Source: Chitinophaga sp. MM2321 (lineage in GTDB: Bacteria > Bacteroidota > Bacteroidia > Chitinophagales > Chitinophagaceae). From it: DNA of 64,000 nt. Below the pieces are notes generated by a model. The model was not told the DNA's origin, ran no database searches, and was given only the letters and a program-made list of their open reading frames with translations. Location of the stretch: NCBI RefSeq assembly GCF_964033635.1, contig NZ_OZ035533.1:496001-560000 (forward strand), in the 5' to 3' direction. The position numbers and the translations under genes were made by a program. Positions 1-64,000 of this stretch are shown here, piece by piece; the stretch's first letter is position 1; each line of letters begins with the position of its first letter.

Positions 1-1221
1 ATCGTAAGCAAGCAAAACCGGCATGCGGCTTTCTACAAGGTCCTCTTCCATTGCTGCTTTCAGGGCGGCTGCTTCTACCAGCTCCAGCGCATGCGTAGGC
101 AGGAAAAAGATCCTGCTGACGGCGCCGGGCTGATGACCGCTGCGCCCTGCCCGTTGAAGAAAACGCGCCACTCCTTTGGGGCTGCCCACCTGGATCACAT
201 TATCTACCGGCCTGAAATCCACGCCCAGATCCAGGCTGGCCGTACACACCACCGCTTTGAGAATGCCGTTATGCAATGCTTCTTCCACCCAGATCCGCAG
301 CTCCATATCGATGGAGCCATGGTGTAAAGCCAGTACGCCAGCCAGCATGGGGTCTTCCCGCAGGAGCGACTGGTACCATATTTCAGACTGGGAGCGTGTA
401 TTGGTAAAGATGAGCGTGGTCTGACTAGCCTCGATGATAGGCAATGCCTGCGGCAACATTTTAGTGCCGAGATGCCCGGCCCATGGATAGTTTTCCATTT
501 CATGCGGAATCACGCTTTTAAGAACGATGTTCTTTTTTAGTTTTGAACGGATGATAATACCGTTATTGTGAGAGGGGCCCAGCAACACTTCCAGGGCTTC
601 GTCGAGGTTGCCGATGGTAGCAGAAATCCCCCATATTTTTAATGGCGGTCTGCCTGCCTGCAGCGTTAATCCTTTGAGACGGCTCAGTCCCAGTTCGGTC
701 ATCACGCCGCGTTTGCTGCCTATCAGCTCATGCCATTCATCTACGACTACGGTGTGCAGGTGTTTGAATACAGTGGGATATTCTTTCTGTGCCAGCAGCA
801 GGTGCAGGCTTTCCGGGGTGATGATCAGTACTTCCGGCATCTGCTTTTTTTGTTGCGCTCGGGTAGCTACCGGCGTATCCCCGCTACGGATGCCTACCTG
901 CCAGGCGATATCCAGCTCCTGTAAAACGGCTTCCATTGCCCTTCCCAGGTCTTTTGCCAGCGCACGCAGCGGCGTGATCCACAGTAATTGTAAGCCGTTT
1001 TTTGTTTTATGGTGATAGTCTTTTGGGTGGGCGTCGATCCATGCAATCACCGCACCCAGGAAAAGAGAGAACGTTTTGCCGAAGCCGGTGGGTGCATTCA
1101 CGAGTCCTGATTGTCCCTGCAGATAAGCCTTCCAGGCATCTTCCTGGAATTTGAAAGGCTTTTGTTCTTTGTCAGCCAGCCATTTGATAACCACTTTCCA
1201 GCCCTGAGAGCGTTGTTGCAT
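1..1221 (-). CDS. Ligase-associated DEXH-box DNA helicase (partial, N-terminal 407 codons)
   Basis: This is the N-terminal part of a large Lhr-core-like superfamily 2 helicase of the 'ligase-associated DNA damage response DEXH box helicase' family. The frame starts at ATG 1221 (MQQRSQGW) and is still open at base 1, so the C-terminal half lies outside. Visible motifs in order are motif I NAPTGFGKT, a PLRALA segment, motif II VDEWHE, motif III SAT, and motif VI QRAGRSGH near residue 380. Family members act with an ATP-dependent ligase, an MBL-fold exonuclease and a metallophosphoesterase in DNA damage repair. Ligase and exonuclease homologues lie at 4.6-7.2 kb on the same strand, separated from this gene by unrelated genes. 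It is divergent from the permease at 1267 with only 45 bp between the starts. Confidence 0.9.
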   Translation of the reverse strand, partial: MQQRSQGWKVVIKWLADKEQKPFKFQEDAWKAYLQGQSGLVNAPTGFGKTFSLFLGAVIAWIDAHPKDYHHKTKNGLQLLWITPLRALAKDLGRAMEAVLQELDIAWQVGIRSGDTPVATRAQQKKQMPEVLIITPESLHLLLAQKEYPTVFKHLHTVVVDEWHELIGSKRGVMTELGLSRLKGLTLQAGRPPLKIWGISATIGNLDEALEVLLGPSHNNGIIIRSKLKKNIVLKSVIPHEMENYPWAGHLGTKMLPQALPIIEASQTTLIFTNTRSQSEIWYQSLLREDPMLAGVLALHHGSIDMELRIWVEEALHNGILKAVVCTASLDLGVDFRPVDNVIQVGSPKGVARFLQRAGRSGHQPGAVSRIFFLPTHALELVEAAALKAAMEEDLVESRMPVLLAYD

Positions 1222-1254
1222 AGTATTGAAATTAGGACAAAATGCTGAATCGTT

Positions 1255-1262
1255 TATTTTTG
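1255..1262 (+). promoter_or_regulatory. -7 promoter element TATTTTTG of the NCS2 permease gene
   Basis: An exact match to the Bacteroidota -7 consensus TAnnTTTG ends four bases before the ATG at 1267. Transcription would begin at or next to the start codon, implying a leaderless mRNA. No clear TTTG at -33 is seen. Confidence 0.45.
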
Positions 1263-1266
1263 TGGC

Positions 1267-2589
1267 ATGCTCGCAAAATTCTTTCAGCTTTCAGCGCATA
1301 ATACCACCGTTAAGAAAGAGGTATTGGCAGGTTTGACCACCTTCTCTACGATGGCTTATATCCTGGCGGTAAACCCCAGTATATTATCCCGGACAGGAAT
1401 GGATTTTAATGCGCTGATCACCGCCACTGCATTGGCAGCCGCTATTGGTACGCTGGTGATGGCGCTGTATGCGAAGCTCCCGATAGGGGTAGCGCCGGGC
1501 ATGGGATTGAATGCTTTCTTTGCCTATACCATTGTTGCATCTATGGGATATAGCTGGCAATTTGCACTCACGGCGGTTTTCCTGGAAGGGATCATCTTTA
1601 TATTCCTATCACTTTTCCGGATCCGGGAAGCGATCATTAATAGTATTCCTGAAAACCTGAAGCATGCCATCTCTGTGGGCATAGGATTGCTGATCGCACT
1701 GATTGGGATGGCCAATGCAGGCATTATAGAAACGGGTATGCACCATGTGGGCGATGGCAGGCTGGATGGTGTGATCCTGAAAATGGGCGACATTACCAGC
1801 ATGGGCCCCATGATTGCTTTAACAGGATTGATTGTAAGCGCCGTATTGATGTACCGGAAAGTAAATGCAGCTTTGCTGATAGGCATTCTGGCAGCTACAT
1901 TGATCGGTATTCCTATGGGTATCACGCATCTGCCGGCAGGACATCTTATCAGTTTGCCGCCTTCCCTGGCGCCGATAGCTTTCAAGCTGGAATTCAACCG
2001 GATCTTTACGCTGGATATGGTGGTGATCTTATTCACCCTGTTGATGGTAAACCTGTTTGATACCGTTGGTACTTTGATCGGCTTATGTAACAAGGCGGGA
2101 TTACTGGATGCAAACGGGTGTTTGCCACGTGCCAAGCAGGCGCTTATGGCTGATGCGGTAGGCACTACCGCTGCGGGTTTGCTGGGCACCAGCGTAGTGA
2201 CTGCCTACGTGGAAAGTGCGAGTGGCATTGCCGCCGGTGGTAAAACAGGGCTCACCTCTCTGACAGTTGCCATCATGTTCTTACTGGCATTATTCTTTGC
2301 ACCGGTATTTGCCATGATCCCCCAAGCGGCTACCGCACCGGCTTTGATCATAGTCGGTATGTTGATGATGGGGGCTGTTACCAAAATAGATTTCAATGAT
2401 GTGACGGAAGCCATACCGGCTTTCCTCGCCATTGTAATGATGCCGTACACTTACAGCATTGCAGAAGGGATTGTATTTGGGATGTTGTCCTACGTACTCC
2501 TGAAAGTATTAACAGGACAGTACAAAACGATCAGTCCTGTGATGTATGTATTGGCAGGATTATTTATCGTTACATTCCTGGTAAAATAA
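1267..2589 (+). CDS. NCS2 family purine permease (AzgA/PbuG-like)
   Basis: A 440-residue integral membrane permease of the nucleobase-cation symporter-2 superfamily, AzgA branch, which takes up hypoxanthine, guanine or adenine by proton symport. The sequence is hydrophobic throughout with about 12-14 membrane segments. It opens with a cytoplasmic start followed by VLAGLTTFSTMAYILAVNP, which is typical of this branch. It also carries the family signatures GMGLNAFFAYT (around residue 80) and NLFDTVGTLIG (around residue 262). Length matches the family. It is transcribed away from the helicase gene. Its stop codon directly abuts the stop of the convergent LD-carboxypeptidase gene, with no base between. 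The exact substrate cannot be read from sequence. Confidence 0.9.
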   Translation: MLAKFFQLSAHNTTVKKEVLAGLTTFSTMAYILAVNPSILSRTGMDFNALITATALAAAIGTLVMALYAKLPIGVAPGMGLNAFFAYTIVASMGYSWQFALTAVFLEGIIFIFLSLFRIREAIINSIPENLKHAISVGIGLLIALIGMANAGIIETGMHHVGDGRLDGVILKMGDITSMGPMIALTGLIVSAVLMYRKVNAALLIGILAATLIGIPMGITHLPAGHLISLPPSLAPIAFKLEFNRIFTLDMVVILFTLLMVNLFDTVGTLIGLCNKAGLLDANGCLPRAKQALMADAVGTTAAGLLGTSVVTAYVESASGIAAGGKTGLTSLTVAIMFLLALFFAPVFAMIPQAATAPALIIVGMLMMGAVTKIDFNDVTEAIPAFLAIVMMPYTYSIAEGIVFGMLSYVLLKVLTGQYKTISPVMYVLAGLFIVTFLVK

Positions 2590-3621
2590 TTATTCTTTTA
2601 AAGAGACGTTATTATCATCTACGCTCAACGTGTGCATCATACCGCATTTGAGGGCGTAGTTATTTTTCTGATGCCCTACCGGAAAATTAAAGCATACAGG
2701 ATACCGGAAGTCTTTCACTTTTTCCAGTACGAGATCGTACACCGATTTGCCAAATTCTTCACCCGGATCATCGGGCTTGATCCTGTTAAACCCGCCAATG
2801 ATGAGGCCTGCGAGGTTGTCCAGTTTATGGGAACGTTGTAAGGTGCCCAACATACGATCCAGGCTATACAGGTATTCGCCCACTTCTTCGAGAAATAATA
2901 TTTTGCCGTTGGTATCTATTTCTGAATCTGTAGCAGACATACTCTGGATGATAGAAAGATTACCGCCTGTGAGTACGCCGCGGGCAGTGCCTTTGCGGTT
3001 GTTGGGATCGGGTGCGGCGCTGTACTGCATCTTTTTACCGGTGAGTGCCTGGTAGATAGACATGATCGTATCCTGCACGATTGGTTCTGATTTGTTGAAA
3101 TCATCCGGGAAACTGTTGCACATTTTTGAATGCAGGGAGGCGATGCCAAAGTGCCTGCTGATGTGGCAATGCAATACGGTTGCATCGCTGAAACCGATCA
3201 CCCATTTGGGTTTATTCCTGAATTTTGAGAAATCGAGTTTGTCGATGATCCTTGCTGTACCATAGCCACCACGGCCACACATAATGGCTTTGATGTTATT
3301 GTCATCCAGCATGGCCTGCATGTCCTGCCATCTTTCTGTATCGGTGCCGCCGAAGCTGTAATCACGGGCGCCTACGGTTTTGCCTATACGAATATTAAAC
3401 CCCCAGCGTTCCATGATACGGATGGCCGCCTGAATTTCATCTCTCTTTATATATCCGGCGGGACAGGTAATACCGATGGTATCGCCGGGTCTGAGATAGG
3501 GTGGTACCAAAGGTTCTTTAGCTGCCGGTGCAGCAGCAGCGCCTATAGCAGCAAGACTTTGCAGGGCGGGTAAACCTGCGCCCGCAGTAAGTATGGATGA
3601 CAGGAAATGCTTGCGGTTCAT
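2590..3621 (-). CDS. LD-carboxypeptidase (peptidase family S66), exported
   Basis: S66 serine peptidases remove the terminal D-alanine from tetrapeptides in murein recycling. The proposed product (343 residues) begins at ATG 3621 with MNRKHFLSS followed by an Ala/Gly-rich hydrophobic stretch, a Tat-like or Sec signal peptide suggesting a periplasmic enzyme. An in-frame ATG nine codons upstream is possible but would mask the leader. The catalytic set is visible: nucleophile Ser in GFSDATVLH (near residue 145), Glu in LFLEEVGEYLYSLDR, and His in FPVGHQ near the C-terminus, plus the GRGGYG turn. The gene is convergent with the permease and downstream of the Lrp-type gene, from which it is separated by a 327-bp gap with a hairpin. 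Confidence 0.88.
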   Translation of the reverse strand: MNRKHFLSSILTAGAGLPALQSLAAIGAAAAPAAKEPLVPPYLRPGDTIGITCPAGYIKRDEIQAAIRIMERWGFNIRIGKTVGARDYSFGGTDTERWQDMQAMLDDNNIKAIMCGRGGYGTARIIDKLDFSKFRNKPKWVIGFSDATVLHCHISRHFGIASLHSKMCNSFPDDFNKSEPIVQDTIMSIYQALTGKKMQYSAAPDPNNRKGTARGVLTGGNLSIIQSMSATDSEIDTNGKILFLEEVGEYLYSLDRMLGTLQRSHKLDNLAGLIIGGFNRIKPDDPGEEFGKSVYDLVLEKVKDFRYPVCFNFPVGHQKNNYALKCGMMHTLSVDDNNVSLKE

Positions 3622-3948
3622 GCAATTAAAGTAAGCATTATTTGGCAAACGCGCTATGGGATCAAAGTAAAATTATCAGCCCACCAGGGAATTTATTCCC
3701 TGATGGACTGTAGTGGGGATGAATGGATGAAGGCCGGCTGTTTTCTGTTAGCAGCCATACAAATAGCATTTCCCATGCTGTGATAATTGTGCTTTGAAAA
3801 ATACGTTTATAGGTTACCGTAGTAATACGTTGCTGGTGTAAAAATAGGTGGGTAAATGTTAAGGAAATCCTTAGAAAGCTTTTTTAAAATTTCTTTAACG
3901 TCGGTGATAAGTTGAGAACACGAAGTATTGTATAAAATGTGCTGTGTA
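3622..3948. other. Intergenic region (327 bp) with a hairpin
   Basis: No convincing coding sequence is seen. A compact hairpin at 3681-3706 has eight paired bases CAGGGAAT/ATTCCCTG with a two-base loop, then one mismatch and three more pairs. It could end the Lrp transcript before the LD-carboxypeptidase gene, although no T-run follows. A near-consensus -7 element (TACTTTAA on the minus strand, 3626-3633) lies four bases before the carboxypeptidase start at 3621. Confidence 0.5.
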
Positions 3949-4443
3949 CTAGTACACAACCTGGTGGGTGGCTTTGATGACAGAGATAACAAAGATGCTT
4001 TGTGTATGGCTCAGGTTATCCAATTCACCCAGTTTATTGACATAAAATTCTCGGTATTCATCCATGTCTTTTACCTGTACCTTAATCATAAAATCAAATT
4101 CACCGGAGATGTTCAGGCATTCTGTTACCTCTGTAAAAGAGATGATTTCCTGGATAAACTTTTTACCACATTTTTTATTGTGTTCTTTCAACGTTATATA
4201 GCACAGTACTGTGAGTCCTTTATTTATTTTCCGTGGATCTACGATGGCAGCGTATTGTTTGATTACCCCGGCCTGTTCCATTTTGCGGATACGCTCGTAT
4301 ACAGGGGTCGTACTGAGATTCAATTGGCCGGCTATATCACGGATGGTCATCTTGGCATCTTTTTGCAACAGCTTCAGAATGCCCATATCTTTTTCATCGA
4401 GCGACAATTGCACATCCGCCGTATTTTCTTTTTTCTGTATCAT
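3949..4443 (-). CDS. Lrp/AsnC family transcriptional regulator
   Basis: A 164-residue feast/famine regulator. The N-terminal AsnC-type winged helix-turn-helix covers roughly residues 14-75 (LDEKDMGILKLLQKDAKM, then TIRDIAGQLNLSTTPVYERI). It is followed by the RAM ligand-binding domain (KINKGLTVLCYITLKEH to VISVIKATHQVVY). Such proteins form dimers or octamers that bind amino acids and regulate amino-acid metabolism or transport genes. It sits between the ligase gene upstream and the LD-carboxypeptidase downstream, with about 160 bp before it containing a promoter element, so it is probably its own unit. The effector and targets are unknown. Confidence 0.92.
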   Translation of the reverse strand: MIQKKENTADVQLSLDEKDMGILKLLQKDAKMTIRDIAGQLNLSTTPVYERIRKMEQAGVIKQYAAIVDPRKINKGLTVLCYITLKEHNKKCGKKFIQEIISFTEVTECLNISGEFDFMIKVQVKDMDEYREFYVNKLGELDNLSHTQSIFVISVIKATHQVVY

Positions 4444-4500
4444 TTCACTATATCTTTAGAAATAATATCTTTTAGAGAGATAATTGATAGTTGTATTTTC

Positions 4501-4508
4501 CAAAAATA
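4501..4508 (-). promoter_or_regulatory. -7 promoter element TATTTTTG of the Lrp-type gene
   Basis: On the minus strand TATTTTTG matches TAnnTTTG about 57 bases before the Lrp start codon, giving a leader of roughly 50 nt. The leader is A/T-rich with repeated AATATCTTT-like stretches that could serve autoregulation. Confidence 0.35.
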
Positions 4509-4602
4509 TTAAATTTAGACAAGAAATATTCTTTATTTATAGGCTTTGGTAGTAAAATGTAGTGAGAAATATCTTTTGCGGCGATTGCACTTATTTGTCA
4601 GG

Positions 4603-6216
4603 CTATTGCGCGGGCTTTTCTCCCAGGTTGCTGCTTAACTGTAACAGGATCTTCAGATCTTCCAGGGTATTGATCTCTGTTACCGGTTTATCTTTCCGCC
4701 AGCGGTTGATCCGTGGGAAACGTAAGGCTACACCTGATTTGTGGCGGTTGGAGGCAGCGATGCCTTCAAATGCGATTTCAAATACAAGCACGGGTTCTAC
4801 GGTCCTTACAGGGCCGAATTTCTCCAGGGAATGACGTTTAATCCAATTATCCACTTCCGCAATTTCTTTGTCTGTAAGCCCGGAGTAGGCCTTTGTAAAG
4901 GGCACCAGTAAGTCGCCATCACGCACCGCAAAGGTATAATCAGTATAGAGATCAGCACGACGGCCATGTCCTTTCTGCGCATACAGCATAACGGCGTCAA
5001 TTGTATACGGATCTACTTTCCATTTCCACCAGCTACCGCGTTTGCGTCCTACCTGGTAGGTGGCATTGCGTTGCTTCAGCATCAGTCCTTCACTGACCTT
5101 TTCGCGGGATTGTAAACGGAGTGCGGTCAGCTGCTCCCATGAGTCGAAAATTATTTCCGGCGACAGCTGCAATGTTGGCTGTTGAACAGTGACCACCAGT
5201 TGCTCCAGCAACGCCCTGCGTACTATCAGCGGTTGTTCCCTGATATCAGCGCCTTCCCATTCCAGTAGGTCGTAACCCAGGAATATAACGGGGGCTTCAA
5301 GCAGTTGTTTGCGTGTAACATTTTTTCTGCCAATGCGTGTCTGTAGTGTTTGAAAAGGTAGTGGGAGGCCGTTGGCAAATGTGAGGATTTCTCCATCGAT
5401 AACGGTACCATCCGGCAGTGCTGCGAGCAGCGGAGTAAATTCAGGGAATTTATCTGTGATCAGTTCTTCCCCGCGCGACCATACAAACAGTTGTCCTTCG
5501 CGCTTGATGATTTGTCCGCGGATTCCATCCCATTTCCATTCCGCCTGCCAGTCGGTGATGGCGCCAAGCAATGCAGGCGCGCCTTCCAGGGGATACGCGA
5601 GATAAAAAGGATAGGGGCGGGAAGCATCAGCGCCGGTAGTGCTTTGATGCAGCAGTTCTTCGATGGTAACCTTTCCGGGGTCCCAGGAACCACTGATCAT
5701 ATGGGAGAGGGTGGCAGCAGGAATATTATATGTTTTCGCCAGCGCATTCACCATCATTTTTTGTGACACGCCTATACGAAAACCGCCCGTGATAAGTTTG
5801 TTGAATACAAACCGTTCACTATCGCTGAGTGTATTCCATGATTGCAGGATGAATTGTTGTTTGGTGGCTTCATCTGTTTTTTCCAGGCGTTGCAGTTGTT
5901 CCAGCCAATAGTGAAGCGGAGCCGCCACCGGCTCATGTGGTGGAGGTAATAGGAGGGAAATGGTTTCTGCCAGATCTCCTACAGTATGATAGCATTCTTC
6001 AAATAACCATTCCTGTAAACCGGTGGCTTGGATACACCAATTCTTCAGCTGAGTGCTATTGACCGTGCGCTTTGGTCGTCGTCCTGAAAATAATGCCAGC
6101 ACCCAGGTTTTATCTTTCGCCGGTGCGGTGGCAAAGTATTGGCTGAGAGCTTCGAGTTTCTCCGTGGTTTTAGTGCTGTTACTTAACAGCCTGACCAGTT
6201 GGGCGAATTGCTGCAC
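4603..6216 (-). CDS. ATP-dependent DNA ligase (ligase-associated DNA damage response type)
   Basis: A 537-residue ATP-dependent DNA ligase of the bacterial 'cisplatin damage response' family. Residues about 1-200 form the helical DNA-binding domain. The adenylation domain follows with motif I EWKWDGIRGQ (the nucleophilic Lys in KWDG), GTVIDGEI, LGYDLLEWEG and motif V LMLKQRNATY then WWKWKVDP. The OB-fold follows with QKGHGRR and FEIAFEGI near the end. The start is GTG at 6216, five bases after the TAA of the exonuclease gene, so the two are surely co-transcribed. Unlike many genomes, the partner helicase does not follow directly. Confidence 0.93.
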   Translation of the reverse strand: MQQFAQLVRLLSNSTKTTEKLEALSQYFATAPAKDKTWVLALFSGRRPKRTVNSTQLKNWCIQATGLQEWLFEECYHTVGDLAETISLLLPPPHEPVAAPLHYWLEQLQRLEKTDEATKQQFILQSWNTLSDSERFVFNKLITGGFRIGVSQKMMVNALAKTYNIPAATLSHMISGSWDPGKVTIEELLHQSTTGADASRPYPFYLAYPLEGAPALLGAITDWQAEWKWDGIRGQIIKREGQLFVWSRGEELITDKFPEFTPLLAALPDGTVIDGEILTFANGLPLPFQTLQTRIGRKNVTRKQLLEAPVIFLGYDLLEWEGADIREQPLIVRRALLEQLVVTVQQPTLQLSPEIIFDSWEQLTALRLQSREKVSEGLMLKQRNATYQVGRKRGSWWKWKVDPYTIDAVMLYAQKGHGRRADLYTDYTFAVRDGDLLVPFTKAYSGLTDKEIAEVDNWIKRHSLEKFGPVRTVEPVLVFEIAFEGIAASNRHKSGVALRFPRINRWRKDKPVTEINTLEDLKILLQLSSNLGEKPAQ

Positions 6217-6221
6217 GGGCT

Positions 6222-7235
6222 TTAAGGTTCAGTGTTAATAATGTTTTCTTCTTCTCCTTCTCCGTATGCGGTTGTTACTTCTTTTGCGGCAGTTCCTGTT
6301 TCATTGAGATACCGCGCAAACACGCTGCTGAAGCCATGTGTGGCATATACCTGTTGTGCGCCGGTAGCTGCCACTGCCTGTAATAAACCGGGCCAGTCGG
6401 CATGATCAGATAATGCGAAGCCGGCGTCCGCATTGCGCCTGCGCATGTTTCCACGCACCTGCATCCAGCCACTGCAGATACCCAACGCATAAGGCAAAAA
6501 TTTACGCATCCATATGGAGTCGGCAGCAGATGGCGGGGCAATGATCACGGCATTTTTAAAAGCTGCTTTGGGCGTATCAGGCGTAATCCTTTCAATGGTG
6601 GGTAATGGATATCCCTGTTTACGTAAAACTTCATGCACGGTGAAGATGGCGCCATGTGCGAGAAAGTGATCTACTTTATCTTTCAGCAGATAGATAAGCC
6701 GTTGTGCTTTACCCAGGCTGTAAGCCAGCAATACACTGGCTTTGCCGGCCTGCTGATTGGCGGCGATCCAACGGGCGATGTTGTCTGCCAGTTGTTGTTG
6801 GGGTTCCCAGCGGTAGATGGGCAATCCAAACGTTGATTCGGTAATAAAAGTATGGCAGCGTACCGGTTCAAAGGGGGTGGATAAACCATCATTTTCCAGT
6901 TTATAATCACCGCTGGCTACCCACACTTCGCCGGCTTGCTCCACGCTTACCTGGGCGGAACCGATGATATGACCTGCAGGATGCAGGGATACTTTTACGC
7001 CATTGAAATAGATCGTTTCTCCGTAAGCGGCGCCCTGCACCTGTATATCATTGCCTAATCTTAATTGAAGTATAGGGACTCCGCTTTTTTCACAGAGGTA
7101 GTGCCGGCTTCCCCATCGGGCATGATCTGAGTGTGCGTGCGTGATAACAGCGCGCTGTACTGGTTTCCAGGGATCTATATAGAAATCGCCGGCTGCACAA
7201 TAAATGCCGTTATCGGTAAATTGTAGCACACTCAT
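6222..7235 (-). CDS. Ligase-associated DNA damage response exonuclease (MBL fold / beta-CASP)
   Basis: A 337-residue metallo-beta-lactamase-fold nuclease related to the SNM1/CPSF group and found beside bacterial ATP-dependent ligases. The metal-binding motif HAHSDHARWG is at about residues 33-42. HPAGHIIGSAQ supplies a further His, SGDYK the Asp, and ALSDHADWPG near residue 275 and ATHGF the C-terminal histidines. It is the first gene of the two-gene operon with the ligase (stop to GTG, five bases). Members are thought to trim DNA ends before ligation. A weak terminator for the lipoprotein gene lies just upstream at 7250-7288. Confidence 0.92.
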   Translation of the reverse strand: MSVLQFTDNGIYCAAGDFYIDPWKPVQRAVITHAHSDHARWGSRHYLCEKSGVPILQLRLGNDIQVQGAAYGETIYFNGVKVSLHPAGHIIGSAQVSVEQAGEVWVASGDYKLENDGLSTPFEPVRCHTFITESTFGLPIYRWEPQQQLADNIARWIAANQQAGKASVLLAYSLGKAQRLIYLLKDKVDHFLAHGAIFTVHEVLRKQGYPLPTIERITPDTPKAAFKNAVIIAPPSAADSIWMRKFLPYALGICSGWMQVRGNMRRRNADAGFALSDHADWPGLLQAVAATGAQQVYATHGFSSVFARYLNETGTAAKEVTTAYGEGEEENIINTEP

Positions 7236-7249
7236 AAAATGAATTTACG

Positions 7250-7288
7250 CAAAAAAAAATCGTGCCATAGCAAACGCCACGGCACGAT
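7250..7288 (-). terminator. Intrinsic terminator downstream of the PBP1-fold lipoprotein gene
   Basis: Stem ATCGTGCC/GGCACGAT (7259-7266 with 7281-7288), followed on the minus strand by a run of nine T (A on the plus strand at 7251-7259 region). It lies 22 bases past the stop at 7311. Confidence 0.85.
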
Positions 7289-7310
7289 CAGTTAGTTGAT
7301 GCAGTATAAA

Positions 7311-8618
7311 TTATCTGTTCATTTTTATATCTACGCTATCACCTTTTTGAATGATGAAGATGTTTTTGTTTTCAAAGTAGGAGGGTGTTTGTTCTCCTTC
7401 TTTCAAGTATACCGGCTGGAAGTTGAAGTTGGTGATCACTTTGGGAGATGCACTCACTTCACCGTTGAAATATACACCGTTTGTTTGCAGTAACCGGGTA
7501 AAGTAGTAGGTCAGATCAAAGCCTTTAAAAGCCATGTCAGACGGGCGTGCTCTATAGGTTTTGCGGAAGTAATCATTTACGTAACGGCTGTATACATCTG
7601 TTTTATCATTGAAATAGGGAGATGAATAATACACCTGTAAGCCTTTAAACTCGGGATCTTTCAGTTTGAATATATCCCAGGTAGGCATACCGAAGATCTG
7701 TAACGGATAGGTAACCGCAGAGATGCTGAGTTTACGCAGCAGGCTTTTGGCGCCGGTTTCATCGAGTGCAGTGATGATGATCACGTTTGGACGGTCGGTG
7801 AGCAGGTATTTTGAAATTTCTTCCGGGGTGGTAGCATCGTTCCACACCACTTCCCTGATTCTTGATTTTTTGTCGCTCTCCATCTTGTCGTAGGATGTTT
7901 TGAAATCCGCTGCCAGGCGGCTTTCAAAGGCGGTATTCCTGCGGAAGAGAACAATATTTTTGGTGGCGAATGCTTCCTGTACATATTGTTGCAGGGCTTC
8001 GCAATGTGTTTTCAGCGTACTGTTGGAGATAAAGAGGAAAGGGTTGTCGTTGATGCCGGCATCATTTGGAAAAGTAGCCGATACAAAATTTATTTCTTTC
8101 TCTTTTGCAAAATCGCTGAGTTCTTTCAGTTCCGGATTGCTGACAGCGCCGATGATGAGGTCGGTACCTTCCAGTGTTTTATTATGGATCAGGGTACTTA
8201 CATTTTGCCTGGCTTTGCTGTCGTAAACGGTTACTTTCAGGTTGTAGCCCTGTTGTTGCAGGGTGTCCAGTGCCAGTTGTGCGCCTTCATAAAATTCAAG
8301 TCCGGGTAGTACATACCGGGGCATGGTGCGGCCGGGAATATCTGAAGAGTTGGCGAATACGGAATCGAGGTACAATGGTGCCAGGAGTGCAATATTGTAG
8401 GTAGATTTCTTTACTTCTTTTCCGAATGCCGGCACATTGAAGGGTGCTTTAGCAGCTTCTTTCTTGTCTTCCGGTTTCTTTTCCGGCTTAGGTTTGCTGA
8501 GAGCGGGCGGAGGACCATCTACACGACCGGCTGACTTCTTGGATGATGAACAGGCACTGATCACTACAGCTATAGCTATCCCCGCAAACAGATACTTTAT
8601 TGAAACTAAGTGGCTCAT
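7311..8618 (-). CDS. Lipoprotein with type 1 periplasmic-binding fold (Peripla_BP_6-like)
   Basis: A 435-residue predicted lipoprotein. The signal peptide ends in a lipobox (VVISACSSS, Cys near 23), followed by a Pro/Lys-rich linker (about residues 30-65). The rest resembles the LivJ/Leu-Ile-Val-binding superfamily: NIALLAPLYLDS, then GAQLALDTLQQQGYNLKVTVYDS, and DLIIGAVSNPELKELSDFAKE. That opening is characteristic of amino-acid-binding or LpoA-like domains. No ABC transporter is adjacent, so a role as an outer-membrane or periplasmic sensor or cell-wall factor is as likely as transport. It is downstream of guaA but separated from it by a long palindrome, and is followed by a strong terminator. 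Confidence 0.75.
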   Translation of the reverse strand: MSHLVSIKYLFAGIAIAVVISACSSSKKSAGRVDGPPPALSKPKPEKKPEDKKEAAKAPFNVPAFGKEVKKSTYNIALLAPLYLDSVFANSSDIPGRTMPRYVLPGLEFYEGAQLALDTLQQQGYNLKVTVYDSKARQNVSTLIHNKTLEGTDLIIGAVSNPELKELSDFAKEKEINFVSATFPNDAGINDNPFLFISNSTLKTHCEALQQYVQEAFATKNIVLFRRNTAFESRLAADFKTSYDKMESDKKSRIREVVWNDATTPEEISKYLLTDRPNVIIITALDETGAKSLLRKLSISAVTYPLQIFGMPTWDIFKLKDPEFKGLQVYYSSPYFNDKTDVYSRYVNDYFRKTYRARPSDMAFKGFDLTYYFTRLLQTNGVYFNGEVSASPKVITNFNFQPVYLKEGEQTPSYFENKNIFIIQKGDSVDIKMNR

Positions 8619-8680
8619 AACTTGCGCTAATTTACAAAAATCATTCCGATGAGGAAGATTTCAAATATGAATGGCAGATT

Positions 8681-8769
8681 ACCAATTAATAAATTACGGA
8701 GTTGCAGGTAGATAAGAGCGATTGATCCTCGCTTATAGCTATCCACAACTCCGTAATTTATTAATTGGT
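8681..8769. repeat. 89-bp near-perfect palindrome after guaA
   Basis: The outer arms are a perfect 24-bp inverted repeat (8681-8704 with 8746-8769, beginning ACCAATTAATAAATTACGGA). The interior keeps imperfect pairing (GGTAGATAAGAGCGA against TCGCTTATAGCTATCC). It starts 12 bases past the guaA stop. There is no T-run, so it is either an unusual terminator or an mRNA 3'-end stabiliser. Compare 15057-15144. Confidence 0.8.
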
Positions 8770-8781
8770 TATTCCTTTATA

Positions 8782-10320
8782 TTATTCCCACTCAATAGTA
8801 GCAGGTGGTTTGGAACTTATATCATATACTACCCGGTTGATGCCTTTCACCCTGTTAATAATGTCGTTAGACATTTTGGCCAGGAATTCATAAGGCAGAT
8901 GCGCCCAGTCGGCGGTCATACCGTCAGTAGAAGTCACTGCGCGGAGTGCTACGGTAAATTCATAGGTACGTTCATCGCCCATAACCCCAACGCTTTGCAC
9001 GGGGAGGAGAATGGTACCGGCCTGCCATACTTTGTCGTATAAGCCGGCTTCCCGTAATCCATCTATATAAACCGCATCTGCTTCCTGGAGCATAGTCACT
9101 TTTTCCGGGGTGATAGCGCCGAGTATCCTGATAGCGAGGCCCGGTCCGGGGAAAGGATGACGGCCCAGGAATATTTCGCTGATGCCTATTTCGCGGCCTA
9201 CGCGGCGTACTTCATCTTTAAAGAGGAAACGCAATGGTTCTACCAGTTGCATATTCATCTTCTCCGGTAACCCGCCTACATTATGATGTGATTTTATTGT
9301 AACAGAAGGACCGTTAACAGAAACGGATTCAATTACATCGGGATAGATGGTACCCTGACCCAGGAAAGAAATATCGGTTAACTGTGTGGATTCCTGTTGG
9401 AATACTTCGATAAACAGGCGGCCGATGATCTTGCGTTTCTGTTCAGGATCGGAAACGCCTTCCAGCTCGCTGAAGAACATATCCTTTGCATTCACGCCTT
9501 TCACGTTCAGGCCCATATGTTTATAGGATTCCAGTACGGTGGCATATTCATCTTTACGTAACAGGCCGTTATCAACGAAGATGCAGAAGAGATTTTTGCC
9601 GATAGCTTTATGCACCAGCTCTGCTGCCACGGTAGAGTCTACACCGCCGCTGAGGGCCATTACTACTCTTTTATCGCCTACCAGTGCTTTGATTTTTTCA
9701 ACCGTTTCCTGAACAAATGCTGCCGGTGTCCAGTCCTGGGCGCAACCGCAGATGTGTACCAGGAAGTTACGCATGATCTGCTTGCCTTCGATGGAGTGGG
9801 TTACTTCCGGGTGGAATTGCAAACCAAAGATAGGGTTAGCCGCTACGGTAGTGCTTTTGAAGGCAGCAACCGGGATGTTTTCTGTTGTAGCAATGATATC
9901 AAAGCTTTCCGGAATATGTTTGATGGTATCGGAATGGCTCATCCATACCTGGCTTTTGCCGGAGATATCGTATAATAATTTTTCTTCTTTGTCATTGTGT
10001 TCCATAAAAGCGCGACCGTATTCACGGATATTGCTTTTAGCCACTTCTCCGCCAAAATTTTTGGCCATCATCTGAGCGCCGTAGCAGATGCCCAGTACGG
10101 GTACTTTCGCAGCTATGGCGGCGATGTCTATGTTAGGTGCCTTTTCGTCGTTGACGGAGCAGGGGCTGCCGGATAAAATAACGCCCTTGATAGTTTCGTC
10201 CCAGGCAATGGGCTGAAGACAAGGTTTAATTTCGCAATAAACATTCAGTTCCCGGATGCTGCGTGCAATCAGCTGTGTGTACTGGGAACCGAAATCGAGA
10301 ATAAGTATCTTTTCTGTCAT
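8782..10320 (-). CDS. guaA: GMP synthase (glutamine-hydrolysing)
   Basis: Converts XMP to GMP using glutamine and ATP, the last step of guanine nucleotide synthesis. The class I glutamine amidotransferase domain (about residues 1-190) has the nucleophile motif GICYGAQMM and the HPEVTHS His/Glu. The ATP pyrophosphatase domain has the PP-loop ALSGGVDST, and the C-terminal dimerisation domain ends in PPATIEWE. Start chosen at ATG 10320 ([16 protein letters not shown]), which gives 512 residues. A longer frame to 10419 adds 33 residues not typical of the family and would overlap the divergent gene. A TATCTTTG element lies seven bases before this ATG. Confidence 0.97.
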
Positions 10321-10327
10321 GGTGGTG

Positions 10328-10335
10328 CAAAGATA
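10328..10335 (-). promoter_or_regulatory. -7 promoter element TATCTTTG of guaA
   Basis: An exact TAnnTTTG match on the minus strand, only seven bases from the guaA ATG. The predicted transcript would have a leader of zero to three bases. It supports the start at 10320 and argues against any upstream start. Confidence 0.5.
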
Positions 10336-10413
10336 AAGTCCTTCCGTCAAATTCGGATTCTGAAATTCGAAAATTGAAAATCTAATCGTATCTTTCTTAT
10401 ACAATCTAAACTT

Positions 10414-11148
10414 ATGCAAACCAGAAAATTCCTATGTAGTGCTGCGTTGGCAGTGGCCACCATTTGTTTTTTTGACGCCTGCAATGTAATCGGCCAAAAT
10501 CGTATTAAAGGGAGTGGTAATGTTATTACCGAAGAAAGATCAATACCACCGTTTCATCAGCTGAAAGTAGAAGGGAGCATGGATGTATACCTGTCGCAGG
10601 GGCCTGCAAAGGCCGCCGTTATTGAGGCAGAAGATAATATCATTCCGGTGATTGAGATCCTGATGGAAGGTGACCAGCTGAAAGTACGTTACAAAAGAAA
10701 CACCTCTGTTTCTACCCATAAAGATGTAAAAGTATATTTAACCACGCCGGAAGTGGATGAACTGAGCCTGTCCGGCTCCGGTGATCTGAAGATGAACGGT
10801 AAATTTAATGCGAAGCAGGATATAAAGCTCAGCTTATCCGGTTCTGGTAATATAGAAGGTAGTATCAATGCTCCTGCGGTGAAAGCGGCTATTTCCGGCT
10901 CCGGTAATATGGACCTGAAAGGAGAAACGAAAGATGTTAGTCTTTCTATTGCCGGCAGCGGTAATTTTGATGGTGATGACCTGCTGGCGGAAAATGTAGC
11001 CGTGAGTATTGCCGGTAGCGGTGATGCCAGCGTACATGCCAGTGTAAAGCTGGATGCTAAGATTGCCGGCTCCGGTGATGTTAAATATAAGGGTAATCCG
11101 CAGATATCCAGTTCAGTGGCGGGTTCCGGTTCTGTTAAAAAAGATTAA
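10414..11148 (+). CDS. DUF2807 / head GIN domain protein
   Basis: A 244-residue exported protein with an N-terminal hydrophobic leader and a possible lipobox (CFFDACNV). After the leader comes the usual entry motif [12 protein letters not shown]. The body is a right-handed beta-helix-like array in which SGSG or AGSG turns recur about every 20 residues ([54 protein letters not shown]). This is the putative auto-transporter adhesin-like GIN fold common in Bacteroidota. Function is unknown. It is divergent from guaA with a 93-bp shared promoter region. Confidence 0.88.
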
Positions 11149-11242
11149 CCAGAATATTTACAAATTTTTAACACTTTTTTTATCACATAAAGGCCACTTT
11201 ATCTGTTAATAGATTGGTTTTTAAAAACACAAGTCCTTTTGA

Positions 11243-11287
11243 CCAGATACTGCCACAGCACACAAAGCCGGCTGAGGCAGTATCTGG
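11243..11287. other. Strong hairpin in the darA upstream region
   Basis: Perfect 12-bp arms CCAGATACTGCC (11243-11254) and GGCAGTATCTGG (11276-11287). After one A-A mismatch come four more pairs CAGC/GCTG enclosing an 11-base loop. It lies about 95 bp past the DUF2807 stop and about 140 bp before darA. With no T-run it could be a terminator for the upstream gene, a leader structure of the pigment operon, or a small RNA. Confidence 0.6.
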
Positions 11288-11424
11288 CTGGGGCACAAAT
11301 TTTTATCCCTCCTGATTTTCTTCTCTTCTCCCCACTACCCATGTCAAATTATCATTAAATGACATGAATGATTCTTCTTTTTTTGTATGTTTACGGTTTG
11401 AATTGTTGAACTCCTATTCCTTTT

Positions 11425-12345
11425 ATGAACGAAAGACGGAAGATCCTGGTTGTATATTTTACGCAAACCGGGCAACTGAAAAGGATTATTGATCATGTGC
11501 TGGCTCCCCTGGAGGGCAAGGTTGATATAACATTCGAGCAGCTGGTACCGGTAACGCCATTTCCTTTCCCATGGGGAAAGCAGCAGTTTTACGATACAAT
11601 GCCGGAAACGGTACAGGGTACCCCGCGCGGTATTCAGCCCCTGAAAGTGGATGTGAACACCCCTTTCGACCTGGTTATCCTGGCTTATCAGCCCTGGTTT
11701 TTATCTCCTTCACAACCAACAGCCGCTTTTCTGCAAAGTGAAGCAGCTGCGCGTTTATTGAAAGATAAGCCGGTACTGACCTTATTGGGCAGCCGTAATA
11801 TGTGGCTCAATGCACAGGAAAAAGTAAAAGGGTACCTGGAGAAAGCCGGCGCTAAACTGGTAGGTAATATTGTGTTGGTAGATAAATCGCCCAACCTGGT
11901 TTCACTGATCACCATTCTGCGCTGGGCATTCAAGGGAAAGAAGGAAGCCACTAGGTTTCTGCCACAGGCGGGTGTACAGGAAAATGAAATTGTAACAGCC
12001 GCCCGTTTTGCCGCACCCATAGAAAAGGCGCTGGCAGAAAAGCAATGGAATGAGCTGCAACCGCAGTTGCTTTCCCTGAATGCAGTGGAACTTATTCCTA
12101 ACCTGGTTGTACTGGAAGGGAATGGCATCAGCGCATTCCGTTTCTGGGCTAAATTCATCAGCGCCAAAGGCGGACCAGGCGCACCTGCCCGTCAGGGCCG
12201 CGTGTTTATGTACAGGGGCCTGCTATTGGTAGGGATTTTTGTTTTGACACCCATTACGCTTATATCTTCTCTCATAAAACTAAACCTGAAAAAAAATCAG
12301 CTACAGCGTGAAGTGGAATACTATAAGGGGATAACCTTGCGTTGA
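11425..12345 (+). CDS. darA: Dialkylresorcinol-forming enzyme DarA, C-terminally membrane anchored
   Basis: A 306-residue protein matching DarA of flexirubin-type clusters. It opens with a flavodoxin-like strand and phosphate loop (ILVVYFTQTGQLKRI) and continues with DLVILAYQPWFLSPS and VLTLLGSRNMW, typical of flavin-dependent folds. DarA acts with the ketosynthase DarB: DarB condenses two fatty-acyl-derived units and DarA is thought to oxidise the ring to the dialkylresorcinol. A hydrophobic helix near residues 264-284 (MYRGLLLVGIFVLTPITLI) is followed by basic residues, suggesting an inner-membrane anchor. First gene of the pigment block, with darB 99 bp downstream. Confidence 0.85.
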   Translation: MNERRKILVVYFTQTGQLKRIIDHVLAPLEGKVDITFEQLVPVTPFPFPWGKQQFYDTMPETVQGTPRGIQPLKVDVNTPFDLVILAYQPWFLSPSQPTAAFLQSEAAARLLKDKPVLTLLGSRNMWLNAQEKVKGYLEKAGAKLVGNIVLVDKSPNLVSLITILRWAFKGKKEATRFLPQAGVQENEIVTAARFAAPIEKALAEKQWNELQPQLLSLNAVELIPNLVVLEGNGISAFRFWAKFISAKGGPGAPARQGRVFMYRGLLLVGIFVLTPITLISSLIKLNLKKNQLQREVEYYKGITLR

Positions 12346-12444
12346 ACCTATTAATTCCGGCAATAGTAGGTAGCTTTGCAGGAATTACAAATACCGGTCT
12401 TCCGGTGGCGTGATAATTGTAAATATTAGACGAATTATTCTCAA

Positions 12445-13581
12445 ATGAACGAAGTTTATATTACCAGGCTGTCTAAATTTTTACCCAACAAGCCTGTTGA
12501 AAATGATGAAATGGAGAGCATCCTCGGAATGGTAGATGGAAAAGCTTCCCGTGCGAGGTTAAAGATCCTGGGCAATAACAAGATCACAACGCGTTATTAC
12601 TCTTTAGATAAAGAAGGGAAATCCACGCACTCCAATGCAGAGATGACTGCAACAGCCGTGAGGGAATTGTTTGACGAGAAATTTCCTATCAGCAAATTAC
12701 AATTACTGGCTTGCGGCACTACTTCTCCGGATCAGTTGTTGCCTAACCATGCTGCTATGGTACATGGCATCCTGAAATGCCAGCCTGTAGAGCTTATTGC
12801 GGCTACGGGCGCTTGTGCAGCAGGTATGCAGGCTTTTAAATATGCGTGGATGTCTATCCGTTGTGGTAACACAACCAACGCCGTGAGTACCGGTTCAGAG
12901 AAATTCTCTGCCTGGATGCTCGCACAAAAATTTCAACCGGAAGCAGAGAACCTGAAAAGTCTGGATGAAAATCCGATCATCGCTTTTGAAAAAGATTTTC
13001 TCCGTTGGATGCTATCTGATGGCGCCAGTGCTGCACTATTCCAGGATAAACCCAATGAAGACGGCTTATCGCTGCGTGTAGACTGGGTAGAGATTTTATC
13101 TTATGCCAATGAGCTGGACACCTGTATGTATGCAGGCGCTATCAAACAACCCGATGGCAGCACCATTGGCTGGATTGATATGACGCCGGAAGAATGGGCA
13201 CAGCATAGTGTATTTTCTTTCAAACAGGATACCCGCCTCCTGGGTAAAAATATAGTTCCCTCCGGCGCACAAATGTGGAAAGAACTGGTGGAACGCCACC
13301 AGGTAAACCTGGACGAAATAGATTTTTTCCTGCCACATCTGTCATCTGAATTTTTCCGCTTGAAGATAGACGAAGAAATTACCCGGTTGGGCGTACCTAT
13401 TCCTTTGGAAAAATGGTTCACCAATCTGGCAAGTGTAGGCAACGTAGGCACGGCGTCGCCTTACCTGATGCTGGAAGAGCTGATGAACAGCGGCCGCTTT
13501 AAGAAAGGACAGAAAGTTATTATGATGGTTCCGGAGAGCGCGCGTTTTTCTTATGCATATGCACAAATCACGGTAGTATAA
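12445..13581 (+). CDS. darB: Beta-ketoacyl-ACP synthase III-type dialkylresorcinol synthase DarB
   Basis: A 378-residue thiolase-fold ketosynthase of the FabH-like DarB family. The active Cys is in ATGACAAGMQAF (Cys 124). A His is in FFLPHLSSEF, and an Asn in NLASVGNVGTASP completes the Cys-His-Asn triad. DarB condenses a beta-ketoacyl with an enoyl/acyl thioester to give the cyclohexanedione precursor of dialkylresorcinols. It follows darA and is followed 29 bp later by a small conserved-looking gene. Its position in the flexirubin-type cluster makes the assignment firm, while acyl-chain preferences are not readable. Confidence 0.88.
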   Translation: MNEVYITRLSKFLPNKPVENDEMESILGMVDGKASRARLKILGNNKITTRYYSLDKEGKSTHSNAEMTATAVRELFDEKFPISKLQLLACGTTSPDQLLPNHAAMVHGILKCQPVELIAATGACAAGMQAFKYAWMSIRCGNTTNAVSTGSEKFSAWMLAQKFQPEAENLKSLDENPIIAFEKDFLRWMLSDGASAALFQDKPNEDGLSLRVDWVEILSYANELDTCMYAGAIKQPDGSTIGWIDMTPEEWAQHSVFSFKQDTRLLGKNIVPSGAQMWKELVERHQVNLDEIDFFLPHLSSEFFRLKIDEEITRLGVPIPLEKWFTNLASVGNVGTASPYLMLEELMNSGRFKKGQKVIMMVPESARFSYAYAQITVV

Positions 13582-13610
13582 CTATCCGTTAACTTCTAAA
13601 AACTGCTGCT

Positions 13611-14009
13611 ATGAAACAAGATGAAGTACCCCAGGATGGAGATAACCTGCACGAAGGTACGTTCAGGCAGATTATGTATGCGGTGGATAATTCCGGCAAT
13701 TATGTGCAGGTGCAAAGTGCAGGATGGGAACCGGAAAATATTGCCCTGGGACAAGCCTGGGAAGAAGTAAATGAAAAAGTGAAAACAGCCCGCGCCCGTG
13801 TGGAAGCGGGAGAGATAAGCCCTGTAGCCTATTATATGGAAAAAAACCTGATGGACCTGCCACTGCTGGCAAGTTATGTAGGCAAATTCCAATGGCAGGT
13901 AAAACGGCATATGAAGCCGGGTGTATTTAAACGCCTGAATGAAAAAATGCTGCAACGTTATGCGGAGGCATTCAAGATCAGCATAGACAACTTACTGCAT
14001 ATAAAATAG
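13611..14009 (+). CDS. Small protein of the flexirubin-type cluster (unknown)
   Basis: A 132-residue soluble protein with no signal peptide. I do not recognise a named domain. The first half is acidic (MKQDEVPQDGDNLHEGTF, then a YVQVQSAGWEPENIALGQAW stretch). The second half (LPLLASYVGKFQWQVKRHMK, then FKRLNEKMLQRYAEAFKISI and DNLLHIK) has the spacing of a Cro/C1-type helix-turn-helix, in which helices are followed by a 'YAEAFKIS-LL' closing segment. It lies between darB (29 bp) and the BtrH-like gene (41 bp), same strand. It could be a small regulator or a scaffold of the pathway. Confidence 0.7.
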   Translation: MKQDEVPQDGDNLHEGTFRQIMYAVDNSGNYVQVQSAGWEPENIALGQAWEEVNEKVKTARARVEAGEISPVAYYMEKNLMDLPLLASYVGKFQWQVKRHMKPGVFKRLNEKMLQRYAEAFKISIDNLLHIK

Positions 14010-14050
14010 ACCCACGAAGGCGCCTTTGCGGGCAGCTACTATAAAATATT

Positions 14051-15055
14051 ATGAGCGATCATCAATTCCATCACACGCAAACTGCACATTGTGAGAGTGG
14101 CGTCATCTCAAATCTGCTGGGGCACTACGGTTTGCAGATCAGTGAACCAATGGCTTTCGGTATTGGTGCGGGTATTTTCTTTGCACATCTTCCTTTTGTG
14201 AAGGTGAATGGCGTACCAGGTACCACCTACAGGATATGGCCGGGCGCTATATTCCAGCGGGTATGCAAGCGTCTCGGTGTGAAAATGGAATCAGCAAAAT
14301 TTTCTTCTCCCGAAAAAGGAATGGCAGCACTGGACCAGGTAATTGCAGCAGGTACGCCTGTAGGATTACTTTCCAGTGTTTATTACCTGCCCTATTTTCC
14401 TCCTTCCTATCGTTTTCACTTTAATGCCCACAACCTGGTCGTTTATGGAAAGCGGGATGGTCAGTACCTGGTAAGCGATCCGGTGATGGATGTGGTAACG
14501 GAAATAGACCCCGAAAGTCTGGCGCAGGCGCGTTTTGCGAAAGGGTTTCCGGCTCCCAAAGGGAAAATGTATTATCCCGTGCATGTACCGGACAAAGTTT
14601 CGCTGCACCGGCCCATCAAAGAGGGGATTCAGCAGGCATGTCATTATATGCTGAAAGTACCTTTCCCTATGTTTGGGGTAAGCGGTATCCGTTATTTATC
14701 CAACAGGGTGAAGAACTACCCGGAAAAAGTAGGCGAACGTAAATCCGCATTATATCTCGGTAATATTATCCGCATGCAGGAAGAGATAGGCACCGGTGGC
14801 GCAGGCTTCCGGTTTGTGTATGCCGCCTTTTTACAGGAAGCTGCTGCAGTATTGCAAAAAGACGAACTGAGCAAACTGGCTGGTGATCTCACAAAAACCG
14901 GCGATCTGTGGCGCAACTTTGCTTTCGCAGCAGGCCGCGTTTGTAAAAGCAGGTCAGCAGATAATATATCTTACAAAGAACTCAGTGAAATGCTGCTGGA
15001 ATGCGCGGCTTCGGAAGAAGCATTTTTCCGCAAACTGGCACTGACAAAAATTTAA
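14051..15055 (+). CDS. BtrH N-terminal / DUF4872 domain protein (putative acyltransferase)
   Basis: A 334-residue protein with the BtrH N-terminal fold, a papain-like (C39-related) acyltransferase domain. A conserved Cys is in QTAHCESGVISNLL near residue 14, and His in RFHFNAHNLVVYG followed by Asp in LVSDPVMD are consistent with a Cys-His-Asp catalytic site. The C-terminal part (about residues 190-334) is DUF4872-like. BtrH in butirosin biosynthesis transfers an acyl group from an ACP to an acceptor. Here, beside dar genes, an ACP and ketosynthases, a role in attaching an acyl (perhaps aryl polyene) group to the dialkylresorcinol is an inference. It is followed at once by an 88-bp palindrome. 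Confidence 0.8.
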   Translation: MSDHQFHHTQTAHCESGVISNLLGHYGLQISEPMAFGIGAGIFFAHLPFVKVNGVPGTTYRIWPGAIFQRVCKRLGVKMESAKFSSPEKGMAALDQVIAAGTPVGLLSSVYYLPYFPPSYRFHFNAHNLVVYGKRDGQYLVSDPVMDVVTEIDPESLAQARFAKGFPAPKGKMYYPVHVPDKVSLHRPIKEGIQQACHYMLKVPFPMFGVSGIRYLSNRVKNYPEKVGERKSALYLGNIIRMQEEIGTGGAGFRFVYAAFLQEAAAVLQKDELSKLAGDLTKTGDLWRNFAFAAGRVCKSRSADNISYKELSEMLLECAASEEAFFRKLALTKI

Positions 15056-15056
15056 G

Positions 15057-15144
15057 CATTTTATGATGTAGAGATGTAGTTATTTAGTTACAGATAAGTA
15101 TTTTCATCGGTAACCAAATAACTACATCTCTACATCATAAAATG
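15057..15144. repeat. 88-bp near-perfect palindrome between the BtrH-like and ABC genes
   Basis: The outer arms are a perfect 29-bp inverted repeat (15057-15085 with 15116-15144, beginning CATTTTATGATGTAGAGATG). Inside, GTTAC-a-GAT pairs with ATC-g-GTAAC, leaving a loop of about ten bases. It starts two bases after the BtrH-like stop and ends 13 bases before the next start. Similar in size and placement to 8681-8769 but unrelated in sequence. Confidence 0.85.
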
Positions 15145-15157
15145 ACAAAATATTATT

Positions 15158-15904
15158 ATGGCCAGCATATCTGTGAACGAATTGTATAAGACCTACAGGG
15201 GATCCGAAGCGCCTACTTTAAAGGGGCTGTCATTCGTATTTTCTGAAGGTAAGATTGCCGGCTTGCTGGGGCCTAACGGTGCAGGTAAAACAACGACCAT
15301 CTCTATTTTGTGCGGACTGGTAAAGTCAGACAGCGGGGAAGTGAGGATTCACAACCAGTTGCAGGATGCTGCGCACCGGGAAGATATCAAGCAGATGATC
15401 GGTATTGTGCCGCAGCAGATAGCATTGTATCCGCAGTTATCGGCAGTGGAAAACCTTACCTACTTTGGTAACCTGTATGGCTTCAGGGGCAAAGCATTGC
15501 AACAGAAGATCATGCGTTACCTGGAGTTATTTGGCCTGGAAAAGAGTGCACATAAAGAGATCTATAAATATTCCGGGGGGATGAAAAGACGCGCCAACAT
15601 TATTGCCGGGATCCTGCATGACCCCAGGTTATTAATACTGGATGAACCTACTGCCGGTGTGGATGTACAGTCACGCAGTATGATCCTCCAGTTCCTGCGC
15701 GACTATAACCGCCAGGGCGCCAGTATCCTGTATACCTCTCACCTTCTGGAAGAGGCGCAGTCCATCTGCGAAGAGGTGGTGATTATGGACGAAGGACAAA
15801 TGATTGTGCAGGGACAGCCGCTGGAACTGATCCGGCAACACCCCGACTGCCGCAACCTGGAGGATGTTTTTTTACATTTTACAGGGCATGCGTTAAGAGA
15901 TTAG
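15158..15904 (+). CDS. ABC transporter ATP-binding protein
   Basis: A 248-residue ABC ATPase of the DrrA/CcmA-like branch. Walker A GPNGAGKTTT is near residues 38-47, the Q-loop is in IVPQQIALYPQ, the signature is YSGGMKRRANI, Walker B is LLILDEPTAGVD and the switch His is in YTSHLLEEAQ. It lies 45 bp before its permease. In flexirubin-type clusters this pair is presumed to export the pigment or its precursor toward the outer membrane. The long palindrome just upstream may uncouple it from the darAB-BtrH transcript. Confidence 0.92.
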   Translation: MASISVNELYKTYRGSEAPTLKGLSFVFSEGKIAGLLGPNGAGKTTTISILCGLVKSDSGEVRIHNQLQDAAHREDIKQMIGIVPQQIALYPQLSAVENLTYFGNLYGFRGKALQQKIMRYLELFGLEKSAHKEIYKYSGGMKRRANIIAGILHDPRLLILDEPTAGVDVQSRSMILQFLRDYNRQGASILYTSHLLEEAQSICEEVVIMDEGQMIVQGQPLELIRQHPDCRNLEDVFLHFTGHALRD

Positions 15905-15949
15905 CTGATTAATAACACATAAAATACTAAAAGCGAACTGCCAACAGCT

Positions 15950-17242
15950 ATGCTAAGATTATTGGCTACCATAAGAAAAGAATGGCAACTGCTGTTACGT
16001 GACAAGATGGGATTAATCCTGCTGTTTGTGATGCCCGTGGTATTAATTACCGTGATGGCATTGATCCAGGATGCGCCCTTTAAAGATTACCAGGAAATCA
16101 GGTTTGATATTTTAACGGTAGATAATGACCATGGACGACTGGGCCGCCATATCAAAGAAGGGTTGGAGACAGGTGGACAATTTAATATCATTGACTCGCT
16201 GGATGGTAAGCCGGTAACTGCAGAGAAGGCGAAGCAGCTGGTAAATGAAGGCAGGTACAAGATCAGTATCATTGTGCCGGCAGGCGCTACCGCAGCGATT
16301 GTGAGCAATGCCAACCGGATTGTGAATGATATTACGCACCGGATGGGGATGACGGTTTCCCTGCCTGTGAAAAAGAACAATGATTCGCTGAATGTGATCA
16401 TCTATTTTGATCCGGCGGCAAAAAAAGCATTTAAAGGCGCCATACACCAGGCGCTGGATAACTTCCTGACGCAGGTGGAAACGGATATGTTGCTGGACAG
16501 GATCCGGCAGCAGTTGCGTAACAAGGATGTACCGGAAGCCAGTACAGATACGCTGGCTATCCGCCTGCAGGCGGTGGGGTTGAAAGAACATAGTACCGGC
16601 ACCGGGAAGCAACTGGATGTGATTTCCAACTCTGTGCAGCATAATGTGCCCGCGTGGAGCATTTTTGCCATGTTCTTTATTGTGATCCCGATAGCAGGTA
16701 ATATGATCCGTGAAAGGGAAGATGGCAGTTTGTTGCGGATGAAGCTGATACCGGGGTCTTACCTGGCTATCCTGGCCGGTAAGATGCTGTTTTTTGTAGG
16801 GATCTGTATCTTACAGTTTTACCTGATGATGCTGGTGGGGATATATGTAATGCCTTGGATGGACTTGCCGCAGCTGGTGATGGGACATCACCAGGGCGCC
16901 ACTTTGCTGGTAGCAGCAGGTATAGGGCTGGCGGCCACGGCATATGGGATACTTATCGGCACAGTTTTCAAGACCCCCAACCAGGCATTGAATTTCGGCG
17001 CTATTTCCATTGTTATCCTGTCGGCCATCGGCGGTATCTGGATTCCGCTGGAAGTGATGCCGGCCAATATGCAGGCCGTAGGACATTTATCCCCACTCAG
17101 CTGGGGACTGGATGCCATCAATGATATTTATTTACGAAACGGCGCCATTGGTTATGTGTGGAAGAACGTGTTACGGTTGGTCCTTACAGGGCTGGCCATG
17201 CTGGCTATAGCAGGGTGGGTCGAAAAAAGAAGAATGAACTGA
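15950..17242 (+). CDS. ABC transporter permease (ABC-2 type)
   Basis: A 430-residue ABC-2 permease. One N-terminal membrane helix (GLILLFVMPVVLITVMALI, about residues 21-39) is followed by a large soluble loop (about 45-225) and five C-terminal helices (from WSIFAMFFIVIPIAGNM to LRLVLTGLAMLAIAGWV). This arrangement matches drug- and lipid-exporting ABC-2 permeases. It pairs with the ATPase encoded 45 bp upstream. Pigment or lipid export is inferred from the context. Confidence 0.88.
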   Translation: MLRLLATIRKEWQLLLRDKMGLILLFVMPVVLITVMALIQDAPFKDYQEIRFDILTVDNDHGRLGRHIKEGLETGGQFNIIDSLDGKPVTAEKAKQLVNEGRYKISIIVPAGATAAIVSNANRIVNDITHRMGMTVSLPVKKNNDSLNVIIYFDPAAKKAFKGAIHQALDNFLTQVETDMLLDRIRQQLRNKDVPEASTDTLAIRLQAVGLKEHSTGTGKQLDVISNSVQHNVPAWSIFAMFFIVIPIAGNMIREREDGSLLRMKLIPGSYLAILAGKMLFFVGICILQFYLMMLVGIYVMPWMDLPQLVMGHHQGATLLVAAGIGLAATAYGILIGTVFKTPNQALNFGAISIVILSAIGGIWIPLEVMPANMQAVGHLSPLSWGLDAINDIYLRNGAIGYVWKNVLRLVLTGLAMLAIAGWVEKRRMN

Positions 17243-17334
17243 TAAATGTTTTCAAAACAATAGTAAAGCTGTATTTTTACTCCCCACAAGGGCGTTCGCC
17301 TGCTGTGAGCAACAGGTGATAAACCTACAACATT

Positions 17335-17592
17335 ATGGAAGAATTAAAAAAGAAACTGAAAGTGCAGATCATCGAGGCTTTGAATCTGCAGGATACCAAA
17401 CCGGAAGACATCGACGACAATGCGCCGTTATTTGGGGAAGGACTGGGACTCGATAGCATAGATTCACTGGAATTGATGGTACTGCTGGAAAGACAGTATC
17501 AGATTAAAGTAGAAGATCCGCGGGAAGGTCGTAAGATCCTTCAGAGTGTTGAGTCTATGGCAGCCTATATCCAATCCAAACAACCGGCATAA
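17335..17592 (+). CDS. Acyl carrier protein of the pigment cluster
   Basis: An 85-residue carrier protein. The phosphopantetheine attachment Ser lies in GLGLDSIDSLELM (near residue 41). The sequence is acidic, with the four-helix pattern of ACPs. It is placed 13 bp before a ketosynthase, so it probably carries the growing chain for the ketosynthase pair that follows. The canonical fatty-acid ACP gene is not in this window, which supports a pathway-dedicated role. Confidence 0.93.
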   Translation: MEELKKKLKVQIIEALNLQDTKPEDIDDNAPLFGEGLGLDSIDSLELMVLLERQYQIKVEDPREGRKILQSVESMAAYIQSKQPA

Positions 17593-17605
17593 GTAAATAG
17601 GTTGC

Positions 17606-18820
17606 ATGGCGGAAAGAGTGTTTATAACAGGGATGGGAATGATCACCGCCATAGGTGATGACGTAGCCGGAAATCTGCAAAATCTGCGGTTACAGCACAG
17701 TGGACTTGGTTACACCAGTTACATTGATACCATTTACAAGCATGTATTGCCCGTAGCTGAAGTAAAGCATAGCAGTCATTCTTTGTTTGCCATGGCAGAC
17801 ATTCCCGTACAGGAAGGGTATACACGTACCACATTGCTGGGGATGATAGCCATGCGGGAAGCATTACAACAGGCAGGCATTACCACTGTACAATCAGCGC
17901 CCACCGGCTTTATCAATGCCAGCACGGTAGGCGGTATGTGCGATACAGAGAAAATATATTTTGATATCATTAATCCCGAAAAAACGGGCTCATTTCTACA
18001 ATATATAGATACGCTGGATTGTGCAGATTGTACACAACGTATAGCCGACATCGTAGGATTCAGTGAACATATTGCGACCATCAGTACGGCCTGTTCTTCC
18101 TCTGCCAACGCCATGATGTTTGGTGCACGAATGATCAAACAAGGCATTTTGCCGCGGATGGTTTGTGGTGGTACGGAAGCACTGACACGGTTTACCCTCA
18201 ATGGTTTCAACTCACTGAAGAATGTGGATAAGCAGTTTTGCCGTCCATTCGATCAGCAGCGTACGGGGCTGAACCTGGGAGAAGGCGCGGCTTTCCTGGT
18301 ACTGGAAGGTGAATCTTTTGCCAGGGCCAACAACAGCCGGATCCTGGCGGAGTTAAGCGGTTACTGCAATACCAACGAGGCATTTCATCCTACCTCGCCA
18401 TCCCCTGAAGGAGATGGGGCGTATGAAGCCATGAAAGCGGCATTGGCCATGAGTGGCAGGACGCTGGAAGAAGTGGACTACATCAATGTACATGGTACAG
18501 CTACTTTAAATAATGATGTATCCGAAGGGAAAGCACTGGAACGGTTGTTTGGGGAGCATGTTCCCTTATTCAGCTCTACCAAGCCCTTTACGGGGCATAC
18601 CTTAGCGGCGGCCGGCGCCATTGAAGCTATCTTTTCTGTATTGGCGATACAACATGGACTGATATTTCCGAATCTCAATTTCACAGAGAAAATGGAAGAA
18701 CTGAACATCACGCCGGTAACAGCACTGATGGAAGGCCATCCGGTAAATAATGTTATTTCAAACTCATTTGGCTTTGGGGGCAATAATGCATCCCTGGTGA
18801 TCAGCAAATATGAAGGATAA
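17606..18820 (+). CDS. Beta-ketoacyl-ACP synthase II-type (KAS, condensing subunit)
   Basis: A 404-residue FabF-like ketosynthase with all catalytic residues: Cys in STACSSSANAMM (near residue 163), His in VHGTATLNND (near 295), and His in KPFTGHTLAAAGAIE (near 331), plus the glycine-rich SFGFGGNNASL end. It overlaps the next gene by 11 bases, the usual translational coupling of a ketosynthase with a chain-length-factor partner. In this cluster such pairs are expected to build the aryl polyene or the acyl chains. Which of these it builds is not determined by the sequence. Confidence 0.9.
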   Translation: MAERVFITGMGMITAIGDDVAGNLQNLRLQHSGLGYTSYIDTIYKHVLPVAEVKHSSHSLFAMADIPVQEGYTRTTLLGMIAMREALQQAGITTVQSAPTGFINASTVGGMCDTEKIYFDIINPEKTGSFLQYIDTLDCADCTQRIADIVGFSEHIATISTACSSSANAMMFGARMIKQGILPRMVCGGTEALTRFTLNGFNSLKNVDKQFCRPFDQQRTGLNLGEGAAFLVLEGESFARANNSRILAELSGYCNTNEAFHPTSPSPEGDGAYEAMKAALAMSGRTLEEVDYINVHGTATLNNDVSEGKALERLFGEHVPLFSSTKPFTGHTLAAAGAIEAIFSVLAIQHGLIFPNLNFTEKMEELNITPVTALMEGHPVNNVISNSFGFGGNNASLVISKYEG

Positions 18821-19853
18821 GTGTTACATACAAGGAATGGCGGCTATTTCCCCGCAACAATCATTTGAGGGGGATATTTTTTCTGCACCGCTGGTACATA
18901 CAGATAGTAATCTGCTTGCCTGTATAGAACCTGATTACAAGCCGTTTATCCCTGGCAACAGTCTGCGTCGTATGACACGGGTGCTAAAAATGGGATTAGC
19001 CACTGCACTTAAATGCATACAGGAAAGCGCGGTAGATATTCCCGGCCCTATTGTTACCGGCACCGGTAAAGGGAGTTTGCAGGATACCGAGAAATTTATC
19101 AGGGAGATAGAACAGTATAAAGAAACGGCGCTGAATCCCACACCATTTATCCAGTCCACTTATAATTCAGTAAACGGTCTGATTGCTTTACAGCAGAAGT
19201 GTACCGCTTACAACAATACCTTTGTTCATCGTGGCTTCTCTTTTGAAAACGCGCTGCTGGATAGTATGATGCTACTGGCAGAAGGGGCCACCAATACGCT
19301 TACAGGAGCTTTTGAAGAGATTACAGCCGAACATTTTTATATCAAGAGCCGCATCGGTTACTGGAAATCAGTAGCTACAGACAGTCGTGCTTTGTATGAC
19401 GAGCTATCGCCCGGTACTATAGCAGGAGAAGGCGCTACTTTTTTTACGCTAACGGCTACGCCCACACGAAATAGTTATGCCGCCATTGCCGGCTTTAAAA
19501 TGTTGTATAAACCTGTTCCGGGAAAGCTTTCGGCAGCATTGCGGGCTTTTACCACTGGTGTTGATCTCATTATTACAGGCCGGAATGGGGATAGTACCCA
19601 TGAGCATTATTATGCGGAAGTGGACCAGCTTTTTCCCGATACCCCGCAGCTTCCATTCAAACATCTTTGTGGGGAGTATGATACAGCGGGTGCTTTTGGG
19701 TTATGGCTGGCGGCGCATATTTTAAAGGCGCAACAGGTGCCGACACAGTGGTTTCCCATGCTACAGCAAGTGCCTGTGCATATCAATTCTATTCTGTTGT
19801 ACAACCACTTTTATGGTGAGCAACATGCCATGATATTGCTGGAACGGGTTTAA
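18810..19853 (+). CDS. Ketosynthase-like chain-length-factor subunit (no active-site Cys)
   Basis: A 347-residue thiolase-fold protein starting inside the end of the KAS gene. The region where the active Cys would be reads PFIQSTYNSVNGLIALQQ, with no Cys at the nucleophile position, and the downstream histidine motifs are degenerate. A non-catalytic partner, as in type II polyketide KS-alpha/beta and aryl-polyene systems, is the simplest reading. Last gene of the pigment block, with 66 bp to the next gene on the opposite strand. Family naming varies (beta-ketoacyl synthase N-terminal-like domain). Confidence 0.78.
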   Translation: MKDKCYIQGMAAISPQQSFEGDIFSAPLVHTDSNLLACIEPDYKPFIPGNSLRRMTRVLKMGLATALKCIQESAVDIPGPIVTGTGKGSLQDTEKFIREIEQYKETALNPTPFIQSTYNSVNGLIALQQKCTAYNNTFVHRGFSFENALLDSMMLLAEGATNTLTGAFEEITAEHFYIKSRIGYWKSVATDSRALYDELSPGTIAGEGATFFTLTATPTRNSYAAIAGFKMLYKPVPGKLSAALRAFTTGVDLIITGRNGDSTHEHYYAEVDQLFPDTPQLPFKHLCGEYDTAGAFGLWLAAHILKAQQVPTQWFPMLQQVPVHINSILLYNHFYGEQHAMILLERV

Positions 19854-19893
19854 GGGTTATTGCATCTTAATTTATTGATTATTAATTATTTGT

Positions 19894-19920
19894 AATTGGG
19901 CAGTCACTGACTGCCCAATT
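19894..19920. repeat. YhcG-associated palindrome, copy 1
   Basis: A 27-bp perfect palindrome with arms AATTGGGCAGTCA and TGACTGCCCAATT around a single C. Its last base is the first plus-strand base of the nuclease gene's stop codon (19920-19922). Related to copies at 20668 and 21056. Confidence 0.9.
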
Positions 19921-20975
19921 TATATATTGTTATTTTTTAATCCCACTTCGGTCTCCAGCATTTTTGACAAAGTATCCGCATCAGGTAAAATATCTTTCAT
20001 TTCTTTGGGTACTTCTTTGGAATGTGTATAAGTGCCAACGCTCATGGCGCTATCAATAGATCTGATGGCATAATCAACTACCATATTATCTTTCTCTTTA
20101 CACAATACAATACCAATGCTGGGATTTTCATGCGGTAATTTCACCATGTCATCCAGTACATTCAGATAAAAATTAAGTTGCCCGGCATACGCAGGTTTGA
20201 ACTTTTTTCTTTTAAGCTCAATTGCAACAAGACATTGCAGATGACGGTTGAAAAAAAGCAGGTCGACATAAAAGTCCTGCGTATTTATCACTAGTTTGTA
20301 TTGATTGCCAATGAAGGAATATCCTTTACCCATGCTCATGATGAACTTCCTGATATTATTGACTATTCCGGCCTCGAGTAGGTGCTCATCTTCATCTTCT
20401 TCCAATACCACAAAATCCAGCAGGTATTGATCCTTGAAAACTTCTAACGCTTTTGCCTGTATTTTTTCCGGTAAGGTTTTATTGAAGTTATTGGGCATTT
20501 TTCCCTGGTGCAGGAAGAGTTGTGCATGAATGTGATGCTCCAGTTGCCGTACAGACCAGAATTGAGTTGCGGCTTCGGAGATGTAGAAGAGGCGTTCGGC
20601 TTCTTTTTCACATTTGTTTAATATCAGTATGTGGTGTGTGAAACTGATGCCATAAAAGGAGTGTTGTAATTGGGCCGTCACTGACGGCCCAATTGGGAGA
20701 GTACGGTAAGAATCATAAAATTGACGCATGTTCCTCAGGTTCCTGGAAGAGAATCCCTTTAATCCTGGCAGCTCATGTTGGAGATCATTTGCTATTTGAT
20801 CAATTACAGTTATACCCCAATTTTCTTCAGCCGTTTTTACAGAAATCATCTGTCCCAATTGGAAATAAAGGATCAGTTGCTCCTGATTGGCTAATCTTGA
20901 AGCGATGTATCTGCTTCGTATAATACGCTGTTTAATATCAAGTACAAGTTCTTTGTAAGAAATAGTTGTTTCCAT
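19920..20975 (-). CDS. PDDEXK nuclease domain protein (YhcG / DUF1016)
   Basis: A 351-residue protein of the YhcG family, widespread and patchily distributed. The N-terminal DUF1016 helical region (residues about 5-160) contains GFSSRNLRNMRQFY and SFTHHILILNKCE. The C-terminal PD-(D/E)XK domain shows FYVDLLFFNRHLQCL (Asp) then VAIELKRKKF (Glu-x-Lys). The biological role of YhcG proteins is unsettled, and links to restriction systems and mobile DNA have been suggested from context. This gene is bracketed by palindromes of one family, and a third copy lies in frame at codons 94-103. The reading frame is intact through it. It stands alone between the pigment block and the M14 peptidase gene. Confidence 0.9.
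   Translation of the reverse strand: METTISYKELVLDIKQRIIRSRYIASRLANQEQLILYFQLGQMISVKTAEENWGITVIDQIANDLQHELPGLKGFSSRNLRNMRQFYDSYRTLPIGPSVTAQLQHSFYGISFTHHILILNKCEKEAERLFYISEAATQFWSVRQLEHHIHAQLFLHQGKMPNNFNKTLPEKIQAKALEVFKDQYLLDFVVLEEDEDEHLLEAGIVNNIRKFIMSMGKGYSFIGNQYKLVINTQDFYVDLLFFNRHLQCLVAIELKRKKFKPAYAGQLNFYLNVLDDMVKLPHENPSIGIVLCKEKDNMVVDYAIRSIDSAMSVGTYTHSKEVPKEMKDILPDADTLSKMLETEVGLKNNNI
20668..20694. repeat. YhcG-associated palindrome, copy 2, inside the nuclease coding sequence
   Basis: A 27-bp perfect palindrome with arms AATTGGGCCGTCA and TGACGGCCCAATT around C. It differs from copy 1 by one A:T to C:G change on both arms, so pairing is kept. It encodes the segment IGPSVTAQL (residues 95-103) on the minus strand. 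Its length equals nine codons. Confidence 0.9.
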
Positions 20976-21055
20976 TTTATTTAAATTCTAAAATAAAGTG
21001 AATAAATTTTTACACAAAAAATCCGAATACTTTTTATATAATTAATTCATTATCA

Positions 21056-21100
21056 ATCATTTATAATTTGGCAGTCACTGACTGCCAAATTATAAATGAT
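21056..21100. repeat. YhcG-associated palindrome, copy 3
   Basis: A 45-bp perfect palindrome with 22-bp arms around a single C. Its central 17 bases GGCAGTCACTGACTGCC equal those of copy 1. Outside the core a symmetric G:C to T:A change again keeps pairing (AATTTGGC against AATTGGGC). It lies 80 bp before the nuclease start. Confidence 0.9.
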
Positions 21101-21373
21101 GCTTTTTAAATCTTATCGACCTAGAGTGATCATTGCTAATAAATAATTACATCTTTTATGATCTCATATCATTTTGATATGATTAATATTGAAATGAAAT
21201 CTTTGTTGGTAAAGGGTTATAGGCGGGGCGAAACAATTAAAACGCAAATATATAACGGAGATACCTTAATTATGCTTATCCATTTTATCCATTGTACTTT
21301 TCGCTATTCAGTTTCATTCACAAAATGTGAAGGCCTGATTTCCTTGTACGCGAAGCAGCTTTGATCATCTTTA

Positions 21374-21402
21374 TAAAAAAAGCGGAAACACAAGCTCCGC
21401 TT
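21374..21402 (-). terminator. Intrinsic terminator of the M14 carboxypeptidase gene
   Basis: Stem AAGCGGA/TCCGCTT with a nine-base loop, followed on the minus strand by seven T. It lies 32 bases after the stop codon. Confidence 0.85.
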
Positions 21403-21434
21403 ATATCTCCGCTATAATAACTATTAAATATCAG

Positions 21435-23165
21435 TTAGTCTTTCACCACCCTATACACCGGGTATCTTCTGTATTCGGGCTCTGCAAATGGTGAGTTCTT
21501 AAATATAAAATTCAGTTGTGCGCTGGCACTATTAGCGAAGGCGGTATCTGTTGTTTTTTTCTTTTCGAGTAATGCCTGTAATGAGGGGTGCGTTTTTAAA
21601 TATTCAGCGCCGGTATCTTCAAAAACATAGGGAGAATATCCTTCTTTTTGTCCGAGGATGGCGTCAAAAAAGTTCCATGCAAAGTAAGAATCACCTGCTG
21701 TAGGTTCCAGTGTTTCCATGAGAAATCGGTTGGCTGTCTGATTCATGGGGATGTAATAATCTCCCCTGCGGAAATGTATAGAATCCTTGCTGCTGGTTAC
21801 TTTAATATCCGTGTGCAGATAATGTTTTTCGAATGGGGTGGGATACGTTTGAAAGTCTGTAATATGATATGCTGCTACCAGGATGGTGGTATCTTTTTCC
21901 AGGCGTTGCATACGGACCTTATTATTTTTCAGCAGATCAATGACTGCCCACCAACCTTGCGGTATAATATACGCTTCGGGTTTATCCACAAAGTTAACCG
22001 GATCTGCATGGTTATAAAACCTGACCTGTTTTTCATAAGGCTTGCTGCGATCGTAATAAAGGCGGGGCAATCCGGAAATGGTGCTGGGTTTATGACCAGC
22101 TGCAAACCCTTTGAAAGTGATCAGGCTGTATTTGCTCATATCAAAACGCCAGGAGAGCGGGAAACTTTTTTGTGTGATAGCAGCTTGTTTAGCCTGCGCA
22201 CGTAATTGTTTTATCTGCTCACTATGTTCACTGGTGAATTGTATAAAAGATTGCAGGAGGGCATAGGTTGCTTTTACACGTTGCGGATAAGGTTTTAACA
22301 TATGTGTTTCCGGTACAAAACCGAAAGTATGAAACAGGGTAGTGTAGCCGGAAGAGTAGCGGGGTACATCAGAAAATTCCACCCAGCCGCTGTCGGGTGT
22401 TTCGCCAAAATGGTTCACATAGGGTACGAGGTCGTATCCTTTTGCTTTCATGAGCGTGTATAGTCCGGGTTCAAAGGTATTGTGCATAAATTCACCCATG
22501 GCGCCGCCCAGTTTATTGTGCTGCGTACTGAGGAGGGTCATGATATGCTGGTAGTCGGCGCCGTTGCTGACATGGTTATCCACAAATACGTCGGGGTCGG
22601 TGAGGTGATAGATTTGTTGAAATGCCCGGGCGTTTCTGGAGTCGGCTTTGATAAAATCGCGGTTGAGGTCCAGGTTCTGTGCATTTCCACGCGAGCCAAA
22701 GGCGTCAGGGCCGTTCTGATCAACCCGGTACCAGGGGGAGCGGTTGAGCATGCCACCAATGTTATAAACGGGGATAACGGCTAATATGATGTTATCCGGG
22801 AGGGTGATTTTGCCCTGGGCCAGATCGCGCAGCAGCATCATGCTGGCATCAATGCCGTCCGGCTCGCCGGGATGTATACCATTATTTATTAATATAATGC
22901 GTTTGTTTTTCTTATGCAGACTATTAAAGTCAAAATCCCGCTGCGGGGAATAAATAACGAGGTGTAAGGGGAATCCGGCGTCTGTAGTGCCTACTTCCAG
23001 CATTTTGAGGGATGGGAAGCGGTGGGTGAGCAACTGATAATATTTGATTACTTCGGGGTAGGTGGCGGTTTCCTGGCCGTTTGTTTGCTCAAAGCGGGTG
23101 GAGAGGTTTTGTGCCTGGGTAGCGGTGGCGCACAGGAAAGCGATGGCTATCAATAACTTTCTCAT
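21435..23165 (-). CDS. M14 family zinc carboxypeptidase, exported
   Basis: A 576-residue predicted secreted metallopeptidase. The Sec signal peptide MRKLLIAIAFLCATATQAQ is clear. The M14 zinc site is visible as GIHPGEPDGIDAS (His and Glu, near residue 97) and a second His in FVDNHVSNGADYQH. The substrate-binding Arg and Asn are in NLDLNRDF. A candidate catalytic Glu lies in FVPETHML. The C-terminal 200 residues are an extra domain usual in Bacteroidota M14 proteins. Likely acts on periplasmic or extracellular peptides. Single gene ending in a strong terminator. Confidence 0.88.
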   Translation of the reverse strand: MRKLLIAIAFLCATATQAQNLSTRFEQTNGQETATYPEVIKYYQLLTHRFPSLKMLEVGTTDAGFPLHLVIYSPQRDFDFNSLHKKNKRIILINNGIHPGEPDGIDASMMLLRDLAQGKITLPDNIILAVIPVYNIGGMLNRSPWYRVDQNGPDAFGSRGNAQNLDLNRDFIKADSRNARAFQQIYHLTDPDVFVDNHVSNGADYQHIMTLLSTQHNKLGGAMGEFMHNTFEPGLYTLMKAKGYDLVPYVNHFGETPDSGWVEFSDVPRYSSGYTTLFHTFGFVPETHMLKPYPQRVKATYALLQSFIQFTSEHSEQIKQLRAQAKQAAITQKSFPLSWRFDMSKYSLITFKGFAAGHKPSTISGLPRLYYDRSKPYEKQVRFYNHADPVNFVDKPEAYIIPQGWWAVIDLLKNNKVRMQRLEKDTTILVAAYHITDFQTYPTPFEKHYLHTDIKVTSSKDSIHFRRGDYYIPMNQTANRFLMETLEPTAGDSYFAWNFFDAILGQKEGYSPYVFEDTGAEYLKTHPSLQALLEKKKTTDTAFANSASAQLNFIFKNSPFAEPEYRRYPVYRVVKD

Positions 23166-23200
23166 AAGGTTATTTAAGATATGAAAGCGACGGGAAAAAC

Positions 23201-23229
23201 AAAAAGCCCTTCCTTTTGGAGGAAGAGCT
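23201..23229 (-). terminator. Intrinsic terminator of rpsT
   Basis: Stem AGCCCTTCC/GGAAGAGCT with one G-U pair and a TTTTGGA-type loop. On the minus strand it is followed by TTTTTGTTTTTCC. It begins 24 bases after the rpsT stop. Confidence 0.8.
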
Positions 23230-23252
23230 GTAAATATTGTTACTGAAAAGAA

Positions 23253-23507
23253 TTAAGCTAAAATTGCTACTTTCTTAGCCAGCTTGCTTTTCAGGTTTGC
23301 AGCCTTGTTTTTGTGGATAACGTTACGTTTAGCCAGCTTGTCAATCATAGATGCTACATCAGATAATTCCTTTTCCGCTGCCGCTTTCTCAGTTATTGCT
23401 TTCAGGTCACGGATGGCATTACGGGTAGTTTTACCGTAGTAACGGTTACGCTCATTACGCTTTCTGCTTTGACGTACGTCTTTTTTCGTTGCTTTATGGT
23501 TTGCCAT
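23253..23507 (-). CDS. rpsT: 30S ribosomal protein S20
   Basis: An 84-residue, Lys/Arg-rich protein that binds 16S rRNA in early 30S assembly. [20 protein letters not shown] is the family's N-terminus, with the three-helix bundle pattern and the closing [18 protein letters not shown] stretch. The length is normal. Monocistronic: a TACCTTTG -7 element lies upstream at 23533-23540 and a terminator follows. Confidence 0.97.
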
Positions 23508-23532
23508 TTTTCAAATTTCAAGTTTCGGACGG

Positions 23533-23540
23533 CAAAGGTA
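23533..23540 (-). promoter_or_regulatory. -7 promoter element TACCTTTG of rpsT
   Basis: An exact TAnnTTTG match on the minus strand, 25 bases before the rpsT ATG, giving a leader of about 20 nt. A TTTTG stretch about 15 bases further upstream may be the -33 part, though the spacing is short. Confidence 0.5.
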
Positions 23541-23759
23541 AGGATTAAGATCTTACAAAACAAGTAAAAAGTTAGTTTTCCGTCGTGCCGTAAAGATAAG
23601 CAATTGAAGGGATGTATCTTATCTTTCATCATTAGATTATTTTCTCACTTTTTCCATCCTATGTATCGAAAAACGTGCGATATTTGCACTCCCGTATAGT
23701 GTATATCGGGACACCAACAGAAAAGTAATTGAACAGAAGATCAGCAAAACTCGTTGTAA

Positions 23760-26519
23760 ATGAAGGACTTCTCATTTGTCACCAACTCGCATCCGGCATA
23801 CATTGAATCGTTATACCAGGATTTTGTCAAAGATCCCAATTCCGTAGACCCTGACTGGGTAAAATTTTTTGAAGGATTTGATTTTGCAGTATCCAACACC
23901 AACGGAAAAGCTGTAAGTGCAGCCCCCGCAGCAGTAACCAGCGGTGCATTGCCGGTGACAGGCGATCAGCTTGTCAAGGAACTGGGCGTATATCGCCTGA
24001 TCCAGGCATATCGTAAAAAGGGACATCTGATTGCTAAAACCAATCCTATCCGCGAAAGAAAAGACAGAAGAGCTAACCTGGACCTCCCCAGCTTCGGACT
24101 GAGCGATGCTGATCTCAAAACTGAATTTTTTGCCAGCACCACCATCGGACTCGGCAAAGCAACACTGGAAAACATTGTAGCCTACCTGCAAAAAATTTAT
24201 GCAGGTTCTGTAGGCATCCAATATACTTATATCAACGACCGCATCAAGGCAAAATGGCTGGAAAAGGAATTTGAAGCCGTTATGACCAAGCCGCTGTCGC
24301 TGGAACAACGCCGCCGCATTCTGGAAAAGCTGAACCAGGGCGTTATCTTCGAAAAATTCTTACACACCAAATACATCGGTCAGAAACGTTTTGGCCTGGA
24401 AGGTGGCGAATCCACCATCCCCGCACTGGATGCCATGATCAACGTAGCCGCTGAATACGGCGTACAGGAATCCGTGATCGGTATGGCACACCGTGGCCGC
24501 CTGAGCGTACTGGCTAACATCCTCGGTAAAACATACGAGCAAATCTTCAATGAATTTGAAGGACTGGCCGTTCCTGATATGACCATGGGCAGCGGTGACG
24601 TGAAATATCACCTGGGCTTCCGCTCACAGATAACCACGCCCACCGGTAAAGCCGTTAATCTCCAACTGATGCCTAACCCTTCCCACCTGGAAGTGGTAGA
24701 CCCAGTGGTGATAGGTTTTGCACGCAGTAAGGCGGATGTGAACTACGACAGTGACTATGATAAAATATTGCCTATCCTTATTCACGGTGACGCCGCGTTA
24801 GCCGGACAGGGCATTGTGTATGAAGTGGCACAGATGAGCAAACTGAAAGGTTACTACACCGGTGGTACCATTCACTTTGTTATCAACAACCAGATCGGTT
24901 TTACCACTGATTTTGATGATGCACGCTCCTCAGACTACTGTACCAGCGTGGCTTCTATTGTACAGGCGCCTGTATTCCATGTGAATGGTGATGATGCGGA
25001 AGCTGTGGTAAAAGTATCACAACTGGCTGCCCGTTATCGCCAGGAATTCAATGAAGATATTTATGTAGACATGGTTTGCTACCGTAAACACGGCCATAAC
25101 GAAGGGGATGAGCCTAAATTTACGCAACCCAGTCTGTATGCATTAATCGATAAACACCCCAACCCGCGTGAAGTATATACCCAGTACCTGCTGAACGACG
25201 GTGAATCCGATGCACAGGCATTGGCCAAAGAAATGGAAAAAGGCTTCTGGGATGAATTACAGGCCCGCCTGGATGAAGTAAAACAACATCCGCTGCCTTA
25301 TTCCAATCAGAAACCCGAAGAATGGTGGCAGGCATTACGCAAGGCCACACCGCAGGATTTTGAATCTTCACCGGCAACAGCTATCAAAGAAGCAGACTTT
25401 AAACGCCTGTTCGATGGACTGATGCAATGGCCGGAGAAATTTGTTCCGCTCCGTAAAGTGAGCAAACTGTTGCAGGATAAGATCAAACTGTACCAGGAAG
25501 AGGGCAAAGTAGACTGGGCTACCGGCGAATTACTGGCCTATGCCAGTCTCCTGATTGAAGGAAAAGATGTGAGAATGAGTGGAGAAGATGTGAAACGTGG
25601 TACTTTCTCTCACCGTCATGCGGTATTGTTTGATGAAAATACCAACGAAACGTACAACCGTCTTACTCATTTCGAGGATAACCAGGGTAAATTCAGGATT
25701 TACAACTCTTTACTGAGTGAATATGGTGTATTGGGATTTGAATATGGTTATGCCATGGCTACTCCTAACAGCCTGGTAGTATGGGAAGCGCAGTATGGCG
25801 ACTTTGTAAACGGTGCGCAAACTGTTACTGACCAGTATATCATCAGTGCAGAACAGAAATGGACAACACAGAACGGACTGGTGATGTTGCTGCCACACGG
25901 TTACGAAGGCGGCGGACCGGATCACTCCAATGCCCGCCCGGAACGTTTTCTGCAAACATGTGCCGAAGAAAATATGGTGGTCACCAATATTACAACGGCA
26001 GCCAACTTCTTCCACGCGCTGCGCAGGCAGTTGACATGGCAGTTCCGCAAACCGCTGATCAATTTCTCCCCGAAAGCAAACCTGCGTCATGCGGGGTCAT
26101 ATTCTGCCATGGAAGAATTTACGCAGGGAGGATTTAAGGAAGTGCTGGATGATCCGTTCATCGAAGATGTAACCCTGGTGAAAAAGGTACTGTTGTGTAC
26201 AGGTAAGATGTATTTTGACCTGAGCGATAAACAAGGCAAAGATGATCGTAAAGATGTGGCTATTGTGCGACTGGAACAACTGTATCCGTTACCGGTGAAG
26301 CAACTGGAAGCGATTGCGCAGAAATATAAAGGGGCTACTTTTTTCTGGGTACAGGAAGAACCGCTGAACATGGGCGCCGCTGCATATCTGCAGATGAATC
26401 TCAAACAGATCAACTACGGTGTTATCAGTCGTAATCCAAGTGCGTCCACTGCTACCGGTTATGCTAAAGTGCATACCCGTGAGCAGCAGCAGATTATTGA
26501 TACAGCATTTAACATCTAA
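23760..26519 (+). CDS. sucA: 2-oxoglutarate dehydrogenase E1 component
   Basis: A 919-residue thiamine-diphosphate decarboxylase of the TCA cycle that converts 2-oxoglutarate and passes the succinyl group to E2. The N-terminal E2-binding segment HPAYIESLYQDFVKDPNSVD is present. The family signatures GMAHRGRLSVLANILGK and GSGDVKYHLGF are seen. The ThDP site is HGDAALAGQGIVYE with NNQIGFTTD, and the transketolase-like C-terminal half contains LPHGYEGGGPDHSNARPERF. Full length, 98 bp upstream of sucB on the same strand. The E3 gene (lpd) is not in the window. Confidence 0.97.
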   Translation: MKDFSFVTNSHPAYIESLYQDFVKDPNSVDPDWVKFFEGFDFAVSNTNGKAVSAAPAAVTSGALPVTGDQLVKELGVYRLIQAYRKKGHLIAKTNPIRERKDRRANLDLPSFGLSDADLKTEFFASTTIGLGKATLENIVAYLQKIYAGSVGIQYTYINDRIKAKWLEKEFEAVMTKPLSLEQRRRILEKLNQGVIFEKFLHTKYIGQKRFGLEGGESTIPALDAMINVAAEYGVQESVIGMAHRGRLSVLANILGKTYEQIFNEFEGLAVPDMTMGSGDVKYHLGFRSQITTPTGKAVNLQLMPNPSHLEVVDPVVIGFARSKADVNYDSDYDKILPILIHGDAALAGQGIVYEVAQMSKLKGYYTGGTIHFVINNQIGFTTDFDDARSSDYCTSVASIVQAPVFHVNGDDAEAVVKVSQLAARYRQEFNEDIYVDMVCYRKHGHNEGDEPKFTQPSLYALIDKHPNPREVYTQYLLNDGESDAQALAKEMEKGFWDELQARLDEVKQHPLPYSNQKPEEWWQALRKATPQDFESSPATAIKEADFKRLFDGLMQWPEKFVPLRKVSKLLQDKIKLYQEEGKVDWATGELLAYASLLIEGKDVRMSGEDVKRGTFSHRHAVLFDENTNETYNRLTHFEDNQGKFRIYNSLLSEYGVLGFEYGYAMATPNSLVVWEAQYGDFVNGAQTVTDQYIISAEQKWTTQNGLVMLLPHGYEGGGPDHSNARPERFLQTCAEENMVVTNITTAANFFHALRRQLTWQFRKPLINFSPKANLRHAGSYSAMEEFTQGGFKEVLDDPFIEDVTLVKKVLLCTGKMYFDLSDKQGKDDRKDVAIVRLEQLYPLPVKQLEAIAQKYKGATFFWVQEEPLNMGAAAYLQMNLKQINYGVISRNPSASTATGYAKVHTREQQQIIDTAFNI

Positions 26520-26617
26520 TCGCAAATTATAAACTGAAATAATTGTTACTGGCTTTTAGCTGTTAATAGTTGAAAACTAAAGGCGCAAAGCTGGTAATCA
26601 CCATCAACTGAATAAAT

Positions 26618-28189
26618 ATGGTTATCGAAATCAAAGTCCCTACGGTAGGAGAATCTATTAGCGAGGTAACAATTGCAAAGTGGTTGAAAAAAGACGGAGA
26701 TTATGTGCAGCAGGATGAAGTGTTGTGTGAGATGGAGTCTGAGAAAGCGACCTTCGAACTGAATGCGGAAAAAGCAGGTACCCTGAAGATTTCTGCGGCC
26801 GAAGGCGCCACGCTGAAGATCGGAGAAGTGGCCTGTACTATTGATACAGCTGCTGAAGCCCCGGCCCAGGAAGCCGCCGCACCCGCTGCTGCAGCCGCAC
26901 CGGTAGCCGCCGCTCCCGAAGCTGCCCCGGTTGCAGCTCCTGCACCCGCAGCCCCCGCTGTCAATAAAGGAACCATTGAAATGAAAGTGCCTACGGTAGG
27001 AGAATCTATCAGTGAAGTAACGTTGGTAAAGTGGACAAAGAAAGATGGTGATTATGTAGAACGTGATGAAGTGGTATGTGAACTGGAATCAGAGAAAGCC
27101 ACTTTTGAGCTGAATGCAGAAGAAGCCGGTGTACTGATCATCGTAGCAAAAGAAGGAGATACTTTAAACATAGGCGATATCGCCTGTAAAATAGATACCA
27201 GTGCTGCCAGGCCGGCAGGTACCGCTCCGGCGGCTGCTCCTGCTGCAAAACAGGCACCCGCGGCTCCACAGCCACAACAGGCGCCTGTTACCAGTATTCC
27301 CAATGATATCAAAACATCGCCGGTAGCTGCAGCAGTCATCGCTGATAAGCAGGTAGATGCTACCAGTATCAAAGGTTCCGGTGCACATGGCAAGATCATG
27401 AAGGACGATGTATATGCTGCCCTGCAAAATCCAGGTGTAGCTATCGGCCAGGAAATGTTTACCCGCCAGGAACGCCGTGAAAAAATGAGCAACCTGCGTA
27501 AAACAGTTTCCCGCCGCCTGGTGGAAGCCAAAAATACCACGGCCATGCTGACTACCTTCAATGAGGTAGACATGACCAACATCATGGCGCTGCGTGCCAA
27601 ATACAAAGAAGTATTCAAGAAGCAACATGAGGTGAACCTGGGCTTTATGAGCTTCTTCACCAAAGCCTGCTGCTTTGCCTTACAGGAATTCCCGACCGTA
27701 AATGCCTACATCGATGGAGAAGAACTGGTATATCATGACTTCTGCGATATATCTATTGCCGTATCAGCACCAAAAGGTTTAGTCGTTCCCGTTATCCGCA
27801 ATGCCGAGAGCCTGGATATGGCCGGTATTGAAAAGAAAGTGGTGGAACTGGCTACCAAAGCGCGCGACAACAAACTGACATTGCCTGAAATGACCGGCGG
27901 TACTTTCACCATCACCAATGGTGGTGTATTTGGTTCATTAATGAGCACACCTATCATTAATATCCCGCAGTCGGCTATCCTGGGAATGCACAAAATACAG
28001 GAACGTCCTATGGCCGTAAATGGTCAGGTGGTGATCCGTCAGATGATGTACCTGGCATTGAGCTACGATCACCGGATCATTGATGGCCGTGAGTCAGTAA
28101 GCTTCCTGGTGAGAGTGAAAGAGATGCTGGAAAATCCTGAGCAACTGTTGTTCGGAAAAGACCCGCTGAAGGCGTTGCTGAAACTCTGA
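26618..28189 (+). CDS. sucB: 2-oxoglutarate dehydrogenase E2 (dihydrolipoyl succinyltransferase) with two lipoyl domains
   Basis: A 523-residue E2 core protein. Two lipoyl domains are present, residues about 1-77 and 118-194, with lipoyl Lys 43 and Lys 160 in [12 protein letters not shown]. They are joined by Ala/Pro-rich linkers. The peripheral-subunit-binding domain follows (about 231-268, [20 protein letters not shown]). The catalytic chloramphenicol-acetyltransferase-like domain has SYDHRIIDG near residue 483. SucB proteins of Proteobacteria carry one lipoyl domain, and the second one here looks like a tandem duplication with a 351-bp offset. It follows sucA and ends in an intrinsic terminator. 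Confidence 0.96.
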
Positions 28190-28218
28190 TAAAGGGCGTG
28201 AAAATATTAGCATACAGC

Positions 28219-28253
28219 ATTACGAATCAGACCACTGATTCGTAATTTTTTTT
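28219..28253 (+). terminator. Intrinsic terminator of sucAB
   Basis: Perfect 12-bp stem ATTACGAATCAG/CTGATTCGTAAT (28219-28230 with 28235-28246), loop ACCA, then a run of eight T. It begins 30 bases after the sucB stop. Confidence 0.92.
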
Positions 28254-28285
28254 ATTGGGATGCACACAAAGAAAAAGAATACGAT

Positions 28286-29443
28286 ATGACGCGTTGGGAG
28301 AATTATTTAGCATCAGCAGAAAAAATTATCGGCACTTACCAGGGAAGCCTGCCTTTACATCATTTTCTAAAATCCTTTTTCAAGGAGCATCCTTACATGG
28401 GAAGCCGCGACCGGCGCTGGATTTCGCAGCTGGTATATCATTACTTCCGCCTGGGTCACTGGGGTAAGGAACTCCCTTTGCGGGAACGCATTTTAACCGG
28501 TACTTTCCTTTGTGAAACACAGTCCAGCGACTGGCTGAATGCCCTGCATCCCGCATGGAATGAGCAGATCCAATTGCCATTGGAAGAAAAAAAAGCCCTG
28601 ATAGCTGCTCCATTATCACCACAAACTATTTTTCCTTTTACGGATGATTTATCGGAAGAGATAGACGCTTCCGCTTTCGCCTATACTTTTCTGCAACAGC
28701 CCCGGTTATTTATCCGTGTGCGGAATAACAGGCTGGATAAGGTATTGCAGCTGCTGGAAAAAGCTACTGTACCGTATGAAGTTTTTGATAATAAAGCAAC
28801 GGTGGCATTACCCAATGGTACTAAAATAGAAGAGATCGTACCAGAGAAAAGCTGGTATGAAGTGCAGGATGCTTCCAGTCAGCAGACAGGCGAACTATTT
28901 CAGCCGGGAAAGCAGGAACGTTGGTGGGATTGCTGCGCTGCCAGTGGCGGAAAATCCATTCTGCTGAAAGATCAGCAACCGGGTGTGCAGCTGTTGGTTA
29001 GTGATGTACGCAGGTCTATCCTGGAAAACCTGCAACAACGTTTTGCCGCCGCCGGGATAAAGCATTATGAAGCGCGTGTGGCGGATCTTACTGCCGAGAG
29101 TTTTGCGGCTTCCATGGGGGAGCAGCAATTTGACGGCATCATCCTTGATGCGCCCTGTAGTGGCTCCGGCACCTGGGGACGTACACCGGAAAGCCTGACT
29201 TTCTTTAAAAGAGAAGAGATCCTCAAATACCAGCAGCTACAAAAAAGTATAGCCCACACCGTTATTCCTTTTGTGAAGAAAGGAGGGGTGCTGATTTATA
29301 TTACCTGTTCTGTTTTCAGGCAGGAGAATGAGGAAGTGGTGAAGTATATAGAAGAAAACAGCGCCTTGCGCAAACAGGCAGGCGGGGTGATAAAAGGCTA
29401 CCATACAGGAGCTGATACGATGTATGCAGTGAGGTTTTCGTAG
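28286..29443 (+). CDS. RsmB/NOP family RNA (cytosine-5) methyltransferase
   Basis: A 385-residue SAM-dependent m5C RNA methyltransferase, most similar in layout to RsmB/Sun. The N-terminal NusB-like helical region (residues 1-130) includes FFKEHPYMGSRDRRWIS. The Rossmann methyltransferase domain has WWDCCAASGGKSILL as motif I, the release Cys in DAPCSGSGTWGR (motif IV) and the nucleophile Cys in YITCSVFRQENEEV (motif VI). The target is probably a 16S rRNA cytosine. It stands between the sucAB terminator and a convergent GNAT gene. Confidence 0.9.
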   Translation: MTRWENYLASAEKIIGTYQGSLPLHHFLKSFFKEHPYMGSRDRRWISQLVYHYFRLGHWGKELPLRERILTGTFLCETQSSDWLNALHPAWNEQIQLPLEEKKALIAAPLSPQTIFPFTDDLSEEIDASAFAYTFLQQPRLFIRVRNNRLDKVLQLLEKATVPYEVFDNKATVALPNGTKIEEIVPEKSWYEVQDASSQQTGELFQPGKQERWWDCCAASGGKSILLKDQQPGVQLLVSDVRRSILENLQQRFAAAGIKHYEARVADLTAESFAASMGEQQFDGIILDAPCSGSGTWGRTPESLTFFKREEILKYQQLQKSIAHTVIPFVKKGGVLIYITCSVFRQENEEVVKYIEENSALRKQAGGVIKGYHTGADTMYAVRFS

Positions 29444-29473
29444 TGAACGCCGTCAAAAAAAGACAGGTGTTTT

Positions 29474-30025
29474 TCAGGTTTTATCTCTCTTCAGTATTGC
29501 CCACATATTAATATCATAATATTTATCTTCCCATAACATCCATTCCCGGAGAAATCCTTCGTGTCTGAATCCGGTTTTTGCCAGTACTTTTTCTGAAGCG
29601 GTGTTACCGGGCATTACTTCGGCCTCTATCCGGTTTATGTGCAGTTCCTGGAAGCCATACCGGATGATTTCCTGTATCGCTTCGGTCATGAGGCCCCGGC
29701 GTTGCTGGTCATACGCTAATGCATATACGATAACGGCCCTGTTGGCCTGTGGAAAACTATTAAACCCGATGGTACCTATAATGCGTTGCTGGCCTTTCAG
29801 TGCGATGCCCCACCGGATGCCGAGTTTATCTTTAAAGCGGCGGTTGAGGTAATCGATGATCTTTGCGGCATCCTGTGCTGAGTCCAATGGGACAACGTTA
29901 TAAAATTCTGTTACCCGCTTATCGTTAAAAAGCTGGAAAAGATCGATAGCATGTTGTGATGTGAGCCCGATGAGGTCGAGAGCTGGTGTATGTAATACGG
30001 GGAATGTTTCCGGTAGTTGCTGCAT
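29474..30025 (-). CDS. GNAT family N-acetyltransferase (RimJ/RimL-like)
   Basis: A 183-residue acetyltransferase. The order of motifs is that of RimJ/RimL-type enzymes: LIGLTSQHAIDLFQLFND, IGTIGFNSF, then the acetyl-CoA loop YDQQRRGLMTEAIQEII, then INRIEAEVMPGNTASEKVLA and KTGFRHEGFLRE. The substrate (protein N-terminus or small molecule) is not readable. It lies 80 bp from mnmA on the same strand, with the mnmA terminator between, so it is likely separate. Confidence 0.88.
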   Translation of the reverse strand: MQQLPETFPVLHTPALDLIGLTSQHAIDLFQLFNDKRVTEFYNVVPLDSAQDAAKIIDYLNRRFKDKLGIRWGIALKGQQRIIGTIGFNSFPQANRAVIVYALAYDQQRRGLMTEAIQEIIRYGFQELHINRIEAEVMPGNTASEKVLAKTGFRHEGFLREWMLWEDKYYDINMWAILKRDKT

Positions 30026-30052
30026 GTAAGAAAGGGTGAAAAATAAATGTAC

Positions 30053-30083
30053 AAAAAAGGCCGGGAATAACTTCCCAGCCTTT
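30053..30083 (-). terminator. Intrinsic terminator of mnmA
   Basis: Stem AAAGGCCGGGAA/TTCCCAGCCTTT with one G-U pair and loop TAAC, followed on the minus strand by a T-run. It is 22 bases past the mnmA stop. Confidence 0.88.
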
Positions 30084-30105
30084 CTTTATGAGGTATAAAT
30101 TTTTA

Positions 30106-31212
30106 TCAAAGCACTATTGCGCCGCGCTGGATCACACCACCGCCTATTACGTCGTCTCCTTCGTAGAATACAGCTGACTGTCCCGGTGCGATACCTTTTA
30201 CGTGTTCAAAGAAGTCCACTTTCACTTTACCGTTTTCATGATGAAGGCTGCTGAGTGCACCCGGGTCTTTGTAACGGATCTTGGTGATGGCTTCCATTCC
30301 TTCGGGGATGGTGTCGTATTTGCCCATGTTGATGCCGCTGACAAACATTTCATTCTTTTGCAGTTCATCTTCATTGCCCAATACGATGGTATTTGTTTCC
30401 GGGATGATTTCTGTCACGAATACCGGGCGTCCAAGGGCGATATCAAGTCCTTTACGCTGACCAATGGTGTAAAAAGGGTAACCTTTGTGTTTACCGATGA
30501 TCGTGCCGTCTGCCAGCACAAAATTGCCTCCGTTGACCCGCTCTTCCAATCCTTCTACTTTCCGCTTCAGAAATCCGCGGTAATCGTTGTCGGGTACAAA
30601 GCAGATCTCATAGCTTTCTGCTTTTTTAGCCAGTTCGGGATACCCGAAGTCAAAAGCCATCTGCCTGATCGCTGTTTTGCGGTATCCACCCAGCGGCAGC
30701 ATGGTACGGGCGAGCACATCCTGTTGGATGCCCCATAGCACGTAACTCTGGTCTTTTGTTTCGTCAACGCCTTTGCTGATCACCATCCGGCCATTGTCAT
30801 GCCGGCGGATCTGGCCATAGTGGCCGGTTGCAATAAATTCACAATCCATGGCGTCTGCACGTTTCATCAGTGCACGCCATTTTATATGTGTATTGCAGAG
30901 TACACAAGGGTTAGGTGTGCGTCCTGCGATATATTCCTCTACAAAGTTATTGATCACAAAATCCCCGAATTCATCCCGGATATCCAGCACGAAATGCGGA
31001 AATCCGTGGTGCACCGCGGCTGCGCGGGCATCATTAAAAGAATCAAGGTTACAGCAGCCGGTTTCCTTTTTACTGGAACCCGCAGCGGCATAATCCCAGG
31101 TTTTCATGGTGATCCCCACCACTTCATACCCTTGTTCATGCAACATCAACGCTGTAACGGTACTGTCTATACCACCACTCATGGCTACCAGCACTTTACC
31201 ATGCTTGCTCAT
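30106..31212 (-). CDS. mnmA: tRNA-uridine 2-sulfurtransferase
   Basis: A 368-residue enzyme that makes s2U34 in tRNA for Lys, Glu and Gln. The PP-loop is MSGGIDSTVTALML near residues 9-22. The first catalytic Cys is in NPCVLCNTHIKW and the second in SYEICFVPDNDYRGFL, and the central domain has YPFYTIGQRKGLDI. Normal length. It is divergent from the hexuronate operon, with 270 bp between starts, and carries a TAATTTTG promoter element upstream. Confidence 0.96.
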   Translation of the reverse strand: MSKHGKVLVAMSGGIDSTVTALMLHEQGYEVVGITMKTWDYAAAGSSKKETGCCNLDSFNDARAAAVHHGFPHFVLDIRDEFGDFVINNFVEEYIAGRTPNPCVLCNTHIKWRALMKRADAMDCEFIATGHYGQIRRHDNGRMVISKGVDETKDQSYVLWGIQQDVLARTMLPLGGYRKTAIRQMAFDFGYPELAKKAESYEICFVPDNDYRGFLKRKVEGLEERVNGGNFVLADGTIIGKHKGYPFYTIGQRKGLDIALGRPVFVTEIIPETNTIVLGNEDELQKNEMFVSGINMGKYDTIPEGMEAITKIRYKDPGALSSLHHENGKVKVDFFEHVKGIAPGQSAVFYEGDDVIGGGVIQRGAIVL

Positions 31213-31231
31213 TTAAAAAAGTTTAAGGATG

Positions 31232-31239
31232 CAAAATTA
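31232..31239 (-). promoter_or_regulatory. -7 promoter element TAATTTTG of mnmA
   Basis: An exact TAnnTTTG match on the minus strand, 19 bases before the mnmA ATG. A leader of about 13 nt is expected. Confidence 0.4.
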
Positions 31240-31482
31240 CTGAAATTCCGGCCAACTGCCATCCACACATTATTGATACTGACAATGTGGGGATCGATGC
31301 TACCTATAGGATCACCCCTGATTTGACCCTTATTTTTCGTAATTCACACATTCTTTATCCTATTGATACCATTTTAACCTGTTTTGGCCTTTATTTGTCA
31401 ACATTTGTACAAGCACTATAAAATGTTAATTCTGAAGTATATATTTATCGGATCAAGCACTATTTAGCCTAAATTAGTCGTA

Positions 31483-32976
31483 ATGACACAGATATTAAAT
31501 AAGGAATACGTATTAAATCAGACAGGTTCCGGCGTTTATGAAAAGTCGTTCAATTTCCCGGAAAAAATTCTGCAATTCGGTACAGGCGTGCTTTTACGCG
31601 GCCTGGTAGATTACCTTGTAGACAAGGCCAACCGGAAAAGCTTCTTCGAAGGACGCATTGTTGTAGTGAAATCCACCGATGGAGGTACCAGCGAATTTAC
31701 TGAACAAGATAACCTTTTCACAACGCACATCAAAGGTGTTGCGCAGGGGGAGATCGTTGACAAATTACTGATAAATTCTTCTATTAGCCGGGTATTGCAA
31801 TCGAATGCAGAATGGGAAGCCGTATTGGATGCGGTACACCAGCCCTCTCTGCAAATCATCATTTCCAATACTACAGAAGTGGGGATTCAGTATGTGGCAG
31901 AAAAGATTTCCGGCGGCACACCGGCTTCTTACCCGGGCAAGTTATTGTCTGTATTATGGGAGCGGTATGAATATTTTCAGGGTAACCCCGATACCGGATT
32001 TGTAATTGTACCGACGGAACTGGTAGTCGACAACGGTATATTACTGAAAGACATCGTACTGAAGCTGGCCGCTTATAATGAGATGCCTGCCGCATTTATA
32101 AAATGGCTCCATACGGAAAACCATTTTTGTAATTCGCTGGTAGACCGGATTGTACCGGGTAAGCCCCGCAACCTGGCGGAGCAGGAGCAAAAGGTCGGTT
32201 ATACAGATAAATTATGGATTGAAGTAGAACCCTTCCTTTTATGGGCGATTGAAGGAGATGATTATATCCGTTCTGTACTTTCTTTTTACAGGGGAGATGA
32301 ACGGATGATGATAAAACCCAGCATTACGCCTTTCCGTGAGCAGAAGCTGCGTATCCTCAATGGCAGCCATACCGTGTCGGTACCACTGGCCTACCTGTCG
32401 GGATTAAATACCGTAGCCGAATGCATGGAGGATGATTATATGAACCACTTCTTCCGCGAAGTGATTCTCCAGGAGATCCTGCCTACCATCGAGGAATCCT
32501 GCCCGCTGGCGCCTGCCTTTGCAAAGGATGTGCTGGACCGTTTTGCCAATCCTTTTATTGCGCACAAACTCATCAGCATTACTTTCCAGGAAAGTGCTAA
32601 AATGAATGCCCGTAATGTACGCACGCTGGTACGTTACTTTGATAAGTATAAAAAATTGCCGGAACATATGTGCCTGGGATTTGCAGCGATGCTGCTGTTC
32701 CTGAAACCAACACGTATAGAAGGTGGAAAATATTATGGCAGCCGTGGTACAGAAGAGTATGTGATCACAGATGACAATGCAGGCATCTTTGCGGAGCATT
32801 GGAATAATCATACTTCCATCCAGCAACTGGTAGAACATGTTTGCGCGGATGAACGCCTGTGGGAAAGTGATCTGGCCACTATTCCAGGTTTTACGGCGAT
32901 AGTATCCAGTCATTTGGAGGCATTGCAGCAGGAGGGTGTAAAACAGTTTATGGATCTGATGAAACAAAAAAAATAA
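31483..32976 (+). CDS. uxaB: Tagaturonate reductase (altronate oxidoreductase)
   Basis: A 497-residue long-chain mannitol-dehydrogenase-type NAD enzyme that reduces tagaturonate to altronate in galacturonate catabolism. ILQFGTGVLLRGLVDYLVDKAN is the N-terminal nucleotide-binding loop, cut here to its key pattern FGTGxLLRG. ILNGSHTVSVPLAYLSG carries the conserved Asn-Gly-x-His, and KARxxxR-like residues occur in AKMNARNVRTLVRYF. Full length. First gene of the operon uxaB-uxaC-kdgK-eda, with the next start nine bases after its stop. UxaA, which would use its product, is encoded at 37.5 kb. Confidence 0.9.
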   Translation: MTQILNKEYVLNQTGSGVYEKSFNFPEKILQFGTGVLLRGLVDYLVDKANRKSFFEGRIVVVKSTDGGTSEFTEQDNLFTTHIKGVAQGEIVDKLLINSSISRVLQSNAEWEAVLDAVHQPSLQIIISNTTEVGIQYVAEKISGGTPASYPGKLLSVLWERYEYFQGNPDTGFVIVPTELVVDNGILLKDIVLKLAAYNEMPAAFIKWLHTENHFCNSLVDRIVPGKPRNLAEQEQKVGYTDKLWIEVEPFLLWAIEGDDYIRSVLSFYRGDERMMIKPSITPFREQKLRILNGSHTVSVPLAYLSGLNTVAECMEDDYMNHFFREVILQEILPTIEESCPLAPAFAKDVLDRFANPFIAHKLISITFQESAKMNARNVRTLVRYFDKYKKLPEHMCLGFAAMLLFLKPTRIEGGKYYGSRGTEEYVITDDNAGIFAEHWNNHTSIQQLVEHVCADERLWESDLATIPGFTAIVSSHLEALQQEGVKQFMDLMKQKK

Positions 32977-32985
32977 TCATAGCAT

Positions 32986-34380
32986 ATGAAGGGATTTTTG
33001 ACTGAAGATTTTTTACTGCAAACGGAAACGGCTAAACGATTATACTTTGACTATGCCCGATCCATGCCGGTTATTGATTATCACAATCACCTGCCACCAG
33101 ATGAAATAGCGCAGGATAAAACGTTTAAGAACCTTACGGAGATATGGCTGAAAGGAGACCATTATAAATGGCGCGCCATGCGTGCCAATGGTGTACCGGA
33201 ACAATTCATCACCGGCGACGTGGATGATTTTACCAAATTCCGTCATTGGGCAGCTACCACGCCATATACTATGCGCAACCCGCTGTATCATTGGTCGCAC
33301 ATGGAACTGCGTAATCCTTTTGGCATCACGGCGCTGCTGAATGAGCAACATGCAGAAGGGATTTACAACGACTGTAATGCACAACTGCCACACTTCTCCA
33401 CACAAAAACTGCTGCAACATTTTAAGGTGGATACGTTGTGTACAACGGACGATCCCACTGATTCACTGGAGCATCACCAGGCGATTGCAAACAAGCCTTT
33501 CGGTACACGGGTATTGCCTACGTTCCGTCCGGATAAAGCCATGGCCATAGATAATCCTGCCGTATTTAATGCATTCGTCAACAAACTGGCGGAGGTTAGC
33601 AATAACAGCATTTCTACTTTCAACGACTTACTGGAGGCGCTTCACAGCCGGCATACCTACTTTCATGAAATGGGTGGCCGCCTGAGTGATCATGGTATCA
33701 ATACTTTTTATTTTAAACAATATACCCAGCAGGAGCTGGAAAATATTTTTCAGAAAGCAAGGAACAGTCAGCCGGTAAGCGCGCATGAGTATGAACAATT
33801 TGCCACTGCTGTGTTGCTGGCAATTTGTGAATGGAACCATGAAAGAGGCTGGGCGCAACAGTTTCACACAGGGGCTATCAGAAATAATAATTCCCGTTTG
33901 TTGCAGTTATTAGGGGCAGATGCTGGTGTGGATTCTATCGGCGACTGGCGCATGGCAGAAGCGATGAGCGCCTTTTTTAATACACTTGACAAGAAAGATA
34001 AACTGGCCAAAACGATTGTGTATAATCTCAATCCTGCCTATAACGAAGTGTTTGCCACCATGGCAGGTAATTTCCAGGATGGCACGGTGCCGGGAAAAAT
34101 TCAGTTTGGTTCAGGATGGTGGTTCATGGATCAGAAAGATGGTATGGAAAAGCAGATGAATGCGCTGAGCAATATGGGTTTACTGAGTCGTTTTGTAGGT
34201 ATGCTGACTGATTCCAGAAGTTTTCTGTCTTATTCCCGGCATGAATATTTTCGTCGTATTTTGTGTAACCTCATCGGTAATGATGTAGAGAAGGGAGAAT
34301 TACCCAATGATATTCCATGGTTGGGGAAGATGGTACAGGATATTTGTTACTACAATGCTAAAGCTTATTTTGGATTTTAA
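32986..34380 (+). CDS. uxaC: Glucuronate/galacturonate isomerase
   Basis: A 464-residue amidohydrolase-superfamily isomerase that interconverts glucuronate with fructuronate and galacturonate with tagaturonate. The metal-binding motif YHNHLPPDEIA is near residue 29. HWSHMELRNPFGI, DALCTTDDPTDSLEHH-like TLCTTDDPTDSLEHH, and GSGWWFMDQKDGMEKQ are family signatures, and SYSRHEYFRRILCN closes the protein. Full length. Its TAA is followed at once by the ATG of the kinase gene, which implies tight translational coupling. Confidence 0.95.
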   Translation: MKGFLTEDFLLQTETAKRLYFDYARSMPVIDYHNHLPPDEIAQDKTFKNLTEIWLKGDHYKWRAMRANGVPEQFITGDVDDFTKFRHWAATTPYTMRNPLYHWSHMELRNPFGITALLNEQHAEGIYNDCNAQLPHFSTQKLLQHFKVDTLCTTDDPTDSLEHHQAIANKPFGTRVLPTFRPDKAMAIDNPAVFNAFVNKLAEVSNNSISTFNDLLEALHSRHTYFHEMGGRLSDHGINTFYFKQYTQQELENIFQKARNSQPVSAHEYEQFATAVLLAICEWNHERGWAQQFHTGAIRNNNSRLLQLLGADAGVDSIGDWRMAEAMSAFFNTLDKKDKLAKTIVYNLNPAYNEVFATMAGNFQDGTVPGKIQFGSGWWFMDQKDGMEKQMNALSNMGLLSRFVGMLTDSRSFLSYSRHEYFRRILCNLIGNDVEKGELPNDIPWLGKMVQDICYYNAKAYFGF

Positions 34381-35376
34381 ATGAAGCCGGTAAAAGTTAT
34401 CACATTCGGAGAAATATTATTGCGCCTGTCGCCTGAGCTGGCGCAAAACACAGCAGCTATTTATGTGGGAGGCGCAGAAGCCAATGTGGCGGCCGCGCTG
34501 GCACAGTGGGGCACGGAAGTGGCTTATATCAGCAAGGTGCCTGAAAATGGGTTGTCGAAAGATGTATTGCAGCAGTTAAGTGTCCGCGGTATTCAACTGG
34601 ACAGGATGTTGTGGGGTGGGGAACGTATAGGCATATATTATCTTGCGCAGGGGAGTGATCTCAAACATGCGGAAGTGGTATATGACCGGAAGTATTCTTC
34701 CTTCAGCCAGATAGCACCTGGTACGGTAAACTGGGATGCGTTGCTGGGAGATGCCACCTGGTTGCACTGGAGTGCGCTTACCCCGGGCCTGAATCCGGAT
34801 GCGGCGCTGGTGTGTAAGGAAGTACTGGAGGCAGCCACGCGCAAAGGGATGATCATCTCTACAGACCTGAATTACCGCAGCAAATTATGGCAGTATGGAA
34901 AGCAGCCTGTGGAAGTGATGCCGGAGTTGGTGGCTTATTGTGATATTGTGATGGGTAACCTTTGGGCCGCACATACGATGCTGGGCACTACATTGGACCC
35001 GGCGCTGGAAACTGCTACCAAGGAGGTTTACCTGGAACAGGCAGCGAAAGTTGCCGCAGAAATAACGGAAAAGTATACACGTTGCAAACGGGTAGCTTTT
35101 ACTTTCCGGTTTAGCCAGGCAGCCACGCATAATCAATACTATGCTTTTTACTATCATGATGGACAGGTGAGTGTTTCGCGCGAGTACGAAACAAATGAGG
35201 TGGTAGACAGGGTAGGGAGTGGTGATTGCTTTATGGCCGGATTGATACATACACAGTTGCAGGGAAAAGATGATCAGCAGATTATTTCCTATGCCGCTGC
35301 CGCCGCTTATTCCAAATTTTTTGTGAAGGGAGATTTTAATACGACCTCCGCTGATGATATTTTAAAACTTATATAA
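34381..35376 (+). CDS. kdgK: 2-keto-3-deoxygluconate kinase (PfkB family)
   Basis: A 331-residue ribokinase-like sugar kinase. GEILLRLSPE opens the protein, followed by GGAEANVAAALAQWG for sugar binding. The catalytic segment is NEVVDRVGSGDCFMAGLIH (Asp base near residue 281), which lies where the usual DTxGAGD motif does. It phosphorylates KDG to KDPG, the point where the hexuronate and unsaturated-uronate branches meet. The ATG directly follows the uxaC stop, and the aldolase gene starts three bases after its own stop. Function follows from family and operon. Confidence 0.9.
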   Translation: MKPVKVITFGEILLRLSPELAQNTAAIYVGGAEANVAAALAQWGTEVAYISKVPENGLSKDVLQQLSVRGIQLDRMLWGGERIGIYYLAQGSDLKHAEVVYDRKYSSFSQIAPGTVNWDALLGDATWLHWSALTPGLNPDAALVCKEVLEAATRKGMIISTDLNYRSKLWQYGKQPVEVMPELVAYCDIVMGNLWAAHTMLGTTLDPALETATKEVYLEQAAKVAAEITEKYTRCKRVAFTFRFSQAATHNQYYAFYYHDGQVSVSREYETNEVVDRVGSGDCFMAGLIHTQLQGKDDQQIISYAAAAAYSKFFVKGDFNTTSADDILKLI

Positions 35377-35379
35377 AGA

Positions 35380-36042
35380 ATGGCACCACAACCTGAAATT
35401 ATTGTAGCGGCATTTGAGCAAAGCGGGATTATCCCCGTTTTTTATCATGATGATGCGGACGTTTGCTGCGAAGTACTACAAGCCTGTTATGACGCAGGTT
35501 TGCGGGTATTTGAATTTACCAGCAGGGGCGAAAATGCCCGTAAGAACTTTAGTATCCTGCGCGATAAGAAATTAGTGAAGATGCCGGATCTTTACCTGGG
35601 TATCGGTACTATAAAAAATGCGGCAGATGCAGCTGTTTATACAGGATTAGGGGCAGACTTTATTGTGAGCCCGGTTACAGATCCTGCTACGGGTGCTTAT
35701 TGCAAAACTGAAAATATTCTGTGGATACCCGGTTGTATGACACCAACTGAAATTTCCATCGCAGAAAAGAACGACGCGAAACTGGTGAAATTATTTCCTG
35801 GTAATGTGTTGGGACCTGCCTATGTAAAGGCTATCAAGCCGCTGTTTCCACAATTAAAATTTATGCCTACCGGTGGTGTAGAGCCTACCAGCGCCAGTAT
35901 GGATGCCTGGTTTGATGCCGGTGTAGTGTGTGTTGGAATGGGAAGCAACCTGCTTTCAAAAGCCCTGATCGAAAACAAGGACTGGGCAACGCTGAGAGAG
36001 AATATCGTGCAAACGTTTGCATTTCTCAAACCTAAACCGTAA
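35380..36042 (+). CDS. eda: KDPG / 4-hydroxy-2-oxoglutarate aldolase
   Basis: A 220-residue class I aldolase that splits KDPG into pyruvate and glyceraldehyde-3-phosphate. The Schiff-base Lys lies in KLVKLFPGNVLGPAYV, the phosphate loop in MPTGGVEPT, and the N-terminal Glu in RVFEFTSRGENA. Last metabolic gene of the uxaB operon, 55 bp before the MFS gene. A perfect LacI-type palindrome (36008-36021) lies within its last codons, so the sequence there serves both coding and possible regulation. Confidence 0.95.
   Translation: MAPQPEIIVAAFEQSGIIPVFYHDDADVCCEVLQACYDAGLRVFEFTSRGENARKNFSILRDKKLVKMPDLYLGIGTIKNAADAAVYTGLGADFIVSPVTDPATGAYCKTENILWIPGCMTPTEISIAEKNDAKLVKLFPGNVLGPAYVKAIKPLFPQLKFMPTGGVEPTSASMDAWFDAGVVCVGMGSNLLSKALIENKDWATLRENIVQTFAFLKPKP
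36008..36021. promoter_or_regulatory. LacI-type operator TGCAAACGTTTGCA, site 1 (in eda, upstream of the MFS gene)
   Basis: A 14-bp perfect palindrome with a central CG, as bound by LacI-family dimers. It is identical to the site before kduI. It is 76 bp before the MFS start and inside the last eight codons of eda. The likely binder is the LacI-family protein encoded at 45517-46569. Confidence 0.65.
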
Positions 36043-36097
36043 CTTAAACCCAGCTTTAATGACTTAAAGCAACTTTATAAATTCCAAATCAACCGCA

Positions 36098-37384
36098 ATG
36101 AATTCCACAACTTTAGGTAAGTATCGCTGGCGGGTATGTGCACTCTTATTTGTAGCTACCACAATTAACTATATTGACAGGCAGGTGCTGGGTTTGCTGA
36201 AAGGCGATCTTTCACAGGAGTTTAACTGGTCTGAAACGGATTACAGTAACCTGGTCATGGTGTTTTCTGCTGCGTATTCCATCGGGCTGCTTTTTTTCGG
36301 CGGACTGGTAGATAAGGTGGGTTCCAAGCTCGGTTACAGCATCTCTATTATTGTCTGGAGCCTTTCTGCGATGGCACATGCATTGGTACGTTCCACACTC
36401 GGTTTTGGTATTGTGCGTTCCGTACTGGGCGTTAGTGAAGCGGGCAACTTTCCGGCAGCCATTAAGGCTACGGCGGAGTGGTTTCCTAAAAAGGAACGGG
36501 CCCTCGCCACAGGTATTTTCAACAGTGGCTCCAACATTGCCGCAGTAGTAGGTCCCTTAATGGTGTACTGGCTGGCCCGTAACCATGGCTGGCGGCATGC
36601 ATTCCTCTGGACAGGCGCCATCGGCTTTATATGGCTGATCCTGTGGTGGATTTATTATGAAATACCCAGCCGTCAGAAAAATTTATCCAAAGCAGAATTT
36701 GATCATATTCATTCTGACCAGGAAGTAGAAGAAGAAAAACCGAGACCCGTAAAATGGAGCAGGCTCCTGGCGATCAGGCAAACATGGGCTTTTGTTTTTG
36801 GTAAATTACTGACAGATCCGGTGTGGTGGTTTTTCCTTTTCTGGTTACCAACTTACCTGGAATCTATTTTCCACGTTGACATGAAATCCAGCCTGGGATT
36901 GCCTATCATCATTATCTATTCTGTTACCAGCTTTGGTAGTATTGGTGGTGGCTGGCTGTCTTCTCATCTCATTAAAACCGGCTGGCCTGTATTCAGAGCG
37001 CGTAAAGTATCTATGTTGATCTTTGCATTATGTGTAGCTCCTATTATGCTGATCCAGTATACCAATACGCTGTGGATTGCTATCGCATTAATCAGTTTGG
37101 CTACTGCTGCACACCAGGCTTGGTCTGCCACTATCTTCACCACTGCTTCGGATATGTTTCCCAAGCGTGCGGTAAGTTCTGTTGTAGGTATCGGCGGTAT
37201 GGCGGGATCTATTGGTGGTACTTTATTCCCGATAGTGATTGGTACCATGTTGCAACATTACACCGACATGGGTAATATCGGGATCGGGTATAACCTCCTC
37301 TTCACCATGTGCGGCTTCGCCTATTTGCTGGCCTGGGGAGTGATGCACCTGTTTGCACCAAAAATGGAACAGGTAAAACTGTAA
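36098..37384 (+). CDS. MFS transporter, hexuronate (ExuT-like, ACS family)
   Basis: A 428-residue major facilitator with 12 predicted helices. TTINYIDRQVLGLLKGDLSQ in helix 1 is the signature of the anion:cation symporter family, to which the hexuronate carrier ExuT belongs. RSVLGVSEAGNFPAAIKATAEWFP is a further family mark. It lies downstream of eda and is convergent with uxaA. Uptake of galacturonate, glucuronate or unsaturated uronates is inferred from the neighbours. It may have its own operator-controlled promoter in the eda 3' end. Confidence 0.9.
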   Translation: MNSTTLGKYRWRVCALLFVATTINYIDRQVLGLLKGDLSQEFNWSETDYSNLVMVFSAAYSIGLLFFGGLVDKVGSKLGYSISIIVWSLSAMAHALVRSTLGFGIVRSVLGVSEAGNFPAAIKATAEWFPKKERALATGIFNSGSNIAAVVGPLMVYWLARNHGWRHAFLWTGAIGFIWLILWWIYYEIPSRQKNLSKAEFDHIHSDQEVEEEKPRPVKWSRLLAIRQTWAFVFGKLLTDPVWWFFLFWLPTYLESIFHVDMKSSLGLPIIIIYSVTSFGSIGGGWLSSHLIKTGWPVFRARKVSMLIFALCVAPIMLIQYTNTLWIAIALISLATAAHQAWSATIFTTASDMFPKRAVSSVVGIGGMAGSIGGTLFPIVIGTMLQHYTDMGNIGIGYNLLFTMCGFAYLLAWGVMHLFAPKMEQVKL

Positions 37385-37432
37385 TGATGATGTGTATGAT
37401 TTAAAAAGATGTAAGCGGATAACAATAAAATT

Positions 37433-37478
37433 AAAGAAAGATGCCCGTTCCGGATAAACCAGAACAGGCATCTTTCTT
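37433..37478. terminator. Bidirectional terminator between the MFS gene and uxaA
   Basis: Arms [25 protein letters not shown] (left, 37433-37453; 21 bases, last pairs weaker) and AGAACAGGCATCTTTCTT (right, 37461-37478) with G-U pairs. A-rich on the left and T-rich on the right, so it serves both convergent genes. Confidence 0.8.
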
Positions 37479-37536
37479 CATTATTATTCATCCATACAAT
37501 CCGCTGAAACCAGCGCCATTATACGAATAATTTATA

Positions 37537-39183
37537 TCACAGTGATACGCCTCTCTTCCAGGGAATAAAATCATCCTGGTGCAGTTGTTCTGCCTTTGTA
37601 TATACTTCACCGCTGGCAGTCTGAATGACATATTCAAGGATCTGTTCACCTACTTCAGCAATGCTATGCTGACCGCTGATAATAGTGCCGGTATTGATAT
37701 CAATGATATCAGGCATGCGGGTGGCGAGCCTGGTATTGGTAGCCAGTTTCAATACAGGTGCAATAGGATTGCCTGTAGGGGTACCAAGACCGGTGGTAAA
37801 CAATACCACGTTGGCGCCGGAACCTACTTCTGCAGAGGTGGATTCCACATCATTACCGGGTGTACATAAAAGGTTCAGACCGGGTTTGGTGACATACTCT
37901 GTATAATCCAGTACAGCTGTTACCGGTGAAGTACCACCTTTTTTTGCTGCACCGGCAGATTTAATCGCGTCGGTGATCAGGCCATCTTTGATATTACCGG
38001 GAGAAGGATTCATATGGAAACCTGAACCTACCGATTGTGCCTGTGTTTCATACGCACGCATAATGCGGATGAATTTATCTGAAGTGGCTTCAGATTCACA
38101 ACGGTTGATCAGTTCCTGTTCCACACCGCATAATTCCGGAAACTCAGATAAGATAGAAGTGCCACCCAGCGCCACCAGCAGGTCGGAGGTATGTCCTACT
38201 GCAGGGTTGGCGGAAATGCCGGAGAAACCATCGGAGCCACCGCACTCCAGTCCGATCACCAGTTTTGATAACGGGCTTGGCTGGCGTGTTAGTTTGTTGG
38301 CTTCCACCAATGCGAGGAAAGTATCTTTAATCGCGGATGACAGCATCGCAAATTCGGAAGCACTCTTCTGCTGTTCGTATACCAGTACTGGTTTGTTGAA
38401 TTGCGGATTCAGTTTTTTTAGTGATTCCTGTAAGATGGATACCTGTGCATGCTGGCATCCCAGGCTCAGGATAGTGGCGCCCGCTACATTGGAATGATGG
38501 ATGTATCCTGCCAGCAGCGCACACAATGCGTCTGAGTCCTGGCGGGTACCGCCGCAGCCTCCTTCGTGGGTGAGGAACTTGATACCATCAATATTCGGGA
38601 ATACAATGTTTCGTTTATCCGTTTTCGTTAGTGCGTCTGCTTCATATTCCCTGATCGCTGCTATATTACCACTTTTATAAAGCGATACGAGATCCTGTAC
38701 CTGTTCATTATAAACTTCTGCCGGAGAAAATCCCAGTCCTTTTTCAAAAGCGGTTTTGATCACGTTCACATTTCTGTTCTCACAAAATACCAGGGGAATT
38801 ACCAGCCAGTAGTTGCGGGTACCTACCTGTCCGTCTTCCCGGTGATAACCCATAAAGGTGCGGTCTTTCCACTTGCTTATATCCGGTGCCTGCCATTGCA
38901 GGGCGCCGTCTTTTTCATGGAAGGAGTTGGCATCGTGGACAACATTTTCGGTAGTGATGCTTTCCCCTTTTGCCAGGGGTTTGGTGGCTTTTCCAACCAG
39001 TACGCCGTACATGGTAATAGGCGCTCCGGCATTGATATCGTTAATCAGGAATTTATGTTTAGCGGAAATATTTTGCTGAAGCTGAATCGTATGACCATTA
39101 AAGGATATATCGGTACCTGCCGGGAGATCCTGTAGAGCAACCAGCACATTATCGTCAGGATGAATTTGTAAATAAGTGTTCAT
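37537..39183 (-). CDS. uxaA: Altronate dehydratase (UxaA, full-length fused form)
   Basis: A 548-residue iron-dependent hydro-lyase that converts altronate to KDG. The N-terminal SAF domain (residues about 1-90) begins YLQIHPDDNVLVALQDL. The large C-terminal UxaA domain has FMGYHREDGQVGTRNYW, HEGGCGG, LGCQHAQ and GLECGGSDGFSGISANPA. Start taken at ATG 39183, because the eight residues upstream in frame look non-native and a near-consensus -7 element (TACTTTAG) lies five bases before it. It is convergent with the MFS gene and divergent from the heparinase-like gene. Confidence 0.93.
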   Translation of the reverse strand: MNTYLQIHPDDNVLVALQDLPAGTDISFNGHTIQLQQNISAKHKFLINDINAGAPITMYGVLVGKATKPLAKGESITTENVVHDANSFHEKDGALQWQAPDISKWKDRTFMGYHREDGQVGTRNYWLVIPLVFCENRNVNVIKTAFEKGLGFSPAEVYNEQVQDLVSLYKSGNIAAIREYEADALTKTDKRNIVFPNIDGIKFLTHEGGCGGTRQDSDALCALLAGYIHHSNVAGATILSLGCQHAQVSILQESLKKLNPQFNKPVLVYEQQKSASEFAMLSSAIKDTFLALVEANKLTRQPSPLSKLVIGLECGGSDGFSGISANPAVGHTSDLLVALGGTSILSEFPELCGVEQELINRCESEATSDKFIRIMRAYETQAQSVGSGFHMNPSPGNIKDGLITDAIKSAGAAKKGGTSPVTAVLDYTEYVTKPGLNLLCTPGNDVESTSAEVGSGANVVLFTTGLGTPTGNPIAPVLKLATNTRLATRMPDIIDINTGTIISGQHSIAEVGEQILEYVIQTASGEVYTKAEQLHQDDFIPWKRGVSL

Positions 39184-39463
39184 AAAAGCTAAAGTAGTAA
39201 ATATCACTTCCTGCGGGTAATACTAAAATGTTAATCCATGATGAGATTTTGACTATTTGGTATAACAGCTGGAATGTTTGATGGTAGCAAGTTACGAATG
39301 AATTGGTAAATGTTAATTTTCAATTAATAATTAACAAATAGCTATTGGATAGCAGTAGCAGCCGGTTATGCGTCAAAACAGCCGGATAGGCGGCAATTAT
39401 TATTTTATAATATAGCTATAACACATGGTATGTATTTTTTATCTTACAGAAAATAATTGTCAG

Positions 39464-41428
39464 ATGTACATTAAAAGAATAGCATGTAGCATATGCCTGC
39501 TTGCAGGGCTTTTCATTACATTGTCTGTGAAGGCACAGGAGCAACGATCTCCCCGTAATTACCTGTATAAAACCTGGCAGCAGGCTGGCGGCGCAGCGGC
39601 TTTTAGTGAGGTAGACAGCTGGAAGAAAACACGCTCCGCAGCCATTACGGCTAAAATAAAGCAGTTACCGGCAGCAACCCGCAAGGCGCTGCTGTCCGGC
39701 GCCGATAAAGCCATGCTTTTTACCTGGCCGATATTACCAGCCACATTATACCTCGAATACCGCGATAACGGAAACCGGTCGAATTATGAAAATGCGCAGT
39801 TTGAACGGCGGCAGGTCTTGTCTGCACTGGTTGTTGGAGAACTGGCAGATGGCCGGGGAAAGTACCTGCCGCAAATCGTAAACGGATTATGGGCTATCCT
39901 GGAGGAAAGCACCTGGGTAATACCGGCGCATATCAGCGGTCAGAAAGCGGGTACAGACCTGGCAGATCCTACCGATCCTATTGTAGACCTGTTTGCCGGA
40001 GAAACCGCCTCAACAATCAGCTGGGCGCAGTTCCTGCTGCATGATCAGCTGGAAAAGTTTTCGCCAGTAGTGAACAAGCGCATTGCCTATGAGCTGAACC
40101 AGCGCATCATCACTCCTTATCTGCAACGCGATGATTTCTGGTGGATGGGTTTCAATGGAAGCGAGGTTAACAACTGGAATGTCTGGATCAATACCAATGT
40201 GCTGCAAACAGCTTTACTGAGTGTAAATGGAACGGCTATACGAAACCGTGTTATTGAAAAAACAATCCGCAGCAGCGATAATTTTGTAAACGGTTATCCG
40301 GATGACGGAGGCTGCGATGAAGGCCCTTCTTACTGGGGGCATGCCGGCGGAAAACTGATTGAATTTATCACCTGGCTCGATAACGCTTCCGGGCATAAAC
40401 TGAATTGGCGTGATAATGAATTGATCCATCAGATAGGCACCTATATTTATAAAATGCATGTAGACAGTAACCGCTTTGTAAATTTTGCGGATGCTTCTGC
40501 CCATACTATTCCGCCGCCACATACGGTTTATCTGTATGCAACAGCCTTCAACGATCCTTTGATGAAGGGGTTTGCCGCTTATCTTTACAGGTTGGCCAAC
40601 CCTGATCCGCTGCAACTGAATACATCTTCCCTGGCATTTTTTATTTATGACCTGGAGAGCAGGGATGCATTGCTGGCCACTACGCCGGCAGCGCCTTATA
40701 CGGCTGTTAACTGGCTACCGGACCTGCAGGTATTATCCCTGCGATCGCAGGCGGGTACTGCAAAAGGCTTGTTCTTTGCAGCTTTGGGAGGTCATAATGC
40801 CGAAAGTCATAACCATAATGATGTAGGTAATTTTGTGTTGTATATGGACGGAAAGCCTGCACTGATCGATGTTGGCGTGGGTGTGTATACCAAGCAGACC
40901 TTCAGTGCCGACCGTTATAAATTATGGTACATGCAATCACAATGGCATAACTGTCCTACGGTGAATGGTGTGCAGCAGCAGGAGGGGCGCAGGTTCCGGG
41001 CGAATGACGTGCATTTCAGCGAAGGTAAACAGGAACGTATTTTAAGTATGGACATTGCCGCCGCCTATCCTGCTACCGCCCAGGTGAAAACATGGAAACG
41101 CACTTTTACCTTTACCCCCGCCGCTGAAAGGCTGCAACTGAAAGAAGAATACCAGCTGACAGCCTGGAAAGAGCCATTCAGGTTACATTTTATGACTGTT
41201 TTACCCGTAGATGCAAGAACGCCGGGAAAGATTATATTAAAAGGCATCGGCTGCAACCTGGTGATGACCTATGATCCTGCTTTGTTTGAAGTTATCATGG
41301 AGCAACAGGCAGTCAACGACGCCCGTTTATCCCCGGTATGGGGTAACCAGGTAACACGTATCAGCCTGAAAGCCCACAAGGAAGCCCTGAGTGGCGCGCA
41401 TGAGGTGGGATTTGTGATGAGCAGATAG
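39464..41428 (+). CDS. Heparinase II/III-family polysaccharide lyase, exported
   Basis: A 654-residue predicted secreted lyase. MYIKRIACSICLLAGLFITL is a Sec signal peptide ending at KAQ, so the start at 39464 is preferred to the upstream ATG at 39425. The N-terminal half forms an alpha/alpha toroid (WMGFNGSEVNNWNVWIN, DEGPSYWGHAGG). The C-terminal heparinase II/III beta-sandwich begins near residue 430 with GGHNAESHNHNDVGNFVLYM. Lyases of this group cut uronic-acid polysaccharides by beta-elimination and leave a 4,5-unsaturated uronate, the substrate of the GH88/GH105 enzymes nearby. The exact polymer is unknown. Confidence 0.87.
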   Translation: MYIKRIACSICLLAGLFITLSVKAQEQRSPRNYLYKTWQQAGGAAAFSEVDSWKKTRSAAITAKIKQLPAATRKALLSGADKAMLFTWPILPATLYLEYRDNGNRSNYENAQFERRQVLSALVVGELADGRGKYLPQIVNGLWAILEESTWVIPAHISGQKAGTDLADPTDPIVDLFAGETASTISWAQFLLHDQLEKFSPVVNKRIAYELNQRIITPYLQRDDFWWMGFNGSEVNNWNVWINTNVLQTALLSVNGTAIRNRVIEKTIRSSDNFVNGYPDDGGCDEGPSYWGHAGGKLIEFITWLDNASGHKLNWRDNELIHQIGTYIYKMHVDSNRFVNFADASAHTIPPPHTVYLYATAFNDPLMKGFAAYLYRLANPDPLQLNTSSLAFFIYDLESRDALLATTPAAPYTAVNWLPDLQVLSLRSQAGTAKGLFFAALGGHNAESHNHNDVGNFVLYMDGKPALIDVGVGVYTKQTFSADRYKLWYMQSQWHNCPTVNGVQQQEGRRFRANDVHFSEGKQERILSMDIAAAYPATAQVKTWKRTFTFTPAAERLQLKEEYQLTAWKEPFRLHFMTVLPVDARTPGKIILKGIGCNLVMTYDPALFEVIMEQQAVNDARLSPVWGNQVTRISLKAHKEALSGAHEVGFVMSR

Positions 41429-41500
41429 CCCAAAGATCCAAAGAAAAATAAGGCGTAAAATGAACCCACAGGAACTTTTTTTTGGTAAATGTTTGAATAT

Positions 41501-41514
41501 TGCAAACGTTTGCA
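41501..41514. promoter_or_regulatory. LacI-type operator TGCAAACGTTTGCA, site 2 (upstream of kduI)
   Basis: Identical 14-bp palindrome to the site at 36008, here intergenic and 53 bp before the kduI ATG. It is well placed to overlap the promoter of the kduI-GH105-kduD-lacI unit. Confidence 0.75.
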
Positions 41515-41567
41515 TTAAATTAGAGAAATCCGGGACTTTCTTAAATAAAAACACCCAACAATAATAT

Positions 41568-42410
41568 ATGAGCACACAGTATGATTCAAGGTATGCGAGC
41601 AGCCCTGCAGAAGTGAAGCACATGGATACCGCGCAGTTGAGACAAGCTTTTTTGATAGAGAAGATTTTTGAGGCAGATAATATATCCTGGGTACACACCC
41701 ATTATGACCGTTATCTCACCGGCGGGGCGATGCCTGTAAAAGGTCCGGTGACACTGGAAACCATCGACCTGTTAAAGGCAGGCTATTTCCTGGAAAGACG
41801 GGAGTTGGGCATGATCAACGTAGGGGGAGACGGCATTGTAGTAGTAGACGGTGAAAAGTTTGAGCTGTCTTTTAAAGAAGCCCTGTATATCGGAAAAGGA
41901 AAGCAGGAAGTCGTGTTTCATAGTAAGCATGCACAACAACCGGCCAAATTTTACCTGAATTCCACACCAGCGCATCATGGCTATCCTACGCGCAAAGTGT
42001 CGAAAAGCGAAGCGGAAGTGGTAACACTGGGTACGCTGGAAACATCTAATCACCGCGCTATTAATAAGCTGTTGGTAAATAGTGTACTGGAAACATGCCA
42101 GCTGCAGATGGGCATGACGGAGCTGAAACCCGGCAGTGTATGGAATACGATGCCGGCACATACGCACGACAGAAGAATGGAAGTATATTTTTATTTCGAA
42201 GTGCCGGAAGGGCAATCTGTATGTCACTTTATGGGACAACCACAGGAAACCCGTCATATATGGATGCAGAATGAACAGGCCGTGATTTCACCGCCCTGGT
42301 CTATCCATGCAGGCGCGGGTACCGCCAACTATACCTTTATATGGGGAATGGCCGGCGAAAATCTCGACTATGGCGATATGGATCATTGCAAGATCAACGA
42401 TTTACGTTAA
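41568..42410 (+). CDS. kduI: 5-dehydro-4-deoxy-D-glucuronate isomerase
   Basis: A 280-residue cupin isomerase that turns 5-keto-4-deoxyuronate (DKI), formed spontaneously from unsaturated uronate, into 2,5-diketo-3-deoxygluconate. [20 protein letters not shown] carries zinc-binding His and Glu, and [20 protein letters not shown] the C-terminal His, with [13 protein letters not shown] in the first cupin. Full length. It is preceded by a LacI-type operator and followed 23 bases later by the GH105/DUF4861 gene. Confidence 0.95.
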
Positions 42411-42433
42411 ATAAACCGATAACAGTTGCAATC

Positions 42434-44668
42434 ATGGAAATGAAAAAAACTATAGCAGGAAGCTTGCTGGGCCTTTTTTTCCTGCATACCGGTGTGTCCT
42501 TACATGCCGAAAAGCGGGTGACTACCGAAAAGCAGCCGGCTGTAAAAGCTATACGCACAGATTCCTTCACAGCATCGGCTGTGCGGGCGCAAATGGAAAA
42601 AGTAGCCAGCTGGCAATGGGGGTACATTGATACAAAAGGCTGGCCACGCCGGCAAACGGACTGGACAAACGGCGCTATGTATGCGGGCATGCAGGCACTG
42701 ACCCAGGTAACTGCCAATCCTTATTACGTACAACGACTTGTGCAGGTAGGAAAAGATAACGACTGGAATACAGGACCAGACCGGTTCTTTGCAGATGACT
42801 ACTGTATAGGTCAGCTTTACTCGCAACTATATCCTGTTTATAAAGACCCGGTGATGATCGATAAATTCCGTCTACTGGCAGACAGCATTGTGGCGGCACC
42901 GCATACGGAATCGCTGGAGTGGAAGGACAGGATCAACCGCCGGGAATGGGCCTGGTGTGATGCATTGTTTATGGGACCACCCGCACTGGCTTATTTATCT
43001 ACTGTCACCGGAGATCCCCGCTACCTGGCAACAGCCGCTAAACTATGGTGGAAAACAACTGACTATTTATATAGCAAAGAAGATAGCCTGTACTTCCGGG
43101 ATGGCAGTTATTTTGGGAGAAAGGAAAAGAATGGCGCCAATGTTTTCTGGAGCCGTGGTAATGGCTGGGTAATGGGTGGCCTTGCCCGCGTGATGGACAA
43201 TATGCCTGCTAATCATCCTGACAGGGCACGCTTCCAGGAATTATTCAAACAAATGGCTTACCGCATAGCCGCCCTGCAAAACGCAGATGGCACCTGGCGC
43301 GCGAGCCTCCTGGACCCTGATAGTTATCCTTCTAAAGAAACAAGTGGCACGGGCTTCTTCGTATATGCGTTAATGTGGGGTGTGAATAACGGCCTCCTGC
43401 CGGAGAAAGAATTTATGCCGGTTGTCTACAAAGGATGGCAGGCGTTGGTAGACTGCGTACAGCCTGACGGCAAACTAGGTTTTGTACAGGTGATAGCTGC
43501 TTCACCCGGAAAGGTTACAGCAGACGATACCGCTGCATACGGCGTAGGTGCGTTCCTGTTAGCCGGATCAGAACTGATCAAATATGATCTTCATAAAAAT
43601 TCATCTCCCGATATTATTATAACAAATGCTACCGGTCTTAATCGTGCAGATGAAATAGTGGAAATTCCCTATGAACAATTTACCGCCCGGCTGAACAAGG
43701 CTACCAGACAACATTTCAAGGTAGTTGATATATTGGCTGCACAGGAAATTCCTTACCAGCTGATCTATGAAGGTGGTAAAACACCCAAAAAAGTGTTGCT
43801 ACAGGTAAGCGTTGCACCGGGCGCCAGTGTGAAAGCAGCAGTAGTGGAAGGTACACCCGCACCGGTGACAGCAAAGGCTTACGGCCGTTATGTTCCGGAG
43901 CGTAAAGATGATTATGCCTGGGAAAATGACCGCATTGCATTCCGTATGTATGGCAAGGCGCTTGAAAAATTTCCAAAGGAAATGGCCCATGGCATTGATG
44001 TATGGGCAAAGCGGACCAACGACCTGGTGATTGATACCTGGTATAAGCTGGATAATTATCATCACGACAACGGTCAGGGACTGGATTACTACAGCGTAGG
44101 TCTTACCCTGGGCGCCGGTGACGTGGCGCCATATGGCAAGGATACGATCTATTATCCCAGGAATTATCGTACTTCCAAAACGCTGGATAACGGCCCACTG
44201 CGTACTACTTTCTCACTCACCTACGACACCTGGAAGGCTGGTAATATAGCCGTTTCCGTTACTAAAACCATTTCACTGGATGCAGGCTCGCAACTGAATA
44301 AAATGCAGGTGCAATACAACTTTAAAGGAACTGACATCCCGGTGGTTACCGGCATTGTAAAACGTGCGGAACCCGGAACCGTTTTACTGGATGAAAAAAC
44401 CGGTGTAATGGGTTACTGGGAACCGGTTCATGGGGAAGACGGTACCATGGGACTGGGTTGTGTTTTTGTAAAGGAAGTGCGGGGAATGAAAACAGATCGT
44501 GTACATTTGCTAAGCCCCGGAACTGCCAGTAGTCAACAGCCCTATGTGTATTATACAGGTGCAGCCTGGAGTAAAGGTGGTAAGATCACTTCGGCAGCAG
44601 CATGGTTTAGCTACCTCGAAGCATTTGCACAAAAAATTAAAGAACCGTTGACCGTTACGATGCCATAG
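42434..44668 (+). CDS. GH105/GH88-type unsaturated uronyl hydrolase fused to DUF4861
   Basis: A 744-residue exported two-domain protein. Start chosen at ATG 42434, where MEMKKTIAGSLLGLFFLHTG forms a signal peptide, and an upstream in-frame start would overlap kduI. Residues about 40-380 are an alpha/alpha-barrel of the Glyco_hydro_88 family (DWTNGAMYAGMQALTQ, NRREWAWCDALFMGPPA, WSRGNGWVMGGLARVMD), which hydrolyses the terminal unsaturated uronate. Residues about 395-744 match DUF4861 (ITNATGLNRADEIVEIPYEQ, KRTNDLVIDTWYKLDNYHHD). DUF4861 is often found alone in polysaccharide loci, and fusion suggests it acts on the same oligosaccharide. Confidence 0.87.
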   Translation: MEMKKTIAGSLLGLFFLHTGVSLHAEKRVTTEKQPAVKAIRTDSFTASAVRAQMEKVASWQWGYIDTKGWPRRQTDWTNGAMYAGMQALTQVTANPYYVQRLVQVGKDNDWNTGPDRFFADDYCIGQLYSQLYPVYKDPVMIDKFRLLADSIVAAPHTESLEWKDRINRREWAWCDALFMGPPALAYLSTVTGDPRYLATAAKLWWKTTDYLYSKEDSLYFRDGSYFGRKEKNGANVFWSRGNGWVMGGLARVMDNMPANHPDRARFQELFKQMAYRIAALQNADGTWRASLLDPDSYPSKETSGTGFFVYALMWGVNNGLLPEKEFMPVVYKGWQALVDCVQPDGKLGFVQVIAASPGKVTADDTAAYGVGAFLLAGSELIKYDLHKNSSPDIIITNATGLNRADEIVEIPYEQFTARLNKATRQHFKVVDILAAQEIPYQLIYEGGKTPKKVLLQVSVAPGASVKAAVVEGTPAPVTAKAYGRYVPERKDDYAWENDRIAFRMYGKALEKFPKEMAHGIDVWAKRTNDLVIDTWYKLDNYHHDNGQGLDYYSVGLTLGAGDVAPYGKDTIYYPRNYRTSKTLDNGPLRTTFSLTYDTWKAGNIAVSVTKTISLDAGSQLNKMQVQYNFKGTDIPVVTGIVKRAEPGTVLLDEKTGVMGYWEPVHGEDGTMGLGCVFVKEVRGMKTDRVHLLSPGTASSQQPYVYYTGAAWSKGGKITSAAAWFSYLEAFAQKIKEPLTVTMP

Positions 44669-44725
44669 TGTATGCGTGATGTGTTGTCCCCGAAGGGAGG
44701 TTACGGATAATTAAATTATTACAAC

Positions 44726-45487
44726 ATGGATTTATTTCAGCTAAAAGGAAAGACGGCGCTGGTAACCGGTTGCAAGCGGGGGATCGGTAAAGCGATGGCT
44801 TTGGCGCTGGCATCAGCGGGCGCTGATATTATCGGGGTATCTGCCTCACTGGAACTGACAGGGAGTGAAGTGGAAAAGGAAGTAACCGCATTGGGAAGGA
44901 GCTTTACAGCTTATCAGTGCGATTTCTCCGACCGTGCGGCGCTCTACGCATTTATTAATAAATTACAACAGGATGTACCGGTAATTGATATACTGGTAAA
45001 CAATGCCGGCACCATTATGCGTAAGCCGGCGGCAGAACATCCGGATGAATATTGGGATGAGGTGATGGACACCAATCTGAATGCACCGTTTATACTTACC
45101 CGTGAAATCGGGAAGGGAATGATTGCAAGAGGCAGTGGAAAAGTTATCTTTACGGCATCCCTGCTTACCTTCCAGGGTGGTATTAATGTGCCGGGGTATG
45201 CTGCCAGCAAAGGTGCAGTAGGGTCGCTGGTAAAGGCTTTTGCCAATGAATGGGCCTCCAAAGGGGTGAATGTGAATGCTATTGCGCCTGGTTATATTGC
45301 TACCGACAACACCGCCGCTTTACGGGCGGATGAACAACGCAGCAACTCCATCCTGGACAGGATCCCGGCTGGCCGCTGGGGGGAGCCGGCAGATTTTGCA
45401 GGCCCCGTAATTTTCCTCGCTTCCAAAGCAGGTGATTATGTACATGGCACGATACTTACCGTAGATGGCGGTTGGATGGGAAGATAA
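44726..45487 (+). CDS. kduD: 2-dehydro-3-deoxy-D-gluconate 5-dehydrogenase
   Basis: A 253-residue short-chain dehydrogenase that reduces 2,5-diketo-3-deoxygluconate to KDG. The NAD loop is TGCKRGIGKAMALAL. NNAGTIMRKPAAEHPDEYWD and the catalytic Ser-Tyr-Lys (SLLTF then YAASKGA) are present. GYIATDNTAALRADEQR and DGGWMGR at the end are typical of KduD. It lies 57 bp after the GH105 gene and 29 bp before the LacI-type gene on the same strand. Confidence 0.93.
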   Translation: MDLFQLKGKTALVTGCKRGIGKAMALALASAGADIIGVSASLELTGSEVEKEVTALGRSFTAYQCDFSDRAALYAFINKLQQDVPVIDILVNNAGTIMRKPAAEHPDEYWDEVMDTNLNAPFILTREIGKGMIARGSGKVIFTASLLTFQGGINVPGYAASKGAVGSLVKAFANEWASKGVNVNAIAPGYIATDNTAALRADEQRSNSILDRIPAGRWGEPADFAGPVIFLASKAGDYVHGTILTVDGGWMGR

Positions 45488-45516
45488 GAGGAACAATTAC
45501 AGCTAATTGCTAAAAA

Positions 45517-46569
45517 ATGAGCAAACGTACAGAAAAGACAATCGTTGATATTGCAGAAGAACTGAAACTATCGGTATCTACTGTATCACGCGCACTGAAC
45601 GATAATCCTAACATCAGCGCACGTACGAAAGACAGGGTGAAGAAAATGGCACGCAAGCTGGGATATCGTCCCAATGCATTGGCGGCAGGTTTGCGCAATA
45701 ATAAAAGCAAAACCATCGGGCTCATCGTGCCACGTATCTCTATGTTCTTTCCCGCTGCTATCAGTACCATCATACAAAACAAATTACAGGAGCACGGTTA
45801 CAACCTGATCATTTGTCAATCAAATGATTCCTACGATCAGGAAGTGGCCCTGGTAAATACGCTGTATTCTGCCCGTGTAGATGGACTGGTGGTATCTACT
45901 ACGCTGTATACTACTGACTTTTCTCATTTTGATGTTTTTAAAGACAATGGTATCCCACTGTTGTTTTTTGACCGTGTACCCAAGGATTATAATGTAAAGG
46001 TGATCAAGGGAGATGATTACCTGGGAGGATATACAGCTACCACCCACCTGATAGAAAAAGGGTGTAAAGATATTGTTCATATCTCCGGTCCGGTGAGCTG
46101 TACTTTGTATAGTGAGCGCGTAGCCGGTTATAAGAATGCTTTGCAGGAACATAAACTGCCGTTTAAAAAAACGCGCATCTTTTATCATGAGCTTACCCGT
46201 GATAATGCCTGGCAGACATGCGAAAAGATTTTTGCACAACAACCTTACCCGGATGGAATTTTCGCTTCCAATGATACCACAGCGATTGCCATCCTGGAAT
46301 ATTGCCGTAAAATAAATGTACGGGTACCGGAAGACCTGAAAGTAGTTGGTTATTCCAATGACCCGCGTACAGAAATCATAACACCGCCGGTCACCAGTAT
46401 AGACCAGCACCCGGCGATGATGGGGGAAAGAGTAGTAGCTGCGCTGATGGAATTGATCAGCAGTAAGCAATCTGCTGTACCACGTTATTCACAGGAAGTA
46501 ATACCTATTCAACTGATAGCCCGCGGTTCTACTGCAGGTATGGCTAAAGCCAGCGGAAAAAAGAAATAG
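45517..46569 (+). CDS. LacI family transcriptional regulator of the uronate locus
   Basis: A 350-residue LacI/GalR repressor. The N-terminal HTH is TIVDIAEELKLSVSTVSRAL, and the hinge helix is PNALAAGLRNNKS with the Leu that inserts at a central CpG. A periplasmic-binding-type sensor domain follows (IGLIVPRISMFFPAAISTII, DGLVVSTTLYTT, GIFASNDTTAIAILEYC, TSIDQHPAMMGERVVAAL). It is encoded inside the locus, between kduD and a GH88 gene 25 bp further on. Two identical CG-centred palindromes at 36008 and 41501 are likely targets. The effector may be a KDG-pathway intermediate, by inference only. Confidence 0.92.
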   Translation: MSKRTEKTIVDIAEELKLSVSTVSRALNDNPNISARTKDRVKKMARKLGYRPNALAAGLRNNKSKTIGLIVPRISMFFPAAISTIIQNKLQEHGYNLIICQSNDSYDQEVALVNTLYSARVDGLVVSTTLYTTDFSHFDVFKDNGIPLLFFDRVPKDYNVKVIKGDDYLGGYTATTHLIEKGCKDIVHISGPVSCTLYSERVAGYKNALQEHKLPFKKTRIFYHELTRDNAWQTCEKIFAQQPYPDGIFASNDTTAIAILEYCRKINVRVPEDLKVVGYSNDPRTEIITPPVTSIDQHPAMMGERVVAALMELISSKQSAVPRYSQEVIPIQLIARGSTAGMAKASGKKK

Positions 46570-46594
46570 ATCAACCTTTTAAGCTACGTTATTT

Positions 46595-47791
46595 ATGAAA
46601 AAGAACCTGTTCTTCATGATGCTCCTATTGCCTGCGATGGCAATGCAATCGTATGCACAGACCCGCAAAGCCGACCCGGCGTTATTGCGTAAAGCAGATG
46701 AAACATTGCAGTTTGCAGCACGTCAGTATAAGCTGATGATGACGCATGTACCGGATAGCGTGTTGCCGCGCACCACGAATACCAAAAATGGCAGCCTGGT
46801 AACATCCAAATCAAACTGGTGGACTTCCGGTTTTTATCCCGGTACTACCTGGTACCTGTACGAATACACGAAGGACCCCGCTTTTAAAGCAGAGGCAATC
46901 AAACGCATGGAGCTGGTAAAAAAGGAACAATACAATACGCACACCCATGACCTGGGCTTTATGATGTATTGTCCGTTTGGTAATGCGCTGCGCATTACCG
47001 GCGATACTGCATATCAAAGTATTCTGCTGACGAGCGCCCGGTCACTGGTTACCCGTTTTAACCCGACCGTAGGTTGCATCAAATCATGGGACCATGGCAC
47101 CTGGAAATTCCCGGTGATCATCGATAATATGATGAACCTGGAACTGTTGACATGGGCTACCCGCGTGAGCGGCGACAAGCAGTTCGAGAAGATTGCGCGG
47201 ACGCATGCCAATACGACGATGAAAAATCATTTCCGCCCGGATTACAGTTCTTACCATGTGATAGATTATGATCCTGCTACCGGCGCGGTGCTTGCAAAGA
47301 AAACGCATCAGGGCGCGGCAGACAGCTCCGCCTGGTCGCGCGGACAGGCATGGGGACTGTATGGTTACACACTGATGTACCGCGACACAAAAGATAAAGC
47401 TTACCTGCAACAGGCGCGTCATATTGCTGATTACATCCTGAACAATCCCAATATGCCGGCTGACCTGATCCCTTACTGGGATTTTAATGCACCCGGTATT
47501 CCCAACGCATTGCGGGATGTATCTGCCGCTGCTGTTACTGCGTCTGCATTGCTGGAGCTGAGCAGGTATACCAAGAACGCCGATGGCAAACGCTATTGGG
47601 CTGCTGCGGAAAAAATGCTGACCAACCTTTGCAGCCCTGCTTACCTGGCAAAAGAAGGAGAGAACAACGACTTTATCCTCATGCACAGCGTAGGCTCGCT
47701 GCCACATGACTCCGAAGTAGATGTGCCTTTAACTTATGCAGATTATTATTTTGTAGAAGCATTGATGCGTTATAAGGAGTGGACTAAATAG
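46595..47791 (+). CDS. GH88 unsaturated glucuronyl hydrolase
   Basis: A 398-residue exported enzyme (signal peptide MKKNLFFMMLLLPAMAMQSY, cut after AQ). The two catalytic Asp of GH88 are visible: Asp 119 in YNTHTHDLGFMMY and Asp 177 in FPVIIDNMMNLELLTWA. SRGQAWGLYGYTLMYR and SHGSVGSLPHDSEVDVPL-type endings (MHSVGSLPHDSEVDVPLTYA) are family marks. It removes the 4,5-unsaturated glucuronyl residue from lyase products, feeding DKI to KduI. It lies 25 bp after the LacI gene and 27 bp before a DUF2264 gene. Confidence 0.93.
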   Translation: MKKNLFFMMLLLPAMAMQSYAQTRKADPALLRKADETLQFAARQYKLMMTHVPDSVLPRTTNTKNGSLVTSKSNWWTSGFYPGTTWYLYEYTKDPAFKAEAIKRMELVKKEQYNTHTHDLGFMMYCPFGNALRITGDTAYQSILLTSARSLVTRFNPTVGCIKSWDHGTWKFPVIIDNMMNLELLTWATRVSGDKQFEKIARTHANTTMKNHFRPDYSSYHVIDYDPATGAVLAKKTHQGAADSSAWSRGQAWGLYGYTLMYRDTKDKAYLQQARHIADYILNNPNMPADLIPYWDFNAPGIPNALRDVSAAAVTASALLELSRYTKNADGKRYWAAAEKMLTNLCSPAYLAKEGENNDFILMHSVGSLPHDSEVDVPLTYADYYFVEALMRYKEWTK

Positions 47792-47818
47792 GTAATAGTA
47801 ATAATTAAATACTCAGGC

Positions 47819-49081
47819 GTGGACAGACGTTTCTTCCTAAAAGCAGTACCCATGGCAGGCATAGCCGGTACCCTGCATACAGACAAAGGATTGTTGAAAA
47901 ATATGGCGGATCATCAACCGGTAATAAAACTGGTTGATGACCGCGCATATAATCTTGATCTTCTTCTACGTATATGCGACCCCGTTATCAGCGGCCTAAG
48001 CGAAGGAAAACTGAAGGCAACCATGCCTACAGCCGTTGCGCCCGCCTATTCAAAACCGGTAACGAAGGTAACCTACCTGGAAGCTTTTGGCAGAACACTG
48101 GCAGGATTGGCGCCATGGCTGGAACTCGGTGAAGACAATACCGCGGAAGGTAGTAAACGCATGGATATGCTGGTGAAAACCCGCAAAGCCATTGCGATGG
48201 CAGTGGATCCGGCATCACCAGATTATATGAACTTTACCGGTAAGTATGATGCACAACCTTTGGTAGATGGCGCCTTCCTGGCACATGGCCTGTTGCGTGC
48301 TCCGACAAAGTTATGGCAACCGCTGTCCGCCAAAACAAAAGAACAGGTAGTTACCGCATTAAAAAGCCTGCGCAGCATAAAAGCGTTTACCAATAACTGG
48401 GTACTCTTTTCCGCGATCATCGAAGCTGCGTTGCTGAAATTCGATGCAGGCTGGGATCGCAAGCCGGTGGACTTTGCCGTGCAAAAGATCATGGAATGGT
48501 ACAAGGGCGACGGGATGTATGGCGACGGCGTGCATTTTCATTTTGATTATTACAATTCTTTTGTTATCCAGCCCATGCTGGTAGACATCCTGAAGGTACT
48601 GGCGGAAAAAGAAAAGGACAGCGCCCCTTCTTATGAGCTGGCACTGAAACGCATGCAGCGGTACGGAGTGATACTGGAAAGACAAATATCGCCGGAAGGG
48701 ACCTTCCCGGTGGTAGGCCGCTCTATGCCTTACAGGAATGCGGCTTTCCAGGCGCTGGCACAGTTGGCGCTGGATGAAAAACTCCCGCCTGAATTATCTC
48801 CTGCACAGGTTCGTTGTGCACTAACGGCGGTGAATAAACGAATTTTTGAAGCGCCGGGTACTTTTGATAAAAACGGCTGGTTACAAATCGGTTTCTGTGG
48901 TCATCAGCCGGAGTTGGCAGATGTATACACTTCTACAGGCAGTCTGTATTTGTGCAGTACCGGTTTCCTCGCCCTGGGCTTGCCCGCCCATCATCCTTTC
49001 TGGGCGTCACCAGCGGAGGAATGGACTGCGCAGAAAGTATGGAAGGGGGAAAGGGTGATGAAAGATCATGCGTTGGATTGA
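47819..49081 (+). CDS. DUF2264 domain protein with Tat leader
   Basis: A 420-residue protein of the DUF2264 family, common in Bacteroidota polysaccharide loci next to lyases and GH88/GH105 enzymes. The start is GTG at 47819, since MDRRFFLKAVPMAG from that codon is a clear Tat signal (RRFFLK). The body is predicted alpha/alpha-barrel (YSKPVTKVTYLEAFGRTLAG, NNWVLFSAIIEAALLKFDAG, DGMYGDGVHFHFDYYNSFVI). Enzymatic activity has not been established for the family, and a role as a glycoside hydrolase or lyase is plausible. Last gene of the locus, convergent with a GNAT gene. Confidence 0.88.
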   Translation: MDRRFFLKAVPMAGIAGTLHTDKGLLKNMADHQPVIKLVDDRAYNLDLLLRICDPVISGLSEGKLKATMPTAVAPAYSKPVTKVTYLEAFGRTLAGLAPWLELGEDNTAEGSKRMDMLVKTRKAIAMAVDPASPDYMNFTGKYDAQPLVDGAFLAHGLLRAPTKLWQPLSAKTKEQVVTALKSLRSIKAFTNNWVLFSAIIEAALLKFDAGWDRKPVDFAVQKIMEWYKGDGMYGDGVHFHFDYYNSFVIQPMLVDILKVLAEKEKDSAPSYELALKRMQRYGVILERQISPEGTFPVVGRSMPYRNAAFQALAQLALDEKLPPELSPAQVRCALTAVNKRIFEAPGTFDKNGWLQIGFCGHQPELADVYTSTGSLYLCSTGFLALGLPAHHPFWASPAEEWTAQKVWKGERVMKDHALD

Positions 49082-49105
49082 TCATTTTTTCTAAAAAGAT
49101 GCTTT

Positions 49106-49636
49106 CTATTTCCGGTCATCTTCCGTAAATAACTTTATCTGTTCTTTACCATCTGGTGTAAGCCATTTTTCGTATACGATGCGTACGGATTCATACTGTT
49201 GTGATGCCAGGAACTGTTGCATCCGGTGGTTGTTGCTGGCGGTATATCTCACTATTCTTCTCACATCTTTATCTATATAAATTTTTTCCAGTGCTTCGTT
49301 GAGCCGGCGATAAATTCCTTGTCTGCGAAAAGCTGGCGCCACGTAGCCATCAGATATGTAGAGGGTATCGCCGGTATAGTCTTCTATCCGGCTTTCATCA
49401 GCTTCTTCGATATAACCGAAAATAAAACCGGCGGGTATGCCGTCACTGTATGCCAGCAAACAGGTTCCATCACTGGTTTCCTGTGTGCTGATCACATGTT
49501 GCATATAATCAGCAGCAATACTTTCCCAGGCAGCCATTTTGTGGATGAATGTATTTTCAGAATCCTGTAATGCCTGCATCATTGCCGCGATGAGCGCATA
49601 ATGATCACGAATGAGGATGGGCGTTATGGTCAGCAT
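49106..49636 (-). CDS. GNAT N-acetyltransferase linked to the Pls-type synthetase
   Basis: A 176-residue GNAT acetyltransferase. The acetyl-CoA loop is VAPAFRRQGIYRRLNEAL, preceded by DGIPAGFIFGYIEE, and with an Asn-rich RYTASNNHRMQQFLA segment later. It starts 18 bases after the stop of the giant synthetase gene and is almost surely co-transcribed with it. It could acetylate amino groups of the peptide product, for self-protection or to set charge, but that is inference from position. The alternative is an unrelated housekeeping acetyltransferase. Confidence 0.85.
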   Translation of the reverse strand: MLTITPILIRDHYALIAAMMQALQDSENTFIHKMAAWESIAADYMQHVISTQETSDGTCLLAYSDGIPAGFIFGYIEEADESRIEDYTGDTLYISDGYVAPAFRRQGIYRRLNEALEKIYIDKDVRRIVRYTASNNHRMQQFLASQQYESVRIVYEKWLTPDGKEQIKLFTEDDRK

Positions 49637-49654
49637 CGCGGAGTTTTTTATGGA

Positions 49655-52600
49655 TTAGTCCGGCCTGACAGGGCTGCCTGTCCAGTCCGTACCGGATTGT
49701 AATTTTTCGCCTTTCATGACGAGCGAGAGTGGGGAGAGATTTACATCGTCTCCGATTTCGCTGTCATACAAAATGATGGAACGGGCGCCAATACTGCTAC
49801 GGGCACCAATTTTGATCGCTCCTATTTTCATTACCCGGTCTTCAAACAGGTGTGTCTGTGGGCCGCTGTCTTCGTTGAGCGCGGTATCTGTTCCTATCTC
49901 CACCATATCAAATTCGGTAATATCAGTGGTGTTCAACCAAACACGGCGACCTGTTTTTACGCCCAGCAGCCGAAGCAATACCGGCAGCCAGGGCGTGCCT
50001 TTGAGGAAGTCCAGCAGGAAGGGTACCGACAATGCCTCGTAGGTAGAAGTGGTGCCTTCACTGCGCCATACTTTGGATGTCCACATAGGACTTTGCAGTG
50101 GTTTATACCGGCCGGTAAGGATCCATTTCATCATTACGGTGAAGAAATAAGCCGGTAGTCCCAGGAAGAAAAGATAGTAAAAAGGAAATTGTATTAACGC
50201 TTCCCACCATGGTTTTTCTGTAACAAGATCGTGTGCATAAGCAATAAAGAGGATACTGCAACAGATCACCACCGTTTCTGGAATGAGGATGCGTACAAAC
50301 TCCACGAATCCTCTCGCCATCTTGCGTTGGGCAGAAGGATGTGTGGTGAGCTCCGGTGGAAAGAAACGGCTTTCCTGTCTGCGTGGCAGTGCAATGGCAG
50401 GAGAACCGAACCAGTCGCGCGCTTTGTTTTCCGCCAGTTGTTCTTTCGATGGCGGCGTAGATAATACACCGATGAGCATATTTTCCGGTAGCACATAACC
50501 TTGCGGAATCAGTGCACTGTTGCCTACAAAGCTGTTGTTATGGATCACTGTTTTTTCGAGGGTGAGCTGTTGTGCCCGCACATCGGATTCTCCCAGTGTT
50601 ACGGCATCAGCGATAAAAGCGCCGTCACCTATTTCCAGCAATGGATGGGTAACACTACTGGCGGTGGATACTTCTGTGTTAGCGCCTATTTTAGCACCGA
50701 GTGCGCGGAACAGGGCGGAGATATAGACGGTAGCAAAGATGGGATGTATAACGATCAGCGATAGTGACATGAGTTGATCGGCAAACCATTTGCGTACATA
50801 AAAAGCACTGTAAACCGGGTACACACCGGGTTTGATACCCCATTGCAACAACCTGGTGAGCAATACTGTTTCCAGGGTGAATAAGATGATATAGCTCAGC
50901 GCCAGTGATGGCGTGATGATCATGTAATTAAAATTATAATCCGGTGCGGCATTATCAAGCTGGTTAAGTATGATAATAGTTGGTAACAAAGGTAACAGCA
51001 CGGTAAATGGAAACACGAGTAGAAATAGTGAAAAGATAACACTGTATTTTCTACGGGTGGCCGCTGAGACCGGCAGTGGTTGCGGCAATTCGCTGATAGC
51101 CTTTTTTACTTTCAATGTTGCCGGACTGCCCTGCCATATTTCACCAGAGGCGATAGTATTTTTGGGAGAAAGATAGCTGAGATCCTGCAATTCACTCCAG
51201 GGTTCCATGATGGTATCGCCGCCAACAATGGCACTGCTGCCGATATAAGCATGATCGCCAAGATATACGGTGCGTAGTTTCAGGAGTCCGTCTTCTACAA
51301 AAGCATTATCGATCACTGCCTGTGAACTGATACTTACATCGCTGCCGATGGTTACCAGGTCTTCCGCCCCGATGGTGACGGCGCCGAGTTGTGCATCCGG
51401 TGCAATTTTTACACCGAGCATACGGAGGAAAGCAGGGTAGAGTGGTGTACCATTCAGGAACTGCGAAGGCATGAGGCGCTGCATGGTTTTTACGAGCCAC
51501 CACCTGAAATAATAGGTACCCCATAGCGGATAGTCGCCGGCTTTCATTTTACCGATGATCAGCCATTTGGTAACAATAATTAATATAGAGAACAACAGCG
51601 GGAGCAGGCAGAACATACCCAGTGCCGTGATGATAGCGTAACCGAGACTACCGGTATCTTGTTCTACGTAATAGTAGCCCAGGTATGGGAAAAATATCTG
51701 CATGGCAAATAAACCAAAGATCACCAGCAGGGAAACAGATTGTGCGATCCAGCAGGTGAGGTGCCGCCACCAGGGGATTTTGTGGAAGACACGGTCTTTC
51801 TTTTTACTGGTTTGCGGTTGTACATTCCATACATCTATCAGTGTTTGTAACGGACGATGGATGTAGACATCTTTCAGGGAAGCCTGTGGTACATTGCCTT
51901 CGCGGCGAAGCCGGGATACAAAGGCAGCAGCCAGTAAGGAGTGCCCGCCGAGGTCCGTAAAGAAATCCTGTTGCAGGTCGATGCTGCAGTCGGGAAATAC
52001 TTTCGCCAGGATAGCCATAACCCTGTCGGGCAGGGGCGCATTGGTATCGATAACTTCATGCGTGGTGGCCTGTAGGAAAGCTGCCGGAACAGGCAATGCT
52101 TTACGGTTTATTTTTCCACTGGGCAGCCGGGGCATATCATCCAGCAAGAGGATGGTACCCGGCACCATGTATGGTGGTAATACTTTTGCCAGTGCTGTAC
52201 GAAGTGTGGTTTCATCAAAAGGTTGGTCATCTTCCTTTACTATATAACCTACCAGTTGATCCTGTTCATTATTATCTTTCTTTACAGCAACAGCGGCGGC
52301 TATTATGCCAGGGAGTGTATGCAGCCTGCTTTCTATTTCTCCCAGTTCAATACGGTAACCGCGTAATTTGATCTGGTCGTCGAGACGGCCCTGGAAGTCG
52401 ATATTACCATCGGGTAATATAATGGCGGCATCGCCGGTGCGATAGATCATATTGCCCGGTAATGTTTCCAGTGAAGCAGGTTTTATGATGAACTTTTCCT
52501 GTGTTAATTCAGGGCGGTCGATATAGCCGTTACCAACACCGGGACCGGTAATGATCAATTCCCCGCGTTCTCCCAGCGGGAGGATGTTGAGTTTTTCATC

Positions 52601-53587
52601 TACTACCGCCATGTTATAGTTAGGCAGCGGATGCCCGATGGTGATGGTATCGCCGGGTTTCAGTGCAGCGAAAGTGGCGCTGACCGTTGTCTCCGTAGGT
52701 CCGTAACTGTTATAGAACAGGCGGGGAGGTATACCCCATCTGGCCAGTACCTGTGGTGTGCAGGCTTCTCCGCCGGCATTGATCAGGCGGAGTGAAGGGA
52801 TGTTATCTTCCATTACTGCCAGTAAACTGGGAACGGCATGCAGCACGGTGATCTTTTCCTTGTGCAGGGTATCGCCCAATTCATCTATCGCTTTGGCGGT
52901 AGTGGCATCCGCCACCCACAAGGTAGCGCCGGCAAAGTAACTCAGCCAGGTTTCTTCACACCACATATCGAAGGATACGGAGAAGCCCTGGTATACTTTG
53001 TCGGTAGCTTTTATATTTAAAACAGTTTGTTCTGATCTTACAAGGTGACAGATCTGCCGGTGGCTGATAGGGATGCCTTTGGGCTTTCCTGTGCTGCCGG
53101 AAGTGTACAGCACGTAGGCTACATTATCCGGTGCGGGGCCTGCATGTAACAGGAATTGTTGTTGTGTATCGGGTACGGGTGGTACGGTTATGACGGGTGC
53201 TGACAACTGAAGCGGCACTTCGCTGAAACAGGCTGCAGCTTTTACTTCTGTGAGTACACCTTCCACACGTTCTGCTGGCATTTCACGATCCAATGGTACG
53301 TAAGCAGCGCCTGCTTTTACAATGCCAAGGATAGCGGCATGCAGCTCTGGTCCGCGCGGCCACCATACACCTACCACGCTGCCGGGGCCTATTCCCAGCG
53401 ATTGTAACATAGCTGCTATCGCATCACTCCAGTGATCCAGCTGTGCATAAGTAAATGATTGCTGTTGAAAAATGAGCGCGATATGATGTGCATGGATCTT
53501 TGCTGTATGCCTGAATATATCAGCCAGGGTTTCTTCATGCAATAAATCCGGCTTCCGGGGTCCTTTAACTATACTATAACTATTCAT
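49655..53587 (-). CDS. Pls/PosA-family membrane non-ribosomal peptide synthetase
   Basis: A 1310-residue single-module NRPS with the layout of epsilon-poly-L-lysine synthetase (about 1.3 k residues). The adenylation domain covers about residues 15-500 (A3 LYTSGSTGKPKG, A5 YNSYGPTETTVSAT, A7 YRTGD, A8 GRLDDQIKLRGYRIELGEIE, A10 LPSGKINRKAL). A carrier domain follows with FTDLGGHSLLAAAF (Ser near 547). The C-terminal 700 residues have about six membrane helices in three pairs, separated by three left-handed beta-helix-like segments (for example VTIGAEDLVTIGSDVSISSQ). There is no thioesterase or classical condensation domain. SFDMWCEETW puts an acidic Glu at the substrate pocket position often numbered 239, which fits a basic amino acid. 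Product unknown. Confidence 0.9.
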   Translation of the reverse strand: MNSYSIVKGPRKPDLLHEETLADIFRHTAKIHAHHIALIFQQQSFTYAQLDHWSDAIAAMLQSLGIGPGSVVGVWWPRGPELHAAILGIVKAGAAYVPLDREMPAERVEGVLTEVKAAACFSEVPLQLSAPVITVPPVPDTQQQFLLHAGPAPDNVAYVLYTSGSTGKPKGIPISHRQICHLVRSEQTVLNIKATDKVYQGFSVSFDMWCEETWLSYFAGATLWVADATTAKAIDELGDTLHKEKITVLHAVPSLLAVMEDNIPSLRLINAGGEACTPQVLARWGIPPRLFYNSYGPTETTVSATFAALKPGDTITIGHPLPNYNMAVVDEKLNILPLGERGELIITGPGVGNGYIDRPELTQEKFIIKPASLETLPGNMIYRTGDAAIILPDGNIDFQGRLDDQIKLRGYRIELGEIESRLHTLPGIIAAAVAVKKDNNEQDQLVGYIVKEDDQPFDETTLRTALAKVLPPYMVPGTILLLDDMPRLPSGKINRKALPVPAAFLQATTHEVIDTNAPLPDRVMAILAKVFPDCSIDLQQDFFTDLGGHSLLAAAFVSRLRREGNVPQASLKDVYIHRPLQTLIDVWNVQPQTSKKKDRVFHKIPWWRHLTCWIAQSVSLLVIFGLFAMQIFFPYLGYYYVEQDTGSLGYAIITALGMFCLLPLLFSILIIVTKWLIIGKMKAGDYPLWGTYYFRWWLVKTMQRLMPSQFLNGTPLYPAFLRMLGVKIAPDAQLGAVTIGAEDLVTIGSDVSISSQAVIDNAFVEDGLLKLRTVYLGDHAYIGSSAIVGGDTIMEPWSELQDLSYLSPKNTIASGEIWQGSPATLKVKKAISELPQPLPVSAATRRKYSVIFSLFLLVFPFTVLLPLLPTIIILNQLDNAAPDYNFNYMIITPSLALSYIILFTLETVLLTRLLQWGIKPGVYPVYSAFYVRKWFADQLMSLSLIVIHPIFATVYISALFRALGAKIGANTEVSTASSVTHPLLEIGDGAFIADAVTLGESDVRAQQLTLEKTVIHNNSFVGNSALIPQGYVLPENMLIGVLSTPPSKEQLAENKARDWFGSPAIALPRRQESRFFPPELTTHPSAQRKMARGFVEFVRILIPETVVICCSILFIAYAHDLVTEKPWWEALIQFPFYYLFFLGLPAYFFTVMMKWILTGRYKPLQSPMWTSKVWRSEGTTSTYEALSVPFLLDFLKGTPWLPVLLRLLGVKTGRRVWLNTTDITEFDMVEIGTDTALNEDSGPQTHLFEDRVMKIGAIKIGARSSIGARSIILYDSEIGDDVNLSPLSLVMKGEKLQSGTDWTGSPVRPD

Positions 53588-53937
53588 ATGTTTGTAGACC
53601 CTTTAAGGTCCATTGTTGCTTGGTTTGACAAAGTTAAAGGGTAGTATGGTAGGCGGGGCTTATAATTAGCTTAAAAATGACTTTTGTTAGCCAGAAGAGG
53701 CTTATTGTACGTTGAAATGGCGGGATGCTATTTTGCCCGCTCCCTTCTTATTCACGTTGTCCATAACCGTACACCCTTGTATCAAAAACGGACAATTGCA
53801 TTAATTTATAAATTGTTTATCTGTTGATTATCAGAAGGATTTTTAACTGGCACTATACTGGAAAACTACTCACTATGCGGTGTGTCCGGACCAGGTGAAA
53901 TAGATAGTTTATCAAGATTTTAAAACAGCCATTAACG
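53588..53937. other. Divergent promoter region (350 bp) of the Pls-type and FtsX-type genes
   Basis: No gene seen. It holds the minus-strand TAACTTTG element for the synthetase (53629-53636) and the upstream region of the FtsX-type permease. A short palindrome AATTTATAAATT lies near 53800. Nothing else stands out. Confidence 0.5.
53629..53636 (-). promoter_or_regulatory. -7 promoter element TAACTTTG of the Pls-type operon
   Basis: An exact TAnnTTTG match on the minus strand, 41 bases before the ATG at 53587, giving a leader of about 35 nt. No TTTG is found at the -33 position. Confidence 0.4.
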
Positions 53938-56307
53938 ATGCTCAGTAACTATTTCACGATTGCCATCAGGAGTATCCGGCGTAACCTTAGTTACACCTTC
54001 CTCAATGTTTTTGGGCTTACATTAAGTGTAGCCGCCTGCCTGGTTATTTTTCTGGTTGTGAGAAATGAACTGAGCTATGACAGCTATCATAAAAAAGCAG
54101 ACCGTACTTATCGTGTTACGTTGCATGCACTGGATTTTAATCCCAGTGTTTCTATGGCAGTAGTACCGGCTATGCGTACAGATTTTCCGGAGCTGGAAGC
54201 CGTGTCACAGGCATTCTTTCAGACCAATGGTCTTGTAAAGGCGGGGAATACCAGCTACATTGAAAAAAGGTATGGTTTTGTTGATGAACAATTTACCAGC
54301 ATCTTCGATTTTGAATGGCTGGCCGGCAATCCCAAGAGTGCGTTGCAAGAACCCAATACAGCTGTATTGACAGAAAGTATTGCCCGGAAATTTTTTGGAG
54401 ATAAAGATGCAATGGGACAGATCTTCCGGCTGAATAACGAATTTGATGTGAAGGTAACAGGACTGATCAAAGACCTGCCCGGCAATACACATTTACCAAT
54501 TCAGTTCATGGTTTCTTTTGCCACAATCCGGCAGGATCTGCAATCGCACGGAGCGATGTCAGAATTCTATGCTATTATGGGCGGGAATGCCTACATCGTT
54601 CTTCCGCCACATTATTCTGCGCTGCAACTGGAGAAAAAAATTCCCGCATTTATAAAAAAGAACTGGGGGCAGGACATTGCAAAAGAGGCGTCGCTGCTGT
54701 TACAGCCGATGAAAGATATTCATTTTGACCAACGTTATCTGAACAATTCAAACAGTCCTACTACCTCCCGGAAGATTTACTGGGGGCTGGCTATTATTGC
54801 ATTGTTTATTATGGTTACGGCCTGCATTAATTTTATCAACCTGGCAACAGCGCAGTCTATGCGGCGTGCAAAAGAAGTAGGCGTAAGAAAAGTGCTGGGT
54901 GCTAACCGCCCGCAACTGATCTGGCAGTTCCTGAGTGAAACGTCGTTTCTTGTGTTTGTAGCATTGTTACTTGGTGTGGTAAGTGCCTTCCTGTTTATCC
55001 CACAGGTGGCGACCTGGCTGGATGTAAAGATCAGTAACCGGCAGCTGCTGCAGCCGGTAGTATTGGGCCTTGTAGTATCACTTGGCATACTCATCATGTT
55101 GCTGGCCGGATTATACCCGGCTTTTGTACAATCATCCTTCCGCCCCGTGGAATCGCTGAAACGTACTACCGGACACGTTTACCACGGACTCTCCTTACGT
55201 AAGGGCCTGGTGTTTATACAGTTCGCCATTTCACAGATCCTCATTGTTGGTACACTGGTAGTAGCGAAACAAATGGATTTTCTGAAAGCAGGAGATCTTG
55301 GATTTGACAAGGAAGCTGTTGTTACTTTCAACCTGCCGCAAAAAATTAACCAGGAGGTATTGAAGCAGCAGCTCATCGATGACCCTGGTGTGGCTATGGT
55401 TAGTTTTTCTTCCGGCGCTCCTTCCTATAATAGTTCTTTTACTACGCTCCAGGCGCCGGAGTTTGGCGTAACCAAAGATGATGTAACAGAGATGAAGTTT
55501 ATAGATGAACAATATACTTCCATGTTCGGATTGAAGATGCTGGCGGGCCGCGCTGTGGCCAAACTAGGTAAAAATGATACGATACCGAATATCGTTGTCA
55601 ACGAAACACTCATTCACAAATTTGGGATGCGTCAACCGGAAGATGCTGTCGGCAAACGGGTGATTGTTGGCGGACGGTCTTCTGTTATTATGGGTGTTGT
55701 GCAGGATTTTCAAAGTGAATCAAAGCATAAGCTACGCAGACCTTGCGTGTTGCTGTATAATCCCAATGTTTTCTTTGCCGCCAGTGTCAGGCTACGGCCG
55801 CAGGAAATGCAAAAGACGATGGCGCATATTCAAAAAATGTGGACGGCGCTTTTTCCTGATGATGTATTCCAGTATGAGTTCCTTGATGACCACATCGCAA
55901 GTTTGTATAAGCAAGAGGCAAAAGTGTACACTGCTTTCCGGCTCTTCTCTTCCCTTGCCATTCTCATTGGCTGTTTAGGGTTATATGGGCTGGTTGCTTT
56001 TTCCGCTGTGCAACGTACCCGGGAGGTGGGAATCCGCAAAGTGCTGGGGGCTTCCCTGGTGGATATCGTAGGTTTGTTTGCCAAAGAATTTATCCTGCTG
56101 ATCATCCTGGCTTTCTTTATTGCAGCTCCTGTAGCCTATCTCGTCATGAACTATTGGCTGGGCAATTTTGCCTACCATATAAATATTGGCGGCGGTATGT
56201 TCCTGGCTGGTATCGGTATCTCTTTCCTGATAGCAGCATTTACCATTGCTTACCAGTCGCTGAAGGCCGCACTGGCTAATCCCCTGAAAAGCTTGCAGAC
56301 CGAATAA
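53938..56307 (+). CDS. FtsX/MacB-type ABC transporter permease
   Basis: A 789-residue duplicated permease of the MacB/FtsX type used in export of lipoproteins, peptides or antibiotics, without a fused ATPase. The first MacB core domain (about residues 60-250) follows an N-terminal helix (YTFLNVFGLTLSVAACLVIF). FtsX domains occur at about 285-400 (INFINLATAQSMRRAKEVGV) and 670-785 (VAFSAVQRTREVGIRKVLGA, ending NPLKSLQTE). No ATP-binding partner gene is adjacent, as is usual for this expanded Bacteroidota family. It is divergent from the Pls-type operon. Confidence 0.9.
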   Translation: MLSNYFTIAIRSIRRNLSYTFLNVFGLTLSVAACLVIFLVVRNELSYDSYHKKADRTYRVTLHALDFNPSVSMAVVPAMRTDFPELEAVSQAFFQTNGLVKAGNTSYIEKRYGFVDEQFTSIFDFEWLAGNPKSALQEPNTAVLTESIARKFFGDKDAMGQIFRLNNEFDVKVTGLIKDLPGNTHLPIQFMVSFATIRQDLQSHGAMSEFYAIMGGNAYIVLPPHYSALQLEKKIPAFIKKNWGQDIAKEASLLLQPMKDIHFDQRYLNNSNSPTTSRKIYWGLAIIALFIMVTACINFINLATAQSMRRAKEVGVRKVLGANRPQLIWQFLSETSFLVFVALLLGVVSAFLFIPQVATWLDVKISNRQLLQPVVLGLVVSLGILIMLLAGLYPAFVQSSFRPVESLKRTTGHVYHGLSLRKGLVFIQFAISQILIVGTLVVAKQMDFLKAGDLGFDKEAVVTFNLPQKINQEVLKQQLIDDPGVAMVSFSSGAPSYNSSFTTLQAPEFGVTKDDVTEMKFIDEQYTSMFGLKMLAGRAVAKLGKNDTIPNIVVNETLIHKFGMRQPEDAVGKRVIVGGRSSVIMGVVQDFQSESKHKLRRPCVLLYNPNVFFAASVRLRPQEMQKTMAHIQKMWTALFPDDVFQYEFLDDHIASLYKQEAKVYTAFRLFSSLAILIGCLGLYGLVAFSAVQRTREVGIRKVLGASLVDIVGLFAKEFILLIILAFFIAAPVAYLVMNYWLGNFAYHINIGGGMFLAGIGISFLIAAFTIAYQSLKAALANPLKSLQTE

Positions 56308-56432
56308 TTGAAAAGGTGTGGTAATAGGGAGGGGCAATTGTTTTACTGAAGTTGTTTTGTTATAGTAAGTATTGTAATATTTTTTTGTAAATTTCATTTC
56401 AGGAAGCTTTACATACTTACTTATTTAAACCC

Positions 56433-56840
56433 ATGGTCATGAAACTGAAAAAATCTTTTATAGTGGTGTCTGCCCTGTTGGTTGCCGGCACCCTATGTTC
56501 CCTGGCGTTGCCCCAGGAAAATGAAAAGGCAAAGAACCTGAAGGTATTACCCAAAAACATCAGCCATGAGGAGCTGATTACAGTGATGAAGGGATTTAAT
56601 GCGGCCCTGGGGGTGAAATGTAATTTCTGTCATGCTCCACAGAAGGATGATCCAAAGAAGCTGGATTTCCCCAGTGATGAAAACCCGCACAAAGGGGTGG
56701 CCCGTGATATGATAAGAATGACAAAACGTATCAATAAGAAGTTTTTTAAAGGAAGTGAAGTAATGTCGGTATCCTGTTATACCTGTCATAATGGTAACGA
56801 GGAACCGAAGACAAAACCGGAGGTGGCGTCTGCTAAGTAA
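56433..56840 (+). CDS. Di-CXXCH c-type cytochrome, exported
   Basis: A 135-residue predicted periplasmic cytochrome related to the photosynthetic reaction centre cytochrome c subunit-like family. The signal peptide covers about residues 1-27 (MKLKKSFIVVSALLVAGTLC). Two haem motifs are CNFCH (near 63) and CYTCH (near 112). The N-terminal VLPKNISHEELITVMKGFN, found in small cytochromes of this group in Bacteroidota, is present. An ATG two codons into the protein is an equal start choice. Followed by a strong terminator. Confidence 0.87.
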   Translation: MVMKLKKSFIVVSALLVAGTLCSLALPQENEKAKNLKVLPKNISHEELITVMKGFNAALGVKCNFCHAPQKDDPKKLDFPSDENPHKGVARDMIRMTKRINKKFFKGSEVMSVSCYTCHNGNEEPKTKPEVASAK

Positions 56841-57168
56841 GGTAATGGCATCAAGGATGCAGGAAATGCAGGAAACCGACCTTTCCTGCATTTTTTTGCC
56901 TTTTATTTTGTCATCCGCAAAGTTTAACATTTGTAAGGTGCTTGTTAACAGGGCGTTTCATCCCTGGCCATCCGAAGTTTTCTTAATTTAACCGTTTCCT
57001 GACTGGAATTTCCGTACCTTTACGTCCGTATGTTGAGATAAAAGCATAAAGCACTGAAATATTCACTTCTCTCCAGTCCGGAAAATCTTTTCTTTACTGC
57101 TCTCCTCAATTGACAACGCTAACGATGAAGAAGCGTTCTAATTTTTATTACTGAACAGATATAACAAT
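56841..57168. other. Intergenic region (328 bp) with long leader of the RNA helicase gene
   Basis: Holds the cytochrome terminator, then a near-consensus -7 element TACCTTTA (57015-57022) about 147 bases before the helicase ATG. A stem AACGCT/AGCGTT (57115-57120 with 57132-57137), followed by a T-rich stretch, lies in the leader. A long structured leader is usual for cold-inducible helicases. No coding sequence is seen. Confidence 0.45.
56866..56897 (+). terminator. Intrinsic terminator of the cytochrome gene
   Basis: Perfect 10-bp stem ATGCAGGAAA/TTTCCTGCAT with loop CCGACC, then seven T. It lies 25 bases after the stop. Confidence 0.92.
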
Positions 57169-58416
57169 ATGCTATTTGAGCAATTAGGGCTAATTGAGCC
57201 CATTTTAAAAGCGATTAAAGCCGAGGGCTACACTACACCTACTCCCATACAATTAAAATCAATCCCCATCGTATTGGAAGGGAAAGACCTGCTGGGATGC
57301 GCACAAACAGGTACCGGTAAAACAGCAGCTTTCGCAATTCCCATTTTACAGTTATTGCATAACAGCAAACCTGAGAAACCAGGCTTCAAACATATTCGTA
57401 CGCTGATCCTTACACCTACCAGGGAACTGGCAGTGCAGATCGATGAAAGCTTCGAATCTTATGGTAAGTATACGGGTCTCAAGCACGACGTTATTTATGG
57501 TGGGGTACCGCAGCACAGGCAAACAATTGCCCTGCGCAACGGGACCGATATCCTGGTTGCCACTCCCGGCAGATTGCTGGATCTGATGAATCAGGGCTAT
57601 ATCTACCTAAGTCACCTGGAGATATTTGTGCTGGATGAAGCGGATCGTATGCTGGATATGGGCTTTATCAATGACATTAAGAAAGTGATCAGAGAGCTGC
57701 CACAGCAAAGACAAACCCTGTTCTTTTCTGCTACCATGCCGCCGAATATTTCGCAACTGGCTAATTCCCTGTTGTATAATCCGGAGAAGGTAGCTATCAC
57801 ACCCGTGGCGACTACCGCGGAAATGATTGAACAGTCGGTATATTTTGTAAAAAAGAAAGACAAGCAGTCATTGCTTGATTATATTCTGAAAGACAAAAAC
57901 ATTGAGCGTACTATCGTGTTTACACAAACCAAACATGGTGCAGACAGGATTGCCAAGAACCTGAAGAAACGCAACATCAACGCAGATGCGTTGCACGGCG
58001 ATAAATCGCAGGCTTCCCGTCAGAATACGCTGAATAACTTTAAGAATGGCCGTTTACGCGTACTCGTAGCTACTGATATTGCCGCAAGAGGTATTGATGT
58101 GGATTCACTGGAGCATGTTATTAATTATGACCTGCCGAATGTGTCTGAAACCTACGTACATCGTATAGGTCGTACCGGCCGCGCCGGTGCTTCCGGTATT
58201 GCCATGTCTTTCTGTGATACAGAAGAAAGGCCGTTCCTGAACAGCATCAATAAACTGACCAAACAAAAAATTCCCGCAGTAAGCCATCCGTTTGAAGAGG
58301 CAGCCCTGATAGAAGCCAATAACGCTGATCCTGATGCGCCAAAGGCAGATCCCAGAAGGCCGAAACCCAAGAACAGAAGAGGCCGGGTAGATAAAAGAGA
58401 CAAAATAGATTTTTAA
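57169..58416 (+). CDS. DEAD-box RNA helicase (RhlE-like)
   Basis: A 415-residue ATP-dependent RNA helicase. All motifs are in order: Q motif [10 protein letters not shown], motif [11 protein letters not shown], Ia PTRELAVQ, Ib [65 protein letters not shown]. It ends in a short basic tail ([20 protein letters not shown]). RhlE-type proteins remodel ribosomal RNA or act with RNA degradation, often at low temperature. Single gene with a long leader and a terminator. Confidence 0.95.
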
Positions 58417-58761
58417 GGCAACCCCCACCAACCAGGATCAAACCTGGTTTACAGGGATTGTTGTTTATAAAAAGGATCTTAAAACCTGCGCATTGCGCGG
58501 GTTTTTTTATGCAACAGGGTGCAGGATTTAAATTAAACCTGGGGGAGTTCAGTCATGCAAATATTTGGCAGATTAATTTTTTTATTCTACGTTTGACCGG
58601 AAAAACTAAAACGTTTTACCAAAATCTGCCAGCATACAATAGAAAGTTAAGTACGATAAGTGTTAGTATAGTTTTATGAGATAATCAACGCACGTAATTA
58701 TTATGATTTGAATTGCACTATGATTGAATAGTGAGTTACTTGTTATATTTCTGATACTCCT
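58417..58761. other. Intergenic region (345 bp) between the helicase and the ECF sigma gene
   Basis: Holds a short hairpin (AACCAGG/CCTGGTT, 58430-58449), the helicase terminator, and further down a palindrome TAAAACGTTTTA (58607-58618), which may be chance in A/T-rich DNA. A TATATTTC stretch 13-20 bases before the sigma start may be its -7 element. No gene is seen. Confidence 0.5.
58481..58508 (+). terminator. Intrinsic terminator of the DEAD-box helicase gene
   Basis: Stem AACCTGCGC/GCGCGGGTT with one G-U pair and loop ATT, then a seven-T run. It lies 65 bases after the stop. Confidence 0.88.
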
Positions 58762-59355
58762 TTGCCAGTGCTACAATTAAACAATGAACAGCTAAACCTG
58801 CAGGCTGTAGCTGCGGGCAGCGAAAAGGCTTTTAAAGCATTATTTGACCAGTATCGTGGTCGGTTATTCTATTATGTTTCCCGCTTCATAAAATCGGAGC
58901 AGGTAGCAGAAGAATTGGTCCTCGACGTATTTATGAAAATATGGACCGGCCGGGAACTTATTTTACAGATCAATAATTTTGATGCTTTCCTTTTCCGTAT
59001 TGCACATAATAAATCCATCGATTTCCTGCGTTCAGCCGCCAGAGATCAGCGTTTCCATGAGTTGTTATGGGAAGAGATCCAGGTAGCTGCTACCGATCAA
59101 CCGGATACAATGATCATGGCGCGGGAGTATGAAGAAAAAGTTCGGAAAGCTATTTCCCTCTTATCTCCCCAATGTAAAAAAGTATATAGCCTTAGCCGGG
59201 AACAGGAACTTACACATGACCAGATAGCCCGTCAACTAAATATTTCCAGGGCTACCGTCAATAACCATATCGTTCTTGCTCAACGGTTTATCCGCAATCA
59301 TCTCGCTAAAGAGATTGATCTGGCCGTCCTTTTTCTCCTCCTGGGAAAAATTTAA
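58762..59355 (+). CDS. ECF-type RNA polymerase sigma-70 factor
   Basis: A 197-residue extracytoplasmic-function sigma factor. Region 2 (AFKALFDQYRGRLFYYVSRF, then AEELVLDVFMKIWTGR and FRIAHNKSIDFLR) and region 4 (AISLLSPQCKKVYSLSREQE, then LTHDQIARQLNISRATVNNH) are complete. There is no in-frame ATG near the N-terminus, so TTG at 58762 is taken as the start. An in-frame stop at 58732 rules out anything much longer. It lies 85 bp before the FecR gene and ahead of a SusC with STN domain, so it belongs to a FecI/FecR-type trans-envelope system. Confidence 0.92.
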   Translation: MPVLQLNNEQLNLQAVAAGSEKAFKALFDQYRGRLFYYVSRFIKSEQVAEELVLDVFMKIWTGRELILQINNFDAFLFRIAHNKSIDFLRSAARDQRFHELLWEEIQVAATDQPDTMIMAREYEEKVRKAISLLSPQCKKVYSLSREQELTHDQIARQLNISRATVNNHIVLAQRFIRNHLAKEIDLAVLFLLLGKI

Positions 59356-59440
59356 AAAAAATTTCACATTGCTTTAGTTATCCGGCATTTTTTATTCGTC
59401 TTATTGATAGCAGGCTGCTTTGCTCACAGCAAATTATATT

Positions 59441-60628
59441 ATGGATAACAGAGATGCAAACCCGTGGGAATACTTGGTAGCACAGTATCTGGCCAATCGG
59501 ATTACAAAAGATGAGCTGGAATTACTGTTGCAGAAAGCCGGTAGGGAAGAAGATATAGAAACACTGTCAGCCGTGCTGAAAGATCGCTGGGAAGAAGCGA
59601 AAGAAGCCGGTGATCAGGACAACCGTGACTGGGATACAAAGTTTGAAGCCATGATGGCTGCTGCTCCCCGGATTCCGGTGAAAAGGAACATCCGCCGTTT
59701 TGTGCGTATGGCAGTTGCTGCCGGCATTTCTTTATTGCTGGGTATCAGCAGTTACTTCCTGTTCTTTAAAAAAACAGCGTCGGTACCTGTACTAACGCAA
59801 ACGGATAAACGTTACGATAAAGCGCCTGGTACTGTAGGAGGCATCCTCATACTGGCCAACGGTGAACGCATTGAACTGGACAGCGCCGGCAACGGTATAC
59901 TGGCGGTGCAGGGACAAACAAAAGTAATCAACCGGCAGGGGCGTATTACCTATAACGCTTCCGGCGCCGGCAACGAAAAAATACTGTATAACACTATTAC
60001 CACACCAAGAAGTAAACAGTATCAGCTGGTACTGGCCGATGGTAGCAGGATATGGCTGAATGCCGCTTCTTCTGTACGTTATCCTACTGCTTTTACCGGC
60101 GACGAAAGAAGTGTGGAAATCACCGGCGAAGCCTACTTCGAAATCGCCACCGTTAAGCATAAAGGAAAGAAAATACCCTTTGTTGTACATGCCAACGGCA
60201 TAGCTGTACAGGTGCTCGGTACCCATTTTAATATCAATGCCTATAGCGATGAAAATACCGTCAGCACCACACTCCTGGAAGGCAGCGTACTCGTTACAAA
60301 AGGTAATGCGAAGCAACTGCTGAAGCCAGGGGAGCAGGTAAGAGCCGATCGTAATGATCACCTGTCTGTATATAAAGATGTGGACACAGACGCGGTACTT
60401 GCCTGGAAAAACGGCTACTTCTCTTTTAATCAGGCCGACCTGGCATCCGTCATGAGACAGATAGCACGCTGGTACGATGTGGATATCGTATATGAAGGCG
60501 CCGTACCGGACCGCCGTTTTGGTGGTGAAATATCCCGCAATACCAATGTATCACAGGTATTGGAAATACTGGAAGAAAGTAAAATACATTTTAGAATAGA
60601 AGAAAACAGGATCGTCGTATTACCATAA
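59441..60628 (+). CDS. FecR family anti-sigma factor
   Basis: A 395-residue inner-membrane signal relay. The cytoplasmic N-terminal part (about residues 1-75) would bind the sigma factor. One membrane helix follows (MAVAAGISLLLGISSYFLFF). The periplasmic FecR domain has YQLVLADGSRIWLNAASSVR, and the C-terminal DUF4974 has FSFNQADLASVMRQIARWYD. Start taken at ATG 59441 rather than an upstream TTG. It receives the signal from the STN domain of the outer-membrane receptor encoded next and passes it to the sigma factor encoded just upstream. Confidence 0.93.
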   Translation: MDNRDANPWEYLVAQYLANRITKDELELLLQKAGREEDIETLSAVLKDRWEEAKEAGDQDNRDWDTKFEAMMAAAPRIPVKRNIRRFVRMAVAAGISLLLGISSYFLFFKKTASVPVLTQTDKRYDKAPGTVGGILILANGERIELDSAGNGILAVQGQTKVINRQGRITYNASGAGNEKILYNTITTPRSKQYQLVLADGSRIWLNAASSVRYPTAFTGDERSVEITGEAYFEIATVKHKGKKIPFVVHANGIAVQVLGTHFNINAYSDENTVSTTLLEGSVLVTKGNAKQLLKPGEQVRADRNDHLSVYKDVDTDAVLAWKNGYFSFNQADLASVMRQIARWYDVDIVYEGAVPDRRFGGEISRNTNVSQVLEILEESKIHFRIEENRIVVLP

Positions 60629-60738
60629 CAAAAAGCCGCCCTGAGGTGAGAGTCAGTGCGGCCGGCAGTTCTGGTATACTAATCATACAATTTGTTGGAA
60701 CGAATTGCTTATTACTCAACCAAAACCACTACTAAAGT

Positions 60739-63700
60739 ATGGAAAAAATTCTACGTGACGCCTGGTATTTCAGCCGCCGGGTGCTTCCTAAAACACTCCT
60801 GTTTATGAAGTTGACAGTCATCCTTCTTACAGCTGCCTGTCTGCAGATAAGCGCCAAGAGCTATTCGCAGAAGGTTACGTTGTCCGAAAAAAATGCACGG
60901 CTAGGGAAAGTGTTCCGTGAAATAAAGAAACAAACAGGCTACTCTTTTTTCTTTGATGAGTCCTGGATGAAACAAGCAGATGTGGTAACTATCAATGTGA
61001 AAAACGCATCCCTGGAAAAAACACTGGAGATCTGTTTTAAAAATCAACCACTTACCTATTCTATCATTGGCAACACCGTGGTATTAAAACAACGGGAACT
61101 GGTAGCTGATGATAAAACGCTGACTGCCGCTACGTTGCCGCAGGAACAATTCAAAGGGATAGTAAGAGACGATTCAAAGGCGCCCCTGGCAGGTGTTTCC
61201 GTGCGCATAAAAGGTACCAACAAAGGTACGACCACAAATGTAAACGGTGAGTTTACACTGGCTACAAAACCCGGTGATGTGCTACAATTCAGCTTTGTAG
61301 GCTTTCAGTCCCAGGAAGTTACAGTAGGCCAGCAAACTTCCCTGAACATCGTGATGCAGATAGCCAGTAATGAACTGGGCAACATCGTGGTAACCGCTTT
61401 GGGTATCGCCAAAAGAGACCGTAAACTTGGTTATGCTGCTACCAAAGTAAATGTAGAAGAGGTCAGGAATGCGAATACCGTATCTCCCATTACTGCGTTG
61501 CAAGGTAAAGTAGCTGGGGTGAACATCAACGTAATGGGTGCGGCAGGTGTACAATCATCTCCCAGCATTATGATCCGCGGCGCTAAATCACTCAGCAAAA
61601 ATAACCAGCCCATTTTTGTAATAGACGGAATGGTATTGGAAAATAACCTGGTGAACGGTGATGATATTGACCAGGGTTCGCAGTTGAAAAACCTGAATCC
61701 GGATGATTATGAATCGATTACTGTACTGAAAGGGGCAGCGGCTACTTCGTTGTATGGTTCCCGTGGCGCTAACGGCGCTATCGTGATCACTACCCTGAAA
61801 GGCAAGGCTGGTCAGGGTATTGGCGTGAGCTTCAGCTCTACTTACCAGACACAGGTGATTTATGACAACGGTTTGCCCTTGCAGAATGTGTACGGCAGTG
61901 GCGCCATCGCTTACCGCGAAGGCAATTTCAAACCGGATGGTACACAGGTGGCTACCTCTTACAGCTTCGGCCCTAAAATGGACGGTAGCATGCACCCTGC
62001 GATCTATGATGCTAACAAACAAGTACCTTATTCCTCCCAACCTGATAACTGGAAAACATTTTTTCAGAACGGAAAATATGTCAACAACAACGTATCACTC
62101 AGTGGTGGCAGCGAACAGGTAACTTATCGTTTCTCTTATTCCAACCTGCGCAACGATGGTACCTTACCAAATAACCAGGTAAACCGTAATAGCTTCGACT
62201 TCCGGACTACCGGTAAGATCAACAAGGTTTTTTCCGTGGAAGCGGGCGCCAGTTACGCCCTTACAGACGCATTGAACCCATACGGGCAAGGCCGCTACTA
62301 CTGGACTTCCGGACAAAACCTCGGCTTCCTGACCTATTATTCAGTGCCCCGGAATACTAACCTGGCCGACTGGAAAGACAGCTACCGTAATGCCGATGGC
62401 TCCATGAAAGAATACAGCTATGCACAATATAATAATGTGGTAAGAGAGGCGTTCAACCGCTTTGATAATGTGAATAACAAACGTTCTGAAAAATCCCTGC
62501 TGGCCACCGTATTGCTGAAAGCACAGGTAAATGACTGGCTGGACCTGAGTGCCAAAGCCAATCTGAATAACTACCGGATCTTTTATGAAAATAAAGAAAA
62601 AGGTAAAGGCGCTTATGGGGCAGGTGGATCATACGGCCTGGGCGGACAATACAGCTCCGGTTATAACTTCCTGTTTATGGCGCATGCTGCCCGTAAACTG
62701 ACCAAAGACCTGGACCTGGATGTGCGGGTAGTAAATGAATATTATGGTAATGGCAGACAGGAAGAATACAGCGCCGCTACAAAGGGCGGACTGATTGTTC
62801 CCAATGTATTTACATTATCCAATTCACTGGAAGATATCAGGGATAACCGGAAGTACAACTTCAAAACACCCAACGATAAAGTAATGGCAGTGGGTGGTAT
62901 CGTAAACCTGAGCTATAAAGATTACCTGAACCTGGAACTCACCGGTCGCCAGGATTGGCTGTCATCCCTCACTTATCCTGATGGTGTACCCGGTGCAAAT
63001 AATTTCGCCGTTTTCTATCCTTCTGTGAATGTATCCTGGGCATTTTCCGATATGTGGAGAACAACCATGCCTGAATGGCTTTCTTTTGGTAAGCTGAGGG
63101 CTTCCCTGGCCTGGGTAGGTACCGGTACAGGCGCTTATGCTACCAGCTTTGGCAGCTATACACAGGGTACCGTACTGGATCAGAATGGCAACTCTGTTGT
63201 GACTGCTACCATGCAGAACGCAGATGTATTACCCAACATGAACCTGAAACCGGAATTACAACGTTCCCTGGAGTTAGGTACTAACATCTCTATTCTGGAT
63301 GACCTGGTAAACTTTGATGTGGCCTGGTATAAAACAAATACTTTCAACCAGATCCTGACCATCCCCGGTGTGCTGGAAACAGGTTATAAGAGAAGAAGGA
63401 TCAATGCCGGTAATATTCAGAACCAGGGACTGGAAGTACTGGTAAATGTAACGCCTATACGTAAAAAAGATCTGCGCCTGGATCTATCGGTAAACTTCTC
63501 CCGGAACAGGGGTAAAATTATTTCCTTCTACCCTGGCATTACCAATTATGAGTTGATGGGTAACTATGATGGCGCCAGCGTATTTGCCTACGAAGGTGGT
63601 GCATTTGGCGTACTCACAGCCAACAGCTACCGGGAACATGATCCCAAAACAGGTTTGCCTATTATCCAGGTAGCCAGCCGCAATACTTCTATGGATCCCG

Positions 63701-64000
63701 AAACAAAACATGATTTCCAGGAATATTCATGGGTGGAAAAAACCTTTGATGCCAGTCATCCGAGGGAAGACATAGGGCGTGTGGAACCGGATTTCCTGGG
63801 AGGTTTTAATACCAACCTGCGCTGGAAACAATTTACCCTGTATGCACAGATTGATGGCCGCTTTGGTGGCCTGGCTTATTCAGAAGCCTATAACTATGGT
63901 ATGCAACGCGGTAACCTGCTGAATACATTGCAATACCGTGATCAGGAACATGGCGGCGTAGAACGTATTGATTCCTATACCGGACAAAAAGTATACGATG
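60739..64000 (+). CDS. SusC/RagA TonB-linked outer-membrane receptor with STN domain (partial)
   Basis: The first 1087 codons of a TonB-dependent transporter, open at the window end. The N-terminal leader (KLTVILLTAACLQISAKSYS) is followed by an STN/secretin-like signalling domain (about residues 50-115, GKVFREIKKQTGYSFFFDES). A carboxypeptidase-regulatory-like beta-sandwich comes next (about 135-215, FKGIVRDDSKAPLAGVSVRI), then the plug (about 220-350, IRGAKSLSKNNQPIFVIDG, then LKGAAATSLYGSRGANGAIV). The rest is beta-barrel. Such receptors import oligosaccharides with a SusD partner, expected just outside the window. The STN domain links it to the FecR and sigma proteins encoded upstream. 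Confidence 0.95.
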   Translation, partial: MEKILRDAWYFSRRVLPKTLLFMKLTVILLTAACLQISAKSYSQKVTLSEKNARLGKVFREIKKQTGYSFFFDESWMKQADVVTINVKNASLEKTLEICFKNQPLTYSIIGNTVVLKQRELVADDKTLTAATLPQEQFKGIVRDDSKAPLAGVSVRIKGTNKGTTTNVNGEFTLATKPGDVLQFSFVGFQSQEVTVGQQTSLNIVMQIASNELGNIVVTALGIAKRDRKLGYAATKVNVEEVRNANTVSPITALQGKVAGVNINVMGAAGVQSSPSIMIRGAKSLSKNNQPIFVIDGMVLENNLVNGDDIDQGSQLKNLNPDDYESITVLKGAAATSLYGSRGANGAIVITTLKGKAGQGIGVSFSSTYQTQVIYDNGLPLQNVYGSGAIAYREGNFKPDGTQVATSYSFGPKMDGSMHPAIYDANKQVPYSSQPDNWKTFFQNGKYVNNNVSLSGGSEQVTYRFSYSNLRNDGTLPNNQVNRNSFDFRTTGKINKVFSVEAGASYALTDALNPYGQGRYYWTSGQNLGFLTYYSVPRNTNLADWKDSYRNADGSMKEYSYAQYNNVVREAFNRFDNVNNKRSEKSLLATVLLKAQVNDWLDLSAKANLNNYRIFYENKEKGKGAYGAGGSYGLGGQYSSGYNFLFMAHAARKLTKDLDLDVRVVNEYYGNGRQEEYSAATKGGLIVPNVFTLSNSLEDIRDNRKYNFKTPNDKVMAVGGIVNLSYKDYLNLELTGRQDWLSSLTYPDGVPGANNFAVFYPSVNVSWAFSDMWRTTMPEWLSFGKLRASLAWVGTGTGAYATSFGSYTQGTVLDQNGNSVVTATMQNADVLPNMNLKPELQRSLELGTNISILDDLVNFDVAWYKTNTFNQILTIPGVLETGYKRRRINAGNIQNQGLEVLVNVTPIRKKDLRLDLSVNFSRNRGKIISFYPGITNYELMGNYDGASVFAYEGGAFGVLTANSYREHDPKTGLPIIQVASRNTSMDPETKHDFQEYSWVEKTFDASHPREDIGRVEPDFLGGFNTNLRWKQFTLYAQIDGRFGGLAYSEAYNYGMQRGNLLNTLQYRDQEHGGVERIDSYTGQKVYD

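Follow-up and report, generated by a model that had tools for sequence, protein, structure and literature searches.

A palindrome held in frame within yhcG (DUF1016) nuclease genes, a probable binding site of the N-terminal domain of the encoded protein

Most of the sampled genes of the YhcG (DUF1016) nuclease family, from Bacteroidota, E. coli, Proteus and viral contigs, contain a palindrome in frame within their own coding sequence. We consider it likely that this palindrome is the site read by the N-terminal domain of YhcG itself. The 27-bp unit (AATT-N7-CASTG-N7'-AATT, N7' being the complementary bases, or a variant with CA and TG three bases apart) would be the double-stranded DNA site of a ParB/Noc-like domain, and YhcG would probably read it as a homodimer. 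In most yhcG genes the putative site stands in frame within the segment coding for the DNA-binding domain, usually shortly after the recognition helix, so that the specificity of the protein and its site would travel together. Paired changes of the two arms would be expected because a change in the helix alters both half-sites at once. Extra copies beside the gene, as in the window, in E. coli and elsewhere, may be further sites of the same protein, which would thereby be directed to the gene that encodes it and to DNA carrying related genes.

Three perfect palindromes are found in the window, the whole stretch of 64,000 nucleotides that was analysed, and a direct check of the sequence placed them exactly where a preliminary description had put them. 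The downstream one (AATTGGGCAGTCACTGACTGCCCAATT, 27 bp, positions 19894-19920, without strand) shares one base with the TAA stop codon of yhcG. The internal one (AATTGGGCCGTCAGTGACGGCCCAATT on the gene strand, 27 bp, 20668-20694, minus strand) is in frame, and the upstream one (45 bp with 22-bp arms, 21056-21100, without strand) lies 80 bp before the yhcG ATG and includes the 27-mer unit at 21065-21091. The paired differences reported among the copies were confirmed, with stems GGGCAGT, GGGCCGT and TGGCAGT and both arms altered each time, as was the restriction of the core to these palindromes, GTCACTGAC being found three times in the 64 kb and nowhere else there. What that account had missed is that the copies also agree in their length of 27 bp, in the AATT at each end and in the CASTG centre, so that all three share the unit AATT-N7-CASTG-N7'-AATT. 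They are the only perfect odd 27-mers of the window, and none appeared in 100 dinucleotide shuffles. Without mismatches, the 17-base core pattern GGCNGTCASTGACNGCC matched only the three window sites in the whole genome of 6,778,472 bases, and it was found in none of 116 other sampled genomes of the family because the stems differ between relatives; the general pattern was used afterwards.

The gene (19920-20975, minus strand) codes for a protein of 351 amino acids with two Pfam domains, DUF1016_N (residues 13-154, 20514-20939, minus strand; 118.9 bits) and the PD-(D/E)XK nuclease YhcG_C (19986-20444, minus strand; 183.9 bits), both over the cut-offs. At E ≤ 0.001 Pfam gave nothing else in this protein, including no tyrosine (Y1/HUH) transposase domain, and all 87 relatives compared matched both domains. 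The internal palindrome codes for residues 95-103 (IGPSVTAQL), a low-confidence loop in the AF2 model, and relatives carry palindromes with other stems in the same region. The same genome has two further yhcG genes, and in each of them an in-frame palindrome with a different stem occupies the equivalent position. The putative recognition helix (residues 76-88, SSRNLRNMRQFYD, 20712-20750, minus strand), assigned from the AF2 model and the helix-stem covariation described below, stops 17 bp short of the internal palindrome of the window. Nucleases of the DUF1016/YhcG family, whose function is unknown, are very common: two protein searches, with 8000 candidates scored in each, gave at least 6990 and at least 8000 relatives. 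The family is listed in PADLOC as the candidate defence gene PDC-S02. In the parts consulted of Kosinski et al. 2005 (PMC1189080), the nuclease was placed nearest to YraN and the archaeal Holliday-junction resolvases, and the N-terminal domain was described as mainly helical with no confident matches.

The generality of the internal palindrome was measured without any pattern, by taking the best odd palindrome of each gene, scoring 13 arm pairs and comparing with synonymous-codon shuffles that preserve the protein and the codon usage. The 150 distinct genes, left after removal of 18 duplicates among 168, were drawn from most, although not all, of the listed full-length genes, from 30 loci and from further searches. 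At least 12 of 13 pairs were found in 92 of them against 0.48 expected, and all 13 in 44 against 0 expected. Seven genes (L087 and L196-L201) had entered the set because of a pattern match; without them 85 of 143 had at least 12 pairs and 40 of 143 had 13 (0.40 and 0.02 expected), and removal of all ten such genes (also L050, L092 and L093) left 82 of 140 with at least 12. As a second set, 47 genes were taken from plasmid records and viral contigs without regard to the pattern; of these, 24 had at least 12 pairs and 7 had 13, against 0.12 and 0 expected. The viral-contig loci numbered 0, 2 and 2 with single-protein queries and 38 with an alignment query. The best palindromes of this set reached 13 pairs in E. 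coli and Proteus, 12 in Paraburkholderia and 11 in Pseudanabaena and Deinococcus; those of Nostoc, Thiospirochaeta, Rhizobium and Rhodococcus reached only 10, which is weak taken alone, and lie in frame in the same region. The length of 27, the AATT ends, the CASTG centre and a single reading frame recurred in both sets. Of 97 strong cases, 94 have the centre on the first position of a codon. The unit directly precedes an S-W-T-H motif in many genes, and in one subfamily (L188-L191 and L057) it lies about 30 residues earlier. On the Deinococcus plasmid (L210) and the Thiospirochaeta plasmid (L208) yhcG, with internal palindromes of 11 and 10 pairs, adjoins DNA methyltransferase genes, and in L210 it has a methyltransferase gene on one side and a gene for a restriction subunit S on the other.

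The internal copy is the rule and flanking copies are the exception: 126 of the 150 genes have an in-frame internal palindrome of at least 11 pairs, whereas only 15 have a flanking copy, so the terminal palindromes that had been emphasised at first do not hold as a general feature. They were rejected as the defining one, since the 21 flanking matches came from only 15 loci, at least two are probably due to chance and one, in L104, belongs to a neighbouring yhcG. This L104 copy was kept in the comparison of flanks, from which were left out the flanks of the first gene of L040 (those of the next yhcG), L140 and L186 (judged to be chance) and L020 (whose gene is without an internal palindrome of at least 11 pairs). 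A transcription terminator was likewise rejected as an explanation, because it cannot account for the in-frame copies. Where a copy lies outside a gene or at its edge, its arms can be very long, longer than those of in-gene copies, for example 59 bp with one mismatch at L084:2035-2093 and a perfect 71 bp at L093:2547-2617.

The preliminary description had also proposed that something keeps the two-fold symmetry, and this is borne out by the comparison between genes, in which the stems differ and are nevertheless self-complementary. Among 113 distinct in-gene 27-mers, all four Watson-Crick pairs occur at stem positions 3 to 9, counted from the centre, and the two arms pair in 736 of the 791 stem cells, against a mean of 284 and a maximum of 328 when the arms were re-dealt between genes in 1000 trials. 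There is little variation in the AATT ends or in the centre, whose middle base is C in 59, G in 47, T in 4 and A in 3. A second class of palindrome has CA and TG three bases apart, and a tryptophan in an R-[QK]-W motif near the end of the helix was found in 13 of 26 genes of this class, in one of three unclassified genes and in none of 97 of the first class. Between close gene pairs (80-90% identity, n = 84) we counted 65 one-arm and 73 paired changes; one-arm changes are thus numerous and the symmetry is imperfect.

Covarying arms would also be produced by a hairpin in the yhcG mRNA, either controlling translation or decay or bound as RNA by YhcG, in which the RNA stem is kept. The fixed frame and region within the coding sequence would suit such a hairpin, as would the central triplet, mostly R-S-Y and a possible triloop. 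However, mismatches on the coding strand are A.C in 41 cases and G.T in 26, while an RNA stem should favour G.U, and C and G are about equally frequent at the centre, which makes orientation irrelevant. Both observations led us not to favour the RNA hairpin. In addition, flanking and solo copies lie outside genes and the stems track a helix of DNA-binding type, so that we regard this explanation as very improbable.

Recognition of the palindrome as double-stranded DNA by YhcG itself, the reading that we prefer, is supported by the predicted fold of its N-terminal domain, which appears to resemble the palindrome-binding domains of ParB and Noc. This likeness comes from structure comparison with VIA-align, the first AF2 model being weak (pLDDT 62) and the second better (68). 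Foldseek alone gave mostly matches to the nuclease domain and of low quality, with none at E < 0.001 for the second model, and a sequence search of the PDB found no relative. The ParB HTH profile PF17762 touched 46 of 87 relatives at E values up to 5, the best being P0227 (1.9e-5, 25.1 bits for a cut-off of 22.6); three other relatives searched singly scored 17.5-21.2 bits for the same cut-off, and neither the window protein nor E. coli YhcG was matched.

The stems vary together with the putative recognition helix, taken as the 13 residues after a G-[FLWY] turn. This helix could not be located in 32 of 126 genes, and the remaining 94 gave 168 related pairs. The partial correlation between stem and helix differences, controlled for how far the nuclease part and the segments on either side of the helix had diverged, was 0.53, a value reached in none of 2000 permutations with stems re-dealt within clusters; the control segments before and after the helix gave -0.07 and 0.18. 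Examples of helix and stem are RQLERY with GCGTCCG, RQVELI with GCGAATA or GCGAACG, RQINLY with GTGCATA and RQLAFF with GTGAACA. In all pairs taken together, without correction for relatedness, stems differed steadily more as helices did, and among aligned pairs with nuclease parts less than 60% identical the stem differences were 3.14 for similar helices against 4.67. Two E. coli alleles differ in both helix and stem, with conserved sequence on either side of these differences. As a counter-case, the helix NLNNM is paired with two unlike stems, and mutual information over all columns favoured the helix only at the very top, which is partly supportive. Of the functions first suggested for the palindromes, a binding site of the nuclease is the best supported, through this covariation and the ParB/Noc-like domain.

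The same evidence for binding would serve equally if the palindrome were an operator within the gene, bound by YhcG only to repress its own transcription, with the nuclease having an unrelated role such as phage defence. Upstream copies near gene starts at some loci (80 bp before the ATG in the window, and in L093) and the PADLOC candidacy of the family would fit with it. On the other hand, most genes have no copy at the promoter, solo palindromes persist without the gene, and the replacement of loci and truncations near palindromes, described below, suggest more than repression. Repression as the only purpose of binding therefore seems to us possible and rather unlikely.

The pattern AATT-N7-CACTG-N7-AATT was matched 117 times in 60 Chitinophaga genomes, with one to eight matches in each of the 47 genomes that had any. 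Within 2.5 kb of a YhcG_C domain there were 69 matches, all with 5 to 7 of the 7 stem pairs, whereas 31 of the 48 matches elsewhere had 0 to 4, the level of chance, and 17 had at least 5. These 17 correspond to 16 stretches, nine of them with remnants of YhcG (in one case only a scar of 11 residues) and seven without. The palindromes are tied to YhcG genes, as had been proposed, and the even spread through the genome without a link to YhcG that would have spoken against the proposal does not occur. In 198 genomes of the phylum, 19 matches with at least 5 of 7 pairs were near a YhcG domain and 14 far from one on the same contig, the corresponding numbers for 4 pairs or fewer being 2 and 65; this table excludes the own genome (five rows), and one of the 14 far well-paired matches, one of three on a contig of G261, was inspected. 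This genome has no YhcG_C match and carries three identical perfect palindromes on one 25-kb contig (L202, C5:1-3000). One of them lies near an apparent cas1 and a CRISPR-type repeat array (by eye), with a weak YhcG-like stretch nearby (E 3.5e-4).

The distribution bears on another reading, in which the palindrome is a selfish element inserted in the manner of a Rickettsia palindromic element (RPE), tolerated in frame within a loop and without any role for YhcG, and its symmetry would come from hairpin-templated copying. In its favour, the palindrome codes for a low-confidence loop, several genes have two or three in-frame copies, and in E. coli both arms are replaced together at orthologous positions. 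A general insertion would hit many genes, and in the 60 genomes all 69 matches near YhcG have at least 5 of 7 pairs while 31 of the 48 others have 4 or fewer; furthermore, the 27-bp length, the ends, the centre and the one frame recur in both gene sets. We give little credence to a selfish insertion of this kind. According to the portions consulted of PMC4316617, RPEs likewise lie in frame inside coding genes; they are of about 100-150 nt and occur in many genes, spacers and RNAs, whereas the YhcG unit is 27 bp long and found in one gene family. The spread over unrelated genes seen with RPEs is not found here, with 69 well-paired matches near YhcG and 17 elsewhere, nine of whose 16 stretches hold remnants.

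If YhcG does bind the palindrome, the most likely consequence would be that its PD-(D/E)XK domain cuts or nicks DNA locally and so drives the conversion, replacement or loss of yhcG blocks, or else that the gene is repressed from within. Mobility of the gene and cleavage by YhcG are both putative. In E. coli, at least 80% of the yhcG query was matched in 3310 of 5426 genomes, and in 944 genomes a single place covered at least 80% of the 56-base site from a strain without yhcG. The three opened records without the gene have one 27-bp palindrome left after gltD, in one of them with an IS30 between it and nanQ. K-12 has a near-copy after gltD (L220:9513-9539), three in-frame copies in yhcG and one past its stop codon; since the near-copy lies about 7 kb before yhcG, a gltF-yhcG block stands between palindromes. 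In an O121 record yhcG is truncated at an internal palindrome, and in an O26 record the stretch with the second and third internal palindromes is lost.

At the KS/M14 site, which lies between the KS and M14 genes, is the place of yhcG in the window and was viewed in 30 of the 60 Chitinophaga genomes, 10 loci have yhcG (of visibly different subfamilies, one broken), 3 have palindromes without an intact gene, and 17 have neither the gene nor a CASTG palindrome. The prediction that empty sites would be found was therefore borne out, with the palindrome alone in the three E. coli records and neither element in these 17 loci. Syntenic relatives that keep the gene without palindromes, which had been expected not to occur, are absent at KS/M14, where all 10 yhcG loci have an internal palindrome of at least 11 of 13 pairs; elsewhere, 24 of the 150 genes have no in-frame palindrome that reaches 11. 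In G143 (L077:2039-3785) an AlbA_2/RecG-like gene lies between two YhcG-type palindromes at this site and adjoins an 11-residue scar of the yhcG C-terminus. In G120 (L091:1702-4140, the same place as L040) two different yhcG genes stand in tandem, the second with three in-frame palindromes within about 130 bp. Switching by inversion between palindromes was rejected, no reversed C-terminal piece having been seen in the 16 orphan stretches. The palindromes may drive these changes of the locus or may simply outlast them.

A homing-type unit, in which YhcG would cut at sites bearing the palindrome and repair would then copy, replace or delete the yhcG block, would agree with the alternation at KS/M14 of yhcG subfamilies, palindromes without yhcG, the AlbA_2 gene with its scar, and nothing. 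It would also agree with E. coli having either the block or a solo palindrome, and with proteins 69-70% identical in Chloroflexi and Methanoperedens records. Against it, homing genes normally interrupt their target, while here the gene keeps an intact site, and no precise insertion boundary was found; the changes may be insertions or deletions. We hold the homing-type unit as a tentative possibility only. A related proposal, about which we are similarly reserved, is that YhcG genes are self-addressed selfish nucleases which would cut the self-site in rival or incoming alleles, leading to conversion, exclusion or replacement, with reader and site diversifying as matched pairs across bacteria. 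Self-repression and a homing-like contest are both compatible with the palindrome being read by YhcG and can both be true, so that the probabilities given here need not sum to one.

Each component has known relatives. In the sections seen of Jalal et al. 2020 (PMC7383237), ParB/Noc with their parS/NBS sites combine a helical DNA-binding domain, a palindromic site and a specificity set by a few residues at the DNA interface, features that YhcG would share. YhcG differs by its PD-(D/E)XK domain, with no other ParB domain found in the window protein, and by sites of 27 bp, few per genome and within the gene itself. Some parS sites do lie inside parB-type genes. PD-(D/E)XK homing and restriction endonucleases have the same type of nuclease domain, and their sites are palindromes whose centre is degenerate; CASTG is also the core of TspRI, and we know of none of these enzymes that carries an intact site in its own coding sequence as a family trait. 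As far as the text available to us of Nunvar et al. 2010 (PMC2817692) goes, RAYT/REP systems likewise link the gene of a DNA-cutting enzyme to its own palindromes, with apparent co-evolution of both; RAYTs, however, are tyrosine transposases flanked by REPs, usually in more than 100 copies per genome, whereas YhcG is a PD-(D/E)XK protein with few copies (the 17-base core at three places in the genome) and the constant one is in frame in the gene. Nematomorph mitochondria, in what we consulted of PMC6649704, also have inverted repeats inside functional coding genes; these reach 284 bp, are found in mitochondrial protein-coding genes and are not linked to a DNA-binding protein.

The finding is real and general, and as far as we searched it is undescribed in the open-licence literature. 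What is new is the arrangement, with genes writing the site of the reader into their own coding sequence, the nuclease family, the ParB-like domain and palindromic sites being of known kinds. To our knowledge nothing else corresponds to a self-site that stays in frame in different phyla and retains its symmetry despite protein-coding constraints. In the portions consulted of the open-licence literature on YhcG/DUF1016 (including PMC4316617, PMC7967276 and PMC1189080) there is no report of palindromes or of a ParB-like N-domain, and neither YhcG nor DUF1016 appears in the paper on the ParB-CTPase fold (PMC12704722). If each gene does hold its own site, thousands of reader-site pairs could be extracted straight from genome sequences and would form an unusual natural data set on specificity change in helix-turn-helix proteins. 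The family would then have a substrate, and E. coli K-12 would serve to test its function.

Records named Chloroflexi, Methanoperedens and uncultured archaeon encode proteins (P0134, P0138 and P0145) that share about 69-70% identity with a Chitinophaga YhcG, which suggests wide transfer of the gene.
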